A stretch of DNA of 64,000 nt. Source: Spartobacteria bacterium. Its GTDB lineage: Bacteria > Verrucomicrobiota > Verrucomicrobiia > Chthoniobacterales > UBA6821. Made by a program: the position numbers and the translations under genes. The stretch covers positions 1 through 64,000 of the forward strand of contig CANKWU010000001.1 in assembly GCA_947487385.1 (NCBI GenBank), written 5' to 3'. Of this stretch, positions 1 through 64,000 are shown one piece after another. Numbering within the stretch: the stretch's first letter is position 1; each line of letters opens with the position of its first letter. Below the pieces are notes generated by a model. It saw only the letters and a program-made list of their open reading frames with translations, had not been told where the DNA came from and did no database searches.

Positions 1-1
1 T

Positions 2-796
2 GGCACGCTGAATATCGGCACTCTTGGCGGCAGCGATACGGCCGGAACGATCATCACACCGACGATCGGATTCGGCTTAGGAACCGGCACGATCAACTTC
101 AACCAGATCGACACGGCAACGCTCACCTCATCGATCTCAGGATTCGGCATCATCCAGCAACTCGGAAGCGGTACGACGATTATTACAGGGAATAACACCT
201 ACACTGGGACTACTTTTATCTCTGTCGGGACCCTGCTTGCTAATAATACTGCGGGATCGGCTGTGGGCACCTCCACGGTACTCGTGACGAATGCCGGTAC
301 TCTTGGTGGTAATGGATCGATGGGTGGAGCCGCGACCATAGCGAGTGGAGGCTCACTCACCCCCGGCACTAATGGAGTCGGCTCACTGAGCTTCACCAAT
401 AGTCTGACACTGCTGTCAGGATCCACAACGACCTTTCAGATTACTTCGACCAACAATTTCACCTCGATCAACTTGATTGGTTCCACGCTCACCTACGGAG
501 GGAGCCTCGTCTTCAACATCGCAAGCTACACTCCTGCCGATGGGGATGCCTTCACTCTTTTCAATATGACCGGAGAAGCGACTGAGAATGGTGATTTTAG
601 CAGCGTATCAGCAGGAAGCCTCCAGTTTACTGATGATGCCGCAGGGACTTGGAGTGCCACCAACGGCTCTTACCTTTATCAGTTCAAGGACTCGACGGGT
701 CAACTCACGGTATCTCAGGCAGTCCCCGAGCCCTCTACCTACGCTCTCTTTGGTCTAGGAGCCTTGGCCTTGATCATGGCGGGCCGTCGAAAGTGA
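2..796 (+). CDS. PEP-CTERM surface protein with autotransporter-type beta-strand repeats (5' end outside window)
   Basis: The frame is open from base 2 to the stop at 794-796, so only the C-terminal 264 codons are present. The visible part is rich in Gly, Thr, Ser and Asn and carries the pattern TIITGNNTYTGTTFISVGTL, which is typical of autotransporter-associated beta-strand repeats. It ends with VPEPSTYALFGLGALAL followed by MAGRRK: a PEP motif, a hydrophobic helix and a basic tail, the PEP-CTERM sorting signal normally handled by an exosortase. The protein is therefore probably exported and processed at the envelope. Its ligand and full length cannot be judged. A start inside the window, for example at 263, would cut through the repeat domain and is unlikely. 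Confidence 0.85.
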   Translation, partial: GTLNIGTLGGSDTAGTIITPTIGFGLGTGTINFNQIDTATLTSSISGFGIIQQLGSGTTIITGNNTYTGTTFISVGTLLANNTAGSAVGTSTVLVTNAGTLGGNGSMGGAATIASGGSLTPGTNGVGSLSFTNSLTLLSGSTTTFQITSTNNFTSINLIGSTLTYGGSLVFNIASYTPADGDAFTLFNMTGEATENGDFSSVSAGSLQFTDDAAGTWSATNGSYLYQFKDSTGQLTVSQAVPEPSTYALFGLGALALIMAGRRK

Positions 797-893
797 TCCA
801 TTGGTCACTTCCATTGCAAGGCAAGCGGTGCCTAATGCACCGCTTACCGAGGGAATATCTTTCATTCCCTTTATCCCTGTGAGTTTATCCCCA

Positions 894-1958
894 CTACTTC
901 AGCTCCGGGGGAAGGGCTAGATTCTTAATCTGCTGAACGGCGTTGCGGTGGCAAACGAGTACGGCATCATCGGTCTCGACGACCACGAGATCGCTAACTC
1001 CGCAGAGGGCGATCGTTCGTTTGCCCGCGACGACGATATTTCGTCCGGAGTCGAGGGCAACGACACGGCCTTGCAGGGTGTTCTCCTGAGCATCCTTACC
1101 GAGGTGATCCGGGAGGGCTGTCCAGGAGCCGACATCGTCCCAGTCGTACTCGGCGATGGCTGCAACGACGCTGGTCGCCTTCTCCATGATGGAGAAGTCC
1201 ACGGAGATCTTGGAAAGCTTGGGAAATGTTTCAGCTAGGTAATCCGTGAGATCGCCGGTGGCGGGAAATCCCAGGATGAAGCGTTCCAACTCGGGCTGTT
1301 GCTTACGGCACTCGTCGAGGAAGGTCTCCGCTTGCCAGAGGAACATCCCGGCATTCCAACCATGCTTCTTTCCGAGTAGGAATTCTTGGGCACGATCGGC
1401 ATCCGGCTTCTCGACGAAGCGCTCCACGGAGACGATGCGTGTGGAGCCGGGGGCGGCAACTGGCTCACCCAGTTGAAGATAGCCAAAACCCGTCGAGGCA
1501 TGGGTCGGTGTGATTGAGAAGGTCAGGATGGAGGGATTCCCTGCCACGAATTCCGTCGCCTCGGGCAACTGTCTCCGGAAGGAGGCCGTGTCGTGGATCA
1601 TGGCATCTGCCGGGAAGAGACCAACAATCGCATCGGAATTACGGCTTCTTGCGATGCCAGTTGCCAGCGCGGCGGCAGGAGCCGTGTCCCGCTTAGCTGG
1701 CTCGGCAATAATGTTCTCACTAGGCAGGAACGGTAGTACAGCCAGGGTGGCTTCGATCTGAGCGACATTGGTCAGGATAAAGATCCGCTCAAAGGGAATA
1801 ACTCCTTCAAACCTGCGGACGGCTTGTTCTAAAAGGGTCTGGTCTCCCAAGAGTTTGAGAAGGTGCTTGGGAGTAGCGGTACGGCTGGCGGGCCAGAATC
1901 GCTCGCCGCTGCCTCCAGCCATGATGAAGACGTGGAGACGATCGAGTGAGGAGGACAT
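894..1958 (-). CDS. manC: Mannose-1-phosphate guanylyltransferase
   Basis: The product (354 aa) makes GDP-mannose from mannose 1-phosphate and GTP in the cytoplasm, feeding polysaccharide and glycan synthesis. Residues 13-26 read MAGGSGERFWPASR, the nucleotidyltransferase signature loop, followed by TPKHLLKLLGDQTLLEQ. An FVEKP motif lies further on, as in the ManC/Cps2B family. The length fits the short form that lacks the C-terminal isomerase domain of bifunctional AlgA-type enzymes. The start at 1958 is chosen because 42 more upstream codons would translate a repeated low-complexity leader. No Shine-Dalgarno sequence precedes it; the leader is pyrimidine-rich instead. Confidence 0.9.
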   Translation of the reverse strand: MSSSLDRLHVFIMAGGSGERFWPASRTATPKHLLKLLGDQTLLEQAVRRFEGVIPFERIFILTNVAQIEATLAVLPFLPSENIIAEPAKRDTAPAAALATGIARSRNSDAIVGLFPADAMIHDTASFRRQLPEATEFVAGNPSILTFSITPTHASTGFGYLQLGEPVAAPGSTRIVSVERFVEKPDADRAQEFLLGKKHGWNAGMFLWQAETFLDECRKQQPELERFILGFPATGDLTDYLAETFPKLSKISVDFSIMEKATSVVAAIAEYDWDDVGSWTALPDHLGKDAQENTLQGRVVALDSGRNIVVAGKRTIALCGVSDLVVVETDDAVLVCHRNAVQQIKNLALPPELK

Positions 1959-2012
1959 GCGTAAAGTGAAAAGTGAAAAGTGAAAAAGTGGAAGGTAGAA
2001 AAGTGAACCAAG
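1959..2012 (-). promoter_or_regulatory. Low-complexity pyrimidine leader of manC
   Basis: On the minus strand the bases just before the manC start codon are degenerate repeats of TTTTCAC (CACTTTTTCACTTTTCAC and similar) with hardly any G. There is no Shine-Dalgarno sequence. Similar leaders, each with its own motif, precede several other genes in the window. Confidence 0.5.
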
Positions 2013-2079
2013 GCGGTTGGAACCGCCGCGGTAGACTACGACGTAGTCGTAGCCCGAAGGGCGGCACGGCTTGCCGGGA
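1976..2079. repeat. Hairpin-dense direct repeat, copy 1
   Basis: This 104-base unit recurs 117 bases further right with only a few changes. It contains a chain of short perfect inverted repeats: GGCGGTTGGAACCGCC, CTACGACGTAGTCGTAG, GCCCGAAGGGC and GGCTTGCC. Its left end merges with the manC leader. It looks like a small interspersed, REP-like element rather than coding sequence. Confidence 0.75.
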
Positions 2080-2092
2080 GGCAAGTGACGTC

Positions 2093-2196
2093 AAAAGTGA
2101 AAAAGTGGAAGGTAGAAAAGTGAACCAAGGCGGTTGGAACCGCCGCGGTAGACTACGACGCAGTCCTAGCCCGAAGGGCAGCACGGCTTGCCGGGA
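2093..2196. repeat. Hairpin-dense direct repeat, copy 2
   Basis: Second copy of the unit at 1976-2079, offset by exactly 117 bases. The central hairpin is damaged here (CTACGACGCAGTCCTAG), while GGCGGTTGGAACCGCC is intact. To its right, 2239-2251 forms GCCCC-AAA-GGGGC. The rest of 2252-2412 shows no gene; a small palindrome AGCCGTTACGGCT lies at 2383-2395. Confidence 0.75.
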
Positions 2197-2412
2197 ATAC
2201 GTATGCGTGGGAACGCATCGGATAGAATACAAAAGGTAGCCCCAAAGGGGCGAGTTGAGCGGAGGCGAACGAGTCAACCAAGTGACGTTAAAGCTCGAAT
2301 GCAATAAGCTTAGCTCCAATCTACTAAAACCAAATCGGAATGGATTCCTTTCCTGAGTTGGCTAGTCCGGCCGTTGCTTCGCAGCCGTTACGGCTGAGTT
2401 CCATATTAGAAA

Positions 2413-5109
<2,697 letters not shown>

Positions 5110-5489
5110 AGGAAAAAAAGAGAATAGTAATATGGAACTCACTAACTCAGGAAGAAGTAAGAACGGATCTGACCTTAAACCAAAAAATTGAATTTGGAAT
5201 TATCATCCTGCACTCGACACGAGGGACAGAATTTTCAAGGGCAGAGGTGACCGAGGCGCTAATTTTGAACTTAAGAACTCAGGAAAATAACGAGAAATAA
5301 AAGACGCCTGCTGAGATTCAGCATCTTGTCATGGAAGCCGCTCATGCACAAAGGAGCTACTCTCTTTTATTGCCTCCTGATTTACTGAGCTCCATCTTAT
5401 TTTTAGATCCATTCTGTGTGAATGTGAGATCACCCCGAAACTCCTTGCAAGGAGTCTCAGGGGAGGCTATGTTTCCAGCCTCTAAAAAT
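5110..5489. other. Intergenic region with palindrome before rpsO
   Basis: About 380 bases lie between the divergent valS and rpsO starts, with no credible gene. A perfect 16-base palindrome, ACTCCTTGCAAGGAGT, sits at 5440-5455, followed by AGGGGAGG two bases before an in-frame ATG at 5469. S15 represses its own translation through leader structures in other bacteria, so this palindrome is a candidate leader element. I see no convincing promoter hexamers. Confidence 0.4.
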
Positions 5490-5750
5490 ATGACGACAAC
5501 TGAAACAGCTGAAATCGCAGCACTCCGGCTGCATGAGAAGGACACCGGCAGCGCCGACGTCCAGGTGGCGAACCTCACCCAGAGAATCACCTCTCTCACC
5601 GAGCATCTCAAAGGCAACGCCAAGGATCATTCCTCACGTCGCGGCCTTCTCAAGATGGTTGCCACGCGCCGCCGTCTTCTTGATTACCTCAAGGATAGCG
5701 CCAGCGAGCGTTACCAGGCGGTCATTGAGAAGCTGAACTTGCGCAAGTAA
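5490..5750 (+). CDS. rpsO: 30S ribosomal protein S15
   Basis: The product (86 aa) binds 16S rRNA early in 30S assembly. The S15 core is clear: [16 protein letters not shown], then [18 protein letters not shown] and [10 protein letters not shown], ending in KLNLRK. The ATG at 5490 gives the usual S15 length. An in-frame ATG at 5469 would add MFPASKN and has a GGGGAGG tract only two bases upstream, so the true start is uncertain by seven codons. The gene is followed by pnp on the same strand, the widely conserved rpsO-pnp arrangement. Confidence 0.95.
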
Positions 5751-5983
5751 CGCACTAGTCAACGGATTTCCCCGCCTGGAAAGTTCTGACCTGATGAGGT
5801 CGGGCGCTCCTAGGGTGGGGGATGAGATCCTGCGACAATTATTCCTTCTCTCGCTCACTTGGCTGGAGAATTGCACACAACACACACCAACCATGCAGAC
5901 ACTCATCAGGGTGTCATGCGTATCCAGGGATGCTCACCATTTTTTTCAAGCACCCTTCATCCAATCCTTAATTCCTAATTCTT

Positions 5984-8125
5984 ATGTCACACACTATCGT
6001 TACGGCCAATGTCGGCCAGAATCCTCTCAGTTTTGAGACCGGCAAGATCGCCAAGCTCGCCGATGGTGCCGTCGTTGTCAGTTCCGGCGAGACCATCGTT
6101 CTCGTCAGCGCCGTCTCCGCCACGTCCGTCAAGGATGGGCAGGACTTCTTCCCTCTCACCGTCGATTACAAGGAGAAGGCCGCCGCTGTGGGTAAGTTCC
6201 CAGGCGGTTACTTCAAGCGTGAGGGCCGTCCAAGTGAGAAGGAGATCCTGACTGCTCGCATGACAGATCGTCCGCTTCGCCCGCTCTTCCCGAAAAACTA
6301 CTTCTACGACACCCAGATCATCAGCATCCTGCTCTCCGCTGATGGCCAGATCGATCCTGATATTCTCTCCATCAATGGTGCTTCCGCAGCCCTTTGCGTT
6401 TCTGACATTCCGTTTGAGAAGCCGATCGCGGCAGTCCGTGTCGGTCGCGTGAACGGTGAGTTCGTTGTGAACCCCACCCACGCCGAGCGTGAATACAGTG
6501 ATCTCGACCTTGTCTATGTCGGCGATGGTGAGAATGTCATCATGATCGAAGGTGCCGCCAATGAACTTCCTGAAGAGGATTTCAAGAAGGCCCTCGACTT
6601 CGCCCGTGAGCAGACCCGTCCGATCATCGCCGCCCAGAACGAGCTGATCGCGAAGGCCGGCAAACCGAAGCGTGAGTTCACTCTTCTCAATGTCGATGAG
6701 GGAATGCTTGAGATCGCCTACCAGGTCGCCGGTGATCGAATCGAGGCCGCCCTCTACACCCCGAGCAAGGTGGCTCGTGGCAAGGCTGTCGGTGCACTCC
6801 GCGAGGAAGTGAGCTCCAAGATCATCGAGAAGTTCCCTGCCGCTACGAAGTTCGAGATCTCTCAGGCGTTTGATTATCTCCAGAAGAAGGCCTTCCGCGT
6901 CAGCATTCTCGATAAGCAGAAGCGTTGCGATGGTCGCGGCCTCCTCGAGCTTCGTCAGTTGACCAGCGAGACGACCGTTCTGCCACGCGCCCATGGTTCC
7001 GCGCTCTTCGCACGCGGCGAGACTCAGGCCATGGCGTTGGCCACCCTCGCCACTTCCGATGAGGCCCAGATGATCGACGGATATGGTGGCGGCGAGACGA
7101 CCAAGCGCTTCCTGCTTCACTACAATTTCCCTCCTTTCAGCGTTGGTGAGACTGGCCGCTTCGGTGGTCAGAACCGCCGTGAGATCGGCCACGGTGCTCT
7201 TGCCGAGCGCTCCATCTTTCCGGTCATCCCGAGCCAGCAGGAGTTCCCTTACGCTCTCCGCGTGACCAGCGAGGTCATGGAGTCCAATGGCTCAACCTCG
7301 ATGGCCTCGGTCTGCGCAGGCGTTCTTGCTCTGCTCGATGCAGGTGTCCCTCTCAAGCGTCCCGTCGCGGGTATCTCCGTAGGACTTGTCTCTGAGGATG
7401 ATGGCCATGGCAAGCTCACCCGCCACACCTTGCTGACCGACATCATTGGCAGCGAGGATCACTTCGGCGACATGGACTTCAAGCTCTGTGGCACCGAGGC
7501 CGGTGTTACTGGATTCCAGCTCGATCTCAAGCTCAAAGGCATCAGCCACGAGCTCATGTCAGCTGCGATCGACGACGCCCGCAAGAACCGCGGATTGATC
7601 CTTGATCATATGAATCAGACCCTTCCCGCACACCGCAGCGAGATGAGTAAGTATGCTCCCCGCATCGAGACCGTAAAGGTTCCTCAGGATAAGATAGGTC
7701 TCATCATCGGCCCTGGTGGCAAGACCATCAAGAGCATCGTTGCCGAGACTGGCGCCGAGATTAACATCGAGGATGACGGCTCCGTGAACATCTATTCAAG
7801 CAATGGTGAGAGCCTGAAGCGCGCGAAGGAGATCATCCTCGGCATGATTAAGGAAATCAGCGTCGGTGAGGTATACCAAGGAACAGTCGTCTCCATTAAG
7901 GAGTTCGGCGCCTTTGTCGAAGTTCTGCCGGGCAAGGACGGACTTGTCCATATCTCCGAGCTCGCCGATATGCGCGTCAACAAGGTCGAGGATGTTGTCA
8001 AGACTGGCGACGTTATCTGGGTCAAGTGCATCGGCGTCGATGACCGGGGCAAGGTGAAGCTCAGCCGCAAGGCCGCGATGAAAGAGCGCGACCAGGCTGC
8101 GGGAGTTACTGAGAATGCAGGTTGA
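5984..8125 (+). CDS. pnp: Polyribonucleotide nucleotidyltransferase (PNPase)
   Basis: The product (713 aa) is a phosphorolytic 3'-5' exoribonuclease of RNA turnover. Two RNase PH domains are joined by an alpha-helical segment. A KH domain follows ([15 protein letters not shown]), then an S1 domain ([27 protein letters not shown]). The 233-base gap after rpsO contains a stem CTGACC-N6-GGTCGG around 5788, a possible leader structure since PNPase often controls its own message. The start codon is preceded by a pyrimidine leader with CCTTAATTCCTAATTCTT and has no Shine-Dalgarno sequence. An intrinsic terminator closes the unit. Confidence 0.98.
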
Positions 8126-8185
8126 TTCACTATGAACCTAGTGGACTTCTAGTCTTCTACGGTTTTCTTTAATTCCTTAATTCCT

Positions 8186-8217
8186 AAAAGCCCCGGGTAT
8201 CACCCGGGGCTTTTTTT
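8186..8217 (+). terminator. Intrinsic terminator of rpsO-pnp
   Basis: A perfect 13-base-pair stem (AAAAGCCCCGGGT at 8186-8198 with ACCCGGGGCTTTT at 8202-8214) encloses the loop ATC and runs into a tract of seven T. Confidence 0.95.
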
Positions 8218-8323
8218 GTAGGCCATTTCTGTATATTCCCTCATACATGTCGGAATTGTAACATTTTGTGCCTTGAGTAGGGCTACACGGCTGAGGCAAT
8301 TTTTTTGGGCATAATTCCAAACT

Positions 8324-10249
8324 ATGCTCACACCCCGATTCTCTTCTCTACTCCTTGTTGGGCTACTTACCTGTTTTCATTTATTATCGGGAAATCTCCC
8401 CGCCCAAGGGCTCACACCCAAGTTCTTGGATCCCACTGAGGAGTTGGACGGAAATGCCAAGAAGCACGCAAGCTTCCCTTCCCCCTCTCCCACCCCCTCT
8501 CCCACCCCCTCTCCCGCCAGTACACCCACGCCCTCAGCTTCTCGGGTTGGGGATTTTATAGAGCGATTGGTGAATGATATCCAACGCTACTTGCCCTCGG
8601 GATTATCGGCAGTTTACACAGAGATTGGATCAGATGTTACCTCGGTGATTCATTATCCTGAGCACGTAAGTGGACCTGGATCTGTGGTCGGTCAGAGTGT
8701 CGGAAGTCAGATGTCACATGTTGGCCATGCAGTCGATGTTGTTACCCACAGGGAGTTTGAGCTGATTAATGGCTTTGAAAAAAAGTTGGCCGATTGGGGT
8801 TTGGTATTCGGAGGAGACTGGCAGGGGAACTATTACGGCAATGTTGCTGGTGGATACCGAACGGGAAGTGCCTTTGACGAGCAAATCAAACTAGCCTTCA
8901 TTTACGACTTCGGAAAGAAGCTCCACCTCAAGGGACTCAAGGCGTATTCTAACTTCCGCTATAGGGATGGGGATGACATCAACAACATTAGTGGAGCAGC
9001 CAATGGATTCAACCCCTCAAACATTCAGAGTGGCAAGGAATTGCGCCTTATGGCTCAGTATTTGGAATACACGACCGAGAACGGCGCCTTCATGATCAAT
9101 GCCGGATGGATGAATCCTTATGACTTCTTTCTCCAACAGCCCCTCTCCAAGCTCTTCCAGAATAATCAGATCGCCAGCTCAAAGGGGATTGGTGGGAATA
9201 GTGGCGGAGGTGCCCGGGAGACATTTGTGGGTGATCCCGCATACAACAATAATGTCGCCGCCAAGATCCCTTGGAGTAGCACTTACGATGCATGGGGAAG
9301 CACGCTCCGTATCAGGCCGACTAAATCAACTTATGCCATCAGTGGACTTTACCTAGCGATTCCTAATGCCGCCGGCGCCGTTCAGGGCGTCTACACCCCC
9401 ACCCAAGTGGCTCCCTATACCTCCGTGCCAAGGAGTCAGTTGGGCAAACCAAATCCAAACTCACGGGGCACGGTAAATAATAACGGACTTTCTAGCTTTG
9501 GGGGCGCAGGTTGGAATGCCGTCGGCGAGGGGCAGCCTAATGGGAATAGTGGAAATCCCAATGGATTCTATTCCTGCACAGAGTTCGGATGGGAGCCCAA
9601 GCTGGGTAAGGACAAACTCGAGGGGAAATATGCTTTTGGGATGATCTGGTGGGGTATCCAGGATGAGAACTTCCTGCCGGTTAACCAGACAGGGAGTGGA
9701 TCCAAGGCTAAGGCTGTCAATGCCGGTTCCTTCAATATGGGCTCTTGGGCCTGGTATTTTCAGGCCGATCAAATGCTCTATCGCGTTAGGGAGTCGACCG
9801 CTCCGAGCGATGACAAGAATCCATCACCAGCCAGGAACCTCTCCAAGAAAGGGCTCTATATGTTCAACGCGTGGAGCTTCTCACCCAGTCGGTACAGCCT
9901 GCTCGATTTTTATTACCAGACGGGTCTTATCTACCAAGGTCTTCTTCCGGGTAGGCCGGATGATCGCCTTGGAGTCGCCTTCGGATCGGCGTGGTTCAGT
10001 TCTGATGCTGCCTCGGCCTATACTCAGACATACCAGATTCAGACTGCTGCAGCCATTGCAGGAGGCAAGATGGTGTATCCTGCCCAACCACAGCCGACAT
10101 GGGGAGGTGTGCTAGAAGTCGATTATCAGTGCATGCTCACCAAGTGGATTTCGGTAAAGCCGTTCGCGGAGTTGATTATGAATCCCCAGCAGAACGGCAC
10201 CTTGGGCAATGTCTTTGTCCTTGGAACCCAGGCCGCGGTAAGATTCTGA
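8324..10249 (+). CDS. OprB-type carbohydrate-selective porin with Pro/Ser/Thr linker
   Basis: The product (641 aa) is a predicted outer-membrane beta-barrel. A signal peptide covers about residues 1-28. A low-complexity linker of PTPS units follows at about 50-70, encoded by a 12-base tandem repeat. The OprB-like barrel then begins around residue 145 (WGLVFGGDWQGNYYGN) with family features such as INAGWMNPYDFF, QQPLSKLF, FGWEPKLGKDKLEGKYAFG and a barrel-type C-terminus ending in Phe. OprB porins pass sugars, but the substrate here is unknown. A second, clearly related porin lies at 31561-33375, which lacks the Pro-rich linker. Confidence 0.85.
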   Translation: MLTPRFSSLLLVGLLTCFHLLSGNLPAQGLTPKFLDPTEELDGNAKKHASFPSPSPTPSPTPSPASTPTPSASRVGDFIERLVNDIQRYLPSGLSAVYTEIGSDVTSVIHYPEHVSGPGSVVGQSVGSQMSHVGHAVDVVTHREFELINGFEKKLADWGLVFGGDWQGNYYGNVAGGYRTGSAFDEQIKLAFIYDFGKKLHLKGLKAYSNFRYRDGDDINNISGAANGFNPSNIQSGKELRLMAQYLEYTTENGAFMINAGWMNPYDFFLQQPLSKLFQNNQIASSKGIGGNSGGGARETFVGDPAYNNNVAAKIPWSSTYDAWGSTLRIRPTKSTYAISGLYLAIPNAAGAVQGVYTPTQVAPYTSVPRSQLGKPNPNSRGTVNNNGLSSFGGAGWNAVGEGQPNGNSGNPNGFYSCTEFGWEPKLGKDKLEGKYAFGMIWWGIQDENFLPVNQTGSGSKAKAVNAGSFNMGSWAWYFQADQMLYRVRESTAPSDDKNPSPARNLSKKGLYMFNAWSFSPSRYSLLDFYYQTGLIYQGLLPGRPDDRLGVAFGSAWFSSDAASAYTQTYQIQTAAAIAGGKMVYPAQPQPTWGGVLEVDYQCMLTKWISVKPFAELIMNPQQNGTLGNVFVLGTQAAVRF

Positions 10250-10308
10250 TGAATTGCTCCTCCTTTTGAGGGGTGACCCCTACCGGAAACCTGTGTAGAC
10301 TTACCCCT

Positions 10309-11211
10309 GTGCAGGAGTTTCTTCAGCAGTTGATCAACGGCCTTTCTCTGGGGGCGATCTACGCTTTGATAGCTCTCGGTTACAGCATGGTCTACGGCTT
10401 GCTGAAATTCATTAACTTTGCCCATGGGGATGTCCTGATGATTGGGGCCTTTGCAGGATTTTACGCCACGCCAGTTGCACGCCAGCTTTTCCCCGATCCT
10501 TGGATGACAACGGCCGTGGTGCTCATCTGGGCCATGATCGTCTGTGCCATGCTCGGGGTGATCATCGAACTCCTAGCCTACCGGCCTCTGCGGAATCAGC
10601 CCAAGCTGGCAGTGCTGATCACCTCGATCGGAGTATCGCTCCTCCTTTCCTATGGCGGGCAGATTCTCTTTGGTGTAAATCAGAAGGCCTTCCCGGATCT
10701 TCTCCCGCCGATCCGCTTTGCGCTAGGGCAGGGGGTCACGATCTCCGGAAATCATCTGCTGGTGATCGCCGTGACGCTGGTGCTTCTTGTTAGCCTGCGC
10801 GAGATTGTGCTTAGAACCCGTTTCGGCTTGGCGCTCCGTGCTCTCTCTCAGAACCGTGATGCGGCCGCCCTCATGGGGGTGAACAGCAATGCGGTGATCT
10901 CCCTGACCTTTGCCGTTGGTTCAGCTCTGGCCGGTGCTGCCGGCGTACTCTACGCCATGAATATCCATTCGATCGAGCCACTCATGGGAACCCAACCCGG
11001 TATCAAGGCCTTCGTGGCAGCCGTTCTTGGCGGGATCGGTAGTCTGCCTGGTGCCGCTGTGGGAGGACTGTTGCTAGGCCTGAGCGAATGCCTTTTGGGG
11101 GGATCCTTTCTCTCTTCTTACCGCGATGCCATTGCCTTCGGAATCCTGATCGTGATCTTGCTAATCAGGCCTTCGGGACTCTTTGGGAGCTCAGCAGCTG
11201 AGAAGGTGTGA
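10309..11211 (+). CDS. livH: Branched-chain amino acid-type ABC permease, LivH family
   Basis: The product (300 aa) is an integral inner-membrane permease. The N-terminus (FLQQLINGLSLGAIYALIAL, GYSMVYGLLKFINFAHGD) matches LivH closely, and GIKAFVAAVLGGIGSLPGA is the conserved permease loop. The GTG at 10309 aligns with family N-termini; an upstream GTG at 10273 lies in a small palindrome and would add twelve atypical residues. LivM, LivG and LivF do not follow, as they usually do. A LivJ-type binding protein gene is 5 kb away on the other strand. Substrate could be amino acids, amides or urea. Confidence 0.88.
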   Translation: MQEFLQQLINGLSLGAIYALIALGYSMVYGLLKFINFAHGDVLMIGAFAGFYATPVARQLFPDPWMTTAVVLIWAMIVCAMLGVIIELLAYRPLRNQPKLAVLITSIGVSLLLSYGGQILFGVNQKAFPDLLPPIRFALGQGVTISGNHLLVIAVTLVLLVSLREIVLRTRFGLALRALSQNRDAAALMGVNSNAVISLTFAVGSALAGAAGVLYAMNIHSIEPLMGTQPGIKAFVAAVLGGIGSLPGAAVGGLLLGLSECLLGGSFLSSYRDAIAFGILIVILLIRPSGLFGSSAAEKV

Positions 11212-11219
11212 TGGTATTC

Positions 11220-11918
11220 TTACCTATCCTCTTTTCCCAATACCTCTAGATACCGGCGTGTAACTGGATCCGGATTTCCCGGGTTGAAGCTCTCGATTCT
11301 CATCTGTTTAAGCATCCAGAGGCCGTCGATCTTCTGCGCGGAGACGATTTCAAACCGGCGCAGGAGAAGCCCTTTTTTGTCATAGCCTTCGATGCGCAGG
11401 ATGGCGCCGGAGTCCTTGTCGATCCAGACACGAGCGACGCCGTAGATCTCCTCGCTTGCGGGTGCCTGAAGATCGATCTTCCATGCTGGTCGGGTCTTGA
11501 TGCTATCTTCTCCTTGCAGAATAGGCTGCGGCCAGTAGAGGAATCCCAGGGAGAGATCTTGGTAGCTGACACCGGTGTCCCTGATGACATCGTGAAGATG
11601 GGTGCCGCTGATGGTCTGCGACTCCCCGTTCTTTTTCTCCAGAAGCATGGTATTTCCGGGTTCGAGTTTGAGCAGGAGGATTTGTTCCGGCTCCTTGAAC
11701 TCGTAGGTGATCACATGGTTTTTGAGGCCGATATGCAGCGGAATCGACTTCTCCTCGCCCCGGATCTGAGCTCGCAGCGAAGCCGGCCTTGCCGTGGGGC
11801 TCATTCGAGCGGCCTGGAGTATCTCTTCAGCTTTCCGGGCCTCTTGAGCCTGCGCAGGAATGGCACAAGTTTCCATCAATAGCAGGAGAAGAGCGATGGC
11901 GGAAAACGAGAAACGCAT
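11220..11918 (-). CDS. LolA-like outer-membrane lipoprotein-sorting family protein
   Basis: The product (232 aa) has a signal peptide (MRFSFSAIALLLLLMETCA to about residue 24) and then a predicted beta-rich periplasmic domain. Phrases such as VWIDKDSGAILRIEGYDKKG and RRFEIVSAQKIDGLWMLKQM are typical of the LolA/LolB-fold proteins annotated as outer membrane lipoprotein-sorting proteins. Such proteins bind lipids or lipoprotein acyl chains in the periplasm. Its specific cargo is unknown. It converges on livH and has no obvious operon partner. Confidence 0.7.
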   Translation of the reverse strand: MRFSFSAIALLLLLMETCAIPAQAQEARKAEEILQAARMSPTARPASLRAQIRGEEKSIPLHIGLKNHVITYEFKEPEQILLLKLEPGNTMLLEKKNGESQTISGTHLHDVIRDTGVSYQDLSLGFLYWPQPILQGEDSIKTRPAWKIDLQAPASEEIYGVARVWIDKDSGAILRIEGYDKKGLLLRRFEIVSAQKIDGLWMLKQMRIESFNPGNPDPVTRRYLEVLGKEDR

Positions 11919-11963
11919 AGAGTGACGATATCGGTCTTGACTAATGACTGTCGTGGTTGTTCG

Positions 11964-13073
11964 TCAGTTTTTTAACGGAATCCCATCCTCAGGCCTTAGG
12001 TGTTCGATGAGTTGCTTGAGCATTTCGCGTTGTTCTTGGTTGAGTTCTGGCTGGGAGACGGCTTCCTGAAATGTGCGCATCGCTTGAGCCCGTTCGCCAT
12101 CACGAGCGTAAGCTTGGCCAAGATAGGTTAGGCTGGCGCCGAGTTGCTGGTGGTGTTTTCTGGCCATGCTGACCAGCGAGCGAAGCGCCTCGATCTCCTC
12201 ACGCTTGGAGTTGGAGGCATTCGCAGCCCTTGCCAAGAGGAAGAGAGTTTCCTGATTCTTGGTCTGTTCCGTGAGCATTCTTGCCACATCCAGGGCCTCA
12301 TCGGTATGGCCGCACTCGGTAAGGGCCCGGATCAGGATCTCGGTGGCGGCCGTGTTCCGGGGATTTGCGTCGCAGGCCTCCCTGGCTGCGGAGAGGGCAT
12401 CGTTCCAACGGCCTTGGGTGGCGGCGAGCGAGGCCTGTGCCGTGAACAGGTGGGCGCGACATTTTCCCGTCTTGGCAATATCCTTGGCTTCTTGGAGAAG
12501 ATTCTCTGCTTCTTGCATCTTCCGGATGGAGATCAGGTTTTCGGCTGTCGCTATCAGCCACTCGGCTCGGTTCTTGGCATCCGGATACTCCCGGCTCAGC
12601 GCCTCCAGGGTTGGAGGGATCCATGGTGCGGCCCCATCTATCGTGTGCGAGTTGGGCACAAGGATATATCCCCAGGGGGAAACGTCGCTCAGGATCCAGC
12701 GGGGGGAATCGATCAACTCCCTGACTATCGTTGCGGAGGAGGGGAGTGTTCCAAAAATGAGTAACGAGAAATGACGATCCCTGGTCAGTCTGTAAAATTT
12801 TGAAATTTCAGCCATTGAATCCGTAGCCTCCGTGCGGGAGGGGAGGAGCTTCAAATCTTGGGATGGAGTGACAGGATAATATTCCGGCGACAGATAAACG
12901 CTCTGATGCCGACTCAGCGTCTTCTCCAGAAGGTCAATCTGCCTTACAGGATAGGATGAGCGTAAATCATCAGGATTTCCTTTGTTTAGTTGAAAAAAAC
13001 CTAGCGTCGCAATCAGCAGCAAGAGAACGCCTCCTAGGAGGACTGCGAGGGTAGTCCGGGTGTTTTTTTTCAT
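11964..13073 (-). CDS. Membrane-anchored tetratricopeptide-repeat protein
   Basis: The product (369 aa) has one N-terminal transmembrane segment (TTLAVLLGGVLLLLIATLGF, about residues 6-25), so the rest is probably periplasmic. The first half has no recognisable domain. From about residue 165 it consists of helical TPR-like repeats rich in Ala, Glu and Leu (for example WLIATAENLISIRKMQEAEN and ARDGERAQAMRTFQEAV). TPR arrays bind protein partners; none is suggested by the neighbourhood. The ATG at 13073 is used because it directly precedes the basic MKKNTR before the membrane segment. Confidence 0.7.
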   Translation of the reverse strand: MKKNTRTTLAVLLGGVLLLLIATLGFFQLNKGNPDDLRSSYPVRQIDLLEKTLSRHQSVYLSPEYYPVTPSQDLKLLPSRTEATDSMAEISKFYRLTRDRHFSLLIFGTLPSSATIVRELIDSPRWILSDVSPWGYILVPNSHTIDGAAPWIPPTLEALSREYPDAKNRAEWLIATAENLISIRKMQEAENLLQEAKDIAKTGKCRAHLFTAQASLAATQGRWNDALSAAREACDANPRNTAATEILIRALTECGHTDEALDVARMLTEQTKNQETLFLLARAANASNSKREEIEALRSLVSMARKHHQQLGASLTYLGQAYARDGERAQAMRTFQEAVSQPELNQEQREMLKQLIEHLRPEDGIPLKN

Positions 13074-13123
13074 GATGCCGTAAGGGTCCAAACGCTTGCT
13101 CTGAATGCCGATGATGCTATCAC

Positions 13124-13645
13124 ATGATTATGAAGCAACTGTTTCTTCTTCTTCTCACCATGAATCTTTTCTCTCTCTTCGCCCGCGCCGAACCCCTGAC
13201 TGTCGGATCCCCGGCTCCCCAGATCACTGCAAAAAATCAGGATGCGCAGCAGGTTGTCTTTGGCGACGTCTACACCAAGGGGATCACCCTTGTCTATTTC
13301 TACCCTAAGGCCGAGACACCCGGATGCACAAAGGAAGCCTGCTCCCTGCGTGATTCCTACGCGACGCTCCACGGCAGCGGACTCCAGATCCTGGGGGTCA
13401 GCCGTGATACGCCCGAAGCTCAGAAAAAATTCCAGGAGCATCAGAACCTTCCCTTCACGCTAATTGCCGATACTGATGGCAAGGTAGCCGAGGCCTTCCA
13501 TGTGCCGATGATTCCCATCGTCGGAGTTCCCATGAGGCAGTCCTTCATCATCAAGGATGGCAAGGTTGCCTGGGCCTCCCTGAGTGCCCAGACATCGGGA
13601 GCCGCGAAAGAGGTCCAAGCGGCCCTTGATTCTCTGCAGAAGTAA
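13124..13645 (+). CDS. Exported peroxiredoxin of the BCP/PrxQ type
   Basis: The product (173 aa) is a thiol peroxidase. After a signal peptide (MIMKQLFLLLLTMNLFSLFA) comes an AhpC/TSA domain with VYFYPKAETPGCTKEACSL. The peroxidatic Cys and a second Cys five residues later give the CxxxxC pattern of PrxQ/BCP enzymes. The Thr and Arg partners expected around the site are also visible. Export suggests defence against peroxides in the periplasm. It is divergent from the TPR gene with a short gap, so the two may share a control region. Confidence 0.85.
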   Translation: MIMKQLFLLLLTMNLFSLFARAEPLTVGSPAPQITAKNQDAQQVVFGDVYTKGITLVYFYPKAETPGCTKEACSLRDSYATLHGSGLQILGVSRDTPEAQKKFQEHQNLPFTLIADTDGKVAEAFHVPMIPIVGVPMRQSFIIKDGKVAWASLSAQTSGAAKEVQAALDSLQK

Positions 13646-13742
13646 AATCCTTTTTCCTACGGAAACAGGGTGGTGGTGATTGTGACAAAATCGTCATACA
13701 AATCTTATAGACGAAAAGAGCGGGGTCTGGAAAAACTCCCCA

Positions 13743-14591
13743 ATGTTGGTTTCAAGCCAAGCCAGTTTCTCCCCGACAGTCGCCAGTGAATGCTCGGGCA
13801 GAGCTTCCTACACCGTACGTCACGCGACCTCTGAGGCAGAGATCAGGGCGGCCCTGAGTCTTCGATTTCAGGTTTTCAACCTTGAGCTTAACGAGGGCTT
13901 GGCCAGTTCCCATGCCACGGGACTGGATGAGGATGAGTTCGACGACGTCTGTGATCACCTCATTGTGGTCGAAGAGAACTCCAACTCAGTAGTCGGCACT
14001 TACCGAATGCAGACAGGTGCCTCGGCTGGATGCCACCTTGGCTACTACGGGGCCGGTGAGTTTGACTTCTCACCTTATGAGCCGATCCGTGATTCTCTTG
14101 TTGAGTTGGGCCGCGCCTGCGTTCATAGGGACCACCGCAGTATTGTGGTCATCTCCATGCTCTGGAGGGAGATCGTTCGCTACGCTCTCGACAGGAATGC
14201 ACGCTATCTGATCGGCTGTAGTTCGCTGAACTCGCAGGATCCTGCTCATGGACAGGCCATCTATCAAAGATTTACCAAGGAGGGGCATCTCGCCACGCCC
14301 GAGTTTCTTACGAATCCTCTCCCTGCATTCCGGTTGGATGATGTCGAGCCGATGATTGACTGCCCACCACCGCCGAAACTTCTGCGTGCCTATCTGGGCG
14401 TCGGTGCGAAGATATGTTCCACCCCTGCCATCGACAGGGCTTTCGGTACAATTGACTTCCTGACCATGATTGATTGTTTTAATGCCGAGGCCATCGCTAC
14501 GGAACGCTTCATCGAGCGTCCCAAGAGAAATAGAAGTGGCAATGAGCATCTGATTGGAAAGACTGTGATCGGTACGGAGCAGGGGTGCTGA
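13743..14591 (+). CDS. olsB: Ornithine-lipid type N-acyltransferase (OlsB-like GNAT fold)
   Basis: The product (282 aa) matches the OlsB/hemolysin-like acyltransferase family, which transfers a 3-hydroxy-acyl chain from acyl carrier protein to ornithine. Features are the N-terminal AALSLRFQVFNLELNEG, then DEFDDVCDHLIVVE, VGTYRMQ, a central VELGRACVHRDHRS and YLIGCSSLNSQDP. The stop overlaps the next gene by one base (TGATG), and that gene is a PlsC-type O-acyltransferase. This OlsB/OlsA pairing supports synthesis of phosphorus-free ornithine lipids. The amino-acid acceptor is inferred from the family and could differ. Confidence 0.8.
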   Translation: MLVSSQASFSPTVASECSGRASYTVRHATSEAEIRAALSLRFQVFNLELNEGLASSHATGLDEDEFDDVCDHLIVVEENSNSVVGTYRMQTGASAGCHLGYYGAGEFDFSPYEPIRDSLVELGRACVHRDHRSIVVISMLWREIVRYALDRNARYLIGCSSLNSQDPAHGQAIYQRFTKEGHLATPEFLTNPLPAFRLDDVEPMIDCPPPPKLLRAYLGVGAKICSTPAIDRAFGTIDFLTMIDCFNAEAIATERFIERPKRNRSGNEHLIGKTVIGTEQGC

Positions 14592-15370
14592 TGGGACGTC
14601 AGCCCTTCCGGTTGTTTTGCCGCCTTCTCTGGCTGGGTTGGGTCATCATCTCCGGCATGGTCTCCTTGAGTTGGTTTCTCCGCTTCAAATCCTCGAGTGA
14701 GAGTGGTGGGAATGAAACCTCTTCACGAATCGCCTGGATGCAGTGGATGAGTCGCCGCTTCCTTGCGGTGCTGCATGTTCAAGTCACGATCACGGGAGAG
14801 ATCCCCCGGGAAGGACTGATCGCCTGCAATCATCTTGGTTATGTCGATATCCTGGTGCTCGGCTCCGTCTGCCCCTCCATCTTCGTTGCTAAGAGTGATG
14901 TCCGGTCTTGGCCTGTCTTCGGATGGCTGGCGTCGCGGGCCGGCACGATCTTTGTGAGCCGTGATACTCCGGCCAAGGTAGCAGTCCAGCTCCGGGAGAT
15001 GGAGCAGCCTCTGCGCGAAGGGAGGCCCGTTATTCTCTTTCCCGAGGGGACGAGTTCGGACGGCTCCAAGGTGCTTGCTTTCCGCAGTTCACTCCTGGAA
15101 TCGGCGATCCTCACAGGGGCTTCTCTCACAGCCGCTGCTATCGGCTATGATCTGGAGGGGGAGGGATCCGTCGGCACGGAGGTCGCCTATTGGGGGGATC
15201 TCGTGCTTGTGCCTCACCTGATCAATCTGCTGAGCAAGAAATCCGTTAAGGCTCGTCTATCCTTTGGCCAAGCGCGTAACCCACTGCACGACAGGAAACA
15301 AGAAGCGCGGCTCCTGCATGAGGAAGTTTGCCTGCTTCATCGCAACCTCTTTTACACAAGGAACGTGTGA
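14591..15370 (+). CDS. olsA: 1-acyl-sn-glycerol-3-phosphate acyltransferase-like protein (OlsA-like)
   Basis: The product (259 aa) is a membrane-associated PlsC-family acyltransferase. An N-terminal hydrophobic segment is followed by the HX4D motif (CNHLGYVDILVL) and FPEGTSSDG, the acyl-acceptor motif. The ATG at 14591 shares a base with the olsB stop and has AGGGG upstream, indicating translational coupling. In ornithine-lipid synthesis OlsA adds the second acyl chain to lyso-ornithine lipid. A role in phosphatidic acid synthesis is possible, but the coupling to an OlsB-like gene favours the lipid-specific role. Confidence 0.82.
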   Translation: MGRQPFRLFCRLLWLGWVIISGMVSLSWFLRFKSSSESGGNETSSRIAWMQWMSRRFLAVLHVQVTITGEIPREGLIACNHLGYVDILVLGSVCPSIFVAKSDVRSWPVFGWLASRAGTIFVSRDTPAKVAVQLREMEQPLREGRPVILFPEGTSSDGSKVLAFRSSLLESAILTGASLTAAAIGYDLEGEGSVGTEVAYWGDLVLVPHLINLLSKKSVKARLSFGQARNPLHDRKQEARLLHEEVCLLHRNLFYTRNV

Positions 15371-15581
15371 TACTTTGCCAGGGGCTCTAAGGGCCCTTAT
15401 GATTTGTGTGCTAGGAGCATATTTGCAATTGACTGGCAATTCCCGGTTAAGGGTGGGAATTGATTCTATGCGTCCTCTCCTTCCGACAATCCTGCTTTTT
15501 CTATTTGCTTCCAGCATGTTTTCTCCTCTCATGAACGCCAAAGCCACTCCTTAACGGCGTCTCTAACCCATGGGCCATGAC
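15371..15581 (+). other. Gap with a signal-peptide-like mini-ORF
   Basis: The only notable item is a 28-codon frame at 15468-15554 (MRPLLPTILLFLFASSMFSP then a short Ala/Lys tail) that looks like an isolated signal peptide. It may be the stump of a lost secreted protein or chance. No Shine-Dalgarno sequence is present. Confidence 0.25.
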
Positions 15582-16341
15582 ATGAACCTTCAAACAGTGG
15601 CTCTGCTGACGCTGGCAGGAGCGGGGGGTGGTTTCCTGAATACGGTTGCCTCGAGCGGTTCGGCCGTGACGCTTCCCGTGATGATGGCAATGGGGCTTCA
15701 TCCGATGCTAGCAAATACCACCAATCGGGTTCCAGTCCTTCTCGGATTCGCCGCCGCTGTCTGGAAATACCACCGTGCTGATCAACTCCCATGGCGTGTT
15801 GGTTTCAGAGTCTCTCTTCCACTCGTGCTGGGAGCTGTTTTAGGGGCGCTTTCGGCATCCGTTCTAAGCGATGTAAAGACCGGGGTCCTGACAACTCTGG
15901 CTGTGGGCCTTGCGGTGGTTGTCGTGCTCTTTAATCCCTCCAAATGGCTCCATGCCCATCAATCTGCTCGGACGCCTGAAAACGGCCCCTTGGTTATGGG
16001 TGTTCTCTTTGTAATCGGCATATGGGCCGGATTGATTGTTTTGGACACTGGTATCTATCTACTGGGCGCACTTGTTTTGCCGGCCCACTATCCGATCCGT
16101 GAGGCGAATGCGATCAAGGCGCTTGCGATCGCTCTTGTGGCATTGATGTCGGTGGCTGTCTTTAGTGTCAGGGGGTGAGATCGACTGGCTATGGGCCATA
16201 CCCCTTGCACTAGGTGGAGTCATTGGATCCTTGATAGGAGCTCATTTTTCCTTGGGCCAGAACGCAGCCACGTGGGTCTTCTGGGTGCTGGTCTTGGTCC
16301 TCGGTCTGGAAGTCATCCAGCTTTGCATCAAGTTTTTGTGA
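15582..16341 (+). pseudogene. TSUP (TauE/SafE-family) transporter, frameshifted
   Basis: The first frame (to a stop at 16176-16178) encodes a TSUP-type membrane protein: GGGFLNTVASSGSAVTLPVM, ANTTNRVPVLLGF and several membrane helices. It ends early at VFSVRG, inside a GGGGG tract. One frame away the sequence continues without a stop as GEIDWLWAIPLALGGVIGSL through to the stop at 16339-16341, restoring the last two membrane helices expected for the family. Removing one G from the tract joins the halves. This is either a true frameshift, a sequencing error in the G run, or slippage-based expression. TSUP proteins export sulfite, sulfonates or related anions. Confidence 0.8.
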
Positions 16342-16470
16342 GAGGATTCATTGGTTTAAATCGTAGAGATAACTTCAACACCGACAGCGACGCGTCGTAA
16401 GGACTCGGATGCTTATCGGGAGAATCCATTTCTAGGGATCCAGATCCACCTCGGTGTAGGGAATTAATGC

Positions 16471-17616
16471 CTACGGCTTGGGAACCCAGGAAGGGGTGAT
16501 CTGGATCGGCTGGGCCTGAGCATTGCGTGCAGAGACCAAAGCGACCGGCTTCATAGGCACACGTGATCCATCCTTGTAGCTGATCGAGCCTGTCACGCCG
16601 GGGAAGCCGCTCGTGGCATTGATGACAGAAAGCAGAGGCTTATTTTCGGCGTGGGCCTTATGAACCGCCGTGGCGAGTAGAAGAGCGGTGTCGCGCCCCA
16701 GTCCCGAGAAGGCATTGGCAGGCATTCCGGTGGCCGCTGCGTAGGCGGTCGAGAATGAGGCTGTCGTCGTCATAGATGCCGCTCCCTGGGTATGGGCCGG
16801 GAAGGCGTGAGTGGTGTACCAGATATCATCTGCCAGAGGGGTGTTGGCCCAGGCATTGGGGGCATCGTAGCCGTCCCCGCCGACGATCGGCCCCTTGAAT
16901 CCGGCACTGCGAAGTGCCTTGATGATAGGCTTTGCCTCAAGGGCCGTCTCGGACGCCAGATAGACGGCGTCGGCATTCAAGAGGTAAGCGGGGATCTTTG
17001 GTTCTGTCCCTCCCACAAAAGACAGTGTGCCGATGATCTCTCCTCCGTGATGTCGGAATGCCTCGGAGAAGTAGGTGTGGAGGAGTTTGGTGTAGGTCTC
17101 GGAGTTGTCGTAGAGGAGAGCCACTTTCTTGGCACCACGTGTTTTCGCAAGCCACTCAGCTGCCACCGCAGCCTGTGCATTGTCACCGAAGCAGGCTAGG
17201 AAGACGCGGGGACCCGACTGTATAGGGAGGCGGGGGGAGGTAGCTCCCGAGGTCACAAAGACTTTTTCCCTGGAGCAAGCAGCATTGCCGGCGGCACGGG
17301 CGAGGTCGGTATCGCTGAGTCCGAAGAAAGCATCGATGGAGGGATCCTTGGCCAGAGCATTGCGGACATCCTTGCTCGCAACCCTTGCCGAGGAGGGGGT
17401 TGGAAGGATGGTAAGGGAGACCTTTTCTCCACCAATGCCGCCGGCGGCATTGATCTGCCGAACAGCTGTCTTTGCACCCTCCAGCGATGGAATTCCAAGG
17501 GGAGCGAGGTCACCTGTGGTACTATAGAAGGCTCCGAGCCGGATCTCGGCATGCATGGAGGAAAGGCTGAGTGCCGATGCGAGGATTATCGAGAGGGTGA
17601 GGGGTGAGACTTTCAT
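16471..17616 (-). CDS. LivJ-type ABC transporter substrate-binding protein
   Basis: The product (381 aa) has a signal peptide (to about residue 23, SSMHA) and a type I periplasmic binding fold. Typical phrases are IRLGAFYSTTGDLAPLG, GAKTAVRQINAAGGIGG, and KVALLYDNSETY in the middle. This family binds branched-chain amino acids, amides or aromatic acids. It could serve the lone LivH permease at 10309, although the two genes are not in one transcript. No lipobox is visible, so the protein is probably soluble in the periplasm. Confidence 0.85.
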   Translation of the reverse strand: MKVSPLTLSIILASALSLSSMHAEIRLGAFYSTTGDLAPLGIPSLEGAKTAVRQINAAGGIGGEKVSLTILPTPSSARVASKDVRNALAKDPSIDAFFGLSDTDLARAAGNAACSREKVFVTSGATSPRLPIQSGPRVFLACFGDNAQAAVAAEWLAKTRGAKKVALLYDNSETYTKLLHTYFSEAFRHHGGEIIGTLSFVGGTEPKIPAYLLNADAVYLASETALEAKPIIKALRSAGFKGPIVGGDGYDAPNAWANTPLADDIWYTTHAFPAHTQGAASMTTTASFSTAYAAATGMPANAFSGLGRDTALLLATAVHKAHAENKPLLSVINATSGFPGVTGSISYKDGSRVPMKPVALVSARNAQAQPIQITPSWVPKP

Positions 17617-17777
17617 GGGATGCCGTTTTATTAATCCCGTTATATTACGCGCGCAATAGTGAAGAACGGCCTTTTTTTGGGTTGATTTCGCTCGCTTGGG
17701 ATCAGGATCTGAGGGTGAATTTCGGAGTGAGCAATTTCCCAGTCATTGATCATCTCTGCCACGCTCCGCTTGAGGTC

Positions 17778-18240
17778 ATGTTTCTGGTGCTGATCCTTGG
17801 CTTCGCCGGTTTTGTCAGCGGAATGATCGGTTTTGGATTTGCTTCGATGGGAGTGGGCGTCCTTTGGATTCTTCCTCTTTGCCGCAATCATTCTCTGGCA
17901 TTTTGGAGCGGGGCACTTCACCGATATCTTCTCGCCCAATCTCTGGGCATGGACTCTTGTGTATGGCTCGCTCATTGTCGTCTTGGGTCAGTTGACTTGG
18001 TTTCGTGGAATTAGTTCTGTCTCTGCCGCCGATATTGCCTTGGCAGCTGCATTTACACCCGTTGCAGGAGTTGCTTTTGCATGGCTGCTCCTTGGCGAGA
18101 AACCTTCAGCGGGTCAGTGGATCGGCGGTCTTGTGATCATGATAGGGGTGCTCCTTAATCTGGTGGGGGAGCGACTTCATGGAGTTCCGGATGTGCCGAT
18201 GGAAGAGAATGTCTCGGGATCTATCTTCCGTGGAATTTGA
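17778..18240 (+). pseudogene. Chimeric remnant: TSUP N-terminus joined to EamA C-terminal half
   Basis: The frame starting at 17778 encodes a TSUP-like first helix (MFLVLILGFAGFVSGMIGFG) but loses similarity around 17860. In the frame +1 relative to it, from about 17850 to 18240, the sequence is the second half of an EamA-family drug/metabolite transporter: DIALAAAFTPVAGVAFAWLL then LGEKPSAGQWIGGLVIMIGV. The two parts are out of frame with each other. The arrangement looks like the scar of a deletion that fused two membrane-protein genes. An EamA half-protein starting at a TTG near 17833 could still be made, but would have only five or so helices. Confidence 0.75.
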
Positions 18241-18284
18241 TCTTTTCAGCTCGTTTTTTTAGCCTTCTGGTGGAGATTGGGCTC

Positions 18285-18893
18285 ATGAGAATTCTGACCC
18301 TGCTTTCTGCATTTGCCCTCACAATCCTTCCAAACATCATGAATGCCGCTCCCGCCACTCCCGCTAGTTCCCCTCTGCCTACTAAGACCGCCACGGCTAC
18401 CTTTGGCGGAGGCTGCTTTTGGTGTGTCGATGCCGTCTACCAGTATGTACCAGGTGTCCTCAAGATCACTTCGGGATATGCTGGGGGATCAGTGTCCAAT
18501 CCCACCTATGATCAGGTCTGCACTGGACGCACGGGGCACGCCGAGGTAGTTCAGATCACCTATGATCCATCGAAGGTGAGCTACGACCAGCTTCTCAATC
18601 TCTTCTGGAAAGCCCATGACCCAACGACGCTCAACCGTCAGGGGGCTGATCACGGGACCCAGTACCGTTCAATCATCCTAACCTCCACGTCTGAGGAAGC
18701 TGCAGAGGCCGAGGCATCCAAGAAGAAGGCTCAGGCGCTGTTTGCGGATCCGATCGTGACGGAGATTACTCCGCTCAAGACCTTCTACCCTGCTGAGACG
18801 TATCACCAAGATTACTACAGCAACAACAAGAGCGCTCCCTACTGCCGTGCGGTGATTGCCCCAAAGCTTAAGAAGCTTGGATTACCCCAATAA
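18285..18893 (+). CDS. msrA: Peptide-methionine (S)-S-oxide reductase, exported
   Basis: The product (202 aa) reduces methionine S-sulfoxide in damaged proteins. The active-site motif GGCFWCVDAVYQYVPGV is present, and HDPTTLNRQGADHGTQYRS is the conserved MsrA substrate-site region. A signal peptide (MRILTLLSAFALTILPNIMNA) places it in the periplasm, unlike the cytosolic MsrA of many bacteria. The start at 18285 has GGAG about ten bases upstream. Together with the exported peroxiredoxin nearby it suggests attention to oxidative damage in the envelope. MsrB is not fused or adjacent. Confidence 0.95.
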   Translation: MRILTLLSAFALTILPNIMNAAPATPASSPLPTKTATATFGGGCFWCVDAVYQYVPGVLKITSGYAGGSVSNPTYDQVCTGRTGHAEVVQITYDPSKVSYDQLLNLFWKAHDPTTLNRQGADHGTQYRSIILTSTSEEAAEAEASKKKAQALFADPIVTEITPLKTFYPAETYHQDYYSNNKSAPYCRAVIAPKLKKLGLPQ

Positions 18894-18902
18894 TTCGGCC
18901 GC

Positions 18903-20462
18903 TTAATTGACCGCTTCGCTGTGTTCCCGTTTTGAAAATCCTGACCAGGAAGGAATCTGACCTAGGGAATTCAGGGCGACATAGAAAAAACCTCCCAGTA
19001 AGATTAACAAGAAGGGGATGGACATCCATTGGTGGGTCAGTCCTGCGTTCCAGGTGCAGTATCCGAAATAGAGGGCGAAGAGGATCTCGATAGCGGGCAG
19101 GAACAAGCGAAGCGAGAGGGTCGGACGGGGAAGAACCCAGCGGGAGAGAGCGGAGTTGGGTGCTGAACAATGCACAGCAGTGGCCGATGCCTCCTGTATC
19201 GTCTTGTAAGCGTCACCTCTCTTCGGCGTGCGGGTGAACTCCCCGCCTTTTTTGAAGAGGGCTTCGAGTACCCCGATGGAATTGTTTACCGACATCCCAG
19301 TGGCGAGGGCCAGGAGCATGGGCAGAAGCATCAGATCCTTGATCCAACCCTTCGGATTGAGATGGCGCTGGGCCACGATATAAAAGATGGCGATCGAGAC
19401 GGTAGTGATTAGGAAAATGGGGAGGTCGACCAGCAGGCTGTAGATTGCGGACTGCTTGGGCCCAAGGGCGTGTGGGAGGGTCAGGACGCACATCAGCACG
19501 AGCAGCAAGTAGGCGAAGTTAGAGGTGAGATGAGCAGTGGCCTCTAACTTCACAATCAGGGGAACGGAAGCTTCCCAGACCCTAGGCAGGATCTTGAGGC
19601 AGGTCTGGATGGAGCCCTTGGTCCAGCGTTTCTGCTGGGTCTTGAAGCCTTTCATCTCCTCGGGAAGTTCGGCGGGGATGACAAGATTGGGCAGGAAGAG
19701 AAAGCGCCACCCCTTCAGTTGGGCGCGGTAGCTCAGATCGAGATCCTCGGTGAGTGTGTCATCATGCCATCCACCAGCATCCACGATGGCCTCCCGGCGC
19801 CAGATGCCGGCTGTGCCGTTGAAGTTGAAGAATCTTCCCGAATGGCATCGTGCGGTCTGTTCCAGCAGCAGGTGGCCGTCCAGGAACATCGCCTGGAGAC
19901 GCGTCAGCAGGGACTGCTTGCGGTTCAGATGACCCCATCGCATCTGGACTAAGGCCAGGCCGGGATCGGTGAAATAATCAACGGTCTTGCGCAGGATGTT
20001 GGAGGGAGGTACGAAGTCTGCATCCAGAATGAAGATGAGGTCTGCCGTGCCCAGCTCCATCCCATGCGCCAAGGCCCCTGCTTTGTAACCCTCGCGGTTA
20101 ACCCGCTGGATATGGGTGATGGTGATGCCGGCAGTCCTGAGAAGGAGTACCTCTTCCGCCAAGAGTCGGCTGGTGTCGTCTGTGGAGTCGTCGAGCACCT
20201 GAATCTCGAATTTATCGGCAGGATAATCCAGCGCCCCTACTGCTCTAATCAGTCTTGGAGCCACGGAAGCTTCGTTATAGAGGGGAAGCTGCACGGTGAC
20301 GCGCGGGAGCTCTGTGAAGCGGGAGTGGGGCTGCGGAGAGTTCTTCCGATGCTTCAGGAAGAGAGAGATGATGCAGCATCGGTGCAGCCCGTACCCAGTG
20401 AGTCCGATCAGGACGACCAGATAACAGAAACTCCAAAGTGGGCTGCCGAGGGCAAGTGACAT
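18903..20462 (-). CDS. Processive membrane glycosyltransferase, family 2 (CslA/cellulose-synthase-like)
   Basis: The product (519 aa) is a membrane beta-glycosyltransferase. An N-terminal helix is followed by a GT2 domain with PLYNE, VLDDSTDDT, ILDADFVPP (DxD), TEDLDLSYR and QQKRWTKGS (QxxRW). Four or five C-terminal membrane helices follow. This motif set defines processive synthases of cellulose, mannan or related polymers. No BcsB/BcsC or PilZ genes are nearby, so cellulose is not implied. The last helices of the C-terminus follow a linker with a Ser/Ala-rich stretch. Product inferred from family only. Confidence 0.85.
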   Translation of the reverse strand: MSLALGSPLWSFCYLVVLIGLTGYGLHRCCIISLFLKHRKNSPQPHSRFTELPRVTVQLPLYNEASVAPRLIRAVGALDYPADKFEIQVLDDSTDDTSRLLAEEVLLLRTAGITITHIQRVNREGYKAGALAHGMELGTADLIFILDADFVPPSNILRKTVDYFTDPGLALVQMRWGHLNRKQSLLTRLQAMFLDGHLLLEQTARCHSGRFFNFNGTAGIWRREAIVDAGGWHDDTLTEDLDLSYRAQLKGWRFLFLPNLVIPAELPEEMKGFKTQQKRWTKGSIQTCLKILPRVWEASVPLIVKLEATAHLTSNFAYLLLVLMCVLTLPHALGPKQSAIYSLLVDLPIFLITTVSIAIFYIVAQRHLNPKGWIKDLMLLPMLLALATGMSVNNSIGVLEALFKKGGEFTRTPKRGDAYKTIQEASATAVHCSAPNSALSRWVLPRPTLSLRLFLPAIEILFALYFGYCTWNAGLTHQWMSIPFLLILLGGFFYVALNSLGQIPSWSGFSKREHSEAVN

Positions 20463-20660
20463 GGTGTGGGCAGTTCCGATGGGGGCGAAACACGACCCCT
20501 AGAGAATCGGAGAAGAATTTTCCGTCAAGTTGAAAAACGGCATTCATCAGATATAGTGAGGTAAGTCGGACAGAAACTTTCCGTCCTTCCTGTCACTTGG
20601 CGTTCTGGTTAAGTCACTCCCCTTCAGTCACGCACCCGATTTAGCGAAGTTTTGTTTAAT

Positions 20661-22103
20661 TCACCGCCCGATTTCCTTGAGGCGCTTACCCGAGAGGAGA
20701 TTGGCCTCGATCTTCTCAAGCGAGATGCCCTTGGTCTCCGGCACAAAGCAGAGAAAAAAGATCACGAAGAGAGCGTTCAGTCCTCCGTAGAGCAGGAAGG
20801 TATTCCCGTTTCCAAATTTGTCGAGCAAGGTCAGGAAGGTGCCTCCCACAATGGCATTCACGATCCAGTTCGTAGCCGTGCTGAACGTCACACCGAGGTC
20901 GCGGCCCGAAAGCGGGAAAATCTCCGCGCAGATGACCCAGATGATGGGTCCCGCACTCATGGCGAATCCGACGATGAAGATGAGAAGCGCTCCAATAGCC
21001 CAGATACCAAGAGCAGGGGATTTCTCGAGATCCATGTTGAAGAGGGTGCCCACGGCGATCATTGCCACACCCATGACGGCAAAGCCCGCGTACATGATCG
21101 GCTTGCGCCCAATCCGATCGACAAAGGCGATGGCAATGAACGTCGCTAGCACATTGGTGACCCCGACGATGACCGTACCCCAGAGCTGATGCTCCGTGCT
21201 GGTGAAGCCGGCTATCTTGAAGATCCGGGGAGCATAATACATGATGACATTGATTCCCGTGAGTTGCTGGATGATCTGAAGTCCGATTCCAAGGCCGATG
21301 GCCCTCCGGAAGTTCGAATTGTCCCGGAACATCTGGAATCCGTTCTGCCTGACCCGAAGACTCTCCTCGATCTCCACGACCTCCTTGCTGATCTCGTCCG
21401 TAGGGAGGTGCATTCTCTCGAAGACCGAGACGGCAAGTGCCTTCTTGCCCTTAAGGAAAAGCCAGCGGGGGCTCTCCGGGAGGAAGAGGACGCCTAGGAA
21501 CATCAGGAAGGCGGGTAGGGCGACGATTCCGAGCATAACTCTCCAATTGCCGGCACCCAACACGGACTTGTAGTGATCCCCCAGCAACCAGTCGAAATTG
21601 GCGTAATTAGCCAGCCATGTATTGCTCAGGAAGGCCAGAACGATACCGATGGTGATCATCAGTTGGTACATGGAGATCATCGATCCGCGGACACGCTGAG
21701 GGGAGATTTCAGAGAGATAGAGGGGTGCTGTGAACGAGGCGACGCCGATGGCGATTCCAAGAAAAAAACGGGCGGCGATCAGCAGGTGGGCGTCAGGAGA
21801 AAATGCGCAGACAAGCGAACCTAGAATGAAGATCACTGCGCTGATCAAGATGGCACCGCGACGACCTAATCTGTTGGAAAGAATCCCGCTGATCAGCGTC
21901 CCGAAGACAGCCCCCCAAAGAAGTGAACTGACCACGAGTTCGATCACTTGGTCCGTGATGGAGAAGCTCTTCTGGATCAGGCCTTCGGCACCAGAGATCA
22001 CCCCGATGTCGAGTCCGAAGAGGAGTCCTGCAAGGGCTCCGGTGAATCCGATGAAGTAAACGATTGGGCTGAGTTTCGCAGGAACGGGCGTGGTGTTTGT
22101 CAT
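20661..22103 (-). CDS. MFS sugar transporter (sugar porter family, XylE/GalP-like)
   Basis: The product (480 aa) has twelve predicted membrane helices and the diagnostic motifs of sugar porters: GLLFGLDIGVISGAE in helix 1, NRLGRRGA after helix 2, PESPRWLF before the central loop, DRIGRKP after helix 8, and the terminal PETKGISLEKIE. It probably imports a monosaccharide with protons. Which sugar cannot be said. The 200 bases between it and the upstream glycosyltransferase gene show no terminator. The region beyond its start (22104-22287) is AT-rich and probably holds its promoter. Confidence 0.92.
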   Translation of the reverse strand: MTNTTPVPAKLSPIVYFIGFTGALAGLLFGLDIGVISGAEGLIQKSFSITDQVIELVVSSLLWGAVFGTLISGILSNRLGRRGAILISAVIFILGSLVCAFSPDAHLLIAARFFLGIAIGVASFTAPLYLSEISPQRVRGSMISMYQLMITIGIVLAFLSNTWLANYANFDWLLGDHYKSVLGAGNWRVMLGIVALPAFLMFLGVLFLPESPRWLFLKGKKALAVSVFERMHLPTDEISKEVVEIEESLRVRQNGFQMFRDNSNFRRAIGLGIGLQIIQQLTGINVIMYYAPRIFKIAGFTSTEHQLWGTVIVGVTNVLATFIAIAFVDRIGRKPIMYAGFAVMGVAMIAVGTLFNMDLEKSPALGIWAIGALLIFIVGFAMSAGPIIWVICAEIFPLSGRDLGVTFSTATNWIVNAIVGGTFLTLLDKFGNGNTFLLYGGLNALFVIFFLCFVPETKGISLEKIEANLLSGKRLKEIGR

Positions 22104-22287
22104 GGGGGGAGGGGGATGGTTAGCGCAAGTGCTCCGAGCACTACGATTTTAACAACTCTACCCCCTCTATCGTACAAGGTCAAACTTGACCTAGCAGTTA
22201 AGAGGAGCCACGGGAATTTGATGATACTTAATTACATTAATTAAATTTACTGCTATCGAGATTTGTCTTTTCTAGTTTCATGGTTGA

Positions 22288-22851
22288 CCCGTCACGATTG
22301 CCAAGAACGAAAGGGCCCAGGGTGATTATCAACGTGAGCAGGGGCTTGCCAGCACTCGCGTGGTTTCCGTGCGGGATCTCTCCCATGCCAAACATGATGC
22401 CAGCTCCGCCGCCGCGCAGCTTCATACCGCCCAGCTCAACCGCAAGTACACCACCATCGTCTCTCTTGTCGATGGGATCGTCGGCGGGCGTAGCGTCGAG
22501 GCAGGCAATACCGTGATGCCTAGTATCAACTTGCTTGCCATCGTCGAGGGGAATCCTTGGGTCGAGGCCAACTTCAAGGAGACCCAGGTGGCTCACATCC
22601 ACAAGGGCCAGGAGGTTTATCTGACGGTTGATGCGATTCCAGACGATGGGTTCAAGGGGAGGGTGGTCAGCATGGCCCCCGCCAGTGGCCGTGAGTTCGC
22701 GCTACTGCCTGCCGATAATGCCACCGGCAACTTCACCAAGATCGTCCAGCGTCTCCCTGTCCGCATCGAGTTCGAGAAGGACTCGGTGAAGGGATACGAG
22801 GACCGCTTGGTGCCGGGGCTTTCCGTCGTCGCTTCCGTTCGTATAAGATAG
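22288..22851 (+). pseudogene. Truncated EmrA/HlyD-type membrane fusion protein
   Basis: The open frame is the C-terminal half of an EmrA-like adaptor: the end of the coiled coil (RAQGDYQREQGLAS), the second lipoyl-half (VDGIVGGRSVEAGNTVMPS), NPWVEANFKETQVAHIHKGQ, then LLPADNATGNFTKIVQRLPV and PGLSVVASVRI. The signal anchor, first lipoyl half and most of the coiled coil are missing, and a stop lies at 22285-22287. No EmrB or TolC partner is present. A GTG at 22360 could in principle start a fragment, but the missing parts make function unlikely. Confidence 0.85.
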
Positions 22852-22859
22852 ATAGATAA

Positions 22860-23084
22860 ATCCTGCATTTTGTACTCGGACTCCCCACTGACGGGATCGT
22901 CGGTCCCAAGACTAAGGAAGCACTGCATGAGGCGGAGAAGAATCCCGAGAAGCTGCTCGGAGATCTGCGTTCCTCACGCGAGCTCTATGAGCGTCGGACG
23001 CGTGACGAATCCTCGAAGTTTTGGAACGGGCTTGCCAACCGATGGGACCGCCAGCACGCCGATAGCCTCTCGATGTTGGCCTAG
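22860..23084 (+). pseudogene. Remnant of a phage-type endolysin C-terminus (GH108/PG-binding-3-like)
   Basis: Directly after the EmrA-like remnant the frame reads GLPTDGIVGPKTKEALHEAE, then LLGDLRSSRELYERR and ends at a stop. The pattern LG-x-DGIxGPKT followed by an Arg/Tyr helix resembles the peptidoglycan-binding C-terminal domain of GH108 lysozyme-like endolysins. The catalytic domain with its Glu is absent and no start codon fits. It is probably debris of a phage or phage-like insertion. The similarity is judged by eye and is moderate. Confidence 0.55.
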
Positions 23085-23104
23085 GAAGTAGCCTAGGGAG
23101 TTCC

Positions 23105-23830
23105 CTAAATATCCAAACCCAGGAAGTCGCGGACGAAGGTATTGGATGTACCTGAACGGATTTCCAATGGGGTGCCTATTTTTTGAACACTCCCTTTGTC
23201 AAATATCACGACGCGGTCAGCCACCTCGAAGGCCTCTTCCTGATCATGGGTCACAAAGAGGCTGGTCAAGCGGGTCCGTTCGTGGAACTCACCAAGCCAT
23301 GTGCGGAGTTCCCGACGGACCTTGGCATCAAGCGCCCCGAAAGGTTCATCCAGTAAGAGAACCTTCGGCTCCACAGCCAGGGCCCGCGCAAAGGCGATGC
23401 GCTGCCGTTGTCCTCCCGAGAGTTGCACGGGAAAGCGGTTCTCCAGACCCGAGAGCTGGATTGTCTCAAGCAGGGAGAGGACGCGTTCGCGGATTTTTTC
23501 TTTCGTAAGGCGCTTGGCCCGTGGAGCAACGTGCAGTCCGAAGGCGATGTTCTCGAAAATGGTCATGTGATTGAAGAGGGCGTAACTCTGGAAGACAAAT
23601 CCGGCCTTCCGCTCGTTGGCGTTCTTCATGGTCACGTTCTCCCCATTAAAAAAGATCTCGCCCTTGTCGGCAAACTCGAGTCCGGCAATGAGTCGGAGTA
23701 AGGTTGTTTTCCCCGAGCCGCTAGGACCGAGGAAGGCGACCATTTCACCGGTCTCGATCTTCAGGCTGACGTCATTGACTGCAGGAAAAGCTCCGAAGCT
23801 TTTGGTGAGTGAGGTGATTTCGATGCTCAT
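23105..23830 (-). CDS. cysA: Sulfate/thiosulfate ABC transporter ATPase
   Basis: The product (241 aa) powers sulfate import. Walker A (GPSGSGKTT), Q-loop ([13 protein letters not shown]), signature ([16 protein letters not shown]), Walker B ([12 protein letters not shown]) and the switch His (THDQEE) are all present. The sequence around [20 protein letters not shown] is CysA-like, and cysW and cysT precede it in the same direction. It stops after the nucleotide-binding domain: the C-terminal TOBE domain of about 100 residues found in most CysA proteins is missing, so regulation by that domain is absent. Its leader has CACCTAT-type repeats. Confidence 0.93.
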
Positions 23831-23880
23831 CGGAAAGTTAGGTAATGGGGACTAGGTGATAGGTGATGGGGAAGAAGACC
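23831..23880 (-). promoter_or_regulatory. G-poor repeat leader of cysA
   Basis: On the minus strand the cysA start follows CATCACCTATCACCTAGTCC and CCATTACCTAAC, degenerate repeats of a CACCTA unit without a Shine-Dalgarno sequence. Another example of the gene-specific repeat leaders in this window. Confidence 0.4.
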
Positions 23881-23891
23881 TCGGTGTCCGG

Positions 23892-24821
23892 TTATGGATG
23901 GAGGGGTTCAATCGTCGGTTCGAGCAATGAGCGTTGGCCAGCTTCGAACTGGCGCCTGTTCTCCCATTCTGCGAGGGTCTTGAGGCTCAGGGTGAGAAGG
24001 GCTAGAAGAGAGAGCGCGGAGGCCACCGCAAAGGCTTGAGGGAAGAGGTAGTCATTGTAGAGGCGTTCGATCTCCAGAGGCATGGTGTTAGTCTTACCGC
24101 TGATCTTGGCGGAGACAACGCTCACGGCGCCGAATTCTCCCATGGCACGGGCGTTACAGAGGATGACCCCGTAGAAAAGCCCCCAGCGTATCTTGGGAAG
24201 GGTGATCCTGCGCAGGATCTGCAGGCCGCTGGCCCCGAGTGTGAGGGCCGCTTCTTCCTCTTCGACCCCCTGAGCCTGCATTAGTGGAATGAGGCTGCGT
24301 GCCACGAAAGGGAAAGTCACAAAGGTGGTGGCAAGAACCATGCCAGGCAGTGCGAAGATAATCTTGATATCATGCGCCTGCAGCCACGGTCCGAAGTACC
24401 CGCGCCGTCCGTAGAGAAGAACGTAGATGAGGCCGCCGATCACCGGTGACACCCAGAGGGGGAGATCGATGAGGGCAAGCAGGACTTGTCGCCCGGTGAA
24501 GCGGTAGCGGGTGATGGCCCAGGCAGCTGCGATCCCGAAGGCGGTATTTGCCGGAACAGTGATGAGCGCCACGATGAGGGTCATCCAGATTGAGTGGAGG
24601 ATGTCGTGATCGGTGAAAGCCTCCGTCAAGACATCAACCCCTTTTGCCAAGGCTCCCTGAAAGACGACGAGCAGCGGAAGAAACAAAAAGAAAAAGAAAA
24701 AGAGCGCCACAATCCCAATGACAACGCGACGTACCCAGAGAGGTTCAGCTGTAGCGCGGATAGCGTTATCAGCCCTGCGGTCGCTGCCGGGAGGATTGCG
24801 GAAATCGATGAAGCTAGCCAT
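23892..24821 (-). CDS. cysW: Sulfate ABC transporter permease CysW
   Basis: The product (309 aa) is one of two inner-membrane subunits of the sulfate importer, with about six helices. The family-typical permease loop reads EEEAALTLGASGLQILRRIT and is followed by LPKIRWGLFYGVILCNARAM with GEFGAVSVVSAKISGKTNT. That CysW-type string contacts the ATPase and distinguishes it from molybdate or phosphate permeases. It lies between cysT and cysA, 28 bases after cysT. The leader is CAACTC-rich without a Shine-Dalgarno sequence. Confidence 0.95.
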   Translation of the reverse strand: MASFIDFRNPPGSDRRADNAIRATAEPLWVRRVVIGIVALFFFFFLFLPLLVVFQGALAKGVDVLTEAFTDHDILHSIWMTLIVALITVPANTAFGIAAAWAITRYRFTGRQVLLALIDLPLWVSPVIGGLIYVLLYGRRGYFGPWLQAHDIKIIFALPGMVLATTFVTFPFVARSLIPLMQAQGVEEEEAALTLGASGLQILRRITLPKIRWGLFYGVILCNARAMGEFGAVSVVSAKISGKTNTMPLEIERLYNDYLFPQAFAVASALSLLALLTLSLKTLAEWENRRQFEAGQRSLLEPTIEPLHP

Positions 24822-24849
24822 GGCGCTCGAGGAGTTGGATGAGTTGTGC

Positions 24850-25677
24850 TTAGGCGAGTTTGCGGAAGCGGTTGCCCCAGGTCTGTAGTCTGTTTCCGAT
24901 TAGTACGATGACGAGTGAGGCAAGAAGCATGGTGAAGCCAAGTGCCGCCGCTCCCGTGTAGTCATACTGCTCGAGTTTCTGAAAGATCATCAGTGGGGTG
25001 ATTTCCGTCTGGAAGGGGATATTCCCTGAGATAAAGACAATGGATCCGTATTCTCCGACAGCACGGCCGTACGACATGATGATCCCGGTAAAGAGCGCCG
25101 GGAGTAGGGGAGGGAGGATGACGTAGCGGATCGTCTGCCAGCGGTTGGCACCCAAGCAGGCTGCAGCCTCTTCGACATCAGCGGAGAGATCCTCGATGAC
25201 GGGTTGGACAGCGCGGACGACAAAGGGAAATCCGATGAAAATCATGGCGATCAGGACGCCTGCAGGAGCAAAGGCGATCTTGACGCCCAGGGGCTCCAGA
25301 TATTGCCCGAGCCACTCGCTTGGCGAATAGAGGGCGGTCAGCGCGATGCCTGCCACGGCTGTGGGCAGAGCAAAGGGGAGATCGGTTGCCGCTTCCAGCA
25401 GACGCCGACCTGGAAAGTCGTATCGCGCGAAGATCCAAGCGGCTAGAAATCCGAACACCCCATTGATGAGGGCCGCTATGAAGGAGATCCCGAAGCTTAC
25501 TCGGTATGTGGCAACGACCTCGGGATCGGTGACCGTTTCCCAAAAGTGCTCCCAACCCCCAGAAGCCGTCTTTCCGACTAATGCCGTCAGTGGAAGGAGG
25601 ACCAGCAGTGAGACCCAGGTGACGGTCCACCCCACGCTAGTCCGGAAGCCGGGCAGGACATGTTTCTTCTTGGCCAT
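24850..25677 (-). CDS. cysT: Sulfate ABC transporter permease CysT (CysU)
   Basis: The product (275 aa) is the partner permease of CysW. The EAA-type loop (DVEEAAACLGANRWQTIRYV) and the following LPPLLPALFTGIIMSYGRAV with GEYGSIVFISGNIPFQTEI are characteristic of CysT. It is the first gene of the cysT-cysW-cysA unit. A terminator hairpin lies just upstream, between it and the M14-family gene, so the three transporter genes may have their own promoter or depend on readthrough. Confidence 0.95.
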   Translation of the reverse strand: MAKKKHVLPGFRTSVGWTVTWVSLLVLLPLTALVGKTASGGWEHFWETVTDPEVVATYRVSFGISFIAALINGVFGFLAAWIFARYDFPGRRLLEAATDLPFALPTAVAGIALTALYSPSEWLGQYLEPLGVKIAFAPAGVLIAMIFIGFPFVVRAVQPVIEDLSADVEEAAACLGANRWQTIRYVILPPLLPALFTGIIMSYGRAVGEYGSIVFISGNIPFQTEITPLMIFQKLEQYDYTGAAALGFTMLLASLVIVLIGNRLQTWGNRFRKLA

Positions 25678-25701
25678 GGTAAAATAAAATCGAATAACGT
25701 G

Positions 25702-25731
25702 AAAAAAGATCGTCTTTAGCGAACGATCTTT
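25702..25731 (-). terminator. Intrinsic terminator or attenuator upstream of cysT
   Basis: On the minus strand AAAGATCGT and ACGATCTTT form a perfect nine-base-pair stem around a nine-base loop, followed by a run of T. It starts three bases after the stop of the upstream M14-family gene and about 25 bases before the cysT start. It separates sbp and the M14 gene from the permease genes. Confidence 0.85.
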
Positions 25732-25733
25732 CC

Positions 25734-26558
25734 TTAAATATCCATTCCCTGCGAGCTGATTTGAGGAAAAAGGTGGAGGATTTCCTTCAGCGCTGCCAAG
25801 TGGGCATCCACTTGAAGTCCGAAAGGTGCATGATGGGGGGTCTCAAAGACGATTTCGACCGGTTTGGGGTGCTGATTAGGAGGAGCAGCGAGGATGCCTT
25901 TGTATCCCCCTGTGATGATCGAGTAATCCGCCTGATGTGTGTCGATTTCGGGGCGGATATCCCTCGGAAGGATGGAGGAGGCGGCCTGGAGTGCTGGCTC
26001 CAGAAGATGGCGGGTGAGGGTGCTCCCGTTCACGTAGCCGTAGATCCCCTCGCTGGTGTCGTCGGTGTGGAGAGCAATGATCGCATCGAAGGCTTTGGCT
26101 CTGAGTTCCTGCTCTAACAGGCGTACTTCCGCTTCTTCCTCCTGTTCTGCCTCGCCCCAGAAACAGCGGTTCAAATCCTTGCCGGATTCGCCTTCACGGC
26201 GGTTTGCATCGAATCCCCAAGGGTTACAAACAGGGTAGACATAGATCTCGTGGAAGCGACCTAGATCGGCCTTTTGGCTTAGGTGATTGAGGATCTGGAG
26301 TGCAGCCACCACGCCGGAGGGCTCATCTCCATGGATGCCGGCAAAGATGCCAATCCGGTAGACTGGCCTGCCGGAAGGATCCGACCACCGATAGCGGGGG
26401 AGTGTGCGTCCGCCCGGTGCTTCCTGAAGATGAAGTGCCTCAAGGTGTGGGCTTCTTCCCGCAAGCTGATCGCCGTAGTGCAAGATTGAGCGGGTCCGCT
26501 CGCCCAGCCTCGGAAGGTCAGAGCCATGCTCTCGAATTGATGGATTCGTGAGGACCAT
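25734..26558 (-). CDS. M14-family succinylglutamate desuccinylase/aspartoacylase-like hydrolase
   Basis: The product (274 aa) has the zinc-site motif GIHGDEPSG (HxxE) and a later LHTDDTSEGIYGY with the third ligand His. VCNPWGFDANRREGESGKDL supplies the Arg/Asn substrate-carboxylate residues of this family. These enzymes cleave amide or peptide bonds next to a C-terminal carboxylate. There is no signal peptide, so it is cytoplasmic. It sits between sbp and cysT, an unexpected place, and shares direction with them. A link to sulfur metabolism, for example removing an acyl group from a sulfur compound, is only a guess. Confidence 0.75.
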   Translation of the reverse strand: MVLTNPSIREHGSDLPRLGERTRSILHYGDQLAGRSPHLEALHLQEAPGGRTLPRYRWSDPSGRPVYRIGIFAGIHGDEPSGVVAALQILNHLSQKADLGRFHEIYVYPVCNPWGFDANRREGESGKDLNRCFWGEAEQEEEAEVRLLEQELRAKAFDAIIALHTDDTSEGIYGYVNGSTLTRHLLEPALQAASSILPRDIRPEIDTHQADYSIITGGYKGILAAPPNQHPKPVEIVFETPHHAPFGLQVDAHLAALKEILHLFPQISSQGMDI

Positions 26559-26610
26559 AAGCTTCCGCCCAAAGACTTAGAGACCCATAGACCTAAAGAC
26601 CTAAATAATC
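26559..26610 (-). promoter_or_regulatory. TTTAGGTC-type repeat leader
   Basis: On the minus strand the start of the M14-family gene follows TTTAGGTC, TTTAGGTC, TATGGGTC, TCTAAGTC and TTTGGGCG in direct succession: five degenerate octamers. The sequence between 26611 and 26645 contains overlapping CCCTAGGG-type palindromes. Confidence 0.5.
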
Positions 26611-26645
26611 AAAGGGTCAAAGGCTCTAGGGTCCCTAGGGTATCC

Positions 26646-27677
26646 CTACTTGCGGGCACCTTTGATGATCTGGTCGAAGGTTCCCCTGTCGGTGAAGAAG
26701 GTCTTCTGAGCTTTTGACCAACCACCAAAGTCAGCAATGCTGGTGAGGGTCAGGTTCTTGAACTGTCCGGCGTACTTGGCCTTGGCTGCTGGGTCGATCG
26801 GACGGTAGAAGTTTCTGCCGATGATGTCCTGACCCTCGGGGGTATAGAGGTACTCGAGATAGGCTGTAGCCTGCTTGCGCGTATTTTTAGCATCCACATT
26901 GGCATCGATCACGGCGACAGGGGGCTCTGCTAAGATGCTGACAGATGGAGTGATGATCTCGTAGTCGGGATTCTTCTTCTGGATGAGAAGCGCCTCGTTC
27001 TCCCAATTGATGGAAACGTCACCCTGCTTCCGCTCCGTGAAGGCGATGGTGCCTGCGCGTGCTGCTGCTGGTAAGCCATTCTTGAGGGCATTTTTGTAGA
27101 TCTTGCTGACGAACTCGCGGGTCTTTGCCTCGTCGCCGCCGAACTTTTTCAAGGCATAGGACCAAGCTGCCAGGAAGTTCCAGCGGGCGCCGCCACCGGT
27201 TTTCGGATTGGGGGTGACGATGGAGACGTCATCACGGATCAGGTCATCCCAGTCCTTGATGTTCTTTGGGTTTCCCTTGCGGACGATGAGAACGATCGTG
27301 GAGGTGTAGGGAGAGCTGTTGTGCGGAAGTCGGGACTGCCAGTCCTTTGCAAGGAGTGGTTTGTCAAATGCGCCGGTGCTCCCCTTTTCGCGGATGGCGT
27401 CGATATCATAGCCGAGAGCCAAGGTGGCCACGTCGGCATCACCTCCATCCTGGATGAGTCGTGATTGGGAGCCAGACCCACCGTGTGAGGTGGCGATCGT
27501 CACATCCTCACCCGTCTGTTTTTTCCAATGAGAGGCAAATGCCTTGTTGAACTCCGTGTAGAGCTCGCGAGTGGGGTCATAACTCACATTCAGAAGTTCG
27601 ACGCTGGCATGGAGACTTTGAAAAGCCAGAGTCCCTAGTAGCGCCGTAATGAGGATGAGGTTATTTTTCTTGTTCAT
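26646..27677 (-). CDS. sbp: Periplasmic sulfate-binding protein
   Basis: The product (343 aa) captures sulfate for the CysTWA importer. A signal peptide (MNKKNNLILITALLGTLAFQ to about residue 24) precedes the mature part. SYDPTRELYTEFN, SHGGSGSQSRLI, DVATLALGYDID and PKTGGGARWNFLAAW are hallmark segments of the sulfate/thiosulfate-binding family. The ATG at 27677 gives a proper signal peptide; the in-frame upstream ATG at 27755 would bury it. It precedes the M14-family gene by 87 bases. Confidence 0.96.
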   Translation of the reverse strand: MNKKNNLILITALLGTLAFQSLHASVELLNVSYDPTRELYTEFNKAFASHWKKQTGEDVTIATSHGGSGSQSRLIQDGGDADVATLALGYDIDAIREKGSTGAFDKPLLAKDWQSRLPHNSSPYTSTIVLIVRKGNPKNIKDWDDLIRDDVSIVTPNPKTGGGARWNFLAAWSYALKKFGGDEAKTREFVSKIYKNALKNGLPAAARAGTIAFTERKQGDVSINWENEALLIQKKNPDYEIITPSVSILAEPPVAVIDANVDAKNTRKQATAYLEYLYTPEGQDIIGRNFYRPIDPAAKAKYAGQFKNLTLTSIADFGGWSKAQKTFFTDRGTFDQIIKGARK

Positions 27678-27708
27678 GATCGTGGTGTTTATGTTGTGAG
27701 TGATTGCG

Positions 27709-28026
27709 TTAGTCTGAGAGGGAGGCATCGCGGGCGACGTCAAGAATGTGGCCATCAGATGTTACGGTGATTTCATACGTTGCGCTTTGGGAGAGGCCCT
27801 CTAGTGCGTAGATCTCTTTTGCCCCATGATGCGTGAGATATGCTTCATTGAGGTATATTCCTGGGACGTGTGTATCCACTGAGGCGAGGACGGCCTCGGG
27901 TACTGCTGTTAAAGGAATTTTGGTGGCTGCTGGCTTGTTGAAGGCGTGATGCTTGGGAGTCGAGACGCTGCAACCATTCAGGGCAGAAAGGCCTATAAGA
28001 ATCGTCGTTGGGATTATTTGCTTCAT
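27709..28026 (-). CDS. Small lipoprotein, PepSY-like C-terminus
   Basis: The product (105 aa) begins with a lipoprotein signal peptide whose lipobox is LNGC at residues 16-19. The remainder, with IYLNEAYLTHHGAKEIYALE and YEITVTSDGHILDVARDA, resembles the small alpha-beta PepSY-like fold of periplasmic proteins. Function is unknown. It lies directly upstream of sbp in the same direction (31 bases from stop to the sbp start), so it may be co-expressed with sulfate uptake. Confidence 0.65.
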   Translation of the reverse strand: MKQIIPTTILIGLSALNGCSVSTPKHHAFNKPAATKIPLTAVPEAVLASVDTHVPGIYLNEAYLTHHGAKEIYALEGLSQSATYEITVTSDGHILDVARDASLSD

Positions 28027-28197
28027 CGGTCGTGGGTTTGCAAGGTTGCCTATATGCGACCTTATCAGTCATGATTATCCCGTCAAGATAATAGCGACCA
28101 TAAAAGTCGTTTTATCTCAAGGGCACTAATCCCTCTCTCGTCACTCAAAAACTGCGCTGCAAGCTCCGAAAAGAAACTGCTGAAAGTGGGATCTCAA

Positions 28198-28662
28198 CTA
28201 GATCCCTTCCCCGTCGAGTCCCTGAACCCGCTTGAGTTCTTCCCGTCCGACCGGAGGGGATTTCATAACATCCGCCAGGGTGGTTTGATCCATGAGATTG
28301 GCCACCAGATTTCGCGCGGTCAGCATGACTCGACGGAAACGGCAGGTTGATTCCTGAGTGCAGCGTTTGTAGTCGGTTACCGAAACACAAGCGATCGGTG
28401 CCAGATAGCCGTCGAAGTGGCGGACGACCTCTCCCATCGTGATCTTTTCGGGAGCTCTTGCCAGCTGGTAGCCTCCGCGCTTCCCAGCTGTGCTGACGAC
28501 CCATCCTTTTTCTTTAAGATCGAGCATGATGTGCTCGAGGAAGCGCTTCGGGACATCATTGCGGCGCGCGAGCTCAAGGATCGGAATCGGCGGGCTCCCC
28601 CGATGCTCCACCAGGGTGAAGAGGGCCCTAAGAGCATAATCTGTCCGCATTGAGAGCTGCAT
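28198..28662 (-). CDS. Rrf2-family transcriptional regulator
   Basis: The product (154 aa) has the Rrf2 winged helix (MRTDYALRALFTLVEHRG, then VPKRFLEHIMLDLKEKGWV and GKRGGYQLAR). Three cysteines lie in CVSVTDYKRCTQESTCRFRR, the region where IscR and NsrR hold an iron-sulfur cluster. Spacing differs from IscR, so cluster binding is possible but unproven. Its place between sbp and cysE suggests control of sulfur assimilation, as the Rrf2 member CymR does in Firmicutes. That assignment is inference from context. Confidence 0.85.
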   Translation of the reverse strand: MQLSMRTDYALRALFTLVEHRGSPPIPILELARRNDVPKRFLEHIMLDLKEKGWVVSTAGKRGGYQLARAPEKITMGEVVRHFDGYLAPIACVSVTDYKRCTQESTCRFRRVMLTARNLVANLMDQTTLADVMKSPPVGREELKRVQGLDGEGI

Positions 28663-28793
28663 GGATAGAAATATACGCGACCTGGAGCGTCGGGGAAAGA
28701 CGCAAGACGTTACTAAAGATAGAAGGGATTCATATTATAGGGAGGGCAACCGATTCACCTACTACTCCCCCCAAACTCCCAGCTCCCATTTTC

Positions 28794-29750
28794 TCAGATC
28801 ATGAAGTCGATATCATCGGCGTCGATCTGGACGGTTACAGAACCTGATCCTCCGTGCGCCTTGAGCCCTTTTTTGTTGAGACGACTTTGGATCTGTTCCC
28901 CCCGGATGAGGAGCGTGTCGGGTGGTACACTCTTCATCAGGAAGACATTTGCTCCGATCGTGCTTCGTGCGCCGATCGTCGTGTCTCCTCCTAGGATAAT
29001 GCCATTGGGATAGATTGTGACGTCGTCCTCGACATGGGGATGACGCTTTAGTCCCTTAACAATGGCTCCCTCTTCGTCCTTTTGGAAGCTGCGGGCACCA
29101 AGCGTTACTCCATGATAGAGTTTCACCCGATTTCCAATCACACAGGTCTCGCCAATGACAACTCCGGTACCATGGTCAATGAAAAAGTGGGAGCCAATCG
29201 CGGCACCGGGGTGGATGTCGATGCCGGTGCGGCTGTGGGCCCATTCGGTCATCATGCGGGGAAGCAAGGGGACATTCTCACGATGGAGCAGATGGGCGAC
29301 GCGCTGGATGGCGACCGCTTCCAGACCAGGATAAGCCAGAACGATCTCTTCGAGACTCCGTGCCGCTGGGTCACCGGCGTAGGCGGCCTCGACGTCTGTC
29401 TTGAGTAGGGCTCGGACACCAGGAATGTCTGCAAAAAAGCGCCCTGTGATGGCGCTCGCTTTTTTCCTGAGTTCATCGTCGGAGGTATTGGCCTCGCGTA
29501 GGCTGACGGTGATCGCCGAATCCAGTTGGTCTGCGATCTTGTTGATGATCTCCTGGGCGGCACTGGGCAACTGCTCTGAGGAGACGGCCTCGTCGGAGAA
29601 GAAGCCAGGAAAGAGCAGGTGCAGAAGGTCCTCGCTGAGCATGGCAACAGCGTTTTTCGAAGGAAGATTCGACCGGTCGACATGGTTGATTCCTCCGCTC
29701 TCGCGGTAGGAATCGAGGATCGGCTGGAGCAGGTGCTTCCGGGAGTTCAT
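28794..29750 (-). CDS. cysE: Serine O-acetyltransferase
   Basis: The product (318 aa) makes O-acetylserine from serine and acetyl-CoA, the carbon acceptor for sulfide in cysteine synthesis. The C-terminal half is a left-handed hexapeptide-repeat helix with the catalytic region GIDIHPGAAIGSHFFIDHGT, VIGETCVIG and VKLYHGVTLGA. The N-terminal helical domain is longer than in E. coli CysE, as in EpsC- or plant-like forms. Start chosen at 29750. The C-terminal tail usually inhibited by cysteine is replaced by an acidic end. No cysK or cysM lies in the window. Confidence 0.93.
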   Translation of the reverse strand: MNSRKHLLQPILDSYRESGGINHVDRSNLPSKNAVAMLSEDLLHLLFPGFFSDEAVSSEQLPSAAQEIINKIADQLDSAITVSLREANTSDDELRKKASAITGRFFADIPGVRALLKTDVEAAYAGDPAARSLEEIVLAYPGLEAVAIQRVAHLLHRENVPLLPRMMTEWAHSRTGIDIHPGAAIGSHFFIDHGTGVVIGETCVIGNRVKLYHGVTLGARSFQKDEEGAIVKGLKRHPHVEDDVTIYPNGIILGGDTTIGARSTIGANVFLMKSVPPDTLLIRGEQIQSRLNKKGLKAHGGSGSVTVQIDADDIDFMI

Positions 29751-29935
29751 CCCGTGCACTTTATCGGTTTCGGGTTGCCCGTGCCAGCAAAAGCCCCCTT
29801 TCGCACCAGTCGACGTATTCAAGCAAGACAAGGCGGACGTTTGACACCACTTATTGCTGTGGCTAAGAGGGATCATTCCAAAACGCCATTGAGGCCCCGT
29901 CTTTTCAACCCTTTATCTCATCCCTTCAAAATTTT

Positions 29936-30751
29936 ATGACAACTTCCAAAAATATACGAATGATGATCGCCGACGTAGACGGCACTCTGGTCACTCAGGA
30001 AAAAGTTCTCACGGAGCGAGCCATAGCAGCAGTTTACAAACTCCATGATGCCGGCATTCTCTTTGCTGTCACAAGCGGTCGTCCCCCTCGCGGGATGTCG
30101 ATGCTTATTGATCCCCTGAAGCTCACGACACCGATCTCGGGTTTCAACGGCGGGATTGTTGTGGATAGAGAGATGAATGTCATCGACCAGAAGGTTATCC
30201 AGCAAGATCTCGTGAAACCGATGTTCAAGCTCCTCAAGTCGATGTCGCTTGATGTCTGGGTTTATCAGGGAGCCAAATGGTATGTGGGTAACCGTAAGGC
30301 GCCCCATGTGGACCGTGAGGCTTGGACGGTGAAGTTCGAGCCACTGGTGGTGGATGATATCGAATCGATCACCGAGAACGTGGCGAAAATCGTCGGCGTG
30401 AGTGACGACCTAAGCTCTATTCAGGCTGCCACCGAGGCTGCCCATAAGGAATTCGGCTCGCATGTCTCCGCAGAACCCTCGCAGCCCTACTACCTCGATA
30501 TCACGCATCCCGAGGCCAACAAGGGCTCAACCGTCGAGTATCTCTCCGCCAAGTACAACATCCCTTCCTCCGACATCGCGACGATCGGTGACATGCCGAC
30601 CGATGTCCTTATGTTCGAACGCTCCGGCGTGGGTATTGCCATGGGCAACGCGAAGCCTGACGTTCAAAAGGCTGCACGCGATGTCACTCTCTCCAACGAG
30701 CAGGAGGGCTTTGCCGTGGCCGTTGAACGCTTTATTCTTGGATTGGGTTAG
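29936..30751 (+). CDS. HAD-superfamily Cof-type phosphatase
   Basis: The product (271 aa) is a cytoplasmic HAD hydrolase of the IIB cap group. Motif I is ADVDGTLV, motif II TSGRP, and motifs III and IV appear as NKGSTVEYLSAKYN and IGDMPTDVLMFERSG. These phosphatases act on sugar phosphates, flavin mononucleotide or other small phosphates. The substrate is not predictable. It is the only plus-strand gene in the sulfur region, divergent from cysE. Confidence 0.88.
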   Translation: MTTSKNIRMMIADVDGTLVTQEKVLTERAIAAVYKLHDAGILFAVTSGRPPRGMSMLIDPLKLTTPISGFNGGIVVDREMNVIDQKVIQQDLVKPMFKLLKSMSLDVWVYQGAKWYVGNRKAPHVDREAWTVKFEPLVVDDIESITENVAKIVGVSDDLSSIQAATEAAHKEFGSHVSAEPSQPYYLDITHPEANKGSTVEYLSAKYNIPSSDIATIGDMPTDVLMFERSGVGIAMGNAKPDVQKAARDVTLSNEQEGFAVAVERFILGLG

Positions 30752-30808
30752 AAGAGCGGCCAAACCAACTATCCCTAGCAATTCTTTAAGGGGCGTTTTG
30801 GCTCTCTC

Positions 30809-31342
30809 TTATCGGTTCCAAGGTGCGCGTGCCAGAAGAAGCCCCATGCCGCACCAATCTGAGATTCCCGCAAAGATGAGTCCTGCCCCGACAAAGGCGG
30901 GAAGAGCAAGGAAAACGGTGTTCACAAAAACTCCGAGGAGGACTCCGATCAGAACTAGGCTGCCGGCACCAATGCGGACCTGCCGCTCGATGCTGATGGA
31001 ACTTCTCTTTCCTTTCTCGACAGGCAGTCCTGCAGCCACCCATGCCTGCGTTCCGCCCTCGATGACATGGACTTCGTCAAAGCCAGCAGCCAGCAAATGA
31101 CCCGCCGCAAGGGTCGCGCGCCCACCCTTTTCACAGAGGAGGCAAACGGGCTCATTCTTGGAGAGAGCATAATCGCCCTGGAGGGAAGCACTCTGAATGA
31201 TATCGAGCGGGATGTTCCTCGCGCCACTTGCGTGGAGTGATCCAAACTCTGCGGGTGTTCGTACATCGATCAGTCTGACTGAACGATTGGATTCCAGCAG
31301 GGAGCTGGCTTGTGTCGGAGAGATGGAGGCTACCTGACTCAT
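30809..31342 (-). CDS. Rhodanese with C-terminal membrane domain (YgaP-like)
   Basis: The product (177 aa) has an N-terminal rhodanese domain with the active-site loop LLCEKGGRATLAAG, where Cys carries the persulfide. About residues 120-165 form two hydrophobic segments (LVLIGVLLGVFVNTVFLALP and FVGAGLIFAGISDWCG) matching DUF2892. The same architecture is found in E. coli YgaP, an inner-membrane sulfurtransferase. In this neighbourhood it may handle sulfane sulfur, for example cyanide or thiosulfate detoxification. Confidence 0.88.
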   Translation of the reverse strand: MSQVASISPTQASSLLESNRSVRLIDVRTPAEFGSLHASGARNIPLDIIQSASLQGDYALSKNEPVCLLCEKGGRATLAAGHLLAAGFDEVHVIEGGTQAWVAAGLPVEKGKRSSISIERQVRIGAGSLVLIGVLLGVFVNTVFLALPAFVGAGLIFAGISDWCGMGLLLARAPWNR

Positions 31343-31560
31343 GTTTTGTTTCTTACGAGAGCATGAAGGGAGGTGGCAAGGGTATCTACATCATTCTGGG
31401 AATTGTAAGAGGCAAGGAGGGTTGTGCTGAGCTCTCCAGCAAGGATTTGTTACGGCAGATTTTCAGATTCAAGAATGCCTTGATCAGTTAGTAGGCACCC
31501 AACTCTTAGTTATGGGTGGTGGTTAGCGGTTTTCTAAAAAGTGTTCCTCTAAGTTTTCTC

Positions 31561-33375
31561 CTAGAAGAACCACTTGCTGCTGACGCCCATCACAACGGAG
31601 TTGGCTACACTAGAATTTCCAGCAGGGTTAATAATGTACTCCACAAAGGGTTTGAGATTCGCCCACTTGGTCAGTTGGATGTCGTAGCAGGCCTCGATGA
31701 TCTGGGTGGAGGTGAAGTAAGGCTGGTAGGCGTAGTAGGATGACTGGGTGGTTGAATTTCCAGTTCCTAATTGCCGAGGGGAAGCCATGGTGGGCCCATT
31801 TGGGACAATAGCATTTTTCGCGCTGCCATAGTTATTCACCAAGGCCTCGTTCTGTGACTTGATGTACTGATTGTATTGGGGGCTGTAGATGGCGCTTCCC
31901 AAGCAAATGCCGAGCATGTCGTTGTCCCTAGTGGGTATAAGGCCTTTGTAAACCAGTCCCACTTGGAAGTAGTAAGGCACTTGGCAACCATTTGGCGGGG
32001 TGTAGGTGAACTCGCTGAAGGTGTAGAGACCCTGCTTGGAAATCTTGCCATGCATGGAGACTTGGTCCTCTTGGTAATTATTACCCTTTTCCGCATAGAG
32101 TTGCTGATCGGCTTGGAGATAGAGGCCCCAAATCACAGGGCTGACTTGTGTAGGGACTGGTCGTCTGGCGCCGTATCTATCGGTAGTAAATGCCACCGGA
32201 GTGAATTGGGAATTGTTATTTCCCCAGACGTAGCTGCCGATCACATACTTCCCCTCGAGTCGGTCTTTTCCCAACTTCGGCTCCCAGGCAATTTCGTTCA
32301 CGTTGAAGAGTCCGTTCTGGGAGTACTGGCCCCCGTTGCCCACATCTGCGCCGGTAACCCCTATGTTCTGGGTCTTTGGGTTGAACTGTGGGGATCCTGC
32401 CATGCCTCCGAAGCCATGGTTGTTGGCGGTGCTCGGTACCCATCCGAGATTTTGGGTGCGAGTTGTTTGTTGGCCCTTTCCGTTGACCACAGGGACAACT
32501 TGGCCGGAAGATCGGAACTGTCCCAAGTAGCTGCTGGGTACGGAGGAGTAGGGGTAGACGCTTGTTGCGGAGAACTGCGTGGGATTTGGCCCGCCCATGT
32601 TGGAGTTCGCCCAATAGAGGCCGATTTGAATGGAGGTGTCTCGACGCGGATTCACTCTCAGGGTTGCACCCCAAGCTCCGAAAGTATTACCCCACGGGAC
32701 CGGACTCGTTCTGTACGCATAGGAGGAGGTCTTGGAGGGGTTCGTGACCACGATGCCGGGGCCCGCATTTGCACCGATGCCCTTGCTGGTGCTGATGGCT
32801 TGATTCTCGAAGATCTTGGAGAGTGGTTGCTGCAGGAACTGCTCGTAAGGGTTCTCCCATCCGAAGTTGAACATCAGGCCCTTGTTCTTGGAGTCGAACT
32901 GAATCATTTGAGCTAGATTCCACAGGTCTGCACCATTGGGCATATTGCTCGGAGCGATGAAGTTCGGTGTACCGGCCGCCCAACGTGGATTACCGCCGGC
33001 TCGGTAACGCCAGTAGGAGATCATGCTCCAGCCGTTTAAAGCGTGGAAAATCTTATCCAGTTCAAGAGTTCCCTTGAGCTTCATGTCGAAGCACCAATTG
33101 CTTTTTGGTTGGTTGGGAAGGCCACCGGCAACTTGGCCGAAGTATGCCTCCTTCATGTCACCCTTGACGCTGAAACCGTAAGTTTTCATGGGGGCTTCAA
33201 GGCCAAACCATTTGTCTGTAGCTCCGTTGTTCTGGGTGTACCAGTCGGTCAGGAAGTTTTTGAATGTCATCTGATCAGAAGAAAAAGCGACCTGAATAGT
33301 CGTTATAAACACGAAAAAAATGGCTGACTGCGTGCTAAGGGAACCAAAGATTCTTTTTGAAGGTTTTAGTTTCAT
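31561..33375 (-). CDS. OprB-type porin
   Basis: The product (604 aa) is a beta-barrel porin clearly related to the one at 8324-10249: GWENPYEQFLQQPLSKIFEN, SKGIGANAGPG, NEIAWEPKLGKDRLEGKYVI and DNDMLGICLGSA recur there with small changes. A signal peptide occupies about residues 1-29. Unlike the first copy it lacks a Pro-rich linker. The C-terminus ends in Trp-Phe-Phe as expected for a barrel. It lies between the rhodanese and cysN genes in the sulfur region, so it could admit sulfonates or sulfate esters, though the family is named for sugars. Confidence 0.83.
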   Translation of the reverse strand: MKLKPSKRIFGSLSTQSAIFFVFITTIQVAFSSDQMTFKNFLTDWYTQNNGATDKWFGLEAPMKTYGFSVKGDMKEAYFGQVAGGLPNQPKSNWCFDMKLKGTLELDKIFHALNGWSMISYWRYRAGGNPRWAAGTPNFIAPSNMPNGADLWNLAQMIQFDSKNKGLMFNFGWENPYEQFLQQPLSKIFENQAISTSKGIGANAGPGIVVTNPSKTSSYAYRTSPVPWGNTFGAWGATLRVNPRRDTSIQIGLYWANSNMGGPNPTQFSATSVYPYSSVPSSYLGQFRSSGQVVPVVNGKGQQTTRTQNLGWVPSTANNHGFGGMAGSPQFNPKTQNIGVTGADVGNGGQYSQNGLFNVNEIAWEPKLGKDRLEGKYVIGSYVWGNNNSQFTPVAFTTDRYGARRPVPTQVSPVIWGLYLQADQQLYAEKGNNYQEDQVSMHGKISKQGLYTFSEFTYTPPNGCQVPYYFQVGLVYKGLIPTRDNDMLGICLGSAIYSPQYNQYIKSQNEALVNNYGSAKNAIVPNGPTMASPRQLGTGNSTTQSSYYAYQPYFTSTQIIEACYDIQLTKWANLKPFVEYIINPAGNSSVANSVVMGVSSKWFF

Positions 33376-33484
33376 TGGTTCGGAGTTTTTTGGTTATTCA
33401 AATTAGAAGGATTGGATTTATAACACGATCACTATGGTCGTCAATAAATTTTATAAAAAACCTGAACTAGCTGAGCAAAATCAA

Positions 33485-34801
33485 TTAAATCGCGAAGTCG
33501 CAGTATTCCGGACGGGCCACCTCGGTGGGAGGCAAGAGCATTCCTGCGGCTACTGTCGCGTTGGTTCCGGGTTCGATGAGGATGAAGGATCCAGTAAGTC
33601 GGTTTCTCGCGTAGCCGTCGTAGATCAGCGGTTTGGCGGTCTTGAGTCGGATCTCGCCGAGGTCGTTCATGGCGAGTTCTGTGATGCCATCCTGCTTCTC
33701 AAGAGTGGAGATATTGATCCGGTGCTCAATAGCCGTCACTGAGGCCTTTACCGTCTGGTTTGTGTGTTTGATCAGGTACTGCTTGCCGGGTGTAAGTGGG
33801 CGTGGATTCATCCAGCAGATCTTGGCATGGAGATCCGAGGAAGATCCGGGCAGATCCTCAGCATCGACGATCACATCGCCGCGGCTGATATCGAGATCAT
33901 GCTCGAGCACCAAAGTCACGGATTGCGGGCTGAAGGCCTCCTCTTGCAGGCCATCCAGGGTCCAGATCTGCTCAATGATGGAGCTGAAGCCGCTAGGCAG
34001 GATCATCACCTTCTGGCCGACCCGAACGATACCTCCTGCTATCTGACCACTCAGGCCGCGGAAATCATGCAGGGTATGATCTGTGGGATTATTCGGGCGG
34101 TTCACCCACTGCACGGGGAAACGGAAGTTGGAGAGGTTCCAGTCACTGGCAATGTGCACGGTCTCGAGATGACCAAGGAGCGTCGGTCCTGGATACCATG
34201 GGGTGTGAGCAGAAAGGGTGACGATATTGTCCCCCTGCAAAGCACTCACCGGGATGAACTTCACATCCTTGATGTCGAGACGCGGAAGAAACTCCTCGAA
34301 CTGATCCTTGATCTCAAGAAAGCGTTCCTCGCTCCAGTCGACCAGGTCCATCTTGTTGATGGCGACGACGAGATGGGGGATGCGTAAAAGGGAAGCAATG
34401 ATCGCATGGCGACGGCTCTGCTCGATGACGCCCTGACGTGCGTCGACCAGGATGATCGAGAGGTTTGCTGTTGAGGCACCGGTGACCATGTTGCGCGTGT
34501 ACTGCACATGACCCGGGGTATCGGCGATGATGAACTTGCGGTGCGGAGTTGCAAAGTAGCGGTAGGCGACATCGATCGTAATTCCTTGCTCACGCTCGGC
34601 GCGCAGACCATCGGTGAGGTTGGCGAGGTTGATTTGTCCTCCGCCGGTGATGTCGGCGGAGCGCTCGAGGGCCTCGATCTGGTCCTCCATGAGGGACTTG
34701 GAGTCGTAGAGAAGTCGACCGATGAGGGTCGACTTACCATCGTCAACAGATCCGCAGGTGTTGAAGCGGAGAAGGTCTACTGGATGAGAGTTGGAAGACA
34801 T
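33485..34801 (-). CDS. cysN: Sulfate adenylyltransferase subunit 1 (GTPase)
   Basis: The product (438 aa) is the GTPase that drives ATP sulfurylase. It has an EF-Tu-like G domain with GSVDDGKSTLIGRLLYD (P-loop), DTPGHVQYTRNM (G3) and NKMDLVDW (G4), then beta-barrel domains. The length equals CysN without a fused APS kinase (CysC), and no separate cysC is visible. It follows cysD in the usual order cysD-cysN with a gap that can form a long hairpin. Confidence 0.96.
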   Translation of the reverse strand: MSSNSHPVDLLRFNTCGSVDDGKSTLIGRLLYDSKSLMEDQIEALERSADITGGGQINLANLTDGLRAEREQGITIDVAYRYFATPHRKFIIADTPGHVQYTRNMVTGASTANLSIILVDARQGVIEQSRRHAIIASLLRIPHLVVAINKMDLVDWSEERFLEIKDQFEEFLPRLDIKDVKFIPVSALQGDNIVTLSAHTPWYPGPTLLGHLETVHIASDWNLSNFRFPVQWVNRPNNPTDHTLHDFRGLSGQIAGGIVRVGQKVMILPSGFSSIIEQIWTLDGLQEEAFSPQSVTLVLEHDLDISRGDVIVDAEDLPGSSSDLHAKICWMNPRPLTPGKQYLIKHTNQTVKASVTAIEHRINISTLEKQDGITELAMNDLGEIRLKTAKPLIYDGYARNRLTGSFILIEPGTNATVAAGMLLPPTEVARPEYCDFAI

Positions 34802-34920
34802 GTGGGAAGAGTTAAATGGTTAGAGAGTTGAAGCGTTGGAGAGTGAAAAAAAGCGTGAGTATCGTGAGTATGTTGATCGGTCTTCGCTCTAACTTTTTAA
34901 CTCATCACTTTTTTAACTTC
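34802..34920 (-). promoter_or_regulatory. cysD-cysN intercistronic region with long inverted repeat
   Basis: On the plus strand GAGTTAAATGGTTAGAG (34809-34825) is complementary at 15 of 17 positions to CTCTAACTTTTTAACTC (34887-34903). In the cysDN message the purine tract follows the cysD stop and the pyrimidine tract precedes the cysN start, so the hairpin would enclose the initiation leader. No Shine-Dalgarno sequence is present. Confidence 0.6.
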
Positions 34921-35823
34921 TTAGAAATATCCCGCTTTCTTGCGGTCCTCCATGGCCGCCTCCGAGACGCGGTCATCGGCGCGGGATCCACGCTCAGTGA
35001 CACGTGCTGCAGCAATCTCGTCGATGATGTCATCGCAGGTGGCGGCGGGAGACTCCACGCAGCCGGTGCTGATGATGTCACCGATGGTGCGGACACGGAC
35101 GACTATCTCCTTCACTTCCTCGTTCGCCTTGGCTGGCATGAGTTCGGTGTCCGGGACCCATTGGCCACCTCGGCGTACGCAGCGGCGCTTGTGACTGAAG
35201 TAGATGGAGGGGACCTCTAGTTTCTCACGCTTGATGTATTCCCAGACGTCCATCTCGGTCCAGTTGGAGAGAGGGAACACGCGCATGTTCTCACCCGGAT
35301 TCAGGCGACCATTGTAGAGGTTCCAGATCTCGGGTCGCTGGTTCTTGGGATCCCATTGGCCGAAGCTGTCGCGGAAGCTGAAGAAGCGCTCCTTCGCGCG
35401 GGCTTTTTCCTCGTCGCGGCGGGCACCGCCGATGCAGCAATCGAAGCGGAACTCCTCGATCGCCCCCAAGAGAACGGGAATCTGGAGCTGGTTGCGGCTG
35501 ATCTGTCCGGGTGCCTGGACTGCGATTCCCTTTTCCAGGGCCTCGTCCACGGTACGAACGATCAGTTTTGCATGCAGTTCCTTGGCCCGCCGGTCCCGGA
35601 ATTCCAGGAGCTCGGGGAACTCGTGCCCGGTTGCAACGTTCAGGAATGGCATCGGAATATCTGAGGGCCGGAAGGCCTTCTCGGCAAGGCGAAGCAGGCA
35701 GATGGAGTCCTTGCCTCCCGAGAAGAGGATGGCAGGGCGTTCAAACTCTGCTGCAACCTCGCGCATGATATGGATCGCCTCGGTTTCAAGATAATCCAGA
35801 TGGTCCAGGTGATACGATTTCAT
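34921..35823 (-). CDS. cysD: Sulfate adenylyltransferase subunit 2
   Basis: The product (300 aa) adenylates sulfate to APS together with CysN. The PP-loop signature is FSGGKDSICLLRLAEKAF, and later conserved segments include DCCIGGARRDEEKARAKERF and RVFPLSNWTEMDVWEYIKRE. Length is standard. The start at 35823 (MKSYHLDHLDYLETEAIHI) is family-like; upstream codons would translate a repeat leader with CACTCTTCACCCC, without a Shine-Dalgarno sequence. Confidence 0.97.
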   Translation of the reverse strand: MKSYHLDHLDYLETEAIHIMREVAAEFERPAILFSGGKDSICLLRLAEKAFRPSDIPMPFLNVATGHEFPELLEFRDRRAKELHAKLIVRTVDEALEKGIAVQAPGQISRNQLQIPVLLGAIEEFRFDCCIGGARRDEEKARAKERFFSFRDSFGQWDPKNQRPEIWNLYNGRLNPGENMRVFPLSNWTEMDVWEYIKREKLEVPSIYFSHKRRCVRRGGQWVPDTELMPAKANEEVKEIVVRVRTIGDIISTGCVESPAATCDDIIDEIAAARVTERGSRADDRVSEAAMEDRKKAGYF

Positions 35824-35866
35824 GAGGAAAGGGGTGAAGAGTGGAATAGTTGAAGGGGTGAAGAGT

Positions 35867-36331
35867 TTAAGAGGCGTATGCTTCGAGATCCGAGGGAGAC
35901 TCTTGAACTCGGGATGAGCTTTCAATGCGACTGCGGAGATATCGTATGTAACCGTTAAGAATCCGGTGAACATTCCATGATTGTTCTCTCATGATATTGA
36001 TTTGCTCTCTTGGAAGATAGTTTTCGTCCTCACAGACGTTCAGATCATCAATCAGTTCCTCAAGTGAGCCTCGTGAGTTGAGCATGAACTTTATCTGATC
36101 AAGGAAATGGTACCGCCCGTGGCCCTCGGCAATATTGTTGGTTAGAGAGACAGATGCTCTTCTCATTTGTGATGCCAACCCAAATTTCTCTGTTTCTGGC
36201 AGAGTCTTCACTGCTTGGTAGATGGACTTACGGAAGTTTCTTGCCGCCTGGTAGGTCTCAAGATCTTCAAACGTCCTGTAAGGAGTGTGCGAGTCCGATT
36301 CTGCAGGAATCCTGGGTGCTGTCTCAAACAT
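35867..36331 (-). CDS. Four-helix-bundle protein (S23/23S-rRNA intervening-sequence type)
   Basis: The product (154 aa) belongs to the small four-helix-bundle family: FEDLETYQAARNFRKSIYQA, then ASQMRRASVSLTNNIAEGHG, and ELIDDLNVCEDENYL. Members occur inside 23S rRNA intervening sequences and as free genes; their function is unknown. Here it stands between cysH and cysD in a run of cys genes. The gene is flanked on one side by a purine tract (35824-35873) and on the other by its complement-like pyrimidine tract (36332-36372), giving terminal inverted repeats. It may be an inserted unit. Confidence 0.88.
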   Translation of the reverse strand: MFETAPRIPAESDSHTPYRTFEDLETYQAARNFRKSIYQAVKTLPETEKFGLASQMRRASVSLTNNIAEGHGRYHFLDQIKFMLNSRGSLEELIDDLNVCEDENYLPREQINIMREQSWNVHRILNGYIRYLRSRIESSSRVQESPSDLEAYAS

Positions 36332-36353
36332 TACTCTTTAACCCTTCAGCTTT

Positions 36354-37076
36354 TTAACTCTTCAACTTCTCCGCTCCCCACCCTGCATGGAGTCCGCACT
36401 CGCGCTTCTCATCGGCCTTCGCGGGATCGAAGTAGTCCCACTCGTTGGGAAGTTTGTGCTCGGCGAGATAAGTTTCCATCTCTTCATCGGAGAAATAAAA
36501 GACGGGACTGATTTTGAGGGAACCGAAGTTGGCGTCGGCCGAGACGATATCGAGCTCTGCACGGTTCAGGTTCTGAACCTTGCGGAGAGCGGTGATCCAG
36601 ATGGTCGGTGCCAGTTCTTTCATGCCTCTCTGGAAGGGTTCGAGCTTCATCAGGGCACTGAATTTTTTGAGTCCCTCCTCATCCTCTGGAGTCGGGATGG
36701 GCCCATCGATCGCATCGCGGTGTGCAGGTGTGATCTTGGGGAGATAGGCCTTGAGATTGAGGGCAAGAAGGTTTTTTAACTCTTCCGCATGCTTGTAGGT
36801 GGCCGGACGGTTGTAGCCGTGATCAACCCACAGAACCGGAATGTCGGCCTGAGCCTGCGTTGCCAGATGAAGGACAACCGCCTCGTAGGGACGGAAATTC
36901 GTTGAGATGATGGCCTTGGTATCGGATTCTTTGGCGCGGGCGATGGCCCACTGGGTGATCTCCAGGGGGCTCTTGCCTCGGAGTTCCTCATTCCAGATGG
37001 CGATCTGTGCTGGCGTAGCTTGCGTTGACACTTGGCAATCAGGCTGCCTGGGTTCCGACGCTGTGGAAGGTGGCAT
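36354..37076 (-). CDS. cysH: Phosphoadenylyl-sulfate (PAPS)-type reductase
   Basis: The product (240 aa from 37076) reduces activated sulfate to sulfite using thioredoxin. It ends with KRECGLHAGW, the ECGLH motif with the catalytic Cys. The Cys-Cys pairs that hold a 4Fe-4S cluster in APS reductases are missing, so it should use PAPS. The PP-loop-like region is IISTNFRPYEAVVLHLA. The start at 37076 overlaps the end of cysI by 38 bases, indicating coupling; an in-frame ATG at 37142 lies deeper in cysI. An APS kinase needed to supply PAPS is not seen in the window. Confidence 0.9.
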   Translation of the reverse strand: MPPSTASEPRQPDCQVSTQATPAQIAIWNEELRGKSPLEITQWAIARAKESDTKAIISTNFRPYEAVVLHLATQAQADIPVLWVDHGYNRPATYKHAEELKNLLALNLKAYLPKITPAHRDAIDGPIPTPEDEEGLKKFSALMKLEPFQRGMKELAPTIWITALRKVQNLNRAELDIVSADANFGSLKISPVFYFSDEEMETYLAEHKLPNEWDYFDPAKADEKRECGLHAGWGAEKLKS

Positions 37077-38751
37077 CAGCAGGAAGGATCTCCCTATCGC
37101 AGAAGTCTCCGAATCCCTCACCTTCAATACGCTCCGTGGCAAAGCGCTTGATGATCGGAGTGAGCCGGATCACAGCATCGTCGATCGTAATGCTCGGCGA
37201 GAAGAGGCGATTGAGTCGGGTACCGTTGTATTTGGCTCCAAGGTAGAGGGCATACTTTCCGGGAGCCTTGCCCACGAATCCGATCTCCGCAAGATAGGGG
37301 CGGCAGCAGCCGTTGGGGCAGCCTGTGATGCGGAGGCTGATGGCGTCGTCGCGGAGTCCTGCTTCATCGAGGACATTCTCGAACTTTCCGAGGATCGAGG
37401 GGAGATCACGCTCGCTCTCGGCAAGGGCGAGTCCGCAGGTGGGAAGCGCAACGCAGGAGAGTGCGTTCAGACGGAGGCCGGAGCGGTCGTTCTCATGGGA
37501 GAGACCATGCTTCTCGAGGATCGACTGGATTTCTATCTTCTTAGACGCACTGACGCCGGAGATGGTGACGTTCTGCGACGGGGTGAGGCGGAAGTCTCCC
37601 TCGTGGATCTCGGCGATCTCACGCAGGGCTGTCTTCATAGGCCAACCCGGGGTGTCCTTGATGCGGCCACTCAAGATGTGGAGGCCGTAGAACCATGTGC
37701 CGTCGGAGCACTCGTGCCACCCAAAGGGATCCTCGATCGTGGTGAAGTGGAATGGGCGGACAGCCTCAAGCTGGAAGCTAATGCGCTTCTGGACCTCCCC
37801 GCGGAACCACTCGATACCGCGATCCTGAATCGTGTACTTAAGGCGAGCGTGTTTGCGGTTGGTACGGTCGCCGAAATCACGCTGGGTGGTGAGGACGGCA
37901 GCACCGACCTCGTTCACCTTGTCTGCAGGAATAAAGCCTAGGAGGTCAGCAAGGCGAGGGAAGGTCTCCGCATTGCCGTGACTCATGCCGAGGCCACCTC
38001 CGACGGTCACATTGTAACCGACGAGTTTTCCATTCTCGACGATCGCAATATATCCCAAGTCTTGGGAGAAGATATCGACGTCATTGGATGGGGGAATTGC
38101 GAAGCCGGTCTTGAATTTGCGTGGGAGATAGGTGTCCCCGTACATCGGCTCAATCTCGGGTTCGCCACCGGCAACGAGTTCCTCGTCAAGATAGATCTCA
38201 TGATAGGCACGGGTCTTGGGGAGGGCATAGTTGCTCCAGTTTGCCGCGTCCTCATAGACCTGCTGGAGGATTTCCGTACGCTCGGGGTTCGGCGGGGCCA
38301 TGACATTACGGTTCACGTCGCCGCATGCAGCGATCGAGTCGAGCAGGACCTGGTTCATTCCTTTGATGAGTTTCTTCACGTTCCCCTTGAGGACGCCATG
38401 GAACTGGAAGGTTTGCCGCGTCGTCAGTCGCAGGGAAGGGGAGGCAACGGCATCGGCCAGCTTATCGAGGACAATCCACTGCTTTGGGGTTGCCTTTCCG
38501 CCGGCAAGTCGGACGCGGAGCATGAAGGCGAAAGCCTTCTCCTTACCTTCTTTCTTGAGTGTGTTGCGAAGATCGCGGTCATCCTGCATGTAGAGACCAT
38601 GGAATTTTCCAAGCTGGTTGCTCTCCTCGCTGATATTCCCCGTCGATGTGTCGGCAAGGTCGGCGGCGATGTTCCCACGAAGGTGATGGGAGTTGATCTT
38701 TAAAGTCTCGTTCGCGGCGAGGGGTTTCGGAGTAGTTGTCTCGGTGCTCAT
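37039..38751 (-). CDS. cysI: Assimilatory sulfite reductase hemoprotein subunit
   Basis: The product (570 aa) reduces sulfite to sulfide with six electrons at a siroheme-4Fe4S centre. The cluster cysteines appear as CVALPTCGLALAESER and GCPNGCCRPYLAEIG. The N-terminal SiR-FP-like half begins with LRGNIAADLAD, and TTRQTFQFHGVLKGNVKKL is conserved. The length equals that of E. coli CysI. The usual flavoprotein partner CysJ is not in this window, so electrons may come from elsewhere. cysI is the first gene of the cysI-cysH run. Confidence 0.96.
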   Translation of the reverse strand: MSTETTTPKPLAANETLKINSHHLRGNIAADLADTSTGNISEESNQLGKFHGLYMQDDRDLRNTLKKEGKEKAFAFMLRVRLAGGKATPKQWIVLDKLADAVASPSLRLTTRQTFQFHGVLKGNVKKLIKGMNQVLLDSIAACGDVNRNVMAPPNPERTEILQQVYEDAANWSNYALPKTRAYHEIYLDEELVAGGEPEIEPMYGDTYLPRKFKTGFAIPPSNDVDIFSQDLGYIAIVENGKLVGYNVTVGGGLGMSHGNAETFPRLADLLGFIPADKVNEVGAAVLTTQRDFGDRTNRKHARLKYTIQDRGIEWFRGEVQKRISFQLEAVRPFHFTTIEDPFGWHECSDGTWFYGLHILSGRIKDTPGWPMKTALREIAEIHEGDFRLTPSQNVTISGVSASKKIEIQSILEKHGLSHENDRSGLRLNALSCVALPTCGLALAESERDLPSILGKFENVLDEAGLRDDAISLRITGCPNGCCRPYLAEIGFVGKAPGKYALYLGAKYNGTRLNRLFSPSITIDDAVIRLTPIIKRFATERIEGEGFGDFCDREILPADATFHSVGTQAA

Positions 38752-39039
38752 GGATATTGGTGAGGGTTAAAAGAGGGGAGAGTTAAAGAATTAAAAGACG
38801 ACTGAAATAGTAGATAGAAATGGATTCCGTGAAGAAAAAGATGGATCTAGGATAGGAATTTAAAGAAATTATAAAGAGAAGTTGTGATTTTATCAGAAGC
38901 ATGATTGTTCGCTAGAAAAAAAGCAAAATGAAGAAATATTAAGCGATCTTAAAGATCGTTATTTCTACCATTAGGCTGTTCACCCGAGTACCTACTTCAA
39001 CTCTTTAACGTTTCAACCTTTTTAACTTCTGTCCCCGCC
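38752..39039 (-). promoter_or_regulatory. cysI leader and xerC-cysI intergenic region
   Basis: Next to the cysI start the minus strand is a pyrimidine leader (TTTAACTCTCCCCTCTTTTA). The centre is AT-rich and is the likely promoter region of the cysI-cysH genes. A perfect palindrome CGATCTTAAAGATCG lies at 38944-38958, usable as an operator or weak hairpin after xerC. Near 39000 another TTTAAC-rich tract abuts the xerC stop. Confidence 0.4.
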
Positions 39040-39930
39040 CTACGCACGCGGGTGCGCCGCATCATAGGCCCGCTTCAGCCGCTCTGTCGTCACATGAGTG
39101 TAGATCTGGGTCGTTGTCAGGCTCGCATGACCCAAGAGGGTCTGAACGCTTCGGAGGTCGGCTCCGTTGTCCAAGAGGTGAGTTGCGAAGGAGTGGCGTA
39201 ATTTATGAGGACTCAGCGTCACAGGAAGGCCCGCCTCGCGGACATACTTCTTCAGCAGGAGCCAAATGGAGCGATGACCGAGACGCTTGCGGCTTTTATT
39301 CAGGAAGAGAGGACCGCTCTGGACCATCGCCTTATGGCGGTACCGGGAGAGTGATTCAAGAGCCAGTCCTCCCACGGGCACGATGCGTTCGCGAGATCCC
39401 TTCCCCATCACCCGGACGGTTTCGCTGATCGGGTCGAGATCCCGAACATCGAGTGATGCCAATTCAGCCAGACGTAGTCCCGACGAGTAGAAAAGCTCCA
39501 GGATCGCCGCATCACGGGCGGCCATCCACTCGGGTGCCTGTTTCGATTTCAAACCCTCGGCAGGCTTTTCCATGAGTGTCGTCACTTGCGGGATGGTCAG
39601 GAATTGCGGGAGCTTTTTTTCCAATTTAGGAAGCGAGACCAGCTTCAGAACGTTCGTGGGGATAACATTCCGTTCGCAGAGATGATTGTAAAAACTACGC
39701 AACGCCGCAAAAGAGAGCCTGATCGTCGAGCGTGAGCGGTTCCGCTTCATGAGATCAAAGAGATAAGCCCTGAAGTCATCGGCTGTTGCTTCTGTCCATG
39801 CCAGAGAAGGGCGGAAGGCTCGGAACTGCGCGAGTGCCTGACGGTAGGAGCGCAGCGTCTGGGGAGAGTAATTCTTCCCATCACCCAGATAATCTAAGAA
39901 TTCCTCGGAGAGGGGGTCGTAGGGGTCCAT
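39040..39930 (-). CDS. xerC: Tyrosine recombinase, XerC/XerD type
   Basis: The product (296 aa) should resolve chromosome dimers at dif. The N-terminal SAM-like domain (YSPQTLRSYRQALAQF) precedes a catalytic domain with Arg in SSGLRLAELASLDV, Lys in VMGKGSRER, HKLRHSFATHLLDNGADL, His in LLGHASL and the nucleophile in TQIYTHV. The extra helix that marks integron integrases is absent between the catalytic Lys and the HxLR box, so this is a Xer protein even though an integron-like array starts 2.8 kb away. XerC and XerD cannot be told apart here. Confidence 0.92.
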   Translation of the reverse strand: MDPYDPLSEEFLDYLGDGKNYSPQTLRSYRQALAQFRAFRPSLAWTEATADDFRAYLFDLMKRNRSRSTIRLSFAALRSFYNHLCERNVIPTNVLKLVSLPKLEKKLPQFLTIPQVTTLMEKPAEGLKSKQAPEWMAARDAAILELFYSSGLRLAELASLDVRDLDPISETVRVMGKGSRERIVPVGGLALESLSRYRHKAMVQSGPLFLNKSRKRLGHRSIWLLLKKYVREAGLPVTLSPHKLRHSFATHLLDNGADLRSVQTLLGHASLTTTQIYTHVTTERLKRAYDAAHPRA

Positions 39931-40019
39931 GGGAACAATTAAAAGAGTGGAAGGGTTACACAGGTTATAAAAAGACAATGTCGCTGACCAACCAACCTAT
40001 CACTCATGGGAATCTTTTA

Positions 40020-40119
40020 TGACTCCGGCTTTTTAACGCTTCACCCCTTTAATGGATGAGTCCTTTTATTTCACGCTTCAACTTTTTCATGCTTCGATCC
40101 TTTAATGCTTCTCTACTTC
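40020..40119 (+). promoter_or_regulatory. Repeat leader before the WaaG-like gene
   Basis: The sequence before the start codon is made of degenerate repeats: TTTTTAACGCTTCACCCC, TTTCACGCTTCAACTTTTTC, ATGCTTCGATCCTTTAATGC. No Shine-Dalgarno sequence is present. Confidence 0.45.
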
Positions 40120-41250
40120 ATGTCCCCAACAAAACTCACCATCGGCTTCCTGCGTCGCGGATACTCGCCGACGGGTGGAGTGGAGGCCTATCTCAAGGGA
40201 CTGGCTGAGGGCTTGAGAGGGGAGGGGCACCGCGTCGTGCTGCTGGGAACATCGGAATGGCCTCAGAGCGAATGGCCGGGTGGAGAAATCCTCCGATGCA
40301 AGGGAGGGAACCTCTCGGATTACAGCGCCGAGGTGACGAGGCAAAAGGCCGACTCTGGTGTCCGGTTTGATCTCATTCTCTCGGTAGAGAAGGTCCCCGG
40401 ATGCGATCTCTACCGTACCGACGAAGGCCTCCATGCCGCATGGCTTGAGCAGCGCTCCCGCTACATTTCGCCCTGGGCACGCTTCTTCCAACGGATCAAC
40501 CCTAAGCACCGCGAGAAGCTCCGCCTTGAGAAGCAACTCTTCACTCCTGACGCCACACGTCGCGTCATCTCCCTCTCGCATAAAATCAGCAGAGAGATCG
40601 GCGAGTGTTACGGTTATCCGCAGAAGCAGATCACCCTGATCCGGAATGGTGTGCCTACCCGCTCAGTCTCGACTCCTGAGGAACGGGCTCATGCCCGTAA
40701 AGAACTCGGCATTCCTACAGAGGAAAAGGTCGCTCTCTTTGTCGGAACAGGATGGGAGCGGAAGGGGCTTCGATTTGCGATCAGGGCCGTGGAGGGACTG
40801 AATGATCCGAGGATAAAGCTCCTTGTCGCCGGCTCCGGATCGCAAAAGCACTACGCCTCGCCCAGTGTACGCTTTCTGGGCGGGGTCCGAGAGATGAAGA
40901 TGGTCTATGATGCGGCGGATCTCCTCCTCTTTCCCACGCTGTTTGATCCCTTTCCGCTGGCCACGCTGGAGGCCCTGAGTGCTGGTCTTCCCGTGATCAC
41001 CACGGCGGCCAATGGAGTTTCAGAAATCATGACATCGGGAGTGCATGGCGAAGTGATCGACGAACCCTCCGACATTGCTGCCCTAGACGCAGCTCTTCGC
41101 AAATGGTTCGATATTGTGAGTGACCCAGCCAGATCTGGTCAGGCCCGCTTGGCCTGCTCAGCGCTCGCCTCGGAGTTCACGCTGGAGCGAAACTTAAAGG
41201 AGACACTCGCAGTCATCCGCGAGGTCATCGTCGAGAAACCGAGCGCCTGA
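40120..41250 (+). CDS. Glycosyltransferase family 4, WaaG-like
   Basis: The product (376 aa) is a GT-B glycosyltransferase. The N-terminus reads GFLRRGYSPTGGVEAYL, and the C-terminal donor site contains LFVGTGWERKGLRFAIRA and FPTLFDPFPLATLEALSAGL (the E-x7-E type region). WaaG, the lipopolysaccharide core glucosyltransferase, has this arrangement, so a role in core or surface glycan synthesis is likely. The start at 40120 is used; an ATG at 40105 would add only five residues from the leader. Confidence 0.82.
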   Translation: MSPTKLTIGFLRRGYSPTGGVEAYLKGLAEGLRGEGHRVVLLGTSEWPQSEWPGGEILRCKGGNLSDYSAEVTRQKADSGVRFDLILSVEKVPGCDLYRTDEGLHAAWLEQRSRYISPWARFFQRINPKHREKLRLEKQLFTPDATRRVISLSHKISREIGECYGYPQKQITLIRNGVPTRSVSTPEERAHARKELGIPTEEKVALFVGTGWERKGLRFAIRAVEGLNDPRIKLLVAGSGSQKHYASPSVRFLGGVREMKMVYDAADLLLFPTLFDPFPLATLEALSAGLPVITTAANGVSEIMTSGVHGEVIDEPSDIAALDAALRKWFDIVSDPARSGQARLACSALASEFTLERNLKETLAVIREVIVEKPSA

Positions 41251-41376
41251 CGAGAAGAAGAGTAGCCACTCTTGGGATGAGCTGCACGAGTCTGCTCGGC
41301 GTATTTAATAGCTTCATGCTTTCGTTTGAAATTCAACTTGAGGCCATCGTACAAGGGCATTAAAAACTCCCGCATA

Positions 41377-42543
41377 ATGCGGCTTTTCAAATTCATTACG
41401 ATCATCATCGCCCTTTTTCTCCTTGGGGCATATTTCAAGGACTCGATTGAGAAGGGTCTTTCAGCCGCGCATTTATCCTTACCTCCTGAAGTTTTATCGA
41501 CAATCACGGCTCTCGTTGAAAACGCTAACCAGCTATGGGTAAGGGTGACAGCCTCAGCATCTAAAACTGCCCAAGAGGAAGTCTCATCGTCGACACCGTC
41601 TCAGGCATCATCTGCCCCCTTGGGAAAACCTCTCTCAAACCACCCACCCATTCTAGAACTCACCAAAGTTCCACTCACCGGAGAGAGTGAAAGCCTCACG
41701 ACCCTAGATGGAGAGCATTACACGGGTGTTATCAAGAGAGTGGAACCCGATGGAATCGTTCTGCGAACTTCCGATGGTGTTACTAAATTGAAATTCAAGA
41801 ATCTCCCCCCTGAAGTTGGTACAAAGTATGGCTACAATCCTGAGTTAGAGGTTCAGTTTTTGAGATTTAGGAATCAGGAAGATATCATTGCACAACAAAA
41901 TGCCGAAAAGCTTTATGCGCCGCCTGTCACTGCTTCAAGTAAGGATTTGCCCTCAGCAATCTCTACTCCTGTGGAGGTAAAGCCCCCCCTGATTGCCCAG
42001 CAAACCGACAGTCTCGTTCAGAATGGAGATTTCTCACGTGGAAAAAACGGATGGTCCGGAGATGGTGATTCTATTGCTGATTACCTCAGGGTTAACCCTC
42101 AGTCATTCTCAACCAATCTACCAGCCAATGGGCTTATTATTGCACTAAGACCACATGATTGGACGATACTCTTTCAGAAAATTCGTGGGGATAATAATCC
42201 TAATTATATTCTTACAATGAAATATGTCCTTTCCCCAGGCATTTCACTTTCAACTCTTCCTGCCGATTATATGGACATCATTGGTCATACTCATATCTCG
42301 GAATGGGAGGGATTTAGTCCAATCAATCTAAGTCCGGGTCAATTCTTTGATACGATTAAGGACACTTCGGATAATAAAGGTTTCTACGAAAAATATTCTC
42401 CAAACCTTTCTTCAAGTGAAGATCAAACCTACGAGCATCATGTCCCGCCTCTTCCGCCAGGCTCCTCAAAGCTTGTCGCTGTAGCCTTCCCTCCGGGAAA
42501 AGGATACGTTTTAATTAAATCGATCTCGGTTACCAGCCATTAA
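41377..42543 (+). CDS. Membrane-anchored protein of unknown function
   Basis: The product (388 aa) has one N-terminal membrane segment (FITIIIALFLLGAYF) and a Ser/Pro-rich linker. A small domain follows at about residues 105-175 (TLDGEHYTGVIKRVEPDGIV then VGTKYGYNPELEVQF), a beta-rich pattern I have seen in verrucomicrobial proteins. A C-terminal region starting at VQNGDFSRGKNGWSGDGD looks like a carbohydrate-binding-type sandwich. The base composition is more AT-rich than neighbouring genes, which may point to recent acquisition. No catalytic motif is visible. Confidence 0.6.
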   Translation: MRLFKFITIIIALFLLGAYFKDSIEKGLSAAHLSLPPEVLSTITALVENANQLWVRVTASASKTAQEEVSSSTPSQASSAPLGKPLSNHPPILELTKVPLTGESESLTTLDGEHYTGVIKRVEPDGIVLRTSDGVTKLKFKNLPPEVGTKYGYNPELEVQFLRFRNQEDIIAQQNAEKLYAPPVTASSKDLPSAISTPVEVKPPLIAQQTDSLVQNGDFSRGKNGWSGDGDSIADYLRVNPQSFSTNLPANGLIIALRPHDWTILFQKIRGDNNPNYILTMKYVLSPGISLSTLPADYMDIIGHTHISEWEGFSPINLSPGQFFDTIKDTSDNKGFYEKYSPNLSSSEDQTYEHHVPPLPPGSSKLVAVAFPPGKGYVLIKSISVTSH

Positions 42544-42727
42544 GAGTTGCTCTAAAATTCTTTTTATTAATAAGAGAATGGGGGTTAGATTCCTCCACTT
42601 GTCACGCGGATCAGAACCTTCAAGGGCGCAGATGATTGATCGGTTAATCTGGAATTGCTTGCCAGCTAAAGCATCGGGAAGGCTGGAATCCAGCCATCAA
42701 CTCATCATCGTCATGAATTAAAGAGAT

Positions 42728-42832
42728 CTTTAACGACCCCAAGCTCAGTGATGGAATGGCTTGGCGCGGAGCGTGCTGATCGGAGCACGATCCGTGACGC
42801 ACGGAGCAGTTCGCTGCAGCGCATAGTTAGGC
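42728..42832 (-). other. attC-like site 6, array terminus
   Basis: On the minus strand the site runs from GCCTAAC (42832-42826) to GTTAAAG (42734-42728). The inner part forms CGTGCT-N6-AGCACG with a further CGGA/TCCG. The R'' box equals the complement of the start of its own cassette (GTTAGGC at 43799). The stop of the M23 gene abuts it. The end GTTAAAG departs from GTTRRRY, and the outer arms pair poorly, so this is the least typical site. Confidence 0.6.
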
Positions 42833-42833
42833 G

Positions 42834-43757
42834 TTATTGATGAACGACCAATTCGACCAAAAGCTTCATCATCGGTGGCTGCACATCAGAAAAAAACAAT
42901 GAATCTCTCCAAACTAACTCTACGTCCGATTGACGGAAAAATGCCGCGCGTAAAGTCTCGATCAGACTGACTTCATCAGGTGTGGGGTTCAAGAGTGGGA
43001 GAAAAATCTGGTTCTGACTGTTGGCAACCTGCACACGGACAAATCTCAACATCCGATCTCTAACGATTTCATTGAACATTGTCAGCTTTCCGCGCGGTTC
43101 TAGGTGGCGAGTCGCTGGGTCATTCTTAAATCCATTCTTTTCCCAATTATAAAGGGAGCGAGTAGGGTTAAGAGGTAAGGAATGCCAAGTATCCCCGAGA
43201 TTGAGATTAGGAGACACGCCGGACAGGTCAAAGTGCGTGAACGCAGGCGCGCCTGCAGGAAGCGTCGGACCTGGACCGTAAATGGCTAAATACTCAGCCA
43301 GTAAGCTTTCGTTAAGAACCTGCCGCAACTCGAAGTGTAAGTGAGATGGAGTAGTTGCGGAGTAGGCAACGACTTGCCCGAGCAATTTTCCCGATGCCAC
43401 ATTCTCGCCTTTGGTAACCACGACACTCTGCATATGCCTGTAAGAAGTAACGATGCCGAGATCGAAGGGAGTGTGATGTATGGTAACAAACCAACCAGTG
43501 GTTGTGGGGCCAACTTGAACAACCACGCCCGGACCAGACGCGAAAACTTCTTCGTTGGCGGGTGCCAACAAATCTACACCAATGTGTGCGCTAATCAGCG
43601 GTTTCGACTCACGCCTCGCACCGAACAAGCCGTAAGATCGGTCTGTCCTTAATTTCAGCGGCAGAGAACTGATCGGCTCTGTGCCGCGAGATCCATGATT
43701 AAGGTCCATCGGGGGAGTAAGCAGAAACAATGAGGGATCGAGAATTATTGAGTTCAT
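42834..43757 (-). CDS. M23 peptidase-like protein (cassette 6)
   Basis: The product (307 aa) holds a LytM/M23 zinc-peptidase fold: HIGVDLLAPANEEVFASGPG (HxxxD ligands), RHMQSVVVTKGENVASG and the third ligand in SHLHFELRQ. M23 enzymes cut peptidoglycan cross-links or act as regulators. No signal peptide is apparent, so it either leaves by another route or acts in the cytoplasm. The stop codon TAA is two bases from the attC R'' box. The last 130 residues have no recognisable domain. Confidence 0.8.
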   Translation of the reverse strand: MNSIILDPSLFLLTPPMDLNHGSRGTEPISSLPLKLRTDRSYGLFGARRESKPLISAHIGVDLLAPANEEVFASGPGVVVQVGPTTTGWFVTIHHTPFDLGIVTSYRHMQSVVVTKGENVASGKLLGQVVAYSATTPSHLHFELRQVLNESLLAEYLAIYGPGPTLPAGAPAFTHFDLSGVSPNLNLGDTWHSLPLNPTRSLYNWEKNGFKNDPATRHLEPRGKLTMFNEIVRDRMLRFVRVQVANSQNQIFLPLLNPTPDEVSLIETLRAAFFRQSDVELVWRDSLFFSDVQPPMMKLLVELVVHQ

Positions 43758-43792
43758 TTGTGTTGTTTGGATTGCGGGTTGAAATGGAAAAC

Positions 43793-43919
43793 GCCTAACG
43801 TCAAAGGTATGGCTCCGGCTACTAAGAGCGCACCTCCGACTCTGGGTTAAAGGATGTAGTTACGGAAGTCATTTCGACTCGGACCGGGTAGCCTGTTGTC
43901 CACCACCGTCTTGTTCTGC
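43793..43919 (-). other. attC-like site 5
   Basis: Minus strand from GCAGAAC (43919-43913) to GTTAGGC (43799-43793). GTTAGGC fits the GTTRRRY consensus. The arms are GGCTAC/GTAGCC with a small inner hairpin around AGTC-ATTTC-GACT, so pairing is moderate. R'' is the exact complement of GTTCTGC, which starts this cassette at 44457. Confidence 0.7.
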
Positions 43920-43943
43920 TCTTGGTGATTTTTACTGCCAGGG

Positions 43944-44411
43944 CTAGGGCGCTGGCTTTACAGGAGCTAATCGCAATAGGTCTTTCGACAGCTCGAGAAT
44001 GCGGAACGAGTCCATCTTCCCATCGGCGGTGATCTTCAACAAAGTCCCATCGGTAACATCAATCTCCCACTTGCCAGGCTTGAAATGATGGGCGTCAGCC
44101 GGGTCGAGAAACATCCATTCACATTTCCCGTTCGGCGAGAACTTGTAGGCCATTCTGAATCGGCTTGGTGGGAATTGCCTGGACGTTGCCGGACGGAATA
44201 TTTGCTTCTTCGTGTCAGGATCCCTCTGCTCCTCACGGGAGTGAACCCAGTGCTGGAACAAATCTTTGATGTTAACCCCTTTGGGTGCAGCGATTACACC
44301 GTCCTTTGCGGCCTTGGAATCACGGGGATTACCGCTCTCTGGGGAAGCTCCGCCTAAGTCAGATCCCAACGTCAGTATGCTAATGACTAGTGCTGATTGT
44401 ATTTTCATCAT
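43944..44411 (-). CDS. Small secreted protein of unknown function (cassette 5)
   Basis: The product (155 aa) has a signal-peptide-like N-terminus (MMKIQSALVISILTLGSDLG). The mature part contains HWVHSREEQRDPDTKKQIFR, FPPSRFRMAYKFSPNGKCEW and WEIDVTDGTLLKITADGK. This layout of a beta-barrel-like fold with a charged strand resembles lipocalin-like small domains. No function can be assigned. It stands alone in its cassette; its stop is 25 bases from the attC R'' box. Confidence 0.6.
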   Translation of the reverse strand: MMKIQSALVISILTLGSDLGGASPESGNPRDSKAAKDGVIAAPKGVNIKDLFQHWVHSREEQRDPDTKKQIFRPATSRQFPPSRFRMAYKFSPNGKCEWMFLDPADAHHFKPGKWEIDVTDGTLLKITADGKMDSFRILELSKDLLRLAPVKPAP

Positions 44412-44450
44412 TGGTAAGACGCTTCAAAAGGCGATTTCTTAGAACTATTT

Positions 44451-44556
44451 GCAGAACGTTTTAGCTGAGCTATGGCCAATGCGGCGGGCTGGCTGCTGCG
44501 CGAGCAAGCAGCCGGCATGACGCATGTAAGCTGTTCGCTCCAGTGACTGGTTAGGC
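44451..44556 (-). other. attC-like site 4
   Basis: Minus strand from GCCTAAC (44556-44550) to GTTCTGC (44457-44451). The inside folds as GGCTGCT-N9-AGCAGCC with outer ATGCG/CGCAT pairs. The HNH gene's stop lies inside the R'' box, as is common in cassettes. R'' is the complement of GTTAGGC, which starts this cassette at 45296. Confidence 0.75.
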
Positions 44557-45273
44557 GAAGGTTATGCGTTTCTTTAAATCTTCGATTCGCAGCTTGGTAA
44601 ACTCACTAAATGCTTCACTATATTCAAGTCTTGCCAGAGATCCTCCGTGCGATTCGATTTGCTTTTGGGCGTAGACGTCTCGTTGTGCTCGCCATTCTTG
44701 CTGTTCGCGATATAGATCCAGCTGGTCAGCTGGAGGTAGTTTCTTGAATAATTTTGTATAAGTAACAAATAACTGGGCATCCGTAATGCCCGCGACGTTG
44801 GAGGAGACGTGGTTCATTTCACCTTGTGACACACGTTCACGTTGAATGCTGTAATAAAGGATCTCTATTGCGGAATCTAGGTGTGGCTCCCAATCATCTT
44901 GTACGATTTGCAATGCAGCTTGAGTTAATACAGAAGTATCTACTGAAAACTGTCCATGGTCATACTGTGCCGCATGAACGGATTTCATAAGGCGAAGGGA
45001 ATCCGCAGAATATAAGTCTGCGCGCGTATCAATACGTTTATGGTGAGCGTGACACATCAAAATAAGATTATCGTAGTGGCGCAAATCATCGTCTGTCTTA
45101 CTGGGGTCAAATCGTGCATCCTTTTTTAAGACAGCGTGTATATGACAAACTTCCCCTACGAAGATATTAAGATCATCGACCACTGCATTGCTGCATTTTG
45201 TAAATGCACATCTGTTCCCTGATTTTGCAAATAATGCCTTGAGTGTAGCTGGGGTTGGATCTTTCCGAGACAT
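44551..45273 (-). CDS. HNH nuclease fused to LprI-like domain (cassette 4)
   Basis: The product (240 aa) begins with an HNH fold: GNRCAFTKCSNAVVDD (Cys pair), GEVCHIHAVLKKDARF, YDNLILMCHAHHKRID. After a linker the last 80 residues, LFVTYTKLFKKLPPADQLDL then REQQEWRAQRDVYAQKQIES and GGSLARLEYSEAF, match the pattern of the lysozyme-inhibitor-like LprI/DUF1311 fold. That domain is normally periplasmic and secreted, so its presence behind a nuclease without a signal peptide is unusual. HNH proteins cut DNA; whether this one defends, edits or harms is unknown. The stop overlaps the attC box. Confidence 0.75.
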   Translation of the reverse strand: MSRKDPTPATLKALFAKSGNRCAFTKCSNAVVDDLNIFVGEVCHIHAVLKKDARFDPSKTDDDLRHYDNLILMCHAHHKRIDTRADLYSADSLRLMKSVHAAQYDHGQFSVDTSVLTQAALQIVQDDWEPHLDSAIEILYYSIQRERVSQGEMNHVSSNVAGITDAQLFVTYTKLFKKLPPADQLDLYREQQEWRAQRDVYAQKQIESHGGSLARLEYSEAFSEFTKLRIEDLKKRITFA

Positions 45274-45289
45274 GGTGTTTGTGCGAGTC

Positions 45290-45412
45290 GCCTAACGTCC
45301 CCGATGACCTATCCCTACTTGCTTCTGGCGTGGCTCCTGCCCGCGAAGCGGAAGCAGGAGGCATGACAGAAGTGCCGAAGGCATAGGGATTAGGTCCATC
45401 GGTCTGTTCGCA
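45290..45412 (-). other. attC-like site 3
   Basis: Minus strand from TGCGAAC (45412-45406) to GTTAGGC (45296-45290). The arms CCGATGACCTATCCCTA and TAGGGATTAGGTCCATCGG pair along their length except for two extra bases on one side, the extrahelical bases expected of attC. The inside continues with CTCCTGC/GCAGGAG. R'' here does not complement the start of its cassette (GTTAGGT), the only such mismatch in the array. Confidence 0.85.
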
Positions 45413-45424
45413 TTATTTTTTGAT

Positions 45425-46807
45425 TCACGCACACGCTTGCTGACCTCGCAGTTTCCACTTTTCTTGGCTTTTCGTGCCAAGGATATTCTTGTGGTGATTA
45501 AGCACCATTTCCCGAATCAACGGATTTACCGCAAAAGCCTGTGAATCTTGGCTTCGGACAGATGCTTCGTGGCTAAACCACTCTACAACAGTTCGTGAGT
45601 TTACATCAGGAAGCATTGAAGATACTGTATCTTCATTAACCTCATCAATATAGCAAAGAGCAATTAGCCACTCTTTCTGTTCGTCCGTCATCCACCTTGT
45701 GGTTCGTTCATAAATGCGCTGGTAGAACAGAGCATTCTGATTAGTGCCTTCGACAAAGGCAGCGAGAAGGAATGGCAATCCGCGGCAATCAGCATAAATG
45801 CGCTCAGCACGTTCTTTACTATATCCGGCCTCCGTCAGAAATGGAATTGCGTCTTCTGCGGGAAACGGCTGAAGAGCAAGTTTAAGCTTTGTATCAGTTG
45901 AAAAGTGCTGCTCAAAGCCAGGATCAGTATCTACCAATGAATCTCTACAAAGAAAAACAACCTGAGAGGGAAAATCTGCTGATCTGAGTAACGGCAGGAA
46001 GTGTCCGAGTAGGAAGGGAGTGAGCGTTTTACCGAGGATCTCATAATCGTCAATAACGAGCAACAGTCGATCTAGCTCTTTAATCCGGTCTTGGGTAAGC
46101 TTTGCAATGTCTTCAGGCCTCCACTTTTTCAATATCGCGGAGAGATCGCTTATCAAAGCCTCGCTGGCGACATCGAAAAGCTGAGTTCTTACTTTGCGGG
46201 CATACGTAATTCCGAAGACATCTTGCAGGACGCCCGGCAGGAAGGAAGTCTGCCCGCAATACTTCTGAATTAAATCAAATGCTTTATCTGTGACTTTTTC
46301 GAGCGATTGCTCCAAAAGAGCATTGCCTAAATGCCGCTTTCCTCCAGATTTCTTATTGAATGCAATTCCGAGTCTGAGCAACAACTGAACGGCTTCGCGT
46401 GTTATCTCAATTGCTTCTGGATCGACCTGCACCTCCGTACTGTTGAGAGAGGCCAACAAACCATCGCACTCAGCCCGATAAATCTTTTCCAGATTGCGAA
46501 CTTGAGGAAAAAAGTCCTTCTTGATTCCTCTTGGTATTCCCTTGAGATGGGTTGGAGCCATCATCTCAGAAAGAATTCTCATAAAATTGTCTGCCATTCC
46601 CTTCGAGGACGCATCAACCCAGATAATCAAGCGCCCGTGTCGTTCCGGCTCAATTTGCTGCATCACATGAGACAAAAGGTATGTTTTGCCCACTCCGCCC
46701 ATCCCCGAGAGGCTGAACAATTCAAACTTGTCCTTTGGTGACCGGAGAGCCTCAGTTAAGGCTGATATTTCTGATTGTCTGCCTACGACGGCATTTGATG
46801 TGTTCAT
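45425..46807 (-). CDS. STAND-type NTPase (cassette 3)
   Basis: The product (460 aa) has an AAA/STAND nucleotide-binding core: VVGRQSEISALTEAL at the start, Walker A in SGMGGVGKTYLLSHV, a hydrophobic Walker B strand LLLVIDDYE, an arginine-finger-like LCRDSLVDTD, and GLPFLLAAF as the GxP motif. A helical and winged-helix region follows to the end. No effector or sensor repeat is fused, unlike most STAND proteins of immunity or signalling. Partners would be encoded elsewhere. Its start has no Shine-Dalgarno sequence and lies 47 bases after the cassette boundary. Confidence 0.8.
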   Translation of the reverse strand: MNTSNAVVGRQSEISALTEALRSPKDKFELFSLSGMGGVGKTYLLSHVMQQIEPERHGRLIIWVDASSKGMADNFMRILSEMMAPTHLKGIPRGIKKDFFPQVRNLEKIYRAECDGLLASLNSTEVQVDPEAIEITREAVQLLLRLGIAFNKKSGGKRHLGNALLEQSLEKVTDKAFDLIQKYCGQTSFLPGVLQDVFGITYARKVRTQLFDVASEALISDLSAILKKWRPEDIAKLTQDRIKELDRLLLVIDDYEILGKTLTPFLLGHFLPLLRSADFPSQVVFLCRDSLVDTDPGFEQHFSTDTKLKLALQPFPAEDAIPFLTEAGYSKERAERIYADCRGLPFLLAAFVEGTNQNALFYQRIYERTTRWMTDEQKEWLIALCYIDEVNEDTVSSMLPDVNSRTVVEWFSHEASVRSQDSQAFAVNPLIREMVLNHHKNILGTKSQEKWKLRGQQACA

Positions 46808-46848
46808 ATAAGTTGGAGAATGGTGAGGCGGGTGGCGGCTATATTTTC

Positions 46849-46938
46849 ACCTAACGTCAAAGCACACATACGCGCCGGAGAAGACTCCCAAAACAATCAC
46901 ACGGACGGGGGCGCGTTATGTGATGCGCCTTGTTCGGC
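46849..46938 (-). other. attC-like site 2
   Basis: Minus strand from GCCGAAC (46938-46932) to GTTAGGT (46855-46849), 90 bases. The arms GCACACATACGCGCC and GGCGCGTTATGTGATGC pair fully except for two unpaired bases on one arm, the classic attC bulges. R'' is the exact complement of GTTCGGC, which starts this cassette. Confidence 0.88.
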
Positions 46939-47045
46939 TTCTTCATTAGATGCTTGGTTGGACAAGGAATTGGAAATAAGCAGAGCTACAAATGCGCTAT
47001 TACGCGAATCAAATAGAAAATTCAAGGAAACTGGTGTGTATGAAC

Positions 47046-47297
47046 CTATTGATTGGTCGCCTTTGATAGCTCTTGGAGTAAATCTTCCAAATGCTTATAC
47101 TTCTCATCAATCAAGTGAAGAGTCTCCTGATATTCCTTCTGACACGCTTCAAACTTATTAAACCCATGAACCACTTGGATATCTGTAACGTCGGCATCCA
47201 GTATGGTAATCGCTGCGTTCAATCGCTCACGGAGAACGCCCAACGTATTCAATTCTGAGTTGATTAAATCTTGATGTGTAATTGGTTTATTTGTCAT
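47046..47297 (-). CDS. Small coiled-coil protein (cassette 2)
   Basis: The product (83 aa) is almost entirely helical and charged (NTLGVLRERLNAAITILDAD, FEACQKEYQETLHLIDEKYK), consistent with a coiled coil. It has a good Shine-Dalgarno sequence (GGAGAA six bases before the ATG), unlike most genes here, which suggests a different origin. There is no known domain. About 110 bases between its stop and attC site 2 are non-coding. It may be an antitoxin or adaptor, but nothing in the sequence shows which. Confidence 0.65.
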   Translation of the reverse strand: MTNKPITHQDLINSELNTLGVLRERLNAAITILDADVTDIQVVHGFNKFEACQKEYQETLHLIDEKYKHLEDLLQELSKATNQ

Positions 47298-47346
47298 ATT
47301 ATTCTCCGCTTTGTTTGTTGTTTCGCTTCGTCTAAAGGATTATCTT

Positions 47347-47472
47347 GCCGAACGTCTAGCTCTGGCACAGATGGGGCGAGGGGGAGCGTCGATAGCAGGA
47401 AAGACTCCCGAGCCACGCGACGCTCCGTAAACAAGGCCGCCCCATCTGTTGTCCAGCAGCGTCTTGTTAGCT
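47347..47472 (-). other. attC-like site 1
   Basis: Minus strand from AGCTAAC (47472-47466) to GTTCGGC (47353-47347). CAGATGGGGCG and CGCCCCATCTG are perfect arms, continued by GCTCTGG/CCAGCAGC with one extra base, and inside by GGAGCGTCG/CGACGCTCC. Unpaired spacers GTCTA and GTCTT separate the boxes. This is the clearest attC structure in the window. R'' is the exact complement of the cassette start GTTAGCT. Confidence 0.9.
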
Positions 47473-48136
47473 ATCTTGTTTCAGTGACGGCCTGCTTTTC
47501 CAGGAGCGGATGGATAAATCCTGAATAGGAATCACCGCAAGTCACGATCTTCTCGCTGGTTGGTGCCGGCCAAAACTTCTCGTCCGGCGCGCCATACAGC
47601 TCTTCGTAAACCGCTAGAGTTTCTTTGTAGATTTCAAACATCGCAGGACGTGTGTCGTCTTTTGCTGGGATGTGATCGACCATGGCTTGCTCGTTTTGAG
47701 CCTTCCGCTTGTCTTCCCAGTGTTGAAAATTGTAGTGCTTCCCTACCCGCGGCTGGTCGCCGTAGTCTCCGAAAATCGCAGTGCAAAATTGCACATATTC
47801 TGGAGTGTGAAGGACAAAAAAGTGCCAATACATGTCCACTGGACCAGATGGAGCATTCCTGCGACTGGGTTTGAGCAGTGCTAACGCTACAAAGCGCTTG
47901 AACTCGAACTCGAGCTGGCGCGAAACGTCAAGGTTCATCTTCATGTCATACTTCGCGAAGTGCTTGATTAAAGGGAAGAGCTGCTCGGGCGAAAATTCCC
48001 GGAGCTCTTCCTCAATGAGGTGGTTAGTGAGAAAAGAAAGATCATAGCCGGTCAGTGCGAGCAAACGTTGCATCACGAGGTCTGAAGGCTGGACCTTATC
48101 GATCGCAGATTGTGGAACAATTTGGTGTGGTTTCAT
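47471..48136 (-). CDS. GRDP/DUF1399-like protein of unknown function (cassette 1)
   Basis: The product (221 aa) has an N-terminal helical half and a central segment GPVDMYWHFFVLHTPEYVQF followed by CTAIFGDY and VGKHYNFQHWED. The pattern VDxxWHxxxLxTxxYxxFC with a later His is typical of the glycine-rich-domain (DUF1399) family, found in plants and some bacteria. Conserved His and Cys suggest metal binding. Biochemical role unknown. Its stop codon lies inside attC site 1 (the R'' box), which ties gene and cassette together. Confidence 0.65.
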   Translation of the reverse strand: MKPHQIVPQSAIDKVQPSDLVMQRLLALTGYDLSFLTNHLIEEELREFSPEQLFPLIKHFAKYDMKMNLDVSRQLEFEFKRFVALALLKPSRRNAPSGPVDMYWHFFVLHTPEYVQFCTAIFGDYGDQPRVGKHYNFQHWEDKRKAQNEQAMVDHIPAKDDTRPAMFEIYKETLAVYEELYGAPDEKFWPAPTSEKIVTCGDSYSGFIHPLLEKQAVTETR

Positions 48137-48162
48137 AGTTTGGTTTATTCGGAGATTTTCTT

Positions 48163-48229
48163 AGCTAACGTATTTTAGAATGACATGTCATTATATTGCA
48201 ATAATGGAACACATGTGTTATTTTAAAAG
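48163..48229 (-). other. attI-like junction with two ACATGT palindromes
   Basis: The cassette array begins on the minus strand at GTTAGCT (48169-48163), preceded by TTCTAAAATAC, which recalls the CTAAAACAAAG before the attI1 crossover. Between it and the integrase fragment are two perfect palindromes, AATGACATGTCATT (48179-48192) and AACACATGTGTT (48208-48219), with centres 28 bases apart. They are candidate operators for a regulator of the divergent integrase and cassette promoters. Confidence 0.6.
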
Positions 48230-48544
48230 ATGAGTGATAACTCGTTGATTTCCAATATTCCACAGAGTTCTCCCATATCCGATGCGTAGTAGGATGAGAG
48301 GTGGGGAAGATTTTCATAAGGCTTGCTCTCCCGCGGCATCGTTGCGGGGAAGCATGACTTTTTTCGCAACTGGGTGAGGAAGTTCATTGGGTTTGTGAAA
48401 CCGAGGAAGTGGGATCAGGCGCTACGAGATGATGTGGGGCAATACCTAGCTCTCCTGGTAAGTGATGGCAAGGCCGGATGGCAGGTTTTGCCCGGGCCCT
48501 CCTTAGAGGCTGGTACTCCCCCACGGGTGTTACCTATGTCCTAA
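48230..48544 (+). pseudogene. Decayed tyrosine recombinase, probable integron integrase
   Basis: The frame starts with MSDNSLISNIPQSSPISDA, then hits TAG TAG at 48287-48292 and TAA at 48317. It resumes as SRGIVAGKHDFFRNWVRKF, with IGFVKPRKWDQALRDDVGQY and LALLVSDGKAGWQV. This is the helical N-terminal DNA-binding region of tyrosine recombinases (the WxxxF segment and a helix ending in a WQ pair). Similarity then stops; no catalytic domain remains. The gene diverges from the cassette array exactly where an intI would lie. Three stops and a lost C-terminus show it is dead. Confidence 0.65.
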
Positions 48545-48626
48545 TCCGTGCCCTGCTCGGCATTCCCGATACTCTTTTTCACTTTTTAACTCTTCGACTA
48601 TTTTAACTGCCACGCTCGGCGCGGCG

Positions 48627-49532
48627 TTACCCCAATCGTTGTACGGAGACTTCGACGATCATCTTGCGAGTCCCCTTACCTCGGAAGGTTCCACCGACGG
48701 GACGGATGTCACTATAGTCGCGACCGACAGCCAGCTTAACGTATCGGGTATCGGCCTCGCGGCGGTGGGTGGGGTCATACCCCTTCCAGCCATAGCCGGG
48801 AATGAAGACTTCCAGCCAGGCGTGGCTTGCCTCGATTTCACCCGGAAGCTTGTGCTGGTTGAGGAAATATCCGCTGACATAGCGGGCTGGAATGCCATGT
48901 GTCCGCAGGAGACCAAGCATGAGGTGGGCAAAGTCTTGGCAAACCCCCTGCCTTTTCTTGATCACCTCGGAGGCACGGGTGTTCACGTTGGTGGCAAGGG
49001 GGGTGTACTTGTAGTTGCGGTGGATGTATTCACCGATGGCCGCGGTATCGTTCCAGACATCGCTGACTCCTGCGGGGAGGGCATCGACGGCCTCTCGCCA
49101 GACATCGGCTCCCAGGGAGACGAATTCCGAGGAATGAAGGAAGTGAAAGTGATACTCTTTGACGGAGGGGTCTTGCAGGCTCTTTACGCCAACCTCGGGA
49201 ACTGGACCCCGAGTCTCGGTGATGGTCTGGACTTCGGATTCAGCCAAGACTTCGAGGGATTCATGAGGGTGGGGGACGTCGAAGTAATGGACGCAGTTGG
49301 CATAAAAGTCGGGGTAGTCGCGCACGGAGGATGCCGGATCGATCGTGAAGCGGAAGTCCCGGCACTCCTGGAGCGTGTCGGTGATCGGCTGGAGGCGCGC
49401 CTCGTTAAAGCTATCCTGAACCGCTCCTTCGTAGGTGTAGCTCGTGAGGTGGGAGATCGAGAGGAGGATCGGCTCGGTCCATGGGCCCTGCGATCGAATC
49501 ACTTGGCCCGGGCTGGAGGATTCGGTGATCAT
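48627..49532 (-). CDS. Transglutaminase-like protein of the alpha-E/ATP-grasp cluster
   Basis: The product (301 aa) has an N-terminal beta domain (SISHLTSYTYEGAVQDSFNE) and a cysteine-protease/transglutaminase core with Cys in KRQGVCQDFAHLMLG, His in IEASHAWLEVF and Asp in YDPTHRRE. This is the standard triad. It overlaps the alpha-E gene by four bases. With alpha-E and ATP-grasp proteins it forms a widely conserved trio thought to make or trim a peptide-like product. The pathway is not established. Confidence 0.9.
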   Translation of the reverse strand: MITESSSPGQVIRSQGPWTEPILLSISHLTSYTYEGAVQDSFNEARLQPITDTLQECRDFRFTIDPASSVRDYPDFYANCVHYFDVPHPHESLEVLAESEVQTITETRGPVPEVGVKSLQDPSVKEYHFHFLHSSEFVSLGADVWREAVDALPAGVSDVWNDTAAIGEYIHRNYKYTPLATNVNTRASEVIKKRQGVCQDFAHLMLGLLRTHGIPARYVSGYFLNQHKLPGEIEASHAWLEVFIPGYGWKGYDPTHRREADTRYVKLAVGRDYSDIRPVGGTFRGKGTRKMIVEVSVQRLG

Positions 49533-50608
49533 TGCTGTTGCTGCATTTGCTGCTGATGCAGAAGGATCTCCGACTGGGTGTCGACCGGCGGATGGTACAT
49601 GTATTCCTGGTAGATGTGGTCGTCGAGGCGGTCGAGTGTGGTCTGCACGAGCTGGAGGAACTGATGGAGTCCATTTTTCAGGATCTCATCGATGGTTATG
49701 AAGTTCATGTCGGAGAGGAGTTTGCAGAAGGCCCGCTCCTCGGCGCTCTTGTATTCGCGTCGTTCGTTTCCACTCAGGCGGTGAAGATCCTCGTCAAGAT
49801 GCTGCATGCAGGAAAGGAGTGAGCGAGGGAAGGTTGGTGAGAAGATCAGGAACTCCGCCACTTTCTTAGGAAGGATATCCTCGACGTGGAATCGGCGGTA
49901 GGCCTCCAGAGCGCTGGCCGAACGCAGGATCGCCTGCCACTGGGCTGCATCCACGGCACCTCCCACATCAGCCACGCTTGGGAGGAGGATGTGGTATTTC
50001 AGATCGAGAATGCGGGTGGTCTTGTCGGCGCGTTCCAAGAACTTGCCAAGGTTGATGAATTCGTACCCTTCGTTGCGGGTGAAGGTTGATCCGGTGAGCC
50101 CTTGGAAGAGATGGGAGTATTTTTTGATCTGTTCGTAAAAGTCATGGGCTCCGGTCTGCCAGATCTCCCGGGCATTACTCGACTTCAGGAAGAGGTAGCA
50201 CTCGTTGAGCGTCTCGAACATCTCCAGTGAAATCTGATCGCGAACCTGACGGGCATTCTCACGCGCTGCGAAAAGGCATGAGAGGATGGAGTTGGGATTC
50301 TCTTCGCTGAAGGTCAGGAATTCGGTGACGCTTTCACTGTCGGCTTTTTCATACAGCTTGAAGAAGGTCTTCTCATCACCGGACGAGCAGAGGATCGGAA
50401 GCCAATGTTTCTCGAGTTGTGCCTCATCGAAATCGGCGAAATCCAGCATCAGCTGGAGGTTCACATCGAGAAGGCGGGCGACATTCTCCGAGCGCTCGAT
50501 ATAACGGCTCATCCAGTAGAGGGAATTGGCCACTCGGGAGAGCATGAAGAGGCTGTCGCGTCTGTTGGAAATCGGCTTCTGAACCGAAGGGATAATAAGT
50601 TCGCTCAT
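49529..50608 (-). CDS. Alpha-E domain protein (DUF403)
   Basis: The product (359 aa) is an all-helical protein with the family start FMLSRVANSLYWMSRYIER, and SENVARLLDVNLQLMLDFAD. A late conserved segment is FPRSLLSCMQHLDEDLHRL. Its function is unknown beyond co-occurrence with circularly permuted ATP-grasp and transglutaminase proteins. The start at 50608 follows a leader with two GCATCCTCTTCC-like repeats; an alternative ATG at 50545 (MLSRVANS) is the usual family start. The C-terminus is Gln-rich. Confidence 0.9.
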   Translation of the reverse strand: MSELIIPSVQKPISNRRDSLFMLSRVANSLYWMSRYIERSENVARLLDVNLQLMLDFADFDEAQLEKHWLPILCSSGDEKTFFKLYEKADSESVTEFLTFSEENPNSILSCLFAARENARQVRDQISLEMFETLNECYLFLKSSNAREIWQTGAHDFYEQIKKYSHLFQGLTGSTFTRNEGYEFINLGKFLERADKTTRILDLKYHILLPSVADVGGAVDAAQWQAILRSASALEAYRRFHVEDILPKKVAEFLIFSPTFPRSLLSCMQHLDEDLHRLSGNERREYKSAEERAFCKLLSDMNFITIDEILKNGLHQFLQLVQTTLDRLDDHIYQEYMYHPPVDTQSEILLHQQQMQQQQ

Positions 50609-50654
50609 GCGGGAAAAGGATGCAGGAAGAGGATGCGGGGAGGTTGCTGTGAAT

Positions 50655-52115
50655 TTAAGAATCACCATGGAGGACCCATGTGTCCTTGGAGCCGCCGCCT
50701 TGTGAGGAGTTCACGACCAGCGATCCCTTGCGGAGCGCCACACGTGTCAGTCCGCCGGGGGTGACGGTGATTTTTTCCCCGTAGAGGATGTAGGGACGCA
50801 AATCGACATGGCGTCCTTCAAATCCGCCACCCAGATCGGTATTGCACCAGGTGGGGTGACGCGAGAGAGAGATCGGATGCTGGGCGATGAAGTTGCGGGG
50901 ATTAGCGCGCACCTGCACGCGGAAACTCTCGATCTCCTCTTTGCTGGCCCAGGGCCCCATGAGCATGCCGTAGCCGCCGGCTTCGTTGGCTGATTTGACC
51001 ACGAGTTTCTCAAGATTCCCGAGAATAAAGACACGGTCTTCCGGCTCGCTTGCCAGGTAGGTGTCGACATTCGGCAGGATCGGATCTTCGCCGAGGTAAT
51101 ACTTGATGATTTTCGGAACGAAGTAGTAGACCACCTTGTCGTCGGCCACGCCGGTGCCGATGCTGTTGGCAAGGCTGACATTACCAGAACGGTAGGCATG
51201 GACGAGGCCGGGAACTCCCAGGAGGGAGTCGGATCTGAAGACCGTGGGATCAAGGAAGTCGTCGTCGATCCGGCGGTAGATGACATCGACGGGAACGAGT
51301 CCCGAGGTCGTGCGCATGTAGACACGGGCATCCCGCACGACCAGATCACGGCCTTCGACGATGGGAATACCCATCTGGCGCGCCAGGAAAGAATGCTCGA
51401 AGTAGGCGCTGTTGAAGACGCCGGGTGTCATCAGAACGACGTTGGGCTGGCCGCTGCCCAGGGATGGGGGAGAGACATACTGGAGGACCTTTCGCAGGTC
51501 GGCGGCGTAGTTGTCCACCGGTTGCACGCGAGCCGAACGGTAAAGATCAGGGAAAGCCCGCTTGAGAGCCGCGCGGTTCTCGAGCATGTAGCTGGCGCCC
51601 GAGGGGCAGCGAAGATTGTCCTCCAGCACGAGGTAGTTCCCTTCACGGTCGCGGATCAGATCGGTACCGCAGATGTGGACATAGATGTCCTTCGGGACAT
51701 TGAATCCCATGAACTCACGGCGGAAATGCTTTGCTCCCAGGATGTAGTGAGGGGGAATGATCCGGTCCTTGAGGATCTTCTGGTCGTGATAGATATCGTG
51801 GAGAAAGAGATTCAGCGCGGTGATGCGCTGGATCAGCCCCTTCTCGATCCGCTGCCACTCGGTGTCGGGGATGACACGGGGTACGAGATCAAAGGGGAAG
51901 ATCCGCTCGGTCCCTTGATCGTCGTCATAGACGGTGAAGGTGACCCCTCCGCGCATGAAGGCCAGATCGACTGCTGTCTGCTTGCGCCGATGCTCTGCGA
52001 TATCCAGAAGCTGGAGCCGATCAGCAACGCGCTGGTAGTGAGGGCGGACACCATTCCCCCCTTCCGTGAACATTTCGTCAAAAAAGTCGTCCGTTTGATA
52101 GTTGTTAAGCAGCAT
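50655..52115 (-). CDS. Circularly permuted ATP-grasp protein
   Basis: The product (486 aa) belongs to the CP-ATP-grasp type 2 family: [54 protein letters not shown], and [17 protein letters not shown] carry the nucleotide and metal-binding residues. It is predicted to join amino or carboxyl groups with ATP, as peptide ligases do. It is the first gene of the trio with alpha-E and transglutaminase genes. The leader is pyrimidine-rich, without a Shine-Dalgarno sequence. Confidence 0.93.
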
Positions 52116-52237
52116 GGGAGAGTTACGGAAGGATAATGCTTAATGGAGGGGATGGAAGTCAGTTTCCAGTTTCTTACGGGAAAAAGGGTTAATTTAAGAA
52201 AGCAACAATCGGGCCAAGAGAGGAGATGATTTGAGGT

Positions 52238-53326
52238 TTACTTTTGCTGGAGCAACCCGCTGATCTTCAGCTGGTAATCATTGCGTGCGTTCAGTGTCTG
52301 CAGGCATCCCTTGCGGTCGATCAGCCAGAGGGTGGGGATGGTATTGATCCCGAGGCGACGGGCGATCGCGTTATCCCATCCCTTGGCGTCAAAGAACGTG
52401 GGCCAGGTGATATTCAAGGACTGCATGGCCGCGCGGAGATCAGTGCGATCCTGATCGAGGCTTATTGTCACGACTTTCAGTGCTGGGACTTCGGCTGCAT
52501 ACCGTGAAAAATACTGCATCCAGACTAGGCAGGGGGCTGATTCCGCGGACCAGAAGATCAGGGCGACAACGTGACCCTTTTCCTTGGAGAGATCAAACTT
52601 CTCCCCTTCCGATGTGGTGAAGCTGAGATCCAGCGGCTTACCAAGTTGGTTAAGTCGTTTCCTGTCGTCCTGAAGGCGAAGTGTCAGGCTCTCCTCCTTG
52701 CTCAGGGCAAGGGCCTGCTCAAGAAGTTTGGTTTTCTCCTCCGGGTGGTTGTCGCAGAGGGCTGCGGCTTCTGCCAGCAGGCGTGGTGCCCGTCGATCCT
52801 GAGGAAATTCCGACGCAAAAAGACGGGCGTAGGTGGTGGCGTTCTCACGCCGCTGGTCGGCTGTGTCGCCGAGATTCTGCCACTGGAGGGAAAGACGACG
52901 AAACATCGTCTCGGCACGTTGGGAATCATCGGGGGCTTGCTTTTCAAGCGCCTTCAGCTTCTCCAGTGCATTGGTGACGGCGAGAGGGTTGCTCTCTAGC
53001 GACGCTAACTTCGCCTGCGCAACGGCTAGTCTCACCGTGGATTCGTAGACATGGGTATCCTTGGGAGAGTCCTTGACCTCCCCGGCCTCCCTAGCCGCCT
53101 TGGCCTTCTTGACATCTCTAAGGAAGGCCTCGTTGGCGACGATTTGAGCCTCGAAGTGTGCCTTCATGGCCAACTTCGCCTTTCTAGGATCAGTCGAGAG
53201 TCGTGTCATCGGTTGATCGAGATCGGTGACCTGGGACCAGTCGGCACACAGGGTGCCAATGTGTAGAATGGGTAGAGTGAGTAGAACGATCAGCAGGAGG
53301 GGCGCTCGTCTGGAGGGTATCATCAT
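52238..53326 (-). CDS. Secreted TlpA/thioredoxin-fold protein with helical N-terminal domain
   Basis: The product (362 aa) has a signal peptide (SRRAPLLLIVLLTLPILHIG) and about 200 residues of Ala/Lys/Glu-rich helices. The C-terminal thioredoxin fold starts at LSFTTSEGEKFDLSKEKGHV and contains FWSAESAPCLVWMQYFSR, then DQDRTDLRAAMQSLNITWPT and the cis-Pro segment INTIPTLWLID. The usual CxxC is reduced to a single Cys, the second of the pair, so classical disulfide exchange is doubtful. The start shares ATGATGA with the upstream stop: direct coupling. Confidence 0.75.
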   Translation of the reverse strand: MMIPSRRAPLLLIVLLTLPILHIGTLCADWSQVTDLDQPMTRLSTDPRKAKLAMKAHFEAQIVANEAFLRDVKKAKAAREAGEVKDSPKDTHVYESTVRLAVAQAKLASLESNPLAVTNALEKLKALEKQAPDDSQRAETMFRRLSLQWQNLGDTADQRRENATTYARLFASEFPQDRRAPRLLAEAAALCDNHPEEKTKLLEQALALSKEESLTLRLQDDRKRLNQLGKPLDLSFTTSEGEKFDLSKEKGHVVALIFWSAESAPCLVWMQYFSRYAAEVPALKVVTISLDQDRTDLRAAMQSLNITWPTFFDAKGWDNAIARRLGINTIPTLWLIDRKGCLQTLNARNDYQLKISGLLQQK

Positions 53327-54270
53327 GGTATGGATGGGGGAGGCATGGGGGGAGATATCGTCGTCGAGAAGTTCCGGAGCGTGAGATAGATGGGGCAATG
53401 ATCGCTCGCCTCGCTCCAGAATGAAGGGCGGGCAATACCTGACTGACCGAAATCAATCTCTTCCTCCAGTTTCTTTGAGACCATCATGTAGTCAATGCGC
53501 GAGTAGACGTCGGCAGATGACCAGAACTCTGTCCAGCATTCCCCGCGGTCGTCCGTAAGCGGCAGCGTCTTCAGGCTATCGGGCCACTCCGGTTTGCCCA
53601 TGATTTGCCAGATCGCCTTTTCATTCTTGGTATCATTGAAGTCCCCCATCAGAACAAGTCGTGCCGAGGGATCCGTACGCAGGATGTCCCTCACATAACG
53701 CCTGAGATACTCAGACTCGGCGAGGCGGAGGTCCGTCTGATCATATTCCGCGACTTCCAACTTGGCCTTCAGATGGACGCAAAGAATGCGGATCCTTTCT
53801 CCCTGGACCGGCTCCACCGTGACATCCAGGATGCCGCGAGGACTGTGTAATGTCACCCCGTTCACGCGGAGCGGCAGATTATTCTGCGAATGATGCTCCA
53901 CGATCGGGGTGCGGCTGAGCAGGGCAACATGACGACTTGTGTCGGCAGCCTGCAAGTACTCGCTGTAGGGGAAATCAAGGCCTGCTTTGCGCAGACGCCG
54001 CTGCAGGTCTGAGAATTGCCCCGGTTCGCCCATCTCTTCCAGACCCAGGACATCAGGTCGGATCGTTCCGATCATCCTGACGACCGCATCCCGTTCGGAT
54101 TCGGGCTTTCCAGCCTTTGACCGGAGCTTGCCGTCGATCCGACGCGGCATGATGATGTAGTTCTCCAGATTGTAGGAGGCGATCCGGAAACCATTCGTCC
54201 CCTCGGCATGAAGCGAACCGAAACAGCTTAAAAAGCAAAAGAAGATCCCCAGCGCAGAGATCGTCTTCAT
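53323..54270 (-). CDS. Secreted endonuclease/exonuclease/phosphatase-family protein
   Basis: The product (315 aa) begins with a signal peptide (MKTISALGIFFCFLSCFGSL). The EEP fold follows: RIASYNLENYI, PDVLGLEEMGEPGQ, RILCVHLKAK, VLMGDFNDTK, SRIDYMMVSK and SDHCPIYLTL are the catalytic landmarks. Substrates of secreted members range from DNA to sphingomyelin or phosphoesters. The stop overlaps the next gene's ATG. The start at 54270 gives the signal peptide; an in-frame ATG further upstream lies in non-family sequence. Confidence 0.87.
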   Translation of the reverse strand: MKTISALGIFFCFLSCFGSLHAEGTNGFRIASYNLENYIIMPRRIDGKLRSKAGKPESERDAVVRMIGTIRPDVLGLEEMGEPGQFSDLQRRLRKAGLDFPYSEYLQAADTSRHVALLSRTPIVEHHSQNNLPLRVNGVTLHSPRGILDVTVEPVQGERIRILCVHLKAKLEVAEYDQTDLRLAESEYLRRYVRDILRTDPSARLVLMGDFNDTKNEKAIWQIMGKPEWPDSLKTLPLTDDRGECWTEFWSSADVYSRIDYMMVSKKLEEEIDFGQSGIARPSFWSEASDHCPIYLTLRNFSTTISPPMPPPSIP

Positions 54271-54313
54271 CAACCAGTCAGAGAGCTCTCTATCGATTCT
54301 GACGATCCGATCT

Positions 54314-54574
54314 TCAGGAAGGTTTCTGCTCGTCCGAAATGGGGGAGGCTGGAGTTGCAGGAGATGTCGATGGCTTGGCCACCTCCTTGTCGAACTCATC
54401 CTTAGCCTTCTTGAATTCATTCACGCTCTGGCCTAAACCGCGGGCGAGTTCGGGCAGACGTTTTGCTCCGAAGAGAACTAGGACGAGCACCAGCAGGATG
54501 ATGAGGTCAGGACCACTTGGGATCCCAAAAGCTAGGATGGGGTGAATGCCGAGCATTTGCGAAACTATCTGCAT
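54314..54574 (-). CDS. tatA: Twin-arginine translocase TatA/TatE protein
   Basis: The product (86 aa) has one N-terminal transmembrane helix (SGPDLIILLVLVLVLFGAKR) followed by the FGAKRLPELARGLGQS amphipathic hinge and a charged, disordered tail. This is the TatA pattern that forms the translocation pore for folded proteins. The family's usual hinge Gly and Phe-Gly pair are present. TatB and TatC are not adjacent in the window. Confidence 0.93.
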   Translation of the reverse strand: MQIVSQMLGIHPILAFGIPSGPDLIILLVLVLVLFGAKRLPELARGLGQSVNEFKKAKDEFDKEVAKPSTSPATPASPISDEQKPS

Positions 54575-54710
54575 ACTCTATTTCCTAACACTCCCTGCGA
54601 TCCATGCAACAAAAAGTCCCATTCTTTCTTGAGAGCATGGCTTACGGATGGGATCAATTTTTCGGCGAGATTGTCAGACGGATGAATTGGGATTAGAAAG
54701 TAATCTGACT

Positions 54711-55682
54711 ATGCCCGCCCAGTTCCGCGATTATTACGAAACTCTTGGAGTCTCCAAGACATCCTCCTCCGATGAGGTCAAGAGTGCCTTCCGCAAGCTT
54801 GCCCGCAAGCATCACCCCGATCTGGCCAAGGATAAGAAGGCAGCGGAAGAGAAATTCAAGGAGATCAATGAGGCCTACGAGGTTCTGGGTGACCCCGAAA
54901 AGCGCAAGAAGTACGACGAATATGGTGCCAACTGGCAGCATGCCGGAAGCGGGTTTCCTCCCGGTGGAGGTGGAGGTCGTGGAGGTGCTGGTGCAGGGGG
55001 ATTTGGAGGAGGCTACGGCGGAAATTATGGCGGGGGCGGTGATGCCTCGGAGTTTCACTTCGGGGGGACGGGTTATAGCGATTTCTTCGAGCAGTTCTTT
55101 GGCACACGACGCGGCAGGGGGTTCAGCGGCGGTGGTGGTGGTGTTGATTTCGAGGAGACCCCTCAGCGCGGTCGTGATGTCGAGGCTGATATCCTGGTAA
55201 CTCTTGAGGAGGTACTGCATGGGGCGACCCGTCAGATCTCCTTTCGCAAGGGGAACTCCCCGGACATCCAGACATACACCGTCAAGATCCCCAAGGGTGT
55301 GCGCGAGGGTCAGCGTATCCGTCTTGCCGGACAAGGAGGTGCTGGCGGGTCGCGCGGCGAGGCGGGTGATCTCTACCTCCGGGTCAAGCTCCAGCAGCAT
55401 CCTGACTACCGCTTCGAGGGTTCTGATATTTATTATGAGGCCGATGTCCCCCCTTGGCAGGCGGTGCTCGGGGGTGAACTCACCATCCCGACCCCTGACG
55501 GGAGAGCAAAGCTCAAGATCCCTGCAGGGACGCAAAACGGACGCCAGTTCCGCATTCCCGGAAGAGGGCTTCCGGGGAAGGAAGCTCGTGGGGATTTCTA
55601 TGCGGTGATTGATATTTCGATTCCTGAATCGCTGACACCTGAGCAGAAAGAGCTCTGGGAGAAACTTTCCAAACTCGACTGA
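54711..55682 (+). CDS. DnaJ/CbpA-type co-chaperone
   Basis: The product (323 aa) stimulates DnaK. The J domain spans about residues 7-72 with HPD in LARKHHPDLAKDKKAAEEKF. A Gly-rich stretch (GGGGGRGGAGAGGFGGGYGG) follows, then two C-terminal substrate domains (FRKGNSPDIQTYTVKIPKGV, GRAKLKIPAGTQNGRQFR). The zinc-finger domain of DnaJ is missing, which defines CbpA-like (type II) proteins. The start at 54711 avoids a 21-codon extension into intergenic sequence. Confidence 0.93.
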   Translation: MPAQFRDYYETLGVSKTSSSDEVKSAFRKLARKHHPDLAKDKKAAEEKFKEINEAYEVLGDPEKRKKYDEYGANWQHAGSGFPPGGGGGRGGAGAGGFGGGYGGNYGGGGDASEFHFGGTGYSDFFEQFFGTRRGRGFSGGGGGVDFEETPQRGRDVEADILVTLEEVLHGATRQISFRKGNSPDIQTYTVKIPKGVREGQRIRLAGQGGAGGSRGEAGDLYLRVKLQQHPDYRFEGSDIYYEADVPPWQAVLGGELTIPTPDGRAKLKIPAGTQNGRQFRIPGRGLPGKEARGDFYAVIDISIPESLTPEQKELWEKLSKLD

Positions 55683-55740
55683 AAAAACAGAGTTGAATGA
55701 GGTTGTGGTGCAAGCGAACGAAGGATTCATGACTCCGTAA

Positions 55741-55795
55741 TTTTTTCACCACGCGCCTTTCACCTGTAATTTTTCACCTTTCACTTTCACCAAGC
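55741..55795 (+). promoter_or_regulatory. TTTCACC-repeat leader of recR
   Basis: The bases before the recR start are degenerate TTTCACC repeats (TTTCACCTGTAATTTTTCAC, CTTTCACTTTCACC) with almost no G and no Shine-Dalgarno sequence. Confidence 0.5.
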
Positions 55796-56431
55796 GTGTC
55801 CTCTCTCGATTATCCCGAGTCCTTCCGTGAATTAGTCCGCCAGTTCCGTAGGCTTCCTGGAATCGGTCCACGGAGCGCCGAGCGGATCGCTCTCTGGATG
55901 ATGCGCTCTCCCGATGCGAAGTCCGAGCAGCTGATTTCGGCGGTTTCCAGAGCCCGTGAGAGTCTGAGAGCCTGCCGTCTCTGTGGATTCTTCGCCGAGA
56001 CGGAGGAGTGCTCGCTGTGCCTCGACGAGGCACGTGCGGGACGCGAGCTCTGCGTCGTGGAGATCGCTACCGATATCCTGCCGCTGGAGCGAACGGGGGT
56101 CTTTCGTGGGCGTTACCATGCCCTGGGTGGGAAGCTCTCACCTCTGGATGGCATCGGGCCAGAACAACTCCGCATCGGTGAGTTACTTGAGCGCATCGGC
56201 GATGAGCGTCCCTCGGAGGTGATCCTGGCCCTGGGTGTCGATGTGGAGGGGGAGGCCACCTCTCATTATCTGGCTGAGATGATTGCCCCTACCGGTGTTC
56301 ATGTGACACGGATTGCTCAGGGATTGCCCGCCGGCGGGGGGGTCGATCAGGCCGATCAGATCACTCTGCACCGCGCGCTGGCGAACCGCGGCGCTTACAG
56401 CAGCAATGGGAGCAATAAGACATTTCTTTAA
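55796..56431 (+). CDS. recR: Recombination mediator RecR
   Basis: The product (211 aa) works with RecF and RecO to load RecA on gaps. It has a helix-hairpin-helix (FRRLPGIGPRSAERIALWMM), a C4 zinc finger (CRLCGFFAETEECSLCLD) and a Toprim domain (CVVEIATDILPLERTG, FRGRYHALGGKLSPLDGIGP). The start codon is GTG at 55796, supported by family-like SSLDYPESFRELV directly after it. It overlaps nothing and is followed by a secreted chorismate mutase gene after six bases. Confidence 0.95.
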   Translation: MSSLDYPESFRELVRQFRRLPGIGPRSAERIALWMMRSPDAKSEQLISAVSRARESLRACRLCGFFAETEECSLCLDEARAGRELCVVEIATDILPLERTGVFRGRYHALGGKLSPLDGIGPEQLRIGELLERIGDERPSEVILALGVDVEGEATSHYLAEMIAPTGVHVTRIAQGLPAGGGVDQADQITLHRALANRGAYSSNGSNKTFL

Positions 56432-56437
56432 GAGTTC

Positions 56438-56989
56438 ATGATTGTGCCTCGGTTACTCCTGCTTTGTGTCTGTCTCTTGCTTGCAGCCTTTCCCTCCAGT
56501 GGCTTAGCCGCTGTCGACGAGCATCTCAATCCCCTGGTGACCCTTATGATCCAGAGGCTCCAGTTGTCTCGAGAAGTAGCCTGGAGCAAATGTCTGGCGG
56601 GGATTCCTGTCGCTGACCCCGCGCGGGAGGCGCGGATGCTGACCGATCTGAAGGCTGAGGGAAGGCAGGAGGGCCTAACCTCTGAAGAGGTGAGCAGATT
56701 ATTCCTTCCGCAGATCGCTGCTTCGCGCCGTTATCAGCAGGAATTGATCGCCGGATGGCGTTCCGGAATCGATGTGCCGAAAATCAAGCCCCTCGACCTT
56801 GCCTCCGACATCAGGCCTCGGCTGGACAAGGTGAACCGTGAAATGCTCCGCCAGTGGACGGGCGTTAGTCATACTCCTTTCGATTGGGCGGACCGTGAGG
56901 AGGCGGCTCGGATGCTCCGGGATCGAGGAATCCCGGCAGCAGTCGCTAAAATCGCAGTGCGTCCGTTTAATACTCCAGCAGTCCGGTGA
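56438..56989 (+). CDS. Exported chorismate mutase (AroQ-gamma type)
   Basis: The product (183 aa) has a signal peptide (MIVPRLLLLCVCLLLAAFPS to about residue 25). The mature part is helical with LVTLMIQRLQLSREVAWSKC, LAGIPVADPAREARML and AASRRYQQELIAGW. The pattern of Arg, Lys, Asp/Glu and Gln matches secreted chorismate mutases of the AroQ-gamma subgroup. Such enzymes convert chorismate to prephenate, normally a cytoplasmic step, so the role outside the cytoplasm is unclear here. Six bases separate it from recR. Confidence 0.78.
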   Translation: MIVPRLLLLCVCLLLAAFPSSGLAAVDEHLNPLVTLMIQRLQLSREVAWSKCLAGIPVADPAREARMLTDLKAEGRQEGLTSEEVSRLFLPQIAASRRYQQELIAGWRSGIDVPKIKPLDLASDIRPRLDKVNREMLRQWTGVSHTPFDWADREEAARMLRDRGIPAAVAKIAVRPFNTPAVR

Positions 56990-57050
56990 TTCCGCAATTT
57001 TTAACCTTTTTAACTTTTTAACCTTTTTAACTCATTTAAGCTTTCCCTCA
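56990..57050 (+). promoter_or_regulatory. TTTTTAACC-repeat leader of lipA
   Basis: The lipA start is preceded by four near-identical units, AATTTTTAACC, TTTTTAACTTTTTAACC, TTTTTAACTCATTTAAGC, and CTTTCCCTCA. No Shine-Dalgarno sequence. It is the most regular of the repeat leaders in this window. Confidence 0.6.
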
Positions 57051-57977
57051 ATGGCTACTCCAAAGATTGATCCCGCGCTGCATCAGGACAGGAAGCCCGA
57101 CTGGATCAAGGTGAGGCTACCTTCCAATCCCGTTTTCTTCTCCACCAAGGCGATGATCGCCGATCTCCGCCTCCATACGGTCTGCGAGAGTGCCCAGTGC
57201 CCGAACCGCTGGGAGTGCTGGAGTGGGGGCACCGCCACCATGATGATCGCCGGAGACCGCTGCACTCGGGCCTGCGGATTCTGCGCGGTCGATACGGCCA
57301 AGCCCTATGCCCTGGAGGAGGACGAGCCAGAGCGAGTCGCCGAGGCGGTTCGCCGGATGAAGCTAAAGCATGTCGTTGTCACCGCCGTGGCCCGCGATGA
57401 CATTCCTGATGGCGGCGCGGAGCATTTCGCCCGCACGATCCAGGCGATCCGTGACATGGATGCCACGGTTATCATTGAGATCCTGACGCCTGACTTCAAC
57501 GGCAAGGACTCTTCCCTTCAGACTGTCATTGATGCGGCTCCGCACATTTTCAACCATAACCTCGAGACCGTGGAGCGTCTTACCCCCATGGTTCGCTCCC
57601 GGGCGAAGTACCGCCTCTCGCTTGATTTCCTGAAGCGTGCCCGCGCCCTTGCCGATTCGCGCGATCAGAAGATGGTGACCAAGAGCGGCATCATGCTTGG
57701 TCTTGGTGAGGAGGAGAATGAGATCTTCCAGGCGATGGATGACCTGCGTGAAGCCAATGTCAGTGTGCTCACCATGGGCCAATATCTCCGTCCCAGCCCC
57801 CATCATCTTCCCGTGGTGGAATACATCACTCCCGAGACCTTCAACCTCTACGGAGAGATTGCCCGCAAGAAGGGCTTCTCCCATGTGGCCAGTGGTCCGC
57901 TCGTCAGAAGTAGTTATCATGCCTCGGATTTCAACCCGATCGAGGGATTGGCCGTGCAGGCAGGACTGAATAAGTAG
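57051..57977 (+). CDS. lipA: Lipoyl synthase
   Basis: The product (308 aa) inserts two sulfurs into octanoyl groups on lipoyl-dependent enzymes. It carries both iron-sulfur motifs: the auxiliary CESAQCPNRWEC (CxxxxCxxxxxC) and the radical-SAM CTRACGFC (CxxxCxxC). The C-terminal SGPLVRSSYHA contains the Ser ligand of the auxiliary cluster. The ATG at 57051 gives a standard length. After the stop, 57978-58060 holds several short inverted repeats without a T-run. Confidence 0.97.
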   Translation: MATPKIDPALHQDRKPDWIKVRLPSNPVFFSTKAMIADLRLHTVCESAQCPNRWECWSGGTATMMIAGDRCTRACGFCAVDTAKPYALEEDEPERVAEAVRRMKLKHVVVTAVARDDIPDGGAEHFARTIQAIRDMDATVIIEILTPDFNGKDSSLQTVIDAAPHIFNHNLETVERLTPMVRSRAKYRLSLDFLKRARALADSRDQKMVTKSGIMLGLGEEENEIFQAMDDLREANVSVLTMGQYLRPSPHHLPVVEYITPETFNLYGEIARKKGFSHVASGPLVRSSYHASDFNPIEGLAVQAGLNK

Positions 57978-58201
57978 GGCCCGGGATATAGCCTCGCGCA
58001 CTTCAGATTATCTCGCCCTTTTAAGGGCTGATGCTTTGCATCAGGCTATCTCGACCGTTCCCAATGTCTCGTATTGGCGTGTCTCCTTTGTTGATGCCCG
58101 CTTTGCTCTTTCCCTCCGATCTTCCGAGCCTTTTGAGTTCCTAGGATTTGGAAAATTTGGAAGATTTGGCATCATGATGTTTTCCCATGATGATTTGATG
58201 C

Positions 58202-58441
58202 ATGAGAACGACCGTTTCTATTTCGGACTCGCTGCTCGATTTGGCCAAGAAGGTTTCGAGGGAGAGGCGTTCGACGCTCGGTGAGGTGATCGAAGAGGCC
58301 CTCCGGGCAATGCTGGTCCCTCGATCCAAATCCTCCGTCAAGATGAAGCGCCCGGCGCTGATAACCTTCCATGGCTCAGGCCTGAGAGAAGGGGTGAGAC
58401 TGGACTCCTCGACCGAGCTGCTCGAGGTGATGGATTCCTAA
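58202..58441 (+). CDS. vapB: Antitoxin, ribbon-helix-helix VapB type
   Basis: The product (79 aa) begins with RTTVSISDSLLDLAKKVSRE, an RHH DNA-binding fold, and has a C-terminal tail that should wrap around the toxin (GSGLREGVRLDSSTELLEV). It lies 18 bases before a PIN-domain toxin gene. A CCAAT-N7-ATTGG palindrome at 58061-58077 and ATTTGGA repeats at 58145-58170 lie upstream and could be its operator. Confidence 0.8.
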   Translation: MRTTVSISDSLLDLAKKVSRERRSTLGEVIEEALRAMLVPRSKSSVKMKRPALITFHGSGLREGVRLDSSTELLEVMDS

Positions 58442-58459
58442 CCGAAGGATAAGAGGCGA

Positions 58460-58888
58460 ATGCGGCTTCTCGATGTGAATATTCTGGTGCATGCGCACAG
58501 GGAGGATAGTGAGCGTCACTTGGAGATCAAAGAATGGCTTGAATCTGCCTTGATTGAGCCTGAGGGGGTCGCGTTATCGGAGCTGGTTCTCAGCGGATGT
58601 TTCCGGGTGATCACGCATCCAAAGGTCTTCAAGCAGCCGACTCCCTTGCCGCTGGCTTTAGAATTCGTGGAGTCGCTTCGCGGATTGGAAGGTGTGAAAA
58701 TCTTGGCTCCCGGTGATAAGCACTGGGCTCTCTTTGCCAGTCTGTGCCGTAACGGCGATGCCCGTGGAAATCAGGTTCCCGATGCCTATCACGCCGCACT
58801 GGCCATGGAGACAGGGTGCGAATGGGTCACTTTGGACCGAGGATTTGCACGGTTTCAAGGACTTAGGGTTGTGCATCCGTTGGGGTAG
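58460..58888 (+). CDS. vapC: VapC-type PIN-domain toxin (ribonuclease)
   Basis: The product (142 aa) is a PIN ribonuclease. The acidic residues are visible as LLDVNILVHAHRED, ALSELVLSGCFRVIT, PDAYHAALAME and VTLDRGFARF. These four form the metal site. VapC toxins cleave tRNA or rRNA when VapB is degraded. AAGAGGCGA before the start provides a Shine-Dalgarno-like site. The target RNA cannot be predicted from sequence. Confidence 0.88.
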   Translation: MRLLDVNILVHAHREDSERHLEIKEWLESALIEPEGVALSELVLSGCFRVITHPKVFKQPTPLPLALEFVESLRGLEGVKILAPGDKHWALFASLCRNGDARGNQVPDAYHAALAMETGCEWVTLDRGFARFQGLRVVHPLG

Positions 58889-58951
58889 TTTTGCGTTGAG
58901 GGCCTTCCAGCCGTGAGGTTTTTTTGTAAAAACTCCTTGCGGACCCTTTTG

Positions 58952-58987
58952 ATTTCATATACCGAACAAATGAACGGTATATGAAAT
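58952..58987. promoter_or_regulatory. Perfect inverted-repeat operator at lexA
   Basis: ATTTCATATACCG (58952-58964) and CGGTATATGAAAT (58975-58987) are a perfect 13-base inverted repeat with a ten-base spacer. The right arm contains the lexA ATG (58981). Such a site would let LexA block its own transcription and initiation. It differs from the TGTTC-N4-GAACA type I remember for Verrucomicrobia, and the spacer has GAAC-N4-GAAC instead. Confidence 0.75.
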
Positions 58988-59616
58988 TGACCTTAGATCT
59001 CACCCCACGACAAATGGAAATTCTCTCTTTTATCCGCGACTGCAAGGAGGAGAGGGGGGGTATTCCCTCTGTTCGTGAGATCATGGTGCGGTTCGGATTC
59101 ACCTCTCCTGCGACCGTGGCAAGCCATCTGGATCTTATGGAAAAGAAGGGGGCCATTCGTCGCGAGGCAGGGCGGTCGAGGAATATCATCCTTCCAGATC
59201 GTGAAGTTCAGAAGTCTCTTCCGGAACTTCTCGCAGTTCCCCTTTATGGGATGATTCCCGCCGGTATTCCCGAGGGCCAAGAGCAGGAGATGGATCGCTG
59301 TATCACGGTTGATCCCGAGACGATTAAGATCCCTCGCAATGCCAAGACCTTCGCGCTGGAGGTGCGGGGCGATTCCATGATCGGAGCCGGGATTCTGGAC
59401 CGTGATGTCGTGATCTTGGAGCATTCCGAACCTCGGAATCGCGATATCGTCGCAGCCTTGATCGACGGAGAGGTGACGCTAAAGCGTTATCTTGTGGAGG
59501 AAGGAATTCCCTTCCTCCGTGCCGAGAATCCGCTCTATCCCGATCTTATTCCTGCCCGCGAACTCCTGATCCAAGGAGTCTTCCGAGCGCTGATCCGAAC
59601 TCATCTTCCACGTTAA
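58981..59616 (+). CDS. lexA: SOS repressor LexA
   Basis: The product (211 aa) represses SOS genes until RecA-ssDNA triggers self-cleavage. The N-terminal winged helix is LTPRQMEILSFIRDCKEERG, GIPSVREIMVRFGFTSPATV. The cleavage site is the Ala-Gly of MIPAGIPEG. The catalytic pair is Ser in VRGDSMIGAGI and Lys in GEVTLKRYL. The start codon is inside its putative operator, so the message has little or no 5' leader if the -10 (TATACC at 58959) is used. Confidence 0.96.
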   Translation: MKLTLDLTPRQMEILSFIRDCKEERGGIPSVREIMVRFGFTSPATVASHLDLMEKKGAIRREAGRSRNIILPDREVQKSLPELLAVPLYGMIPAGIPEGQEQEMDRCITVDPETIKIPRNAKTFALEVRGDSMIGAGILDRDVVILEHSEPRNRDIVAALIDGEVTLKRYLVEEGIPFLRAENPLYPDLIPARELLIQGVFRALIRTHLPR

Positions 59617-59663
59617 CCCAATACCCAACATCCATCAGCCAATAACCATCCCCAACCAACACC

Positions 59664-59858
59664 ATGAAAACTGCAACCAAGTCCACCATCCGGTCCACCG
59701 ATGATCTCTGGCAATGGGCTGCCCTGAAGAGGACATCCTTGCATTCCCCGAAACCCTCGGCTGCTCATGTCCTGACCCGGCACTCCTCCCAGATGGCCCA
59801 GGGGATTCTGAACCACCTCTACGAACTTCTGCGCGTTACCAGACGTTCCCGCCGCTGA
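59664..59858 (+). CDS. Small basic protein of unknown function after lexA
   Basis: The frame (64 aa) encodes a Lys/Arg/Ser/His-rich protein with Trp-Gln-Trp near residue 17 and a helical end (MAQGILNHLYELLRVTRRSR). It is preceded by a G-poor leader of CCAATA/CCAACA-type repeats, like real genes here, which supports expression. A link to SOS (for example as a LexA-controlled division inhibitor) is only suggested by position. No family recognised. Confidence 0.45.
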   Translation: MKTATKSTIRSTDDLWQWAALKRTSLHSPKPSAAHVLTRHSSQMAQGILNHLYELLRVTRRSRR

Positions 59859-59938
59859 TATTTTCCCGCTGAGGAGCAGAAGCATTGAGATACTAGAGCG
59901 TTTTTGATTCAGATGGAGACAAAGGATTTGTGGATGTC

Positions 59939-60183
59939 ATGAGGTGGTGTGTAAGAAGCAAGCGAAGCGGCTACCATCTCCAAAGTCAATAATGCCGAAA
60001 CTTGTCGACCCAGTGCTGACCGTCCATCTGCATGATGGCTGGGATGTGGTCTCTGCGGACGAGGGATACCCTCCGCACGATGAGGAAAGTGCGGTATAGG
60101 CAGCTGTGATCCAGTGGATCAATCAGGAATGTATTCCTCCTCAAGAATTGGAGATCGCTCGGATTTCCAAGAAGATCAATTAA
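59939..60183 (+). pseudogene. Two short overlapping frames, degraded small gene(s)
   Basis: ATG at 59939 opens 17 codons (MRWCVRSKRSGYHLQSQ) to TAATG at 59990, where the ATG begins a second frame: MPKLVDPVLTVHLHDGWDVV, up to an in-frame TAG at 60097-60099. That frame then reads on as AAVIQWINQECIPPQELEIA to a stop at 60181. Size and overlap resemble a small toxin-antitoxin pair, but I recognise neither part. The gap 59859-59938 holds nothing visible. Confidence 0.35.
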
Positions 60184-60197
60184 TCAGGGAGTAAAAA

Positions 60198-60866
60198 TCA
60201 CCTGCGAACGTTCCACCACTCCTTGAACTGGGCAAGTGCCCTACTGCGATGACTCATCGTATGTTTCATCTCTGAGGAGAGTTCCCCGAAGGTTTGCTGA
60301 TACACCCCGTCAATTAGGGGCATGAAGATCGGATCGTAGCCGAATCCCCCCTCGCCTCTCACTTCATGAGCCAGAATTCCCTCCACAGTTCCGTTGAAGG
60401 TTGCAAGAGTCACACCATTCTCAGCCACTGCGAGCACGCAGCGGAAGCGTGCTGTGCGGACCTCGTCGGGAAATCCCTTCATCTTTTTGAGTACTAGAGC
60501 AGTGTTTGCCTCGTCGGTGCATTCAGGCCCAGCACCCTGAGGCATGCCTAGTGTGGCATAGCGGGCAGAGTAAACCCCGGGCTCTTTTCCTAGCGCATCG
60601 ACTTCCAGACCCGAGTCATCGGCCAGCACAATCCCTCCCACATGAAGCGAAATTCCCTCGGCCTTGAGTTTGGCGTTTTCTTCAAAAGTCATGCCCGTTT
60701 CCTCAATCTCAGGCAGATGCGAATACTCTGTGGCATCCGTAACGATGACACCCTCCCCGAGCATGGTCTGAATTTCGCGGGTTTTGTGTTTGTTTCGTGT
60801 CGCCAGAAGAATCTCTGGTTTTTCGTGCTGACTCAGCTTGGCGGAAGGGATGTTTTCGGGTTCCAT
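60198..60866 (-). CDS. rdgB: XTP/dITP diphosphatase (RdgB/HAM1)
   Basis: The product (222 aa) hydrolyses non-canonical purine triphosphates, preventing their use in DNA. The family marks are ILLATRNKHKTREIQTML, SHLPEIEETGMTFEENAKLK, VLADDSGLEVDALG and PGVYSARYA, with GEGGFGYDPIF as the base-binding site. The first 17 residues are atypical extra sequence. It is divergent from leuS with only 23 bases between the start codons. Confidence 0.95.
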   Translation of the reverse strand: MEPENIPSAKLSQHEKPEILLATRNKHKTREIQTMLGEGVIVTDATEYSHLPEIEETGMTFEENAKLKAEGISLHVGGIVLADDSGLEVDALGKEPGVYSARYATLGMPQGAGPECTDEANTALVLKKMKGFPDEVRTARFRCVLAVAENGVTLATFNGTVEGILAHEVRGEGGFGYDPIFMPLIDGVYQQTFGELSSEMKHTMSHRSRALAQFKEWWNVRR

Positions 60867-60889
60867 AGATATTTACTACTTCGAACCAG

Positions 60890-63451
60890 ATGTCTGTTAC
60901 CCGCAAGAACTATCCTTTTCCCGAATTCGAAGCCCGCTGGCAAAAGCATTGGCTTGAGGCCGGAGCCTTCAGAGCCACCAACCCTGGCGATCCTGATTTC
61001 CGAACGGATGCCAGGAAGTACTTCGTGCTCGATATGTTTCCCTACCCGAGCGGCGATGGCCTTCATGTCGGCCATGTCGAGGGATATACTGCCACCGATA
61101 TTCTCGCCCGCTACCACCGCCTGAAGGGCGATAACGTGCTCCATCCGATGGGATGGGATGCTTTCGGCCTTCCCGCCGAGCAGTATGCTATCAAGACGGG
61201 ACAGCATCCCCGAATTACGACCCAGAGGAACATCGATAACTTCCGTGGCCAACTCCAGTCGCTCGGTTTCAGCTACGACTGGTCGAGAGAAATCAGCACG
61301 ACCGATCCGGAGTATTTCCATTGGACCCAGTGGATCTTTCTCCAGCTCTATAATGCCTGGGTGAACCCCACGACGAACCGCGCAGAATCGATCTCCACCT
61401 ACACCGGTGAGGATCCCGACAGCGTCCGACTTGCTTTTGTCTCGGATAAACCTGTCAACTGGTGCCCCGAACTCGGAACGGTGCTGGCCAATGAGGAAGT
61501 CGTCGATGGAAAGAGCGAGGTGGGCGGATTCCCCGTGGAACGCCGCCCGATGCGTCAGTGGATGCTCCGGATCACAGCCTATACCGAGCGCCTGATTACC
61601 GATCTCGACGGCCTGGATTGGCCGGAGTCGATCAAGCTGCTTCAGCGCAACTGGATCGGTCGCAGCGAGGGGGCCGAGGTGCGTTTTTCCCTCGAAGGCT
61701 TAGAGGAAGCTGTCACGGTTTTCACCACGCGGCCCGATACCCTCTTCGGCGCCACCTATCTGGTGCTTGCCCCAGAGCATCCGTTGGTCGAGACGATCAC
61801 TCCATCAGCCCAGGCCGAAGCCATCATAGCCTATAAAAAATCCTGCTCCGCCAAGAGCGATCTGGAGCGCACCGACCTTGCGAAGGAGAAAACAGGAGTC
61901 TTCACGGGTGCCTTCGCGATCAATCCGGTTAATGATGAGAAGATCCCCGTCTGGATCGCCGACTATGTCCTGACCGGTTATGGAACCGGCGCTATCATGG
62001 CGGTTCCGGCCCATGACGAGCGTGATCATGAGTTCGCCACCACTTTCAATCTCCCTATCCGTAGCGTTGTACGTGCTGATGAGCCCCAGGGTGAAAAAAC
62101 TCAGGGTTGCTTCAGTGGCACAGGTACCGCTGTGAATTCAGGACTGCTCGACGGACTCCGTACGCCAGAAGCCAAGAGCAAGATCATCCCCTGGCTTGAA
62201 GAGAGGGGCGTAGGACGCGGTACCATCACCTACAAGCTGCGCGATTGGCTCTTCTCGCGTCAGCGCTATTGGGGGGAACCGTTCCCCATTATCTGGGAAA
62301 ACGGATCTCATCGACCCCTGACACCGGAAGATCTCCCCGTGGAACCTCCCGAGATGGAGGACTTCAAGCCGACTGGAACGGCAGAACCTCCCCTTTCCAA
62401 GGCAACGGAATGGGTCCGTTATTCCGAAACGGCGAGCCGGGAGCTCAACACCATGCCCCAATGGGCCGGCTCCTGCTGGTACTACCTGCGCTTCTGCGAC
62501 CCTAAAAACCCGGAGCGCTTTATCAGCAAGGAAGCCGAACAGTATTGGATGGGCAGAACGGGAACTCCAGGGGGAGTTGATCTCTATGTGGGTGGTACCG
62601 AGCATGCGGTGCTGCACCTGCTTTACGCCCGTTTCTGGCACAAGGTTCTCTTTGATCTTGGACACCTCACTACCCCGGAGCCATTCCAGAGACTGGTCAA
62701 CCAAGGAATGATCCTCGGCGATGATGGTCAGAAGATGTCGAAGAGCCGTGGTAATGTCGTCAACCCTGACGCTGTCGTCGCCGAATACGGAGCCGACTCG
62801 CTCCGACTCTACGAGATGTTCATGGGCCCCTTGGAACATGGGAAGCCTTGGAGCATGACCGGCGTGGAGGGAGTCTACCGATTCCTTGCACGCGTCTGGC
62901 GCATGGCGATGAGGGAGAATCAGGAGGGTAACTGGGTCCTCTCCGAAGATCTTGCAGAGCAGGAACTGACATCAGCCCAACGCCGCGTCCTTCACGCCAC
63001 GATCAAGAAGGTGACTCAGGACATTGAGTCACTCAGTTTCAATACAGCGATCTCTCAGATGATGATCTTTACGAACGAGTTTACCAATGCGAAGCCTCGC
63101 CCTCTGGAAGCACTCCGTCTTTTCCTGCCACTGCTAAGCCCCTTTGCTCCCCACTTGGTGGAGGAGATCTGGTCACTTCTCTCGGCTAAGTTTGCGGGAT
63201 TCGGAGGTCTCGCCTCTCAGTCGGCATGGCCGTCATGGAATGAGGACTATCTGATCGTTGACGAGATCTCCTATGCCGTGCAGATCAATGGCAAGGTCCG
63301 CGGCCATCTGATAGTTCCAACGGGAGCCGATAAGGAGAGCGTTGAAAAGGCTGCATTCGCCGATCCCTTGCTCGCAGAGATCCTAGAAGGCAAGGAAGTG
63401 AAGAAAGTGATTATCGTTCCGGGACGACTCGTGAATATAGTGCTGGCTTGA
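60890..63451 (+). CDS. leuS: Leucyl-tRNA synthetase
   Basis: The product (853 aa) charges tRNA-Leu. It shows the class I HIGH motif in [19 protein letters not shown], an editing domain with [20 protein letters not shown] and a [12 protein letters not shown] loop, and the zinc-region and C-terminal anticodon-binding domain. [19 protein letters not shown] is a LeuRS-specific editing segment. The length matches bacterial LeuRS. No Shine-Dalgarno sequence precedes the ATG. Confidence 0.98.
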
Positions 63452-63492
63452 TCGACTCATAATCCTCTCACTCATTTCCAGCACATCATCGT

Positions 63493-63909
63493 ATGAAAAT
63501 CCGTACCTTTCTCCTCACCTGTTCCCTGATTGCCCCCGCCTTCTCGCTCCATGCAGACGAAGACACGCCGCTGGAGAAGCAGATGCAGATTATGGCACGG
63601 GGCATGAAACAGCTCTCCGGACAGATCAACGACCCCGCAAAGCAGGAGTCCACGGTAACACTGATCGAGACTCTCAAGAAGGCTGCTTCCAATTCCAAGG
63701 GATGGGATCCCCGCAAGACAGCCTCGATTCCCCAAGCGGATCGGGAAAAGTTTTTGACCGCTTACAAAGGTCAGATAGACAAGCTCTCCGAAGCCTTCAA
63801 TCAGATTGAAGAGGCAGTGAAGGGTAACAAGTATGATCAGGCGAAGGCTCTGCTCGCAACCATTGGATCAATCAAGAAAGAGGGACACTCCAAGTTCCAG
63901 CAGGACTAG
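63493..63909 (+). CDS. Cytochrome b562-like secreted protein
   Basis: The product (138 aa) has a signal peptide (to about residue 21). The mature helices MARGMKQLSGQIND, then LTAYKGQIDKLSEAFNQIEE and the terminal SIKKEGHSKFQ match the cytochrome b562 fold, where a Met near the start and the late His bind heme. Both candidates are present. Electron transfer role and partners are unknown. The bases after it (63915-63945) contain ACTAGGA-type repeats like the leaders elsewhere, hinting at another gene beyond the window. Confidence 0.65.
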   Translation: MKIRTFLLTCSLIAPAFSLHADEDTPLEKQMQIMARGMKQLSGQINDPAKQESTVTLIETLKKAASNSKGWDPRKTASIPQADREKFLTAYKGQIDKLSEAFNQIEEAVKGNKYDQAKALLATIGSIKKEGHSKFQQD

Positions 63910-64000
63910 CATTGTTACTAAGACGAGGACTAGGACTGATACTAGGATCGGAATTGTAATCAGCGTTTCCTTTAGGACTTCCTCCAACTCCATAGCAGTC

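Follow-up and report, generated by a model that had tools for sequence, protein, structure and literature searches.

The window analyzed here, a stretch of 64,000 nucleotides from a Spartobacteria bacterium, contains the 5' end of a pseudogenised integron integrase gene (intI; 48230-48498, + strand) beside a cassette array. The locus is very probably a decayed chromosomal integron, in a group where intI was presumably lost repeatedly, the attI core with its promoter-like motif was kept, and the arrays persisted as expressed but static units. The frame opening with the ATG at 48230 translates as MSDNSLISNIPQSSPISDA, two consecutive stops, DERWGRFS, a third stop and GLLSRGIVAGKHDFFRNWVRKFIGFVKPRKWDQALRDDVGQYLALLVSDGKAGWQV. 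An initial annotation had described a tyrosine-recombinase N-terminal fragment at the position of intI, with three in-frame stops and no catalytic domain. These features were all found again: the stops lie exactly at 48287-48289 (TAG), 48290-48292 (TAG) and 48317-48319 (TAA), 61 bases separate the ATG from the crossover G (48169), the fragment is divergent from the cassettes, and the catalytic domain (R...HxxR...Y) is absent from the window copy and from the three other copies in this genome. As the catalytic domain is absent, the window copy is a pseudogene and not a functional IntI. The extent of the fragment, originally drawn to 48544, holds only up to about 48498, where the DNA homology to intI ends. 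A +2 frameshift occurs around 48486 (window CAGGTTTTGCCCGGG versus CAGGTTGCCCAGG in the copy on contig C8), and positions 48499-48544 beyond it are not intI, 48544 being the first stop of the shifted frame.

The fragment was delimited by translation, copy alignments and the profile PF13495 (Phage_int_SAM_4), which matches it weakly (E = 0.0041, 17.9 bits) and below the cut-off of 27 bits, while the better-preserved copy on C8 scores above the cut-off (E = 3.3e-6, 27.8 bits). A 336-bp stretch of the window has a second copy elsewhere in the genome, with 92% identity (E = 2e-134); this copy and the attC sites at the expected place indicate that the fragment is no chance resemblance. DNA and protein searches of plasmid records gave no match, and no relative of the fragment was found in the PDB.

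A class-wide protein search of 384 genomes recovered full-length relatives of 459-470 aa. Four of them (L057, L058, L059, and L069) score 419-431 bits against the integron integrase model TIGR02249 (integrase_gron; cut-off 265), with the alignment running from about residue 145-157 through to the end. PF13495 matches twice in each full-length relative, and the isolated N-terminal domain of L057 scores 39 bits against a cut-off of 27; the first ~110 residues thus form an additional SAM-like domain. The window fragment corresponds to this extra first domain, which only long IntIs have, and not to the classical IntI N-terminus, so that its initial description as a recombinase N-terminal part is correct but becomes more specific. 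The IntI-specific patch EWxWxWxFP is present in the intact relatives (EWVWYWLFPS, EWGWQYVFPA) and in a remnant of the sister species G016 (EWGWFWVFPS), and is deleted in the window copy. The intact relatives also have an attC/attI context, with an AACGTAT core followed by the divergent intI gene. L059 and L060 match at and to the right of this core and are wholly different to its left, as expected for a cassette insertion point. Taken together, these homologues point to IntI, and not to Xer or phage proteins, as the family of the window fragment; the assignment is indirect for the window copy itself, of which only the N-terminal domain is left. Matches reaching well upstream of the classical IntI start also occur at loci of gammaproteobacteria, deltaproteobacteria, and Nitrospira, while a scan of viral contigs with an intact relative as query gave nothing. 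An IntI clade that is ~120 aa longer was reported in 2008 and ascribed to one gene fusion (clade 15; PMC2426708). The long IntIs described here have a similar extra length and likely belong to the same clade; the extra part is here a second PF13495 SAM-like domain, which ties it to a concrete domain family.

The organization of the locus is that of an integron. The attI site (48163-48229, - strand), delimited by comparison of the copies, extends from the crossover core GTTAGCT (48169-48163) up to the intI start codon. Cassettes insert at G^TT, with the cassette crossover at 48169/48168, and across copies the left side is variable and the right side conserved. The intI stump (+ strand) is divergent from attI and the array (- strand), whose cassettes end in attC sites of one orientation. 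A Pfam search and attC scan assigned to the first cassette (47353-48168) an ORF of 221 aa (47471-48136) without a Pfam match. Its attC (47347-47472) and a second one (45290-45412), following a STAND ATPase cassette, were detected by a strict scan, which found these two sites in the array versus one in a control of ~110 kb on both strands; the strict scan took the place of a lax one, in which chance hits were too frequent. Some attC-like sites of the array fail the strict scan, all on the - strand: 46849-46937 (recognized by eye, with a longer variant in the lax scan), 44451-44558 (less canonical) and 43793-43919 (both by eye or lax scan), and a further less canonical site from near 42832 (by eye). 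The ATPase cassette (45425-46807) encodes a protein of the STAND/NB-ARC type (AAA_16, NB-ARC), possibly a defence protein. An Rfam search over 40000-50000 returned nothing useful. A cluster of attC sites with no IntI nearby also describes a CALIN, but unlike a bare CALIN the window locus keeps attI and the intI stump.

The array lies between a glycosyltransferase gene (ending at 41250) and a transglutaminase gene (48627-49532). Because these genes are adjacent in sister species, the 7.4 kb between ~41231 and ~48636 (approximate ends of the whole inserted unit) represent an insertion. The two genes are aligned ~29 bp apart in G014 and G010 and are likewise adjacent without an array in G017, G019, G008, G015, and G013, so the site is empty in at least seven sister species, that is, in most of them. 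Remnants of attI and intI are present at this locus in G011 and G016. The insertion also contains a 405-aa ORF (41326-42543, + strand) opposite to the cassettes and without a Pfam match. At the otherwise empty site of G017 (contig C99; L105, ~6757-7058) we observed an unrelated insert of ~240 bp with inverted-repeat-like parts.

The initial annotation described one dead intI; it is present as noted, but the genome holds four attI sites with intI stumps. The other three copies are found at C8:10982-11315 (92% identity), C7:37344-37615 (92%), and C17:16610-16707 (90%). All four have the same core start and a different 3' end on the intI side, and on the opposite side each adjoins cassettes whose attC-type sites have the expected place and orientation. 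The distance from the stump to attI is equal in all copies. A recognizable intI 5' end is left at three of the four loci, with the first codons only on C17. All loci lie between convergent genes (C7 as judged from the orthologous G010 locus). We do not claim gene conversion among the window, C7, and C8 copies: the differing sites are mostly private and few are shared by a pair.

Orthologous loci in sister species have other deletions. At the C7-type locus of G010, 74 N-terminal residues are fused in an open reading frame to ~16 C-terminal residues (IntI C-terminus MIYTHVLNKPGLAVRSPLD), G011 keeps ~45 N-terminal and 10 C-terminal residues, and G016 only 126 C-terminal residues; judged from these sequences, the three deletions appear to be independent. 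G011 carries an identical internal deletion with a shared 3' flank at two loci, the C7 locus and that of the window, which implies either duplication of a gene already dead or conversion between the two copies. Several genomes (G010, G011, G014, and others) have an empty C8 locus; in G021 it is occupied, with an attI core identical to that of the window over 42 bp. The first cassettes differ among species at orthologous loci. One aldo-keto reductase gene ends both the C7-type array of G010 (L131, 8431-11077) and the C17 array of the genome studied here (L029, 4611-7839), which suggests a chromosomal rearrangement between integron loci.

The attI core of ~42 bp (window 48167-48208, AACGTATTTTAGAATGACATGTCATTATATTGCAATAATGG) is well conserved at these loci. 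It is 0.93-1.00 identical between the window copy and those of C7, C8, and G010, compared with 0.86-0.91 over the next 100 coding bases. In the genus, the core occurs at ~20 sites in nine of 16 genomes, often without any intI. Such solo sites have 0.76-1.00 core identity to the window, and most of their flanks are unrelated. Nine sites without recognizable intI were analyzed, five of which have a strict attC on the expected side and strand. The most constant columns of the core, TATTTTAGAA and TATTGC, coincide with a promoter-like pair, TTGCAA-18-TAAAAT (48201-48172, - strand), which points into the cassettes and may be a cassette promoter (Pc). This candidate is based on the motif match and the conserved columns: the pair matches at nine of 12 positions, with 0.8 such hits expected by chance in the scanned region. 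A pair seen by eye at the same position in L057 reads CTGACA-17-TACAAT. These sequences suggest that a cassette promoter is what retention of the core preserves, although the core could alternatively be conserved as a recombination site used in trans. A broader and rather doubtful reading is that core and promoter form a dispersed, selected element of the genus: platforms would have settled at a number of sites flanked by convergent genes and lost intI again and again; the conserved solo attI/Pc sites left behind would continue to drive cassette expression and might be used in trans by short IntIs of unrelated type. We make no claim of SOS control, as the window contains neither TGTTC-N4-GAACA nor CTGT-N8-ACAG and attI does not share the palindrome found upstream of lexA. 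This palindrome, a long inverted repeat at 58930-58990 (TTCATATACCGAACAAATGAACGGTATATGAA), lies directly upstream of a lexA-like gene (58981-59616), overlaps the beginning of that gene and possibly represents this group's LexA box.

Could the fragment stem from a Xer protein or from a phage or transposon integrase that landed beside the cassettes by chance? Taken alone, it shows no more than a weak match to a generic SAM-like domain of integrases. We nevertheless reject this origin as extremely improbable, as the full-length homologues are IntIs far above the TIGR02249 cut-off, with the IntI patch and attC arrays, the G010 copy is in frame with an IntI C-terminus, and the stump keeps an equal distance from attI in all copies. 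The multiple copies with intact 5' ends could also be seen as a self-spreading non-autonomous repeat, a MITE-like internal-deletion derivative, which would fit the preservation of both ends by the internal deletions of G010 and G011 and the deletion common to two G011 loci with its 3' flank. In this genome, however, the 3' ends all differ and none contains the IntI C-terminus, the 5' boundary is the cassette crossover and not a transposon end, and all four copies are attached to cassettes; gene conversion or duplication of an already dead integron also explains the shared G011 deletion. Spread as such a repeat is therefore very unlikely, and we retain the decayed integron as the preferred reading.

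Within that reading, it remains to be weighed whether the array is still rearranged by an IntI acting in trans, encoded outside the assembled sequence or acquired from a sister species. The assembly, from a freshwater Spartobacteria-type bacterium, is a draft of a 2-Mb genome in 48 contigs with 94.5% completeness, and genome-wide statements rest on sequence searches. Profile searches of it with PF00589 and TIGR02249 matched only two Xer-like proteins, one in the window (39040-39978, top score XerC) and one on C46, and found no IntI elsewhere in the assembly, in agreement with the proposed loss of the array's own integrase. Searches of the genus likewise yielded no intact long IntI. Intact short IntIs do occur in three sister genomes (G012, G015, and G017), and G012 combines one with three attI-core sites; the well-conserved core and the different first cassettes at orthologous loci would also suit an integrase working in trans. 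Against this, none was found in the assembled part of the genome, the short intI genes have no such attI core upstream and their products may not recognize it, and the cassette differences may predate the loss of intI. Ongoing activity in trans is thus unlikely, if less so than the two origins discussed above. The array, described initially as frozen unless a trans-acting integrase exists, is likely, but not certainly, frozen for integrase-driven change: at 94.5% completeness the assembly may lack an intact intI, and an integrase from elsewhere might work in trans.

The history of the decayed integron would be as follows. These attI sites would once have received cassettes through the action of long IntI proteins, and intI was presumably lost later, repeatedly and independently. 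The ~42-bp core would have been retained because it carries the Pc-like pair pointing into the cassettes, leaving arrays that may now be expressed, static units. Any further change would be due to ordinary mutation, to homologous recombination among the copies, or to an imported integrase working in trans. These gene stores thus appear deserted, yet their content is probably still expressed. The genus offers a natural series of integron decay, from the empty site over the occupied site, the internally deleted intI and the 5' stump to the solo attI core. This series can be used to test which parts persist once the integrase is gone (apparently the attI/promoter core in this case) and to what degree cassette arrays are stable in its absence.

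A decayed chromosomal integron is of a known kind. About one third of the intI genes in an earlier survey were pseudogenes, and multiple integrase genes were present in ~20% of the bacteria with integrons, in some through intragenomic duplication (Nemergut et al., 2008; PMC2426708). As in those pseudo-integrons, the intI next to the cassette array was inactivated here by stops, a frameshift, and a deletion, but four stumps of one intI type occur in one 2-Mb genome in which no intact IntI was found. Three features are unusual: the number of stumps (four) in so small a genome, the presence of the dead gene version at two G011 loci, and solo attI cores that are conserved. In Xanthomonas, intI was lost repeatedly and in a lineage-specific manner and the arrays were stable afterwards (PMC12444791). 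The repeated loss and the intI-less arrays at several loci resemble our case. Xanthomonas, however, has intI at one locus (ilvD) and its other CALINs elsewhere without intI, whereas three of the four loci described here keep the intI 5' end besides the attI core, and other loci of the genus keep the attI core alone.
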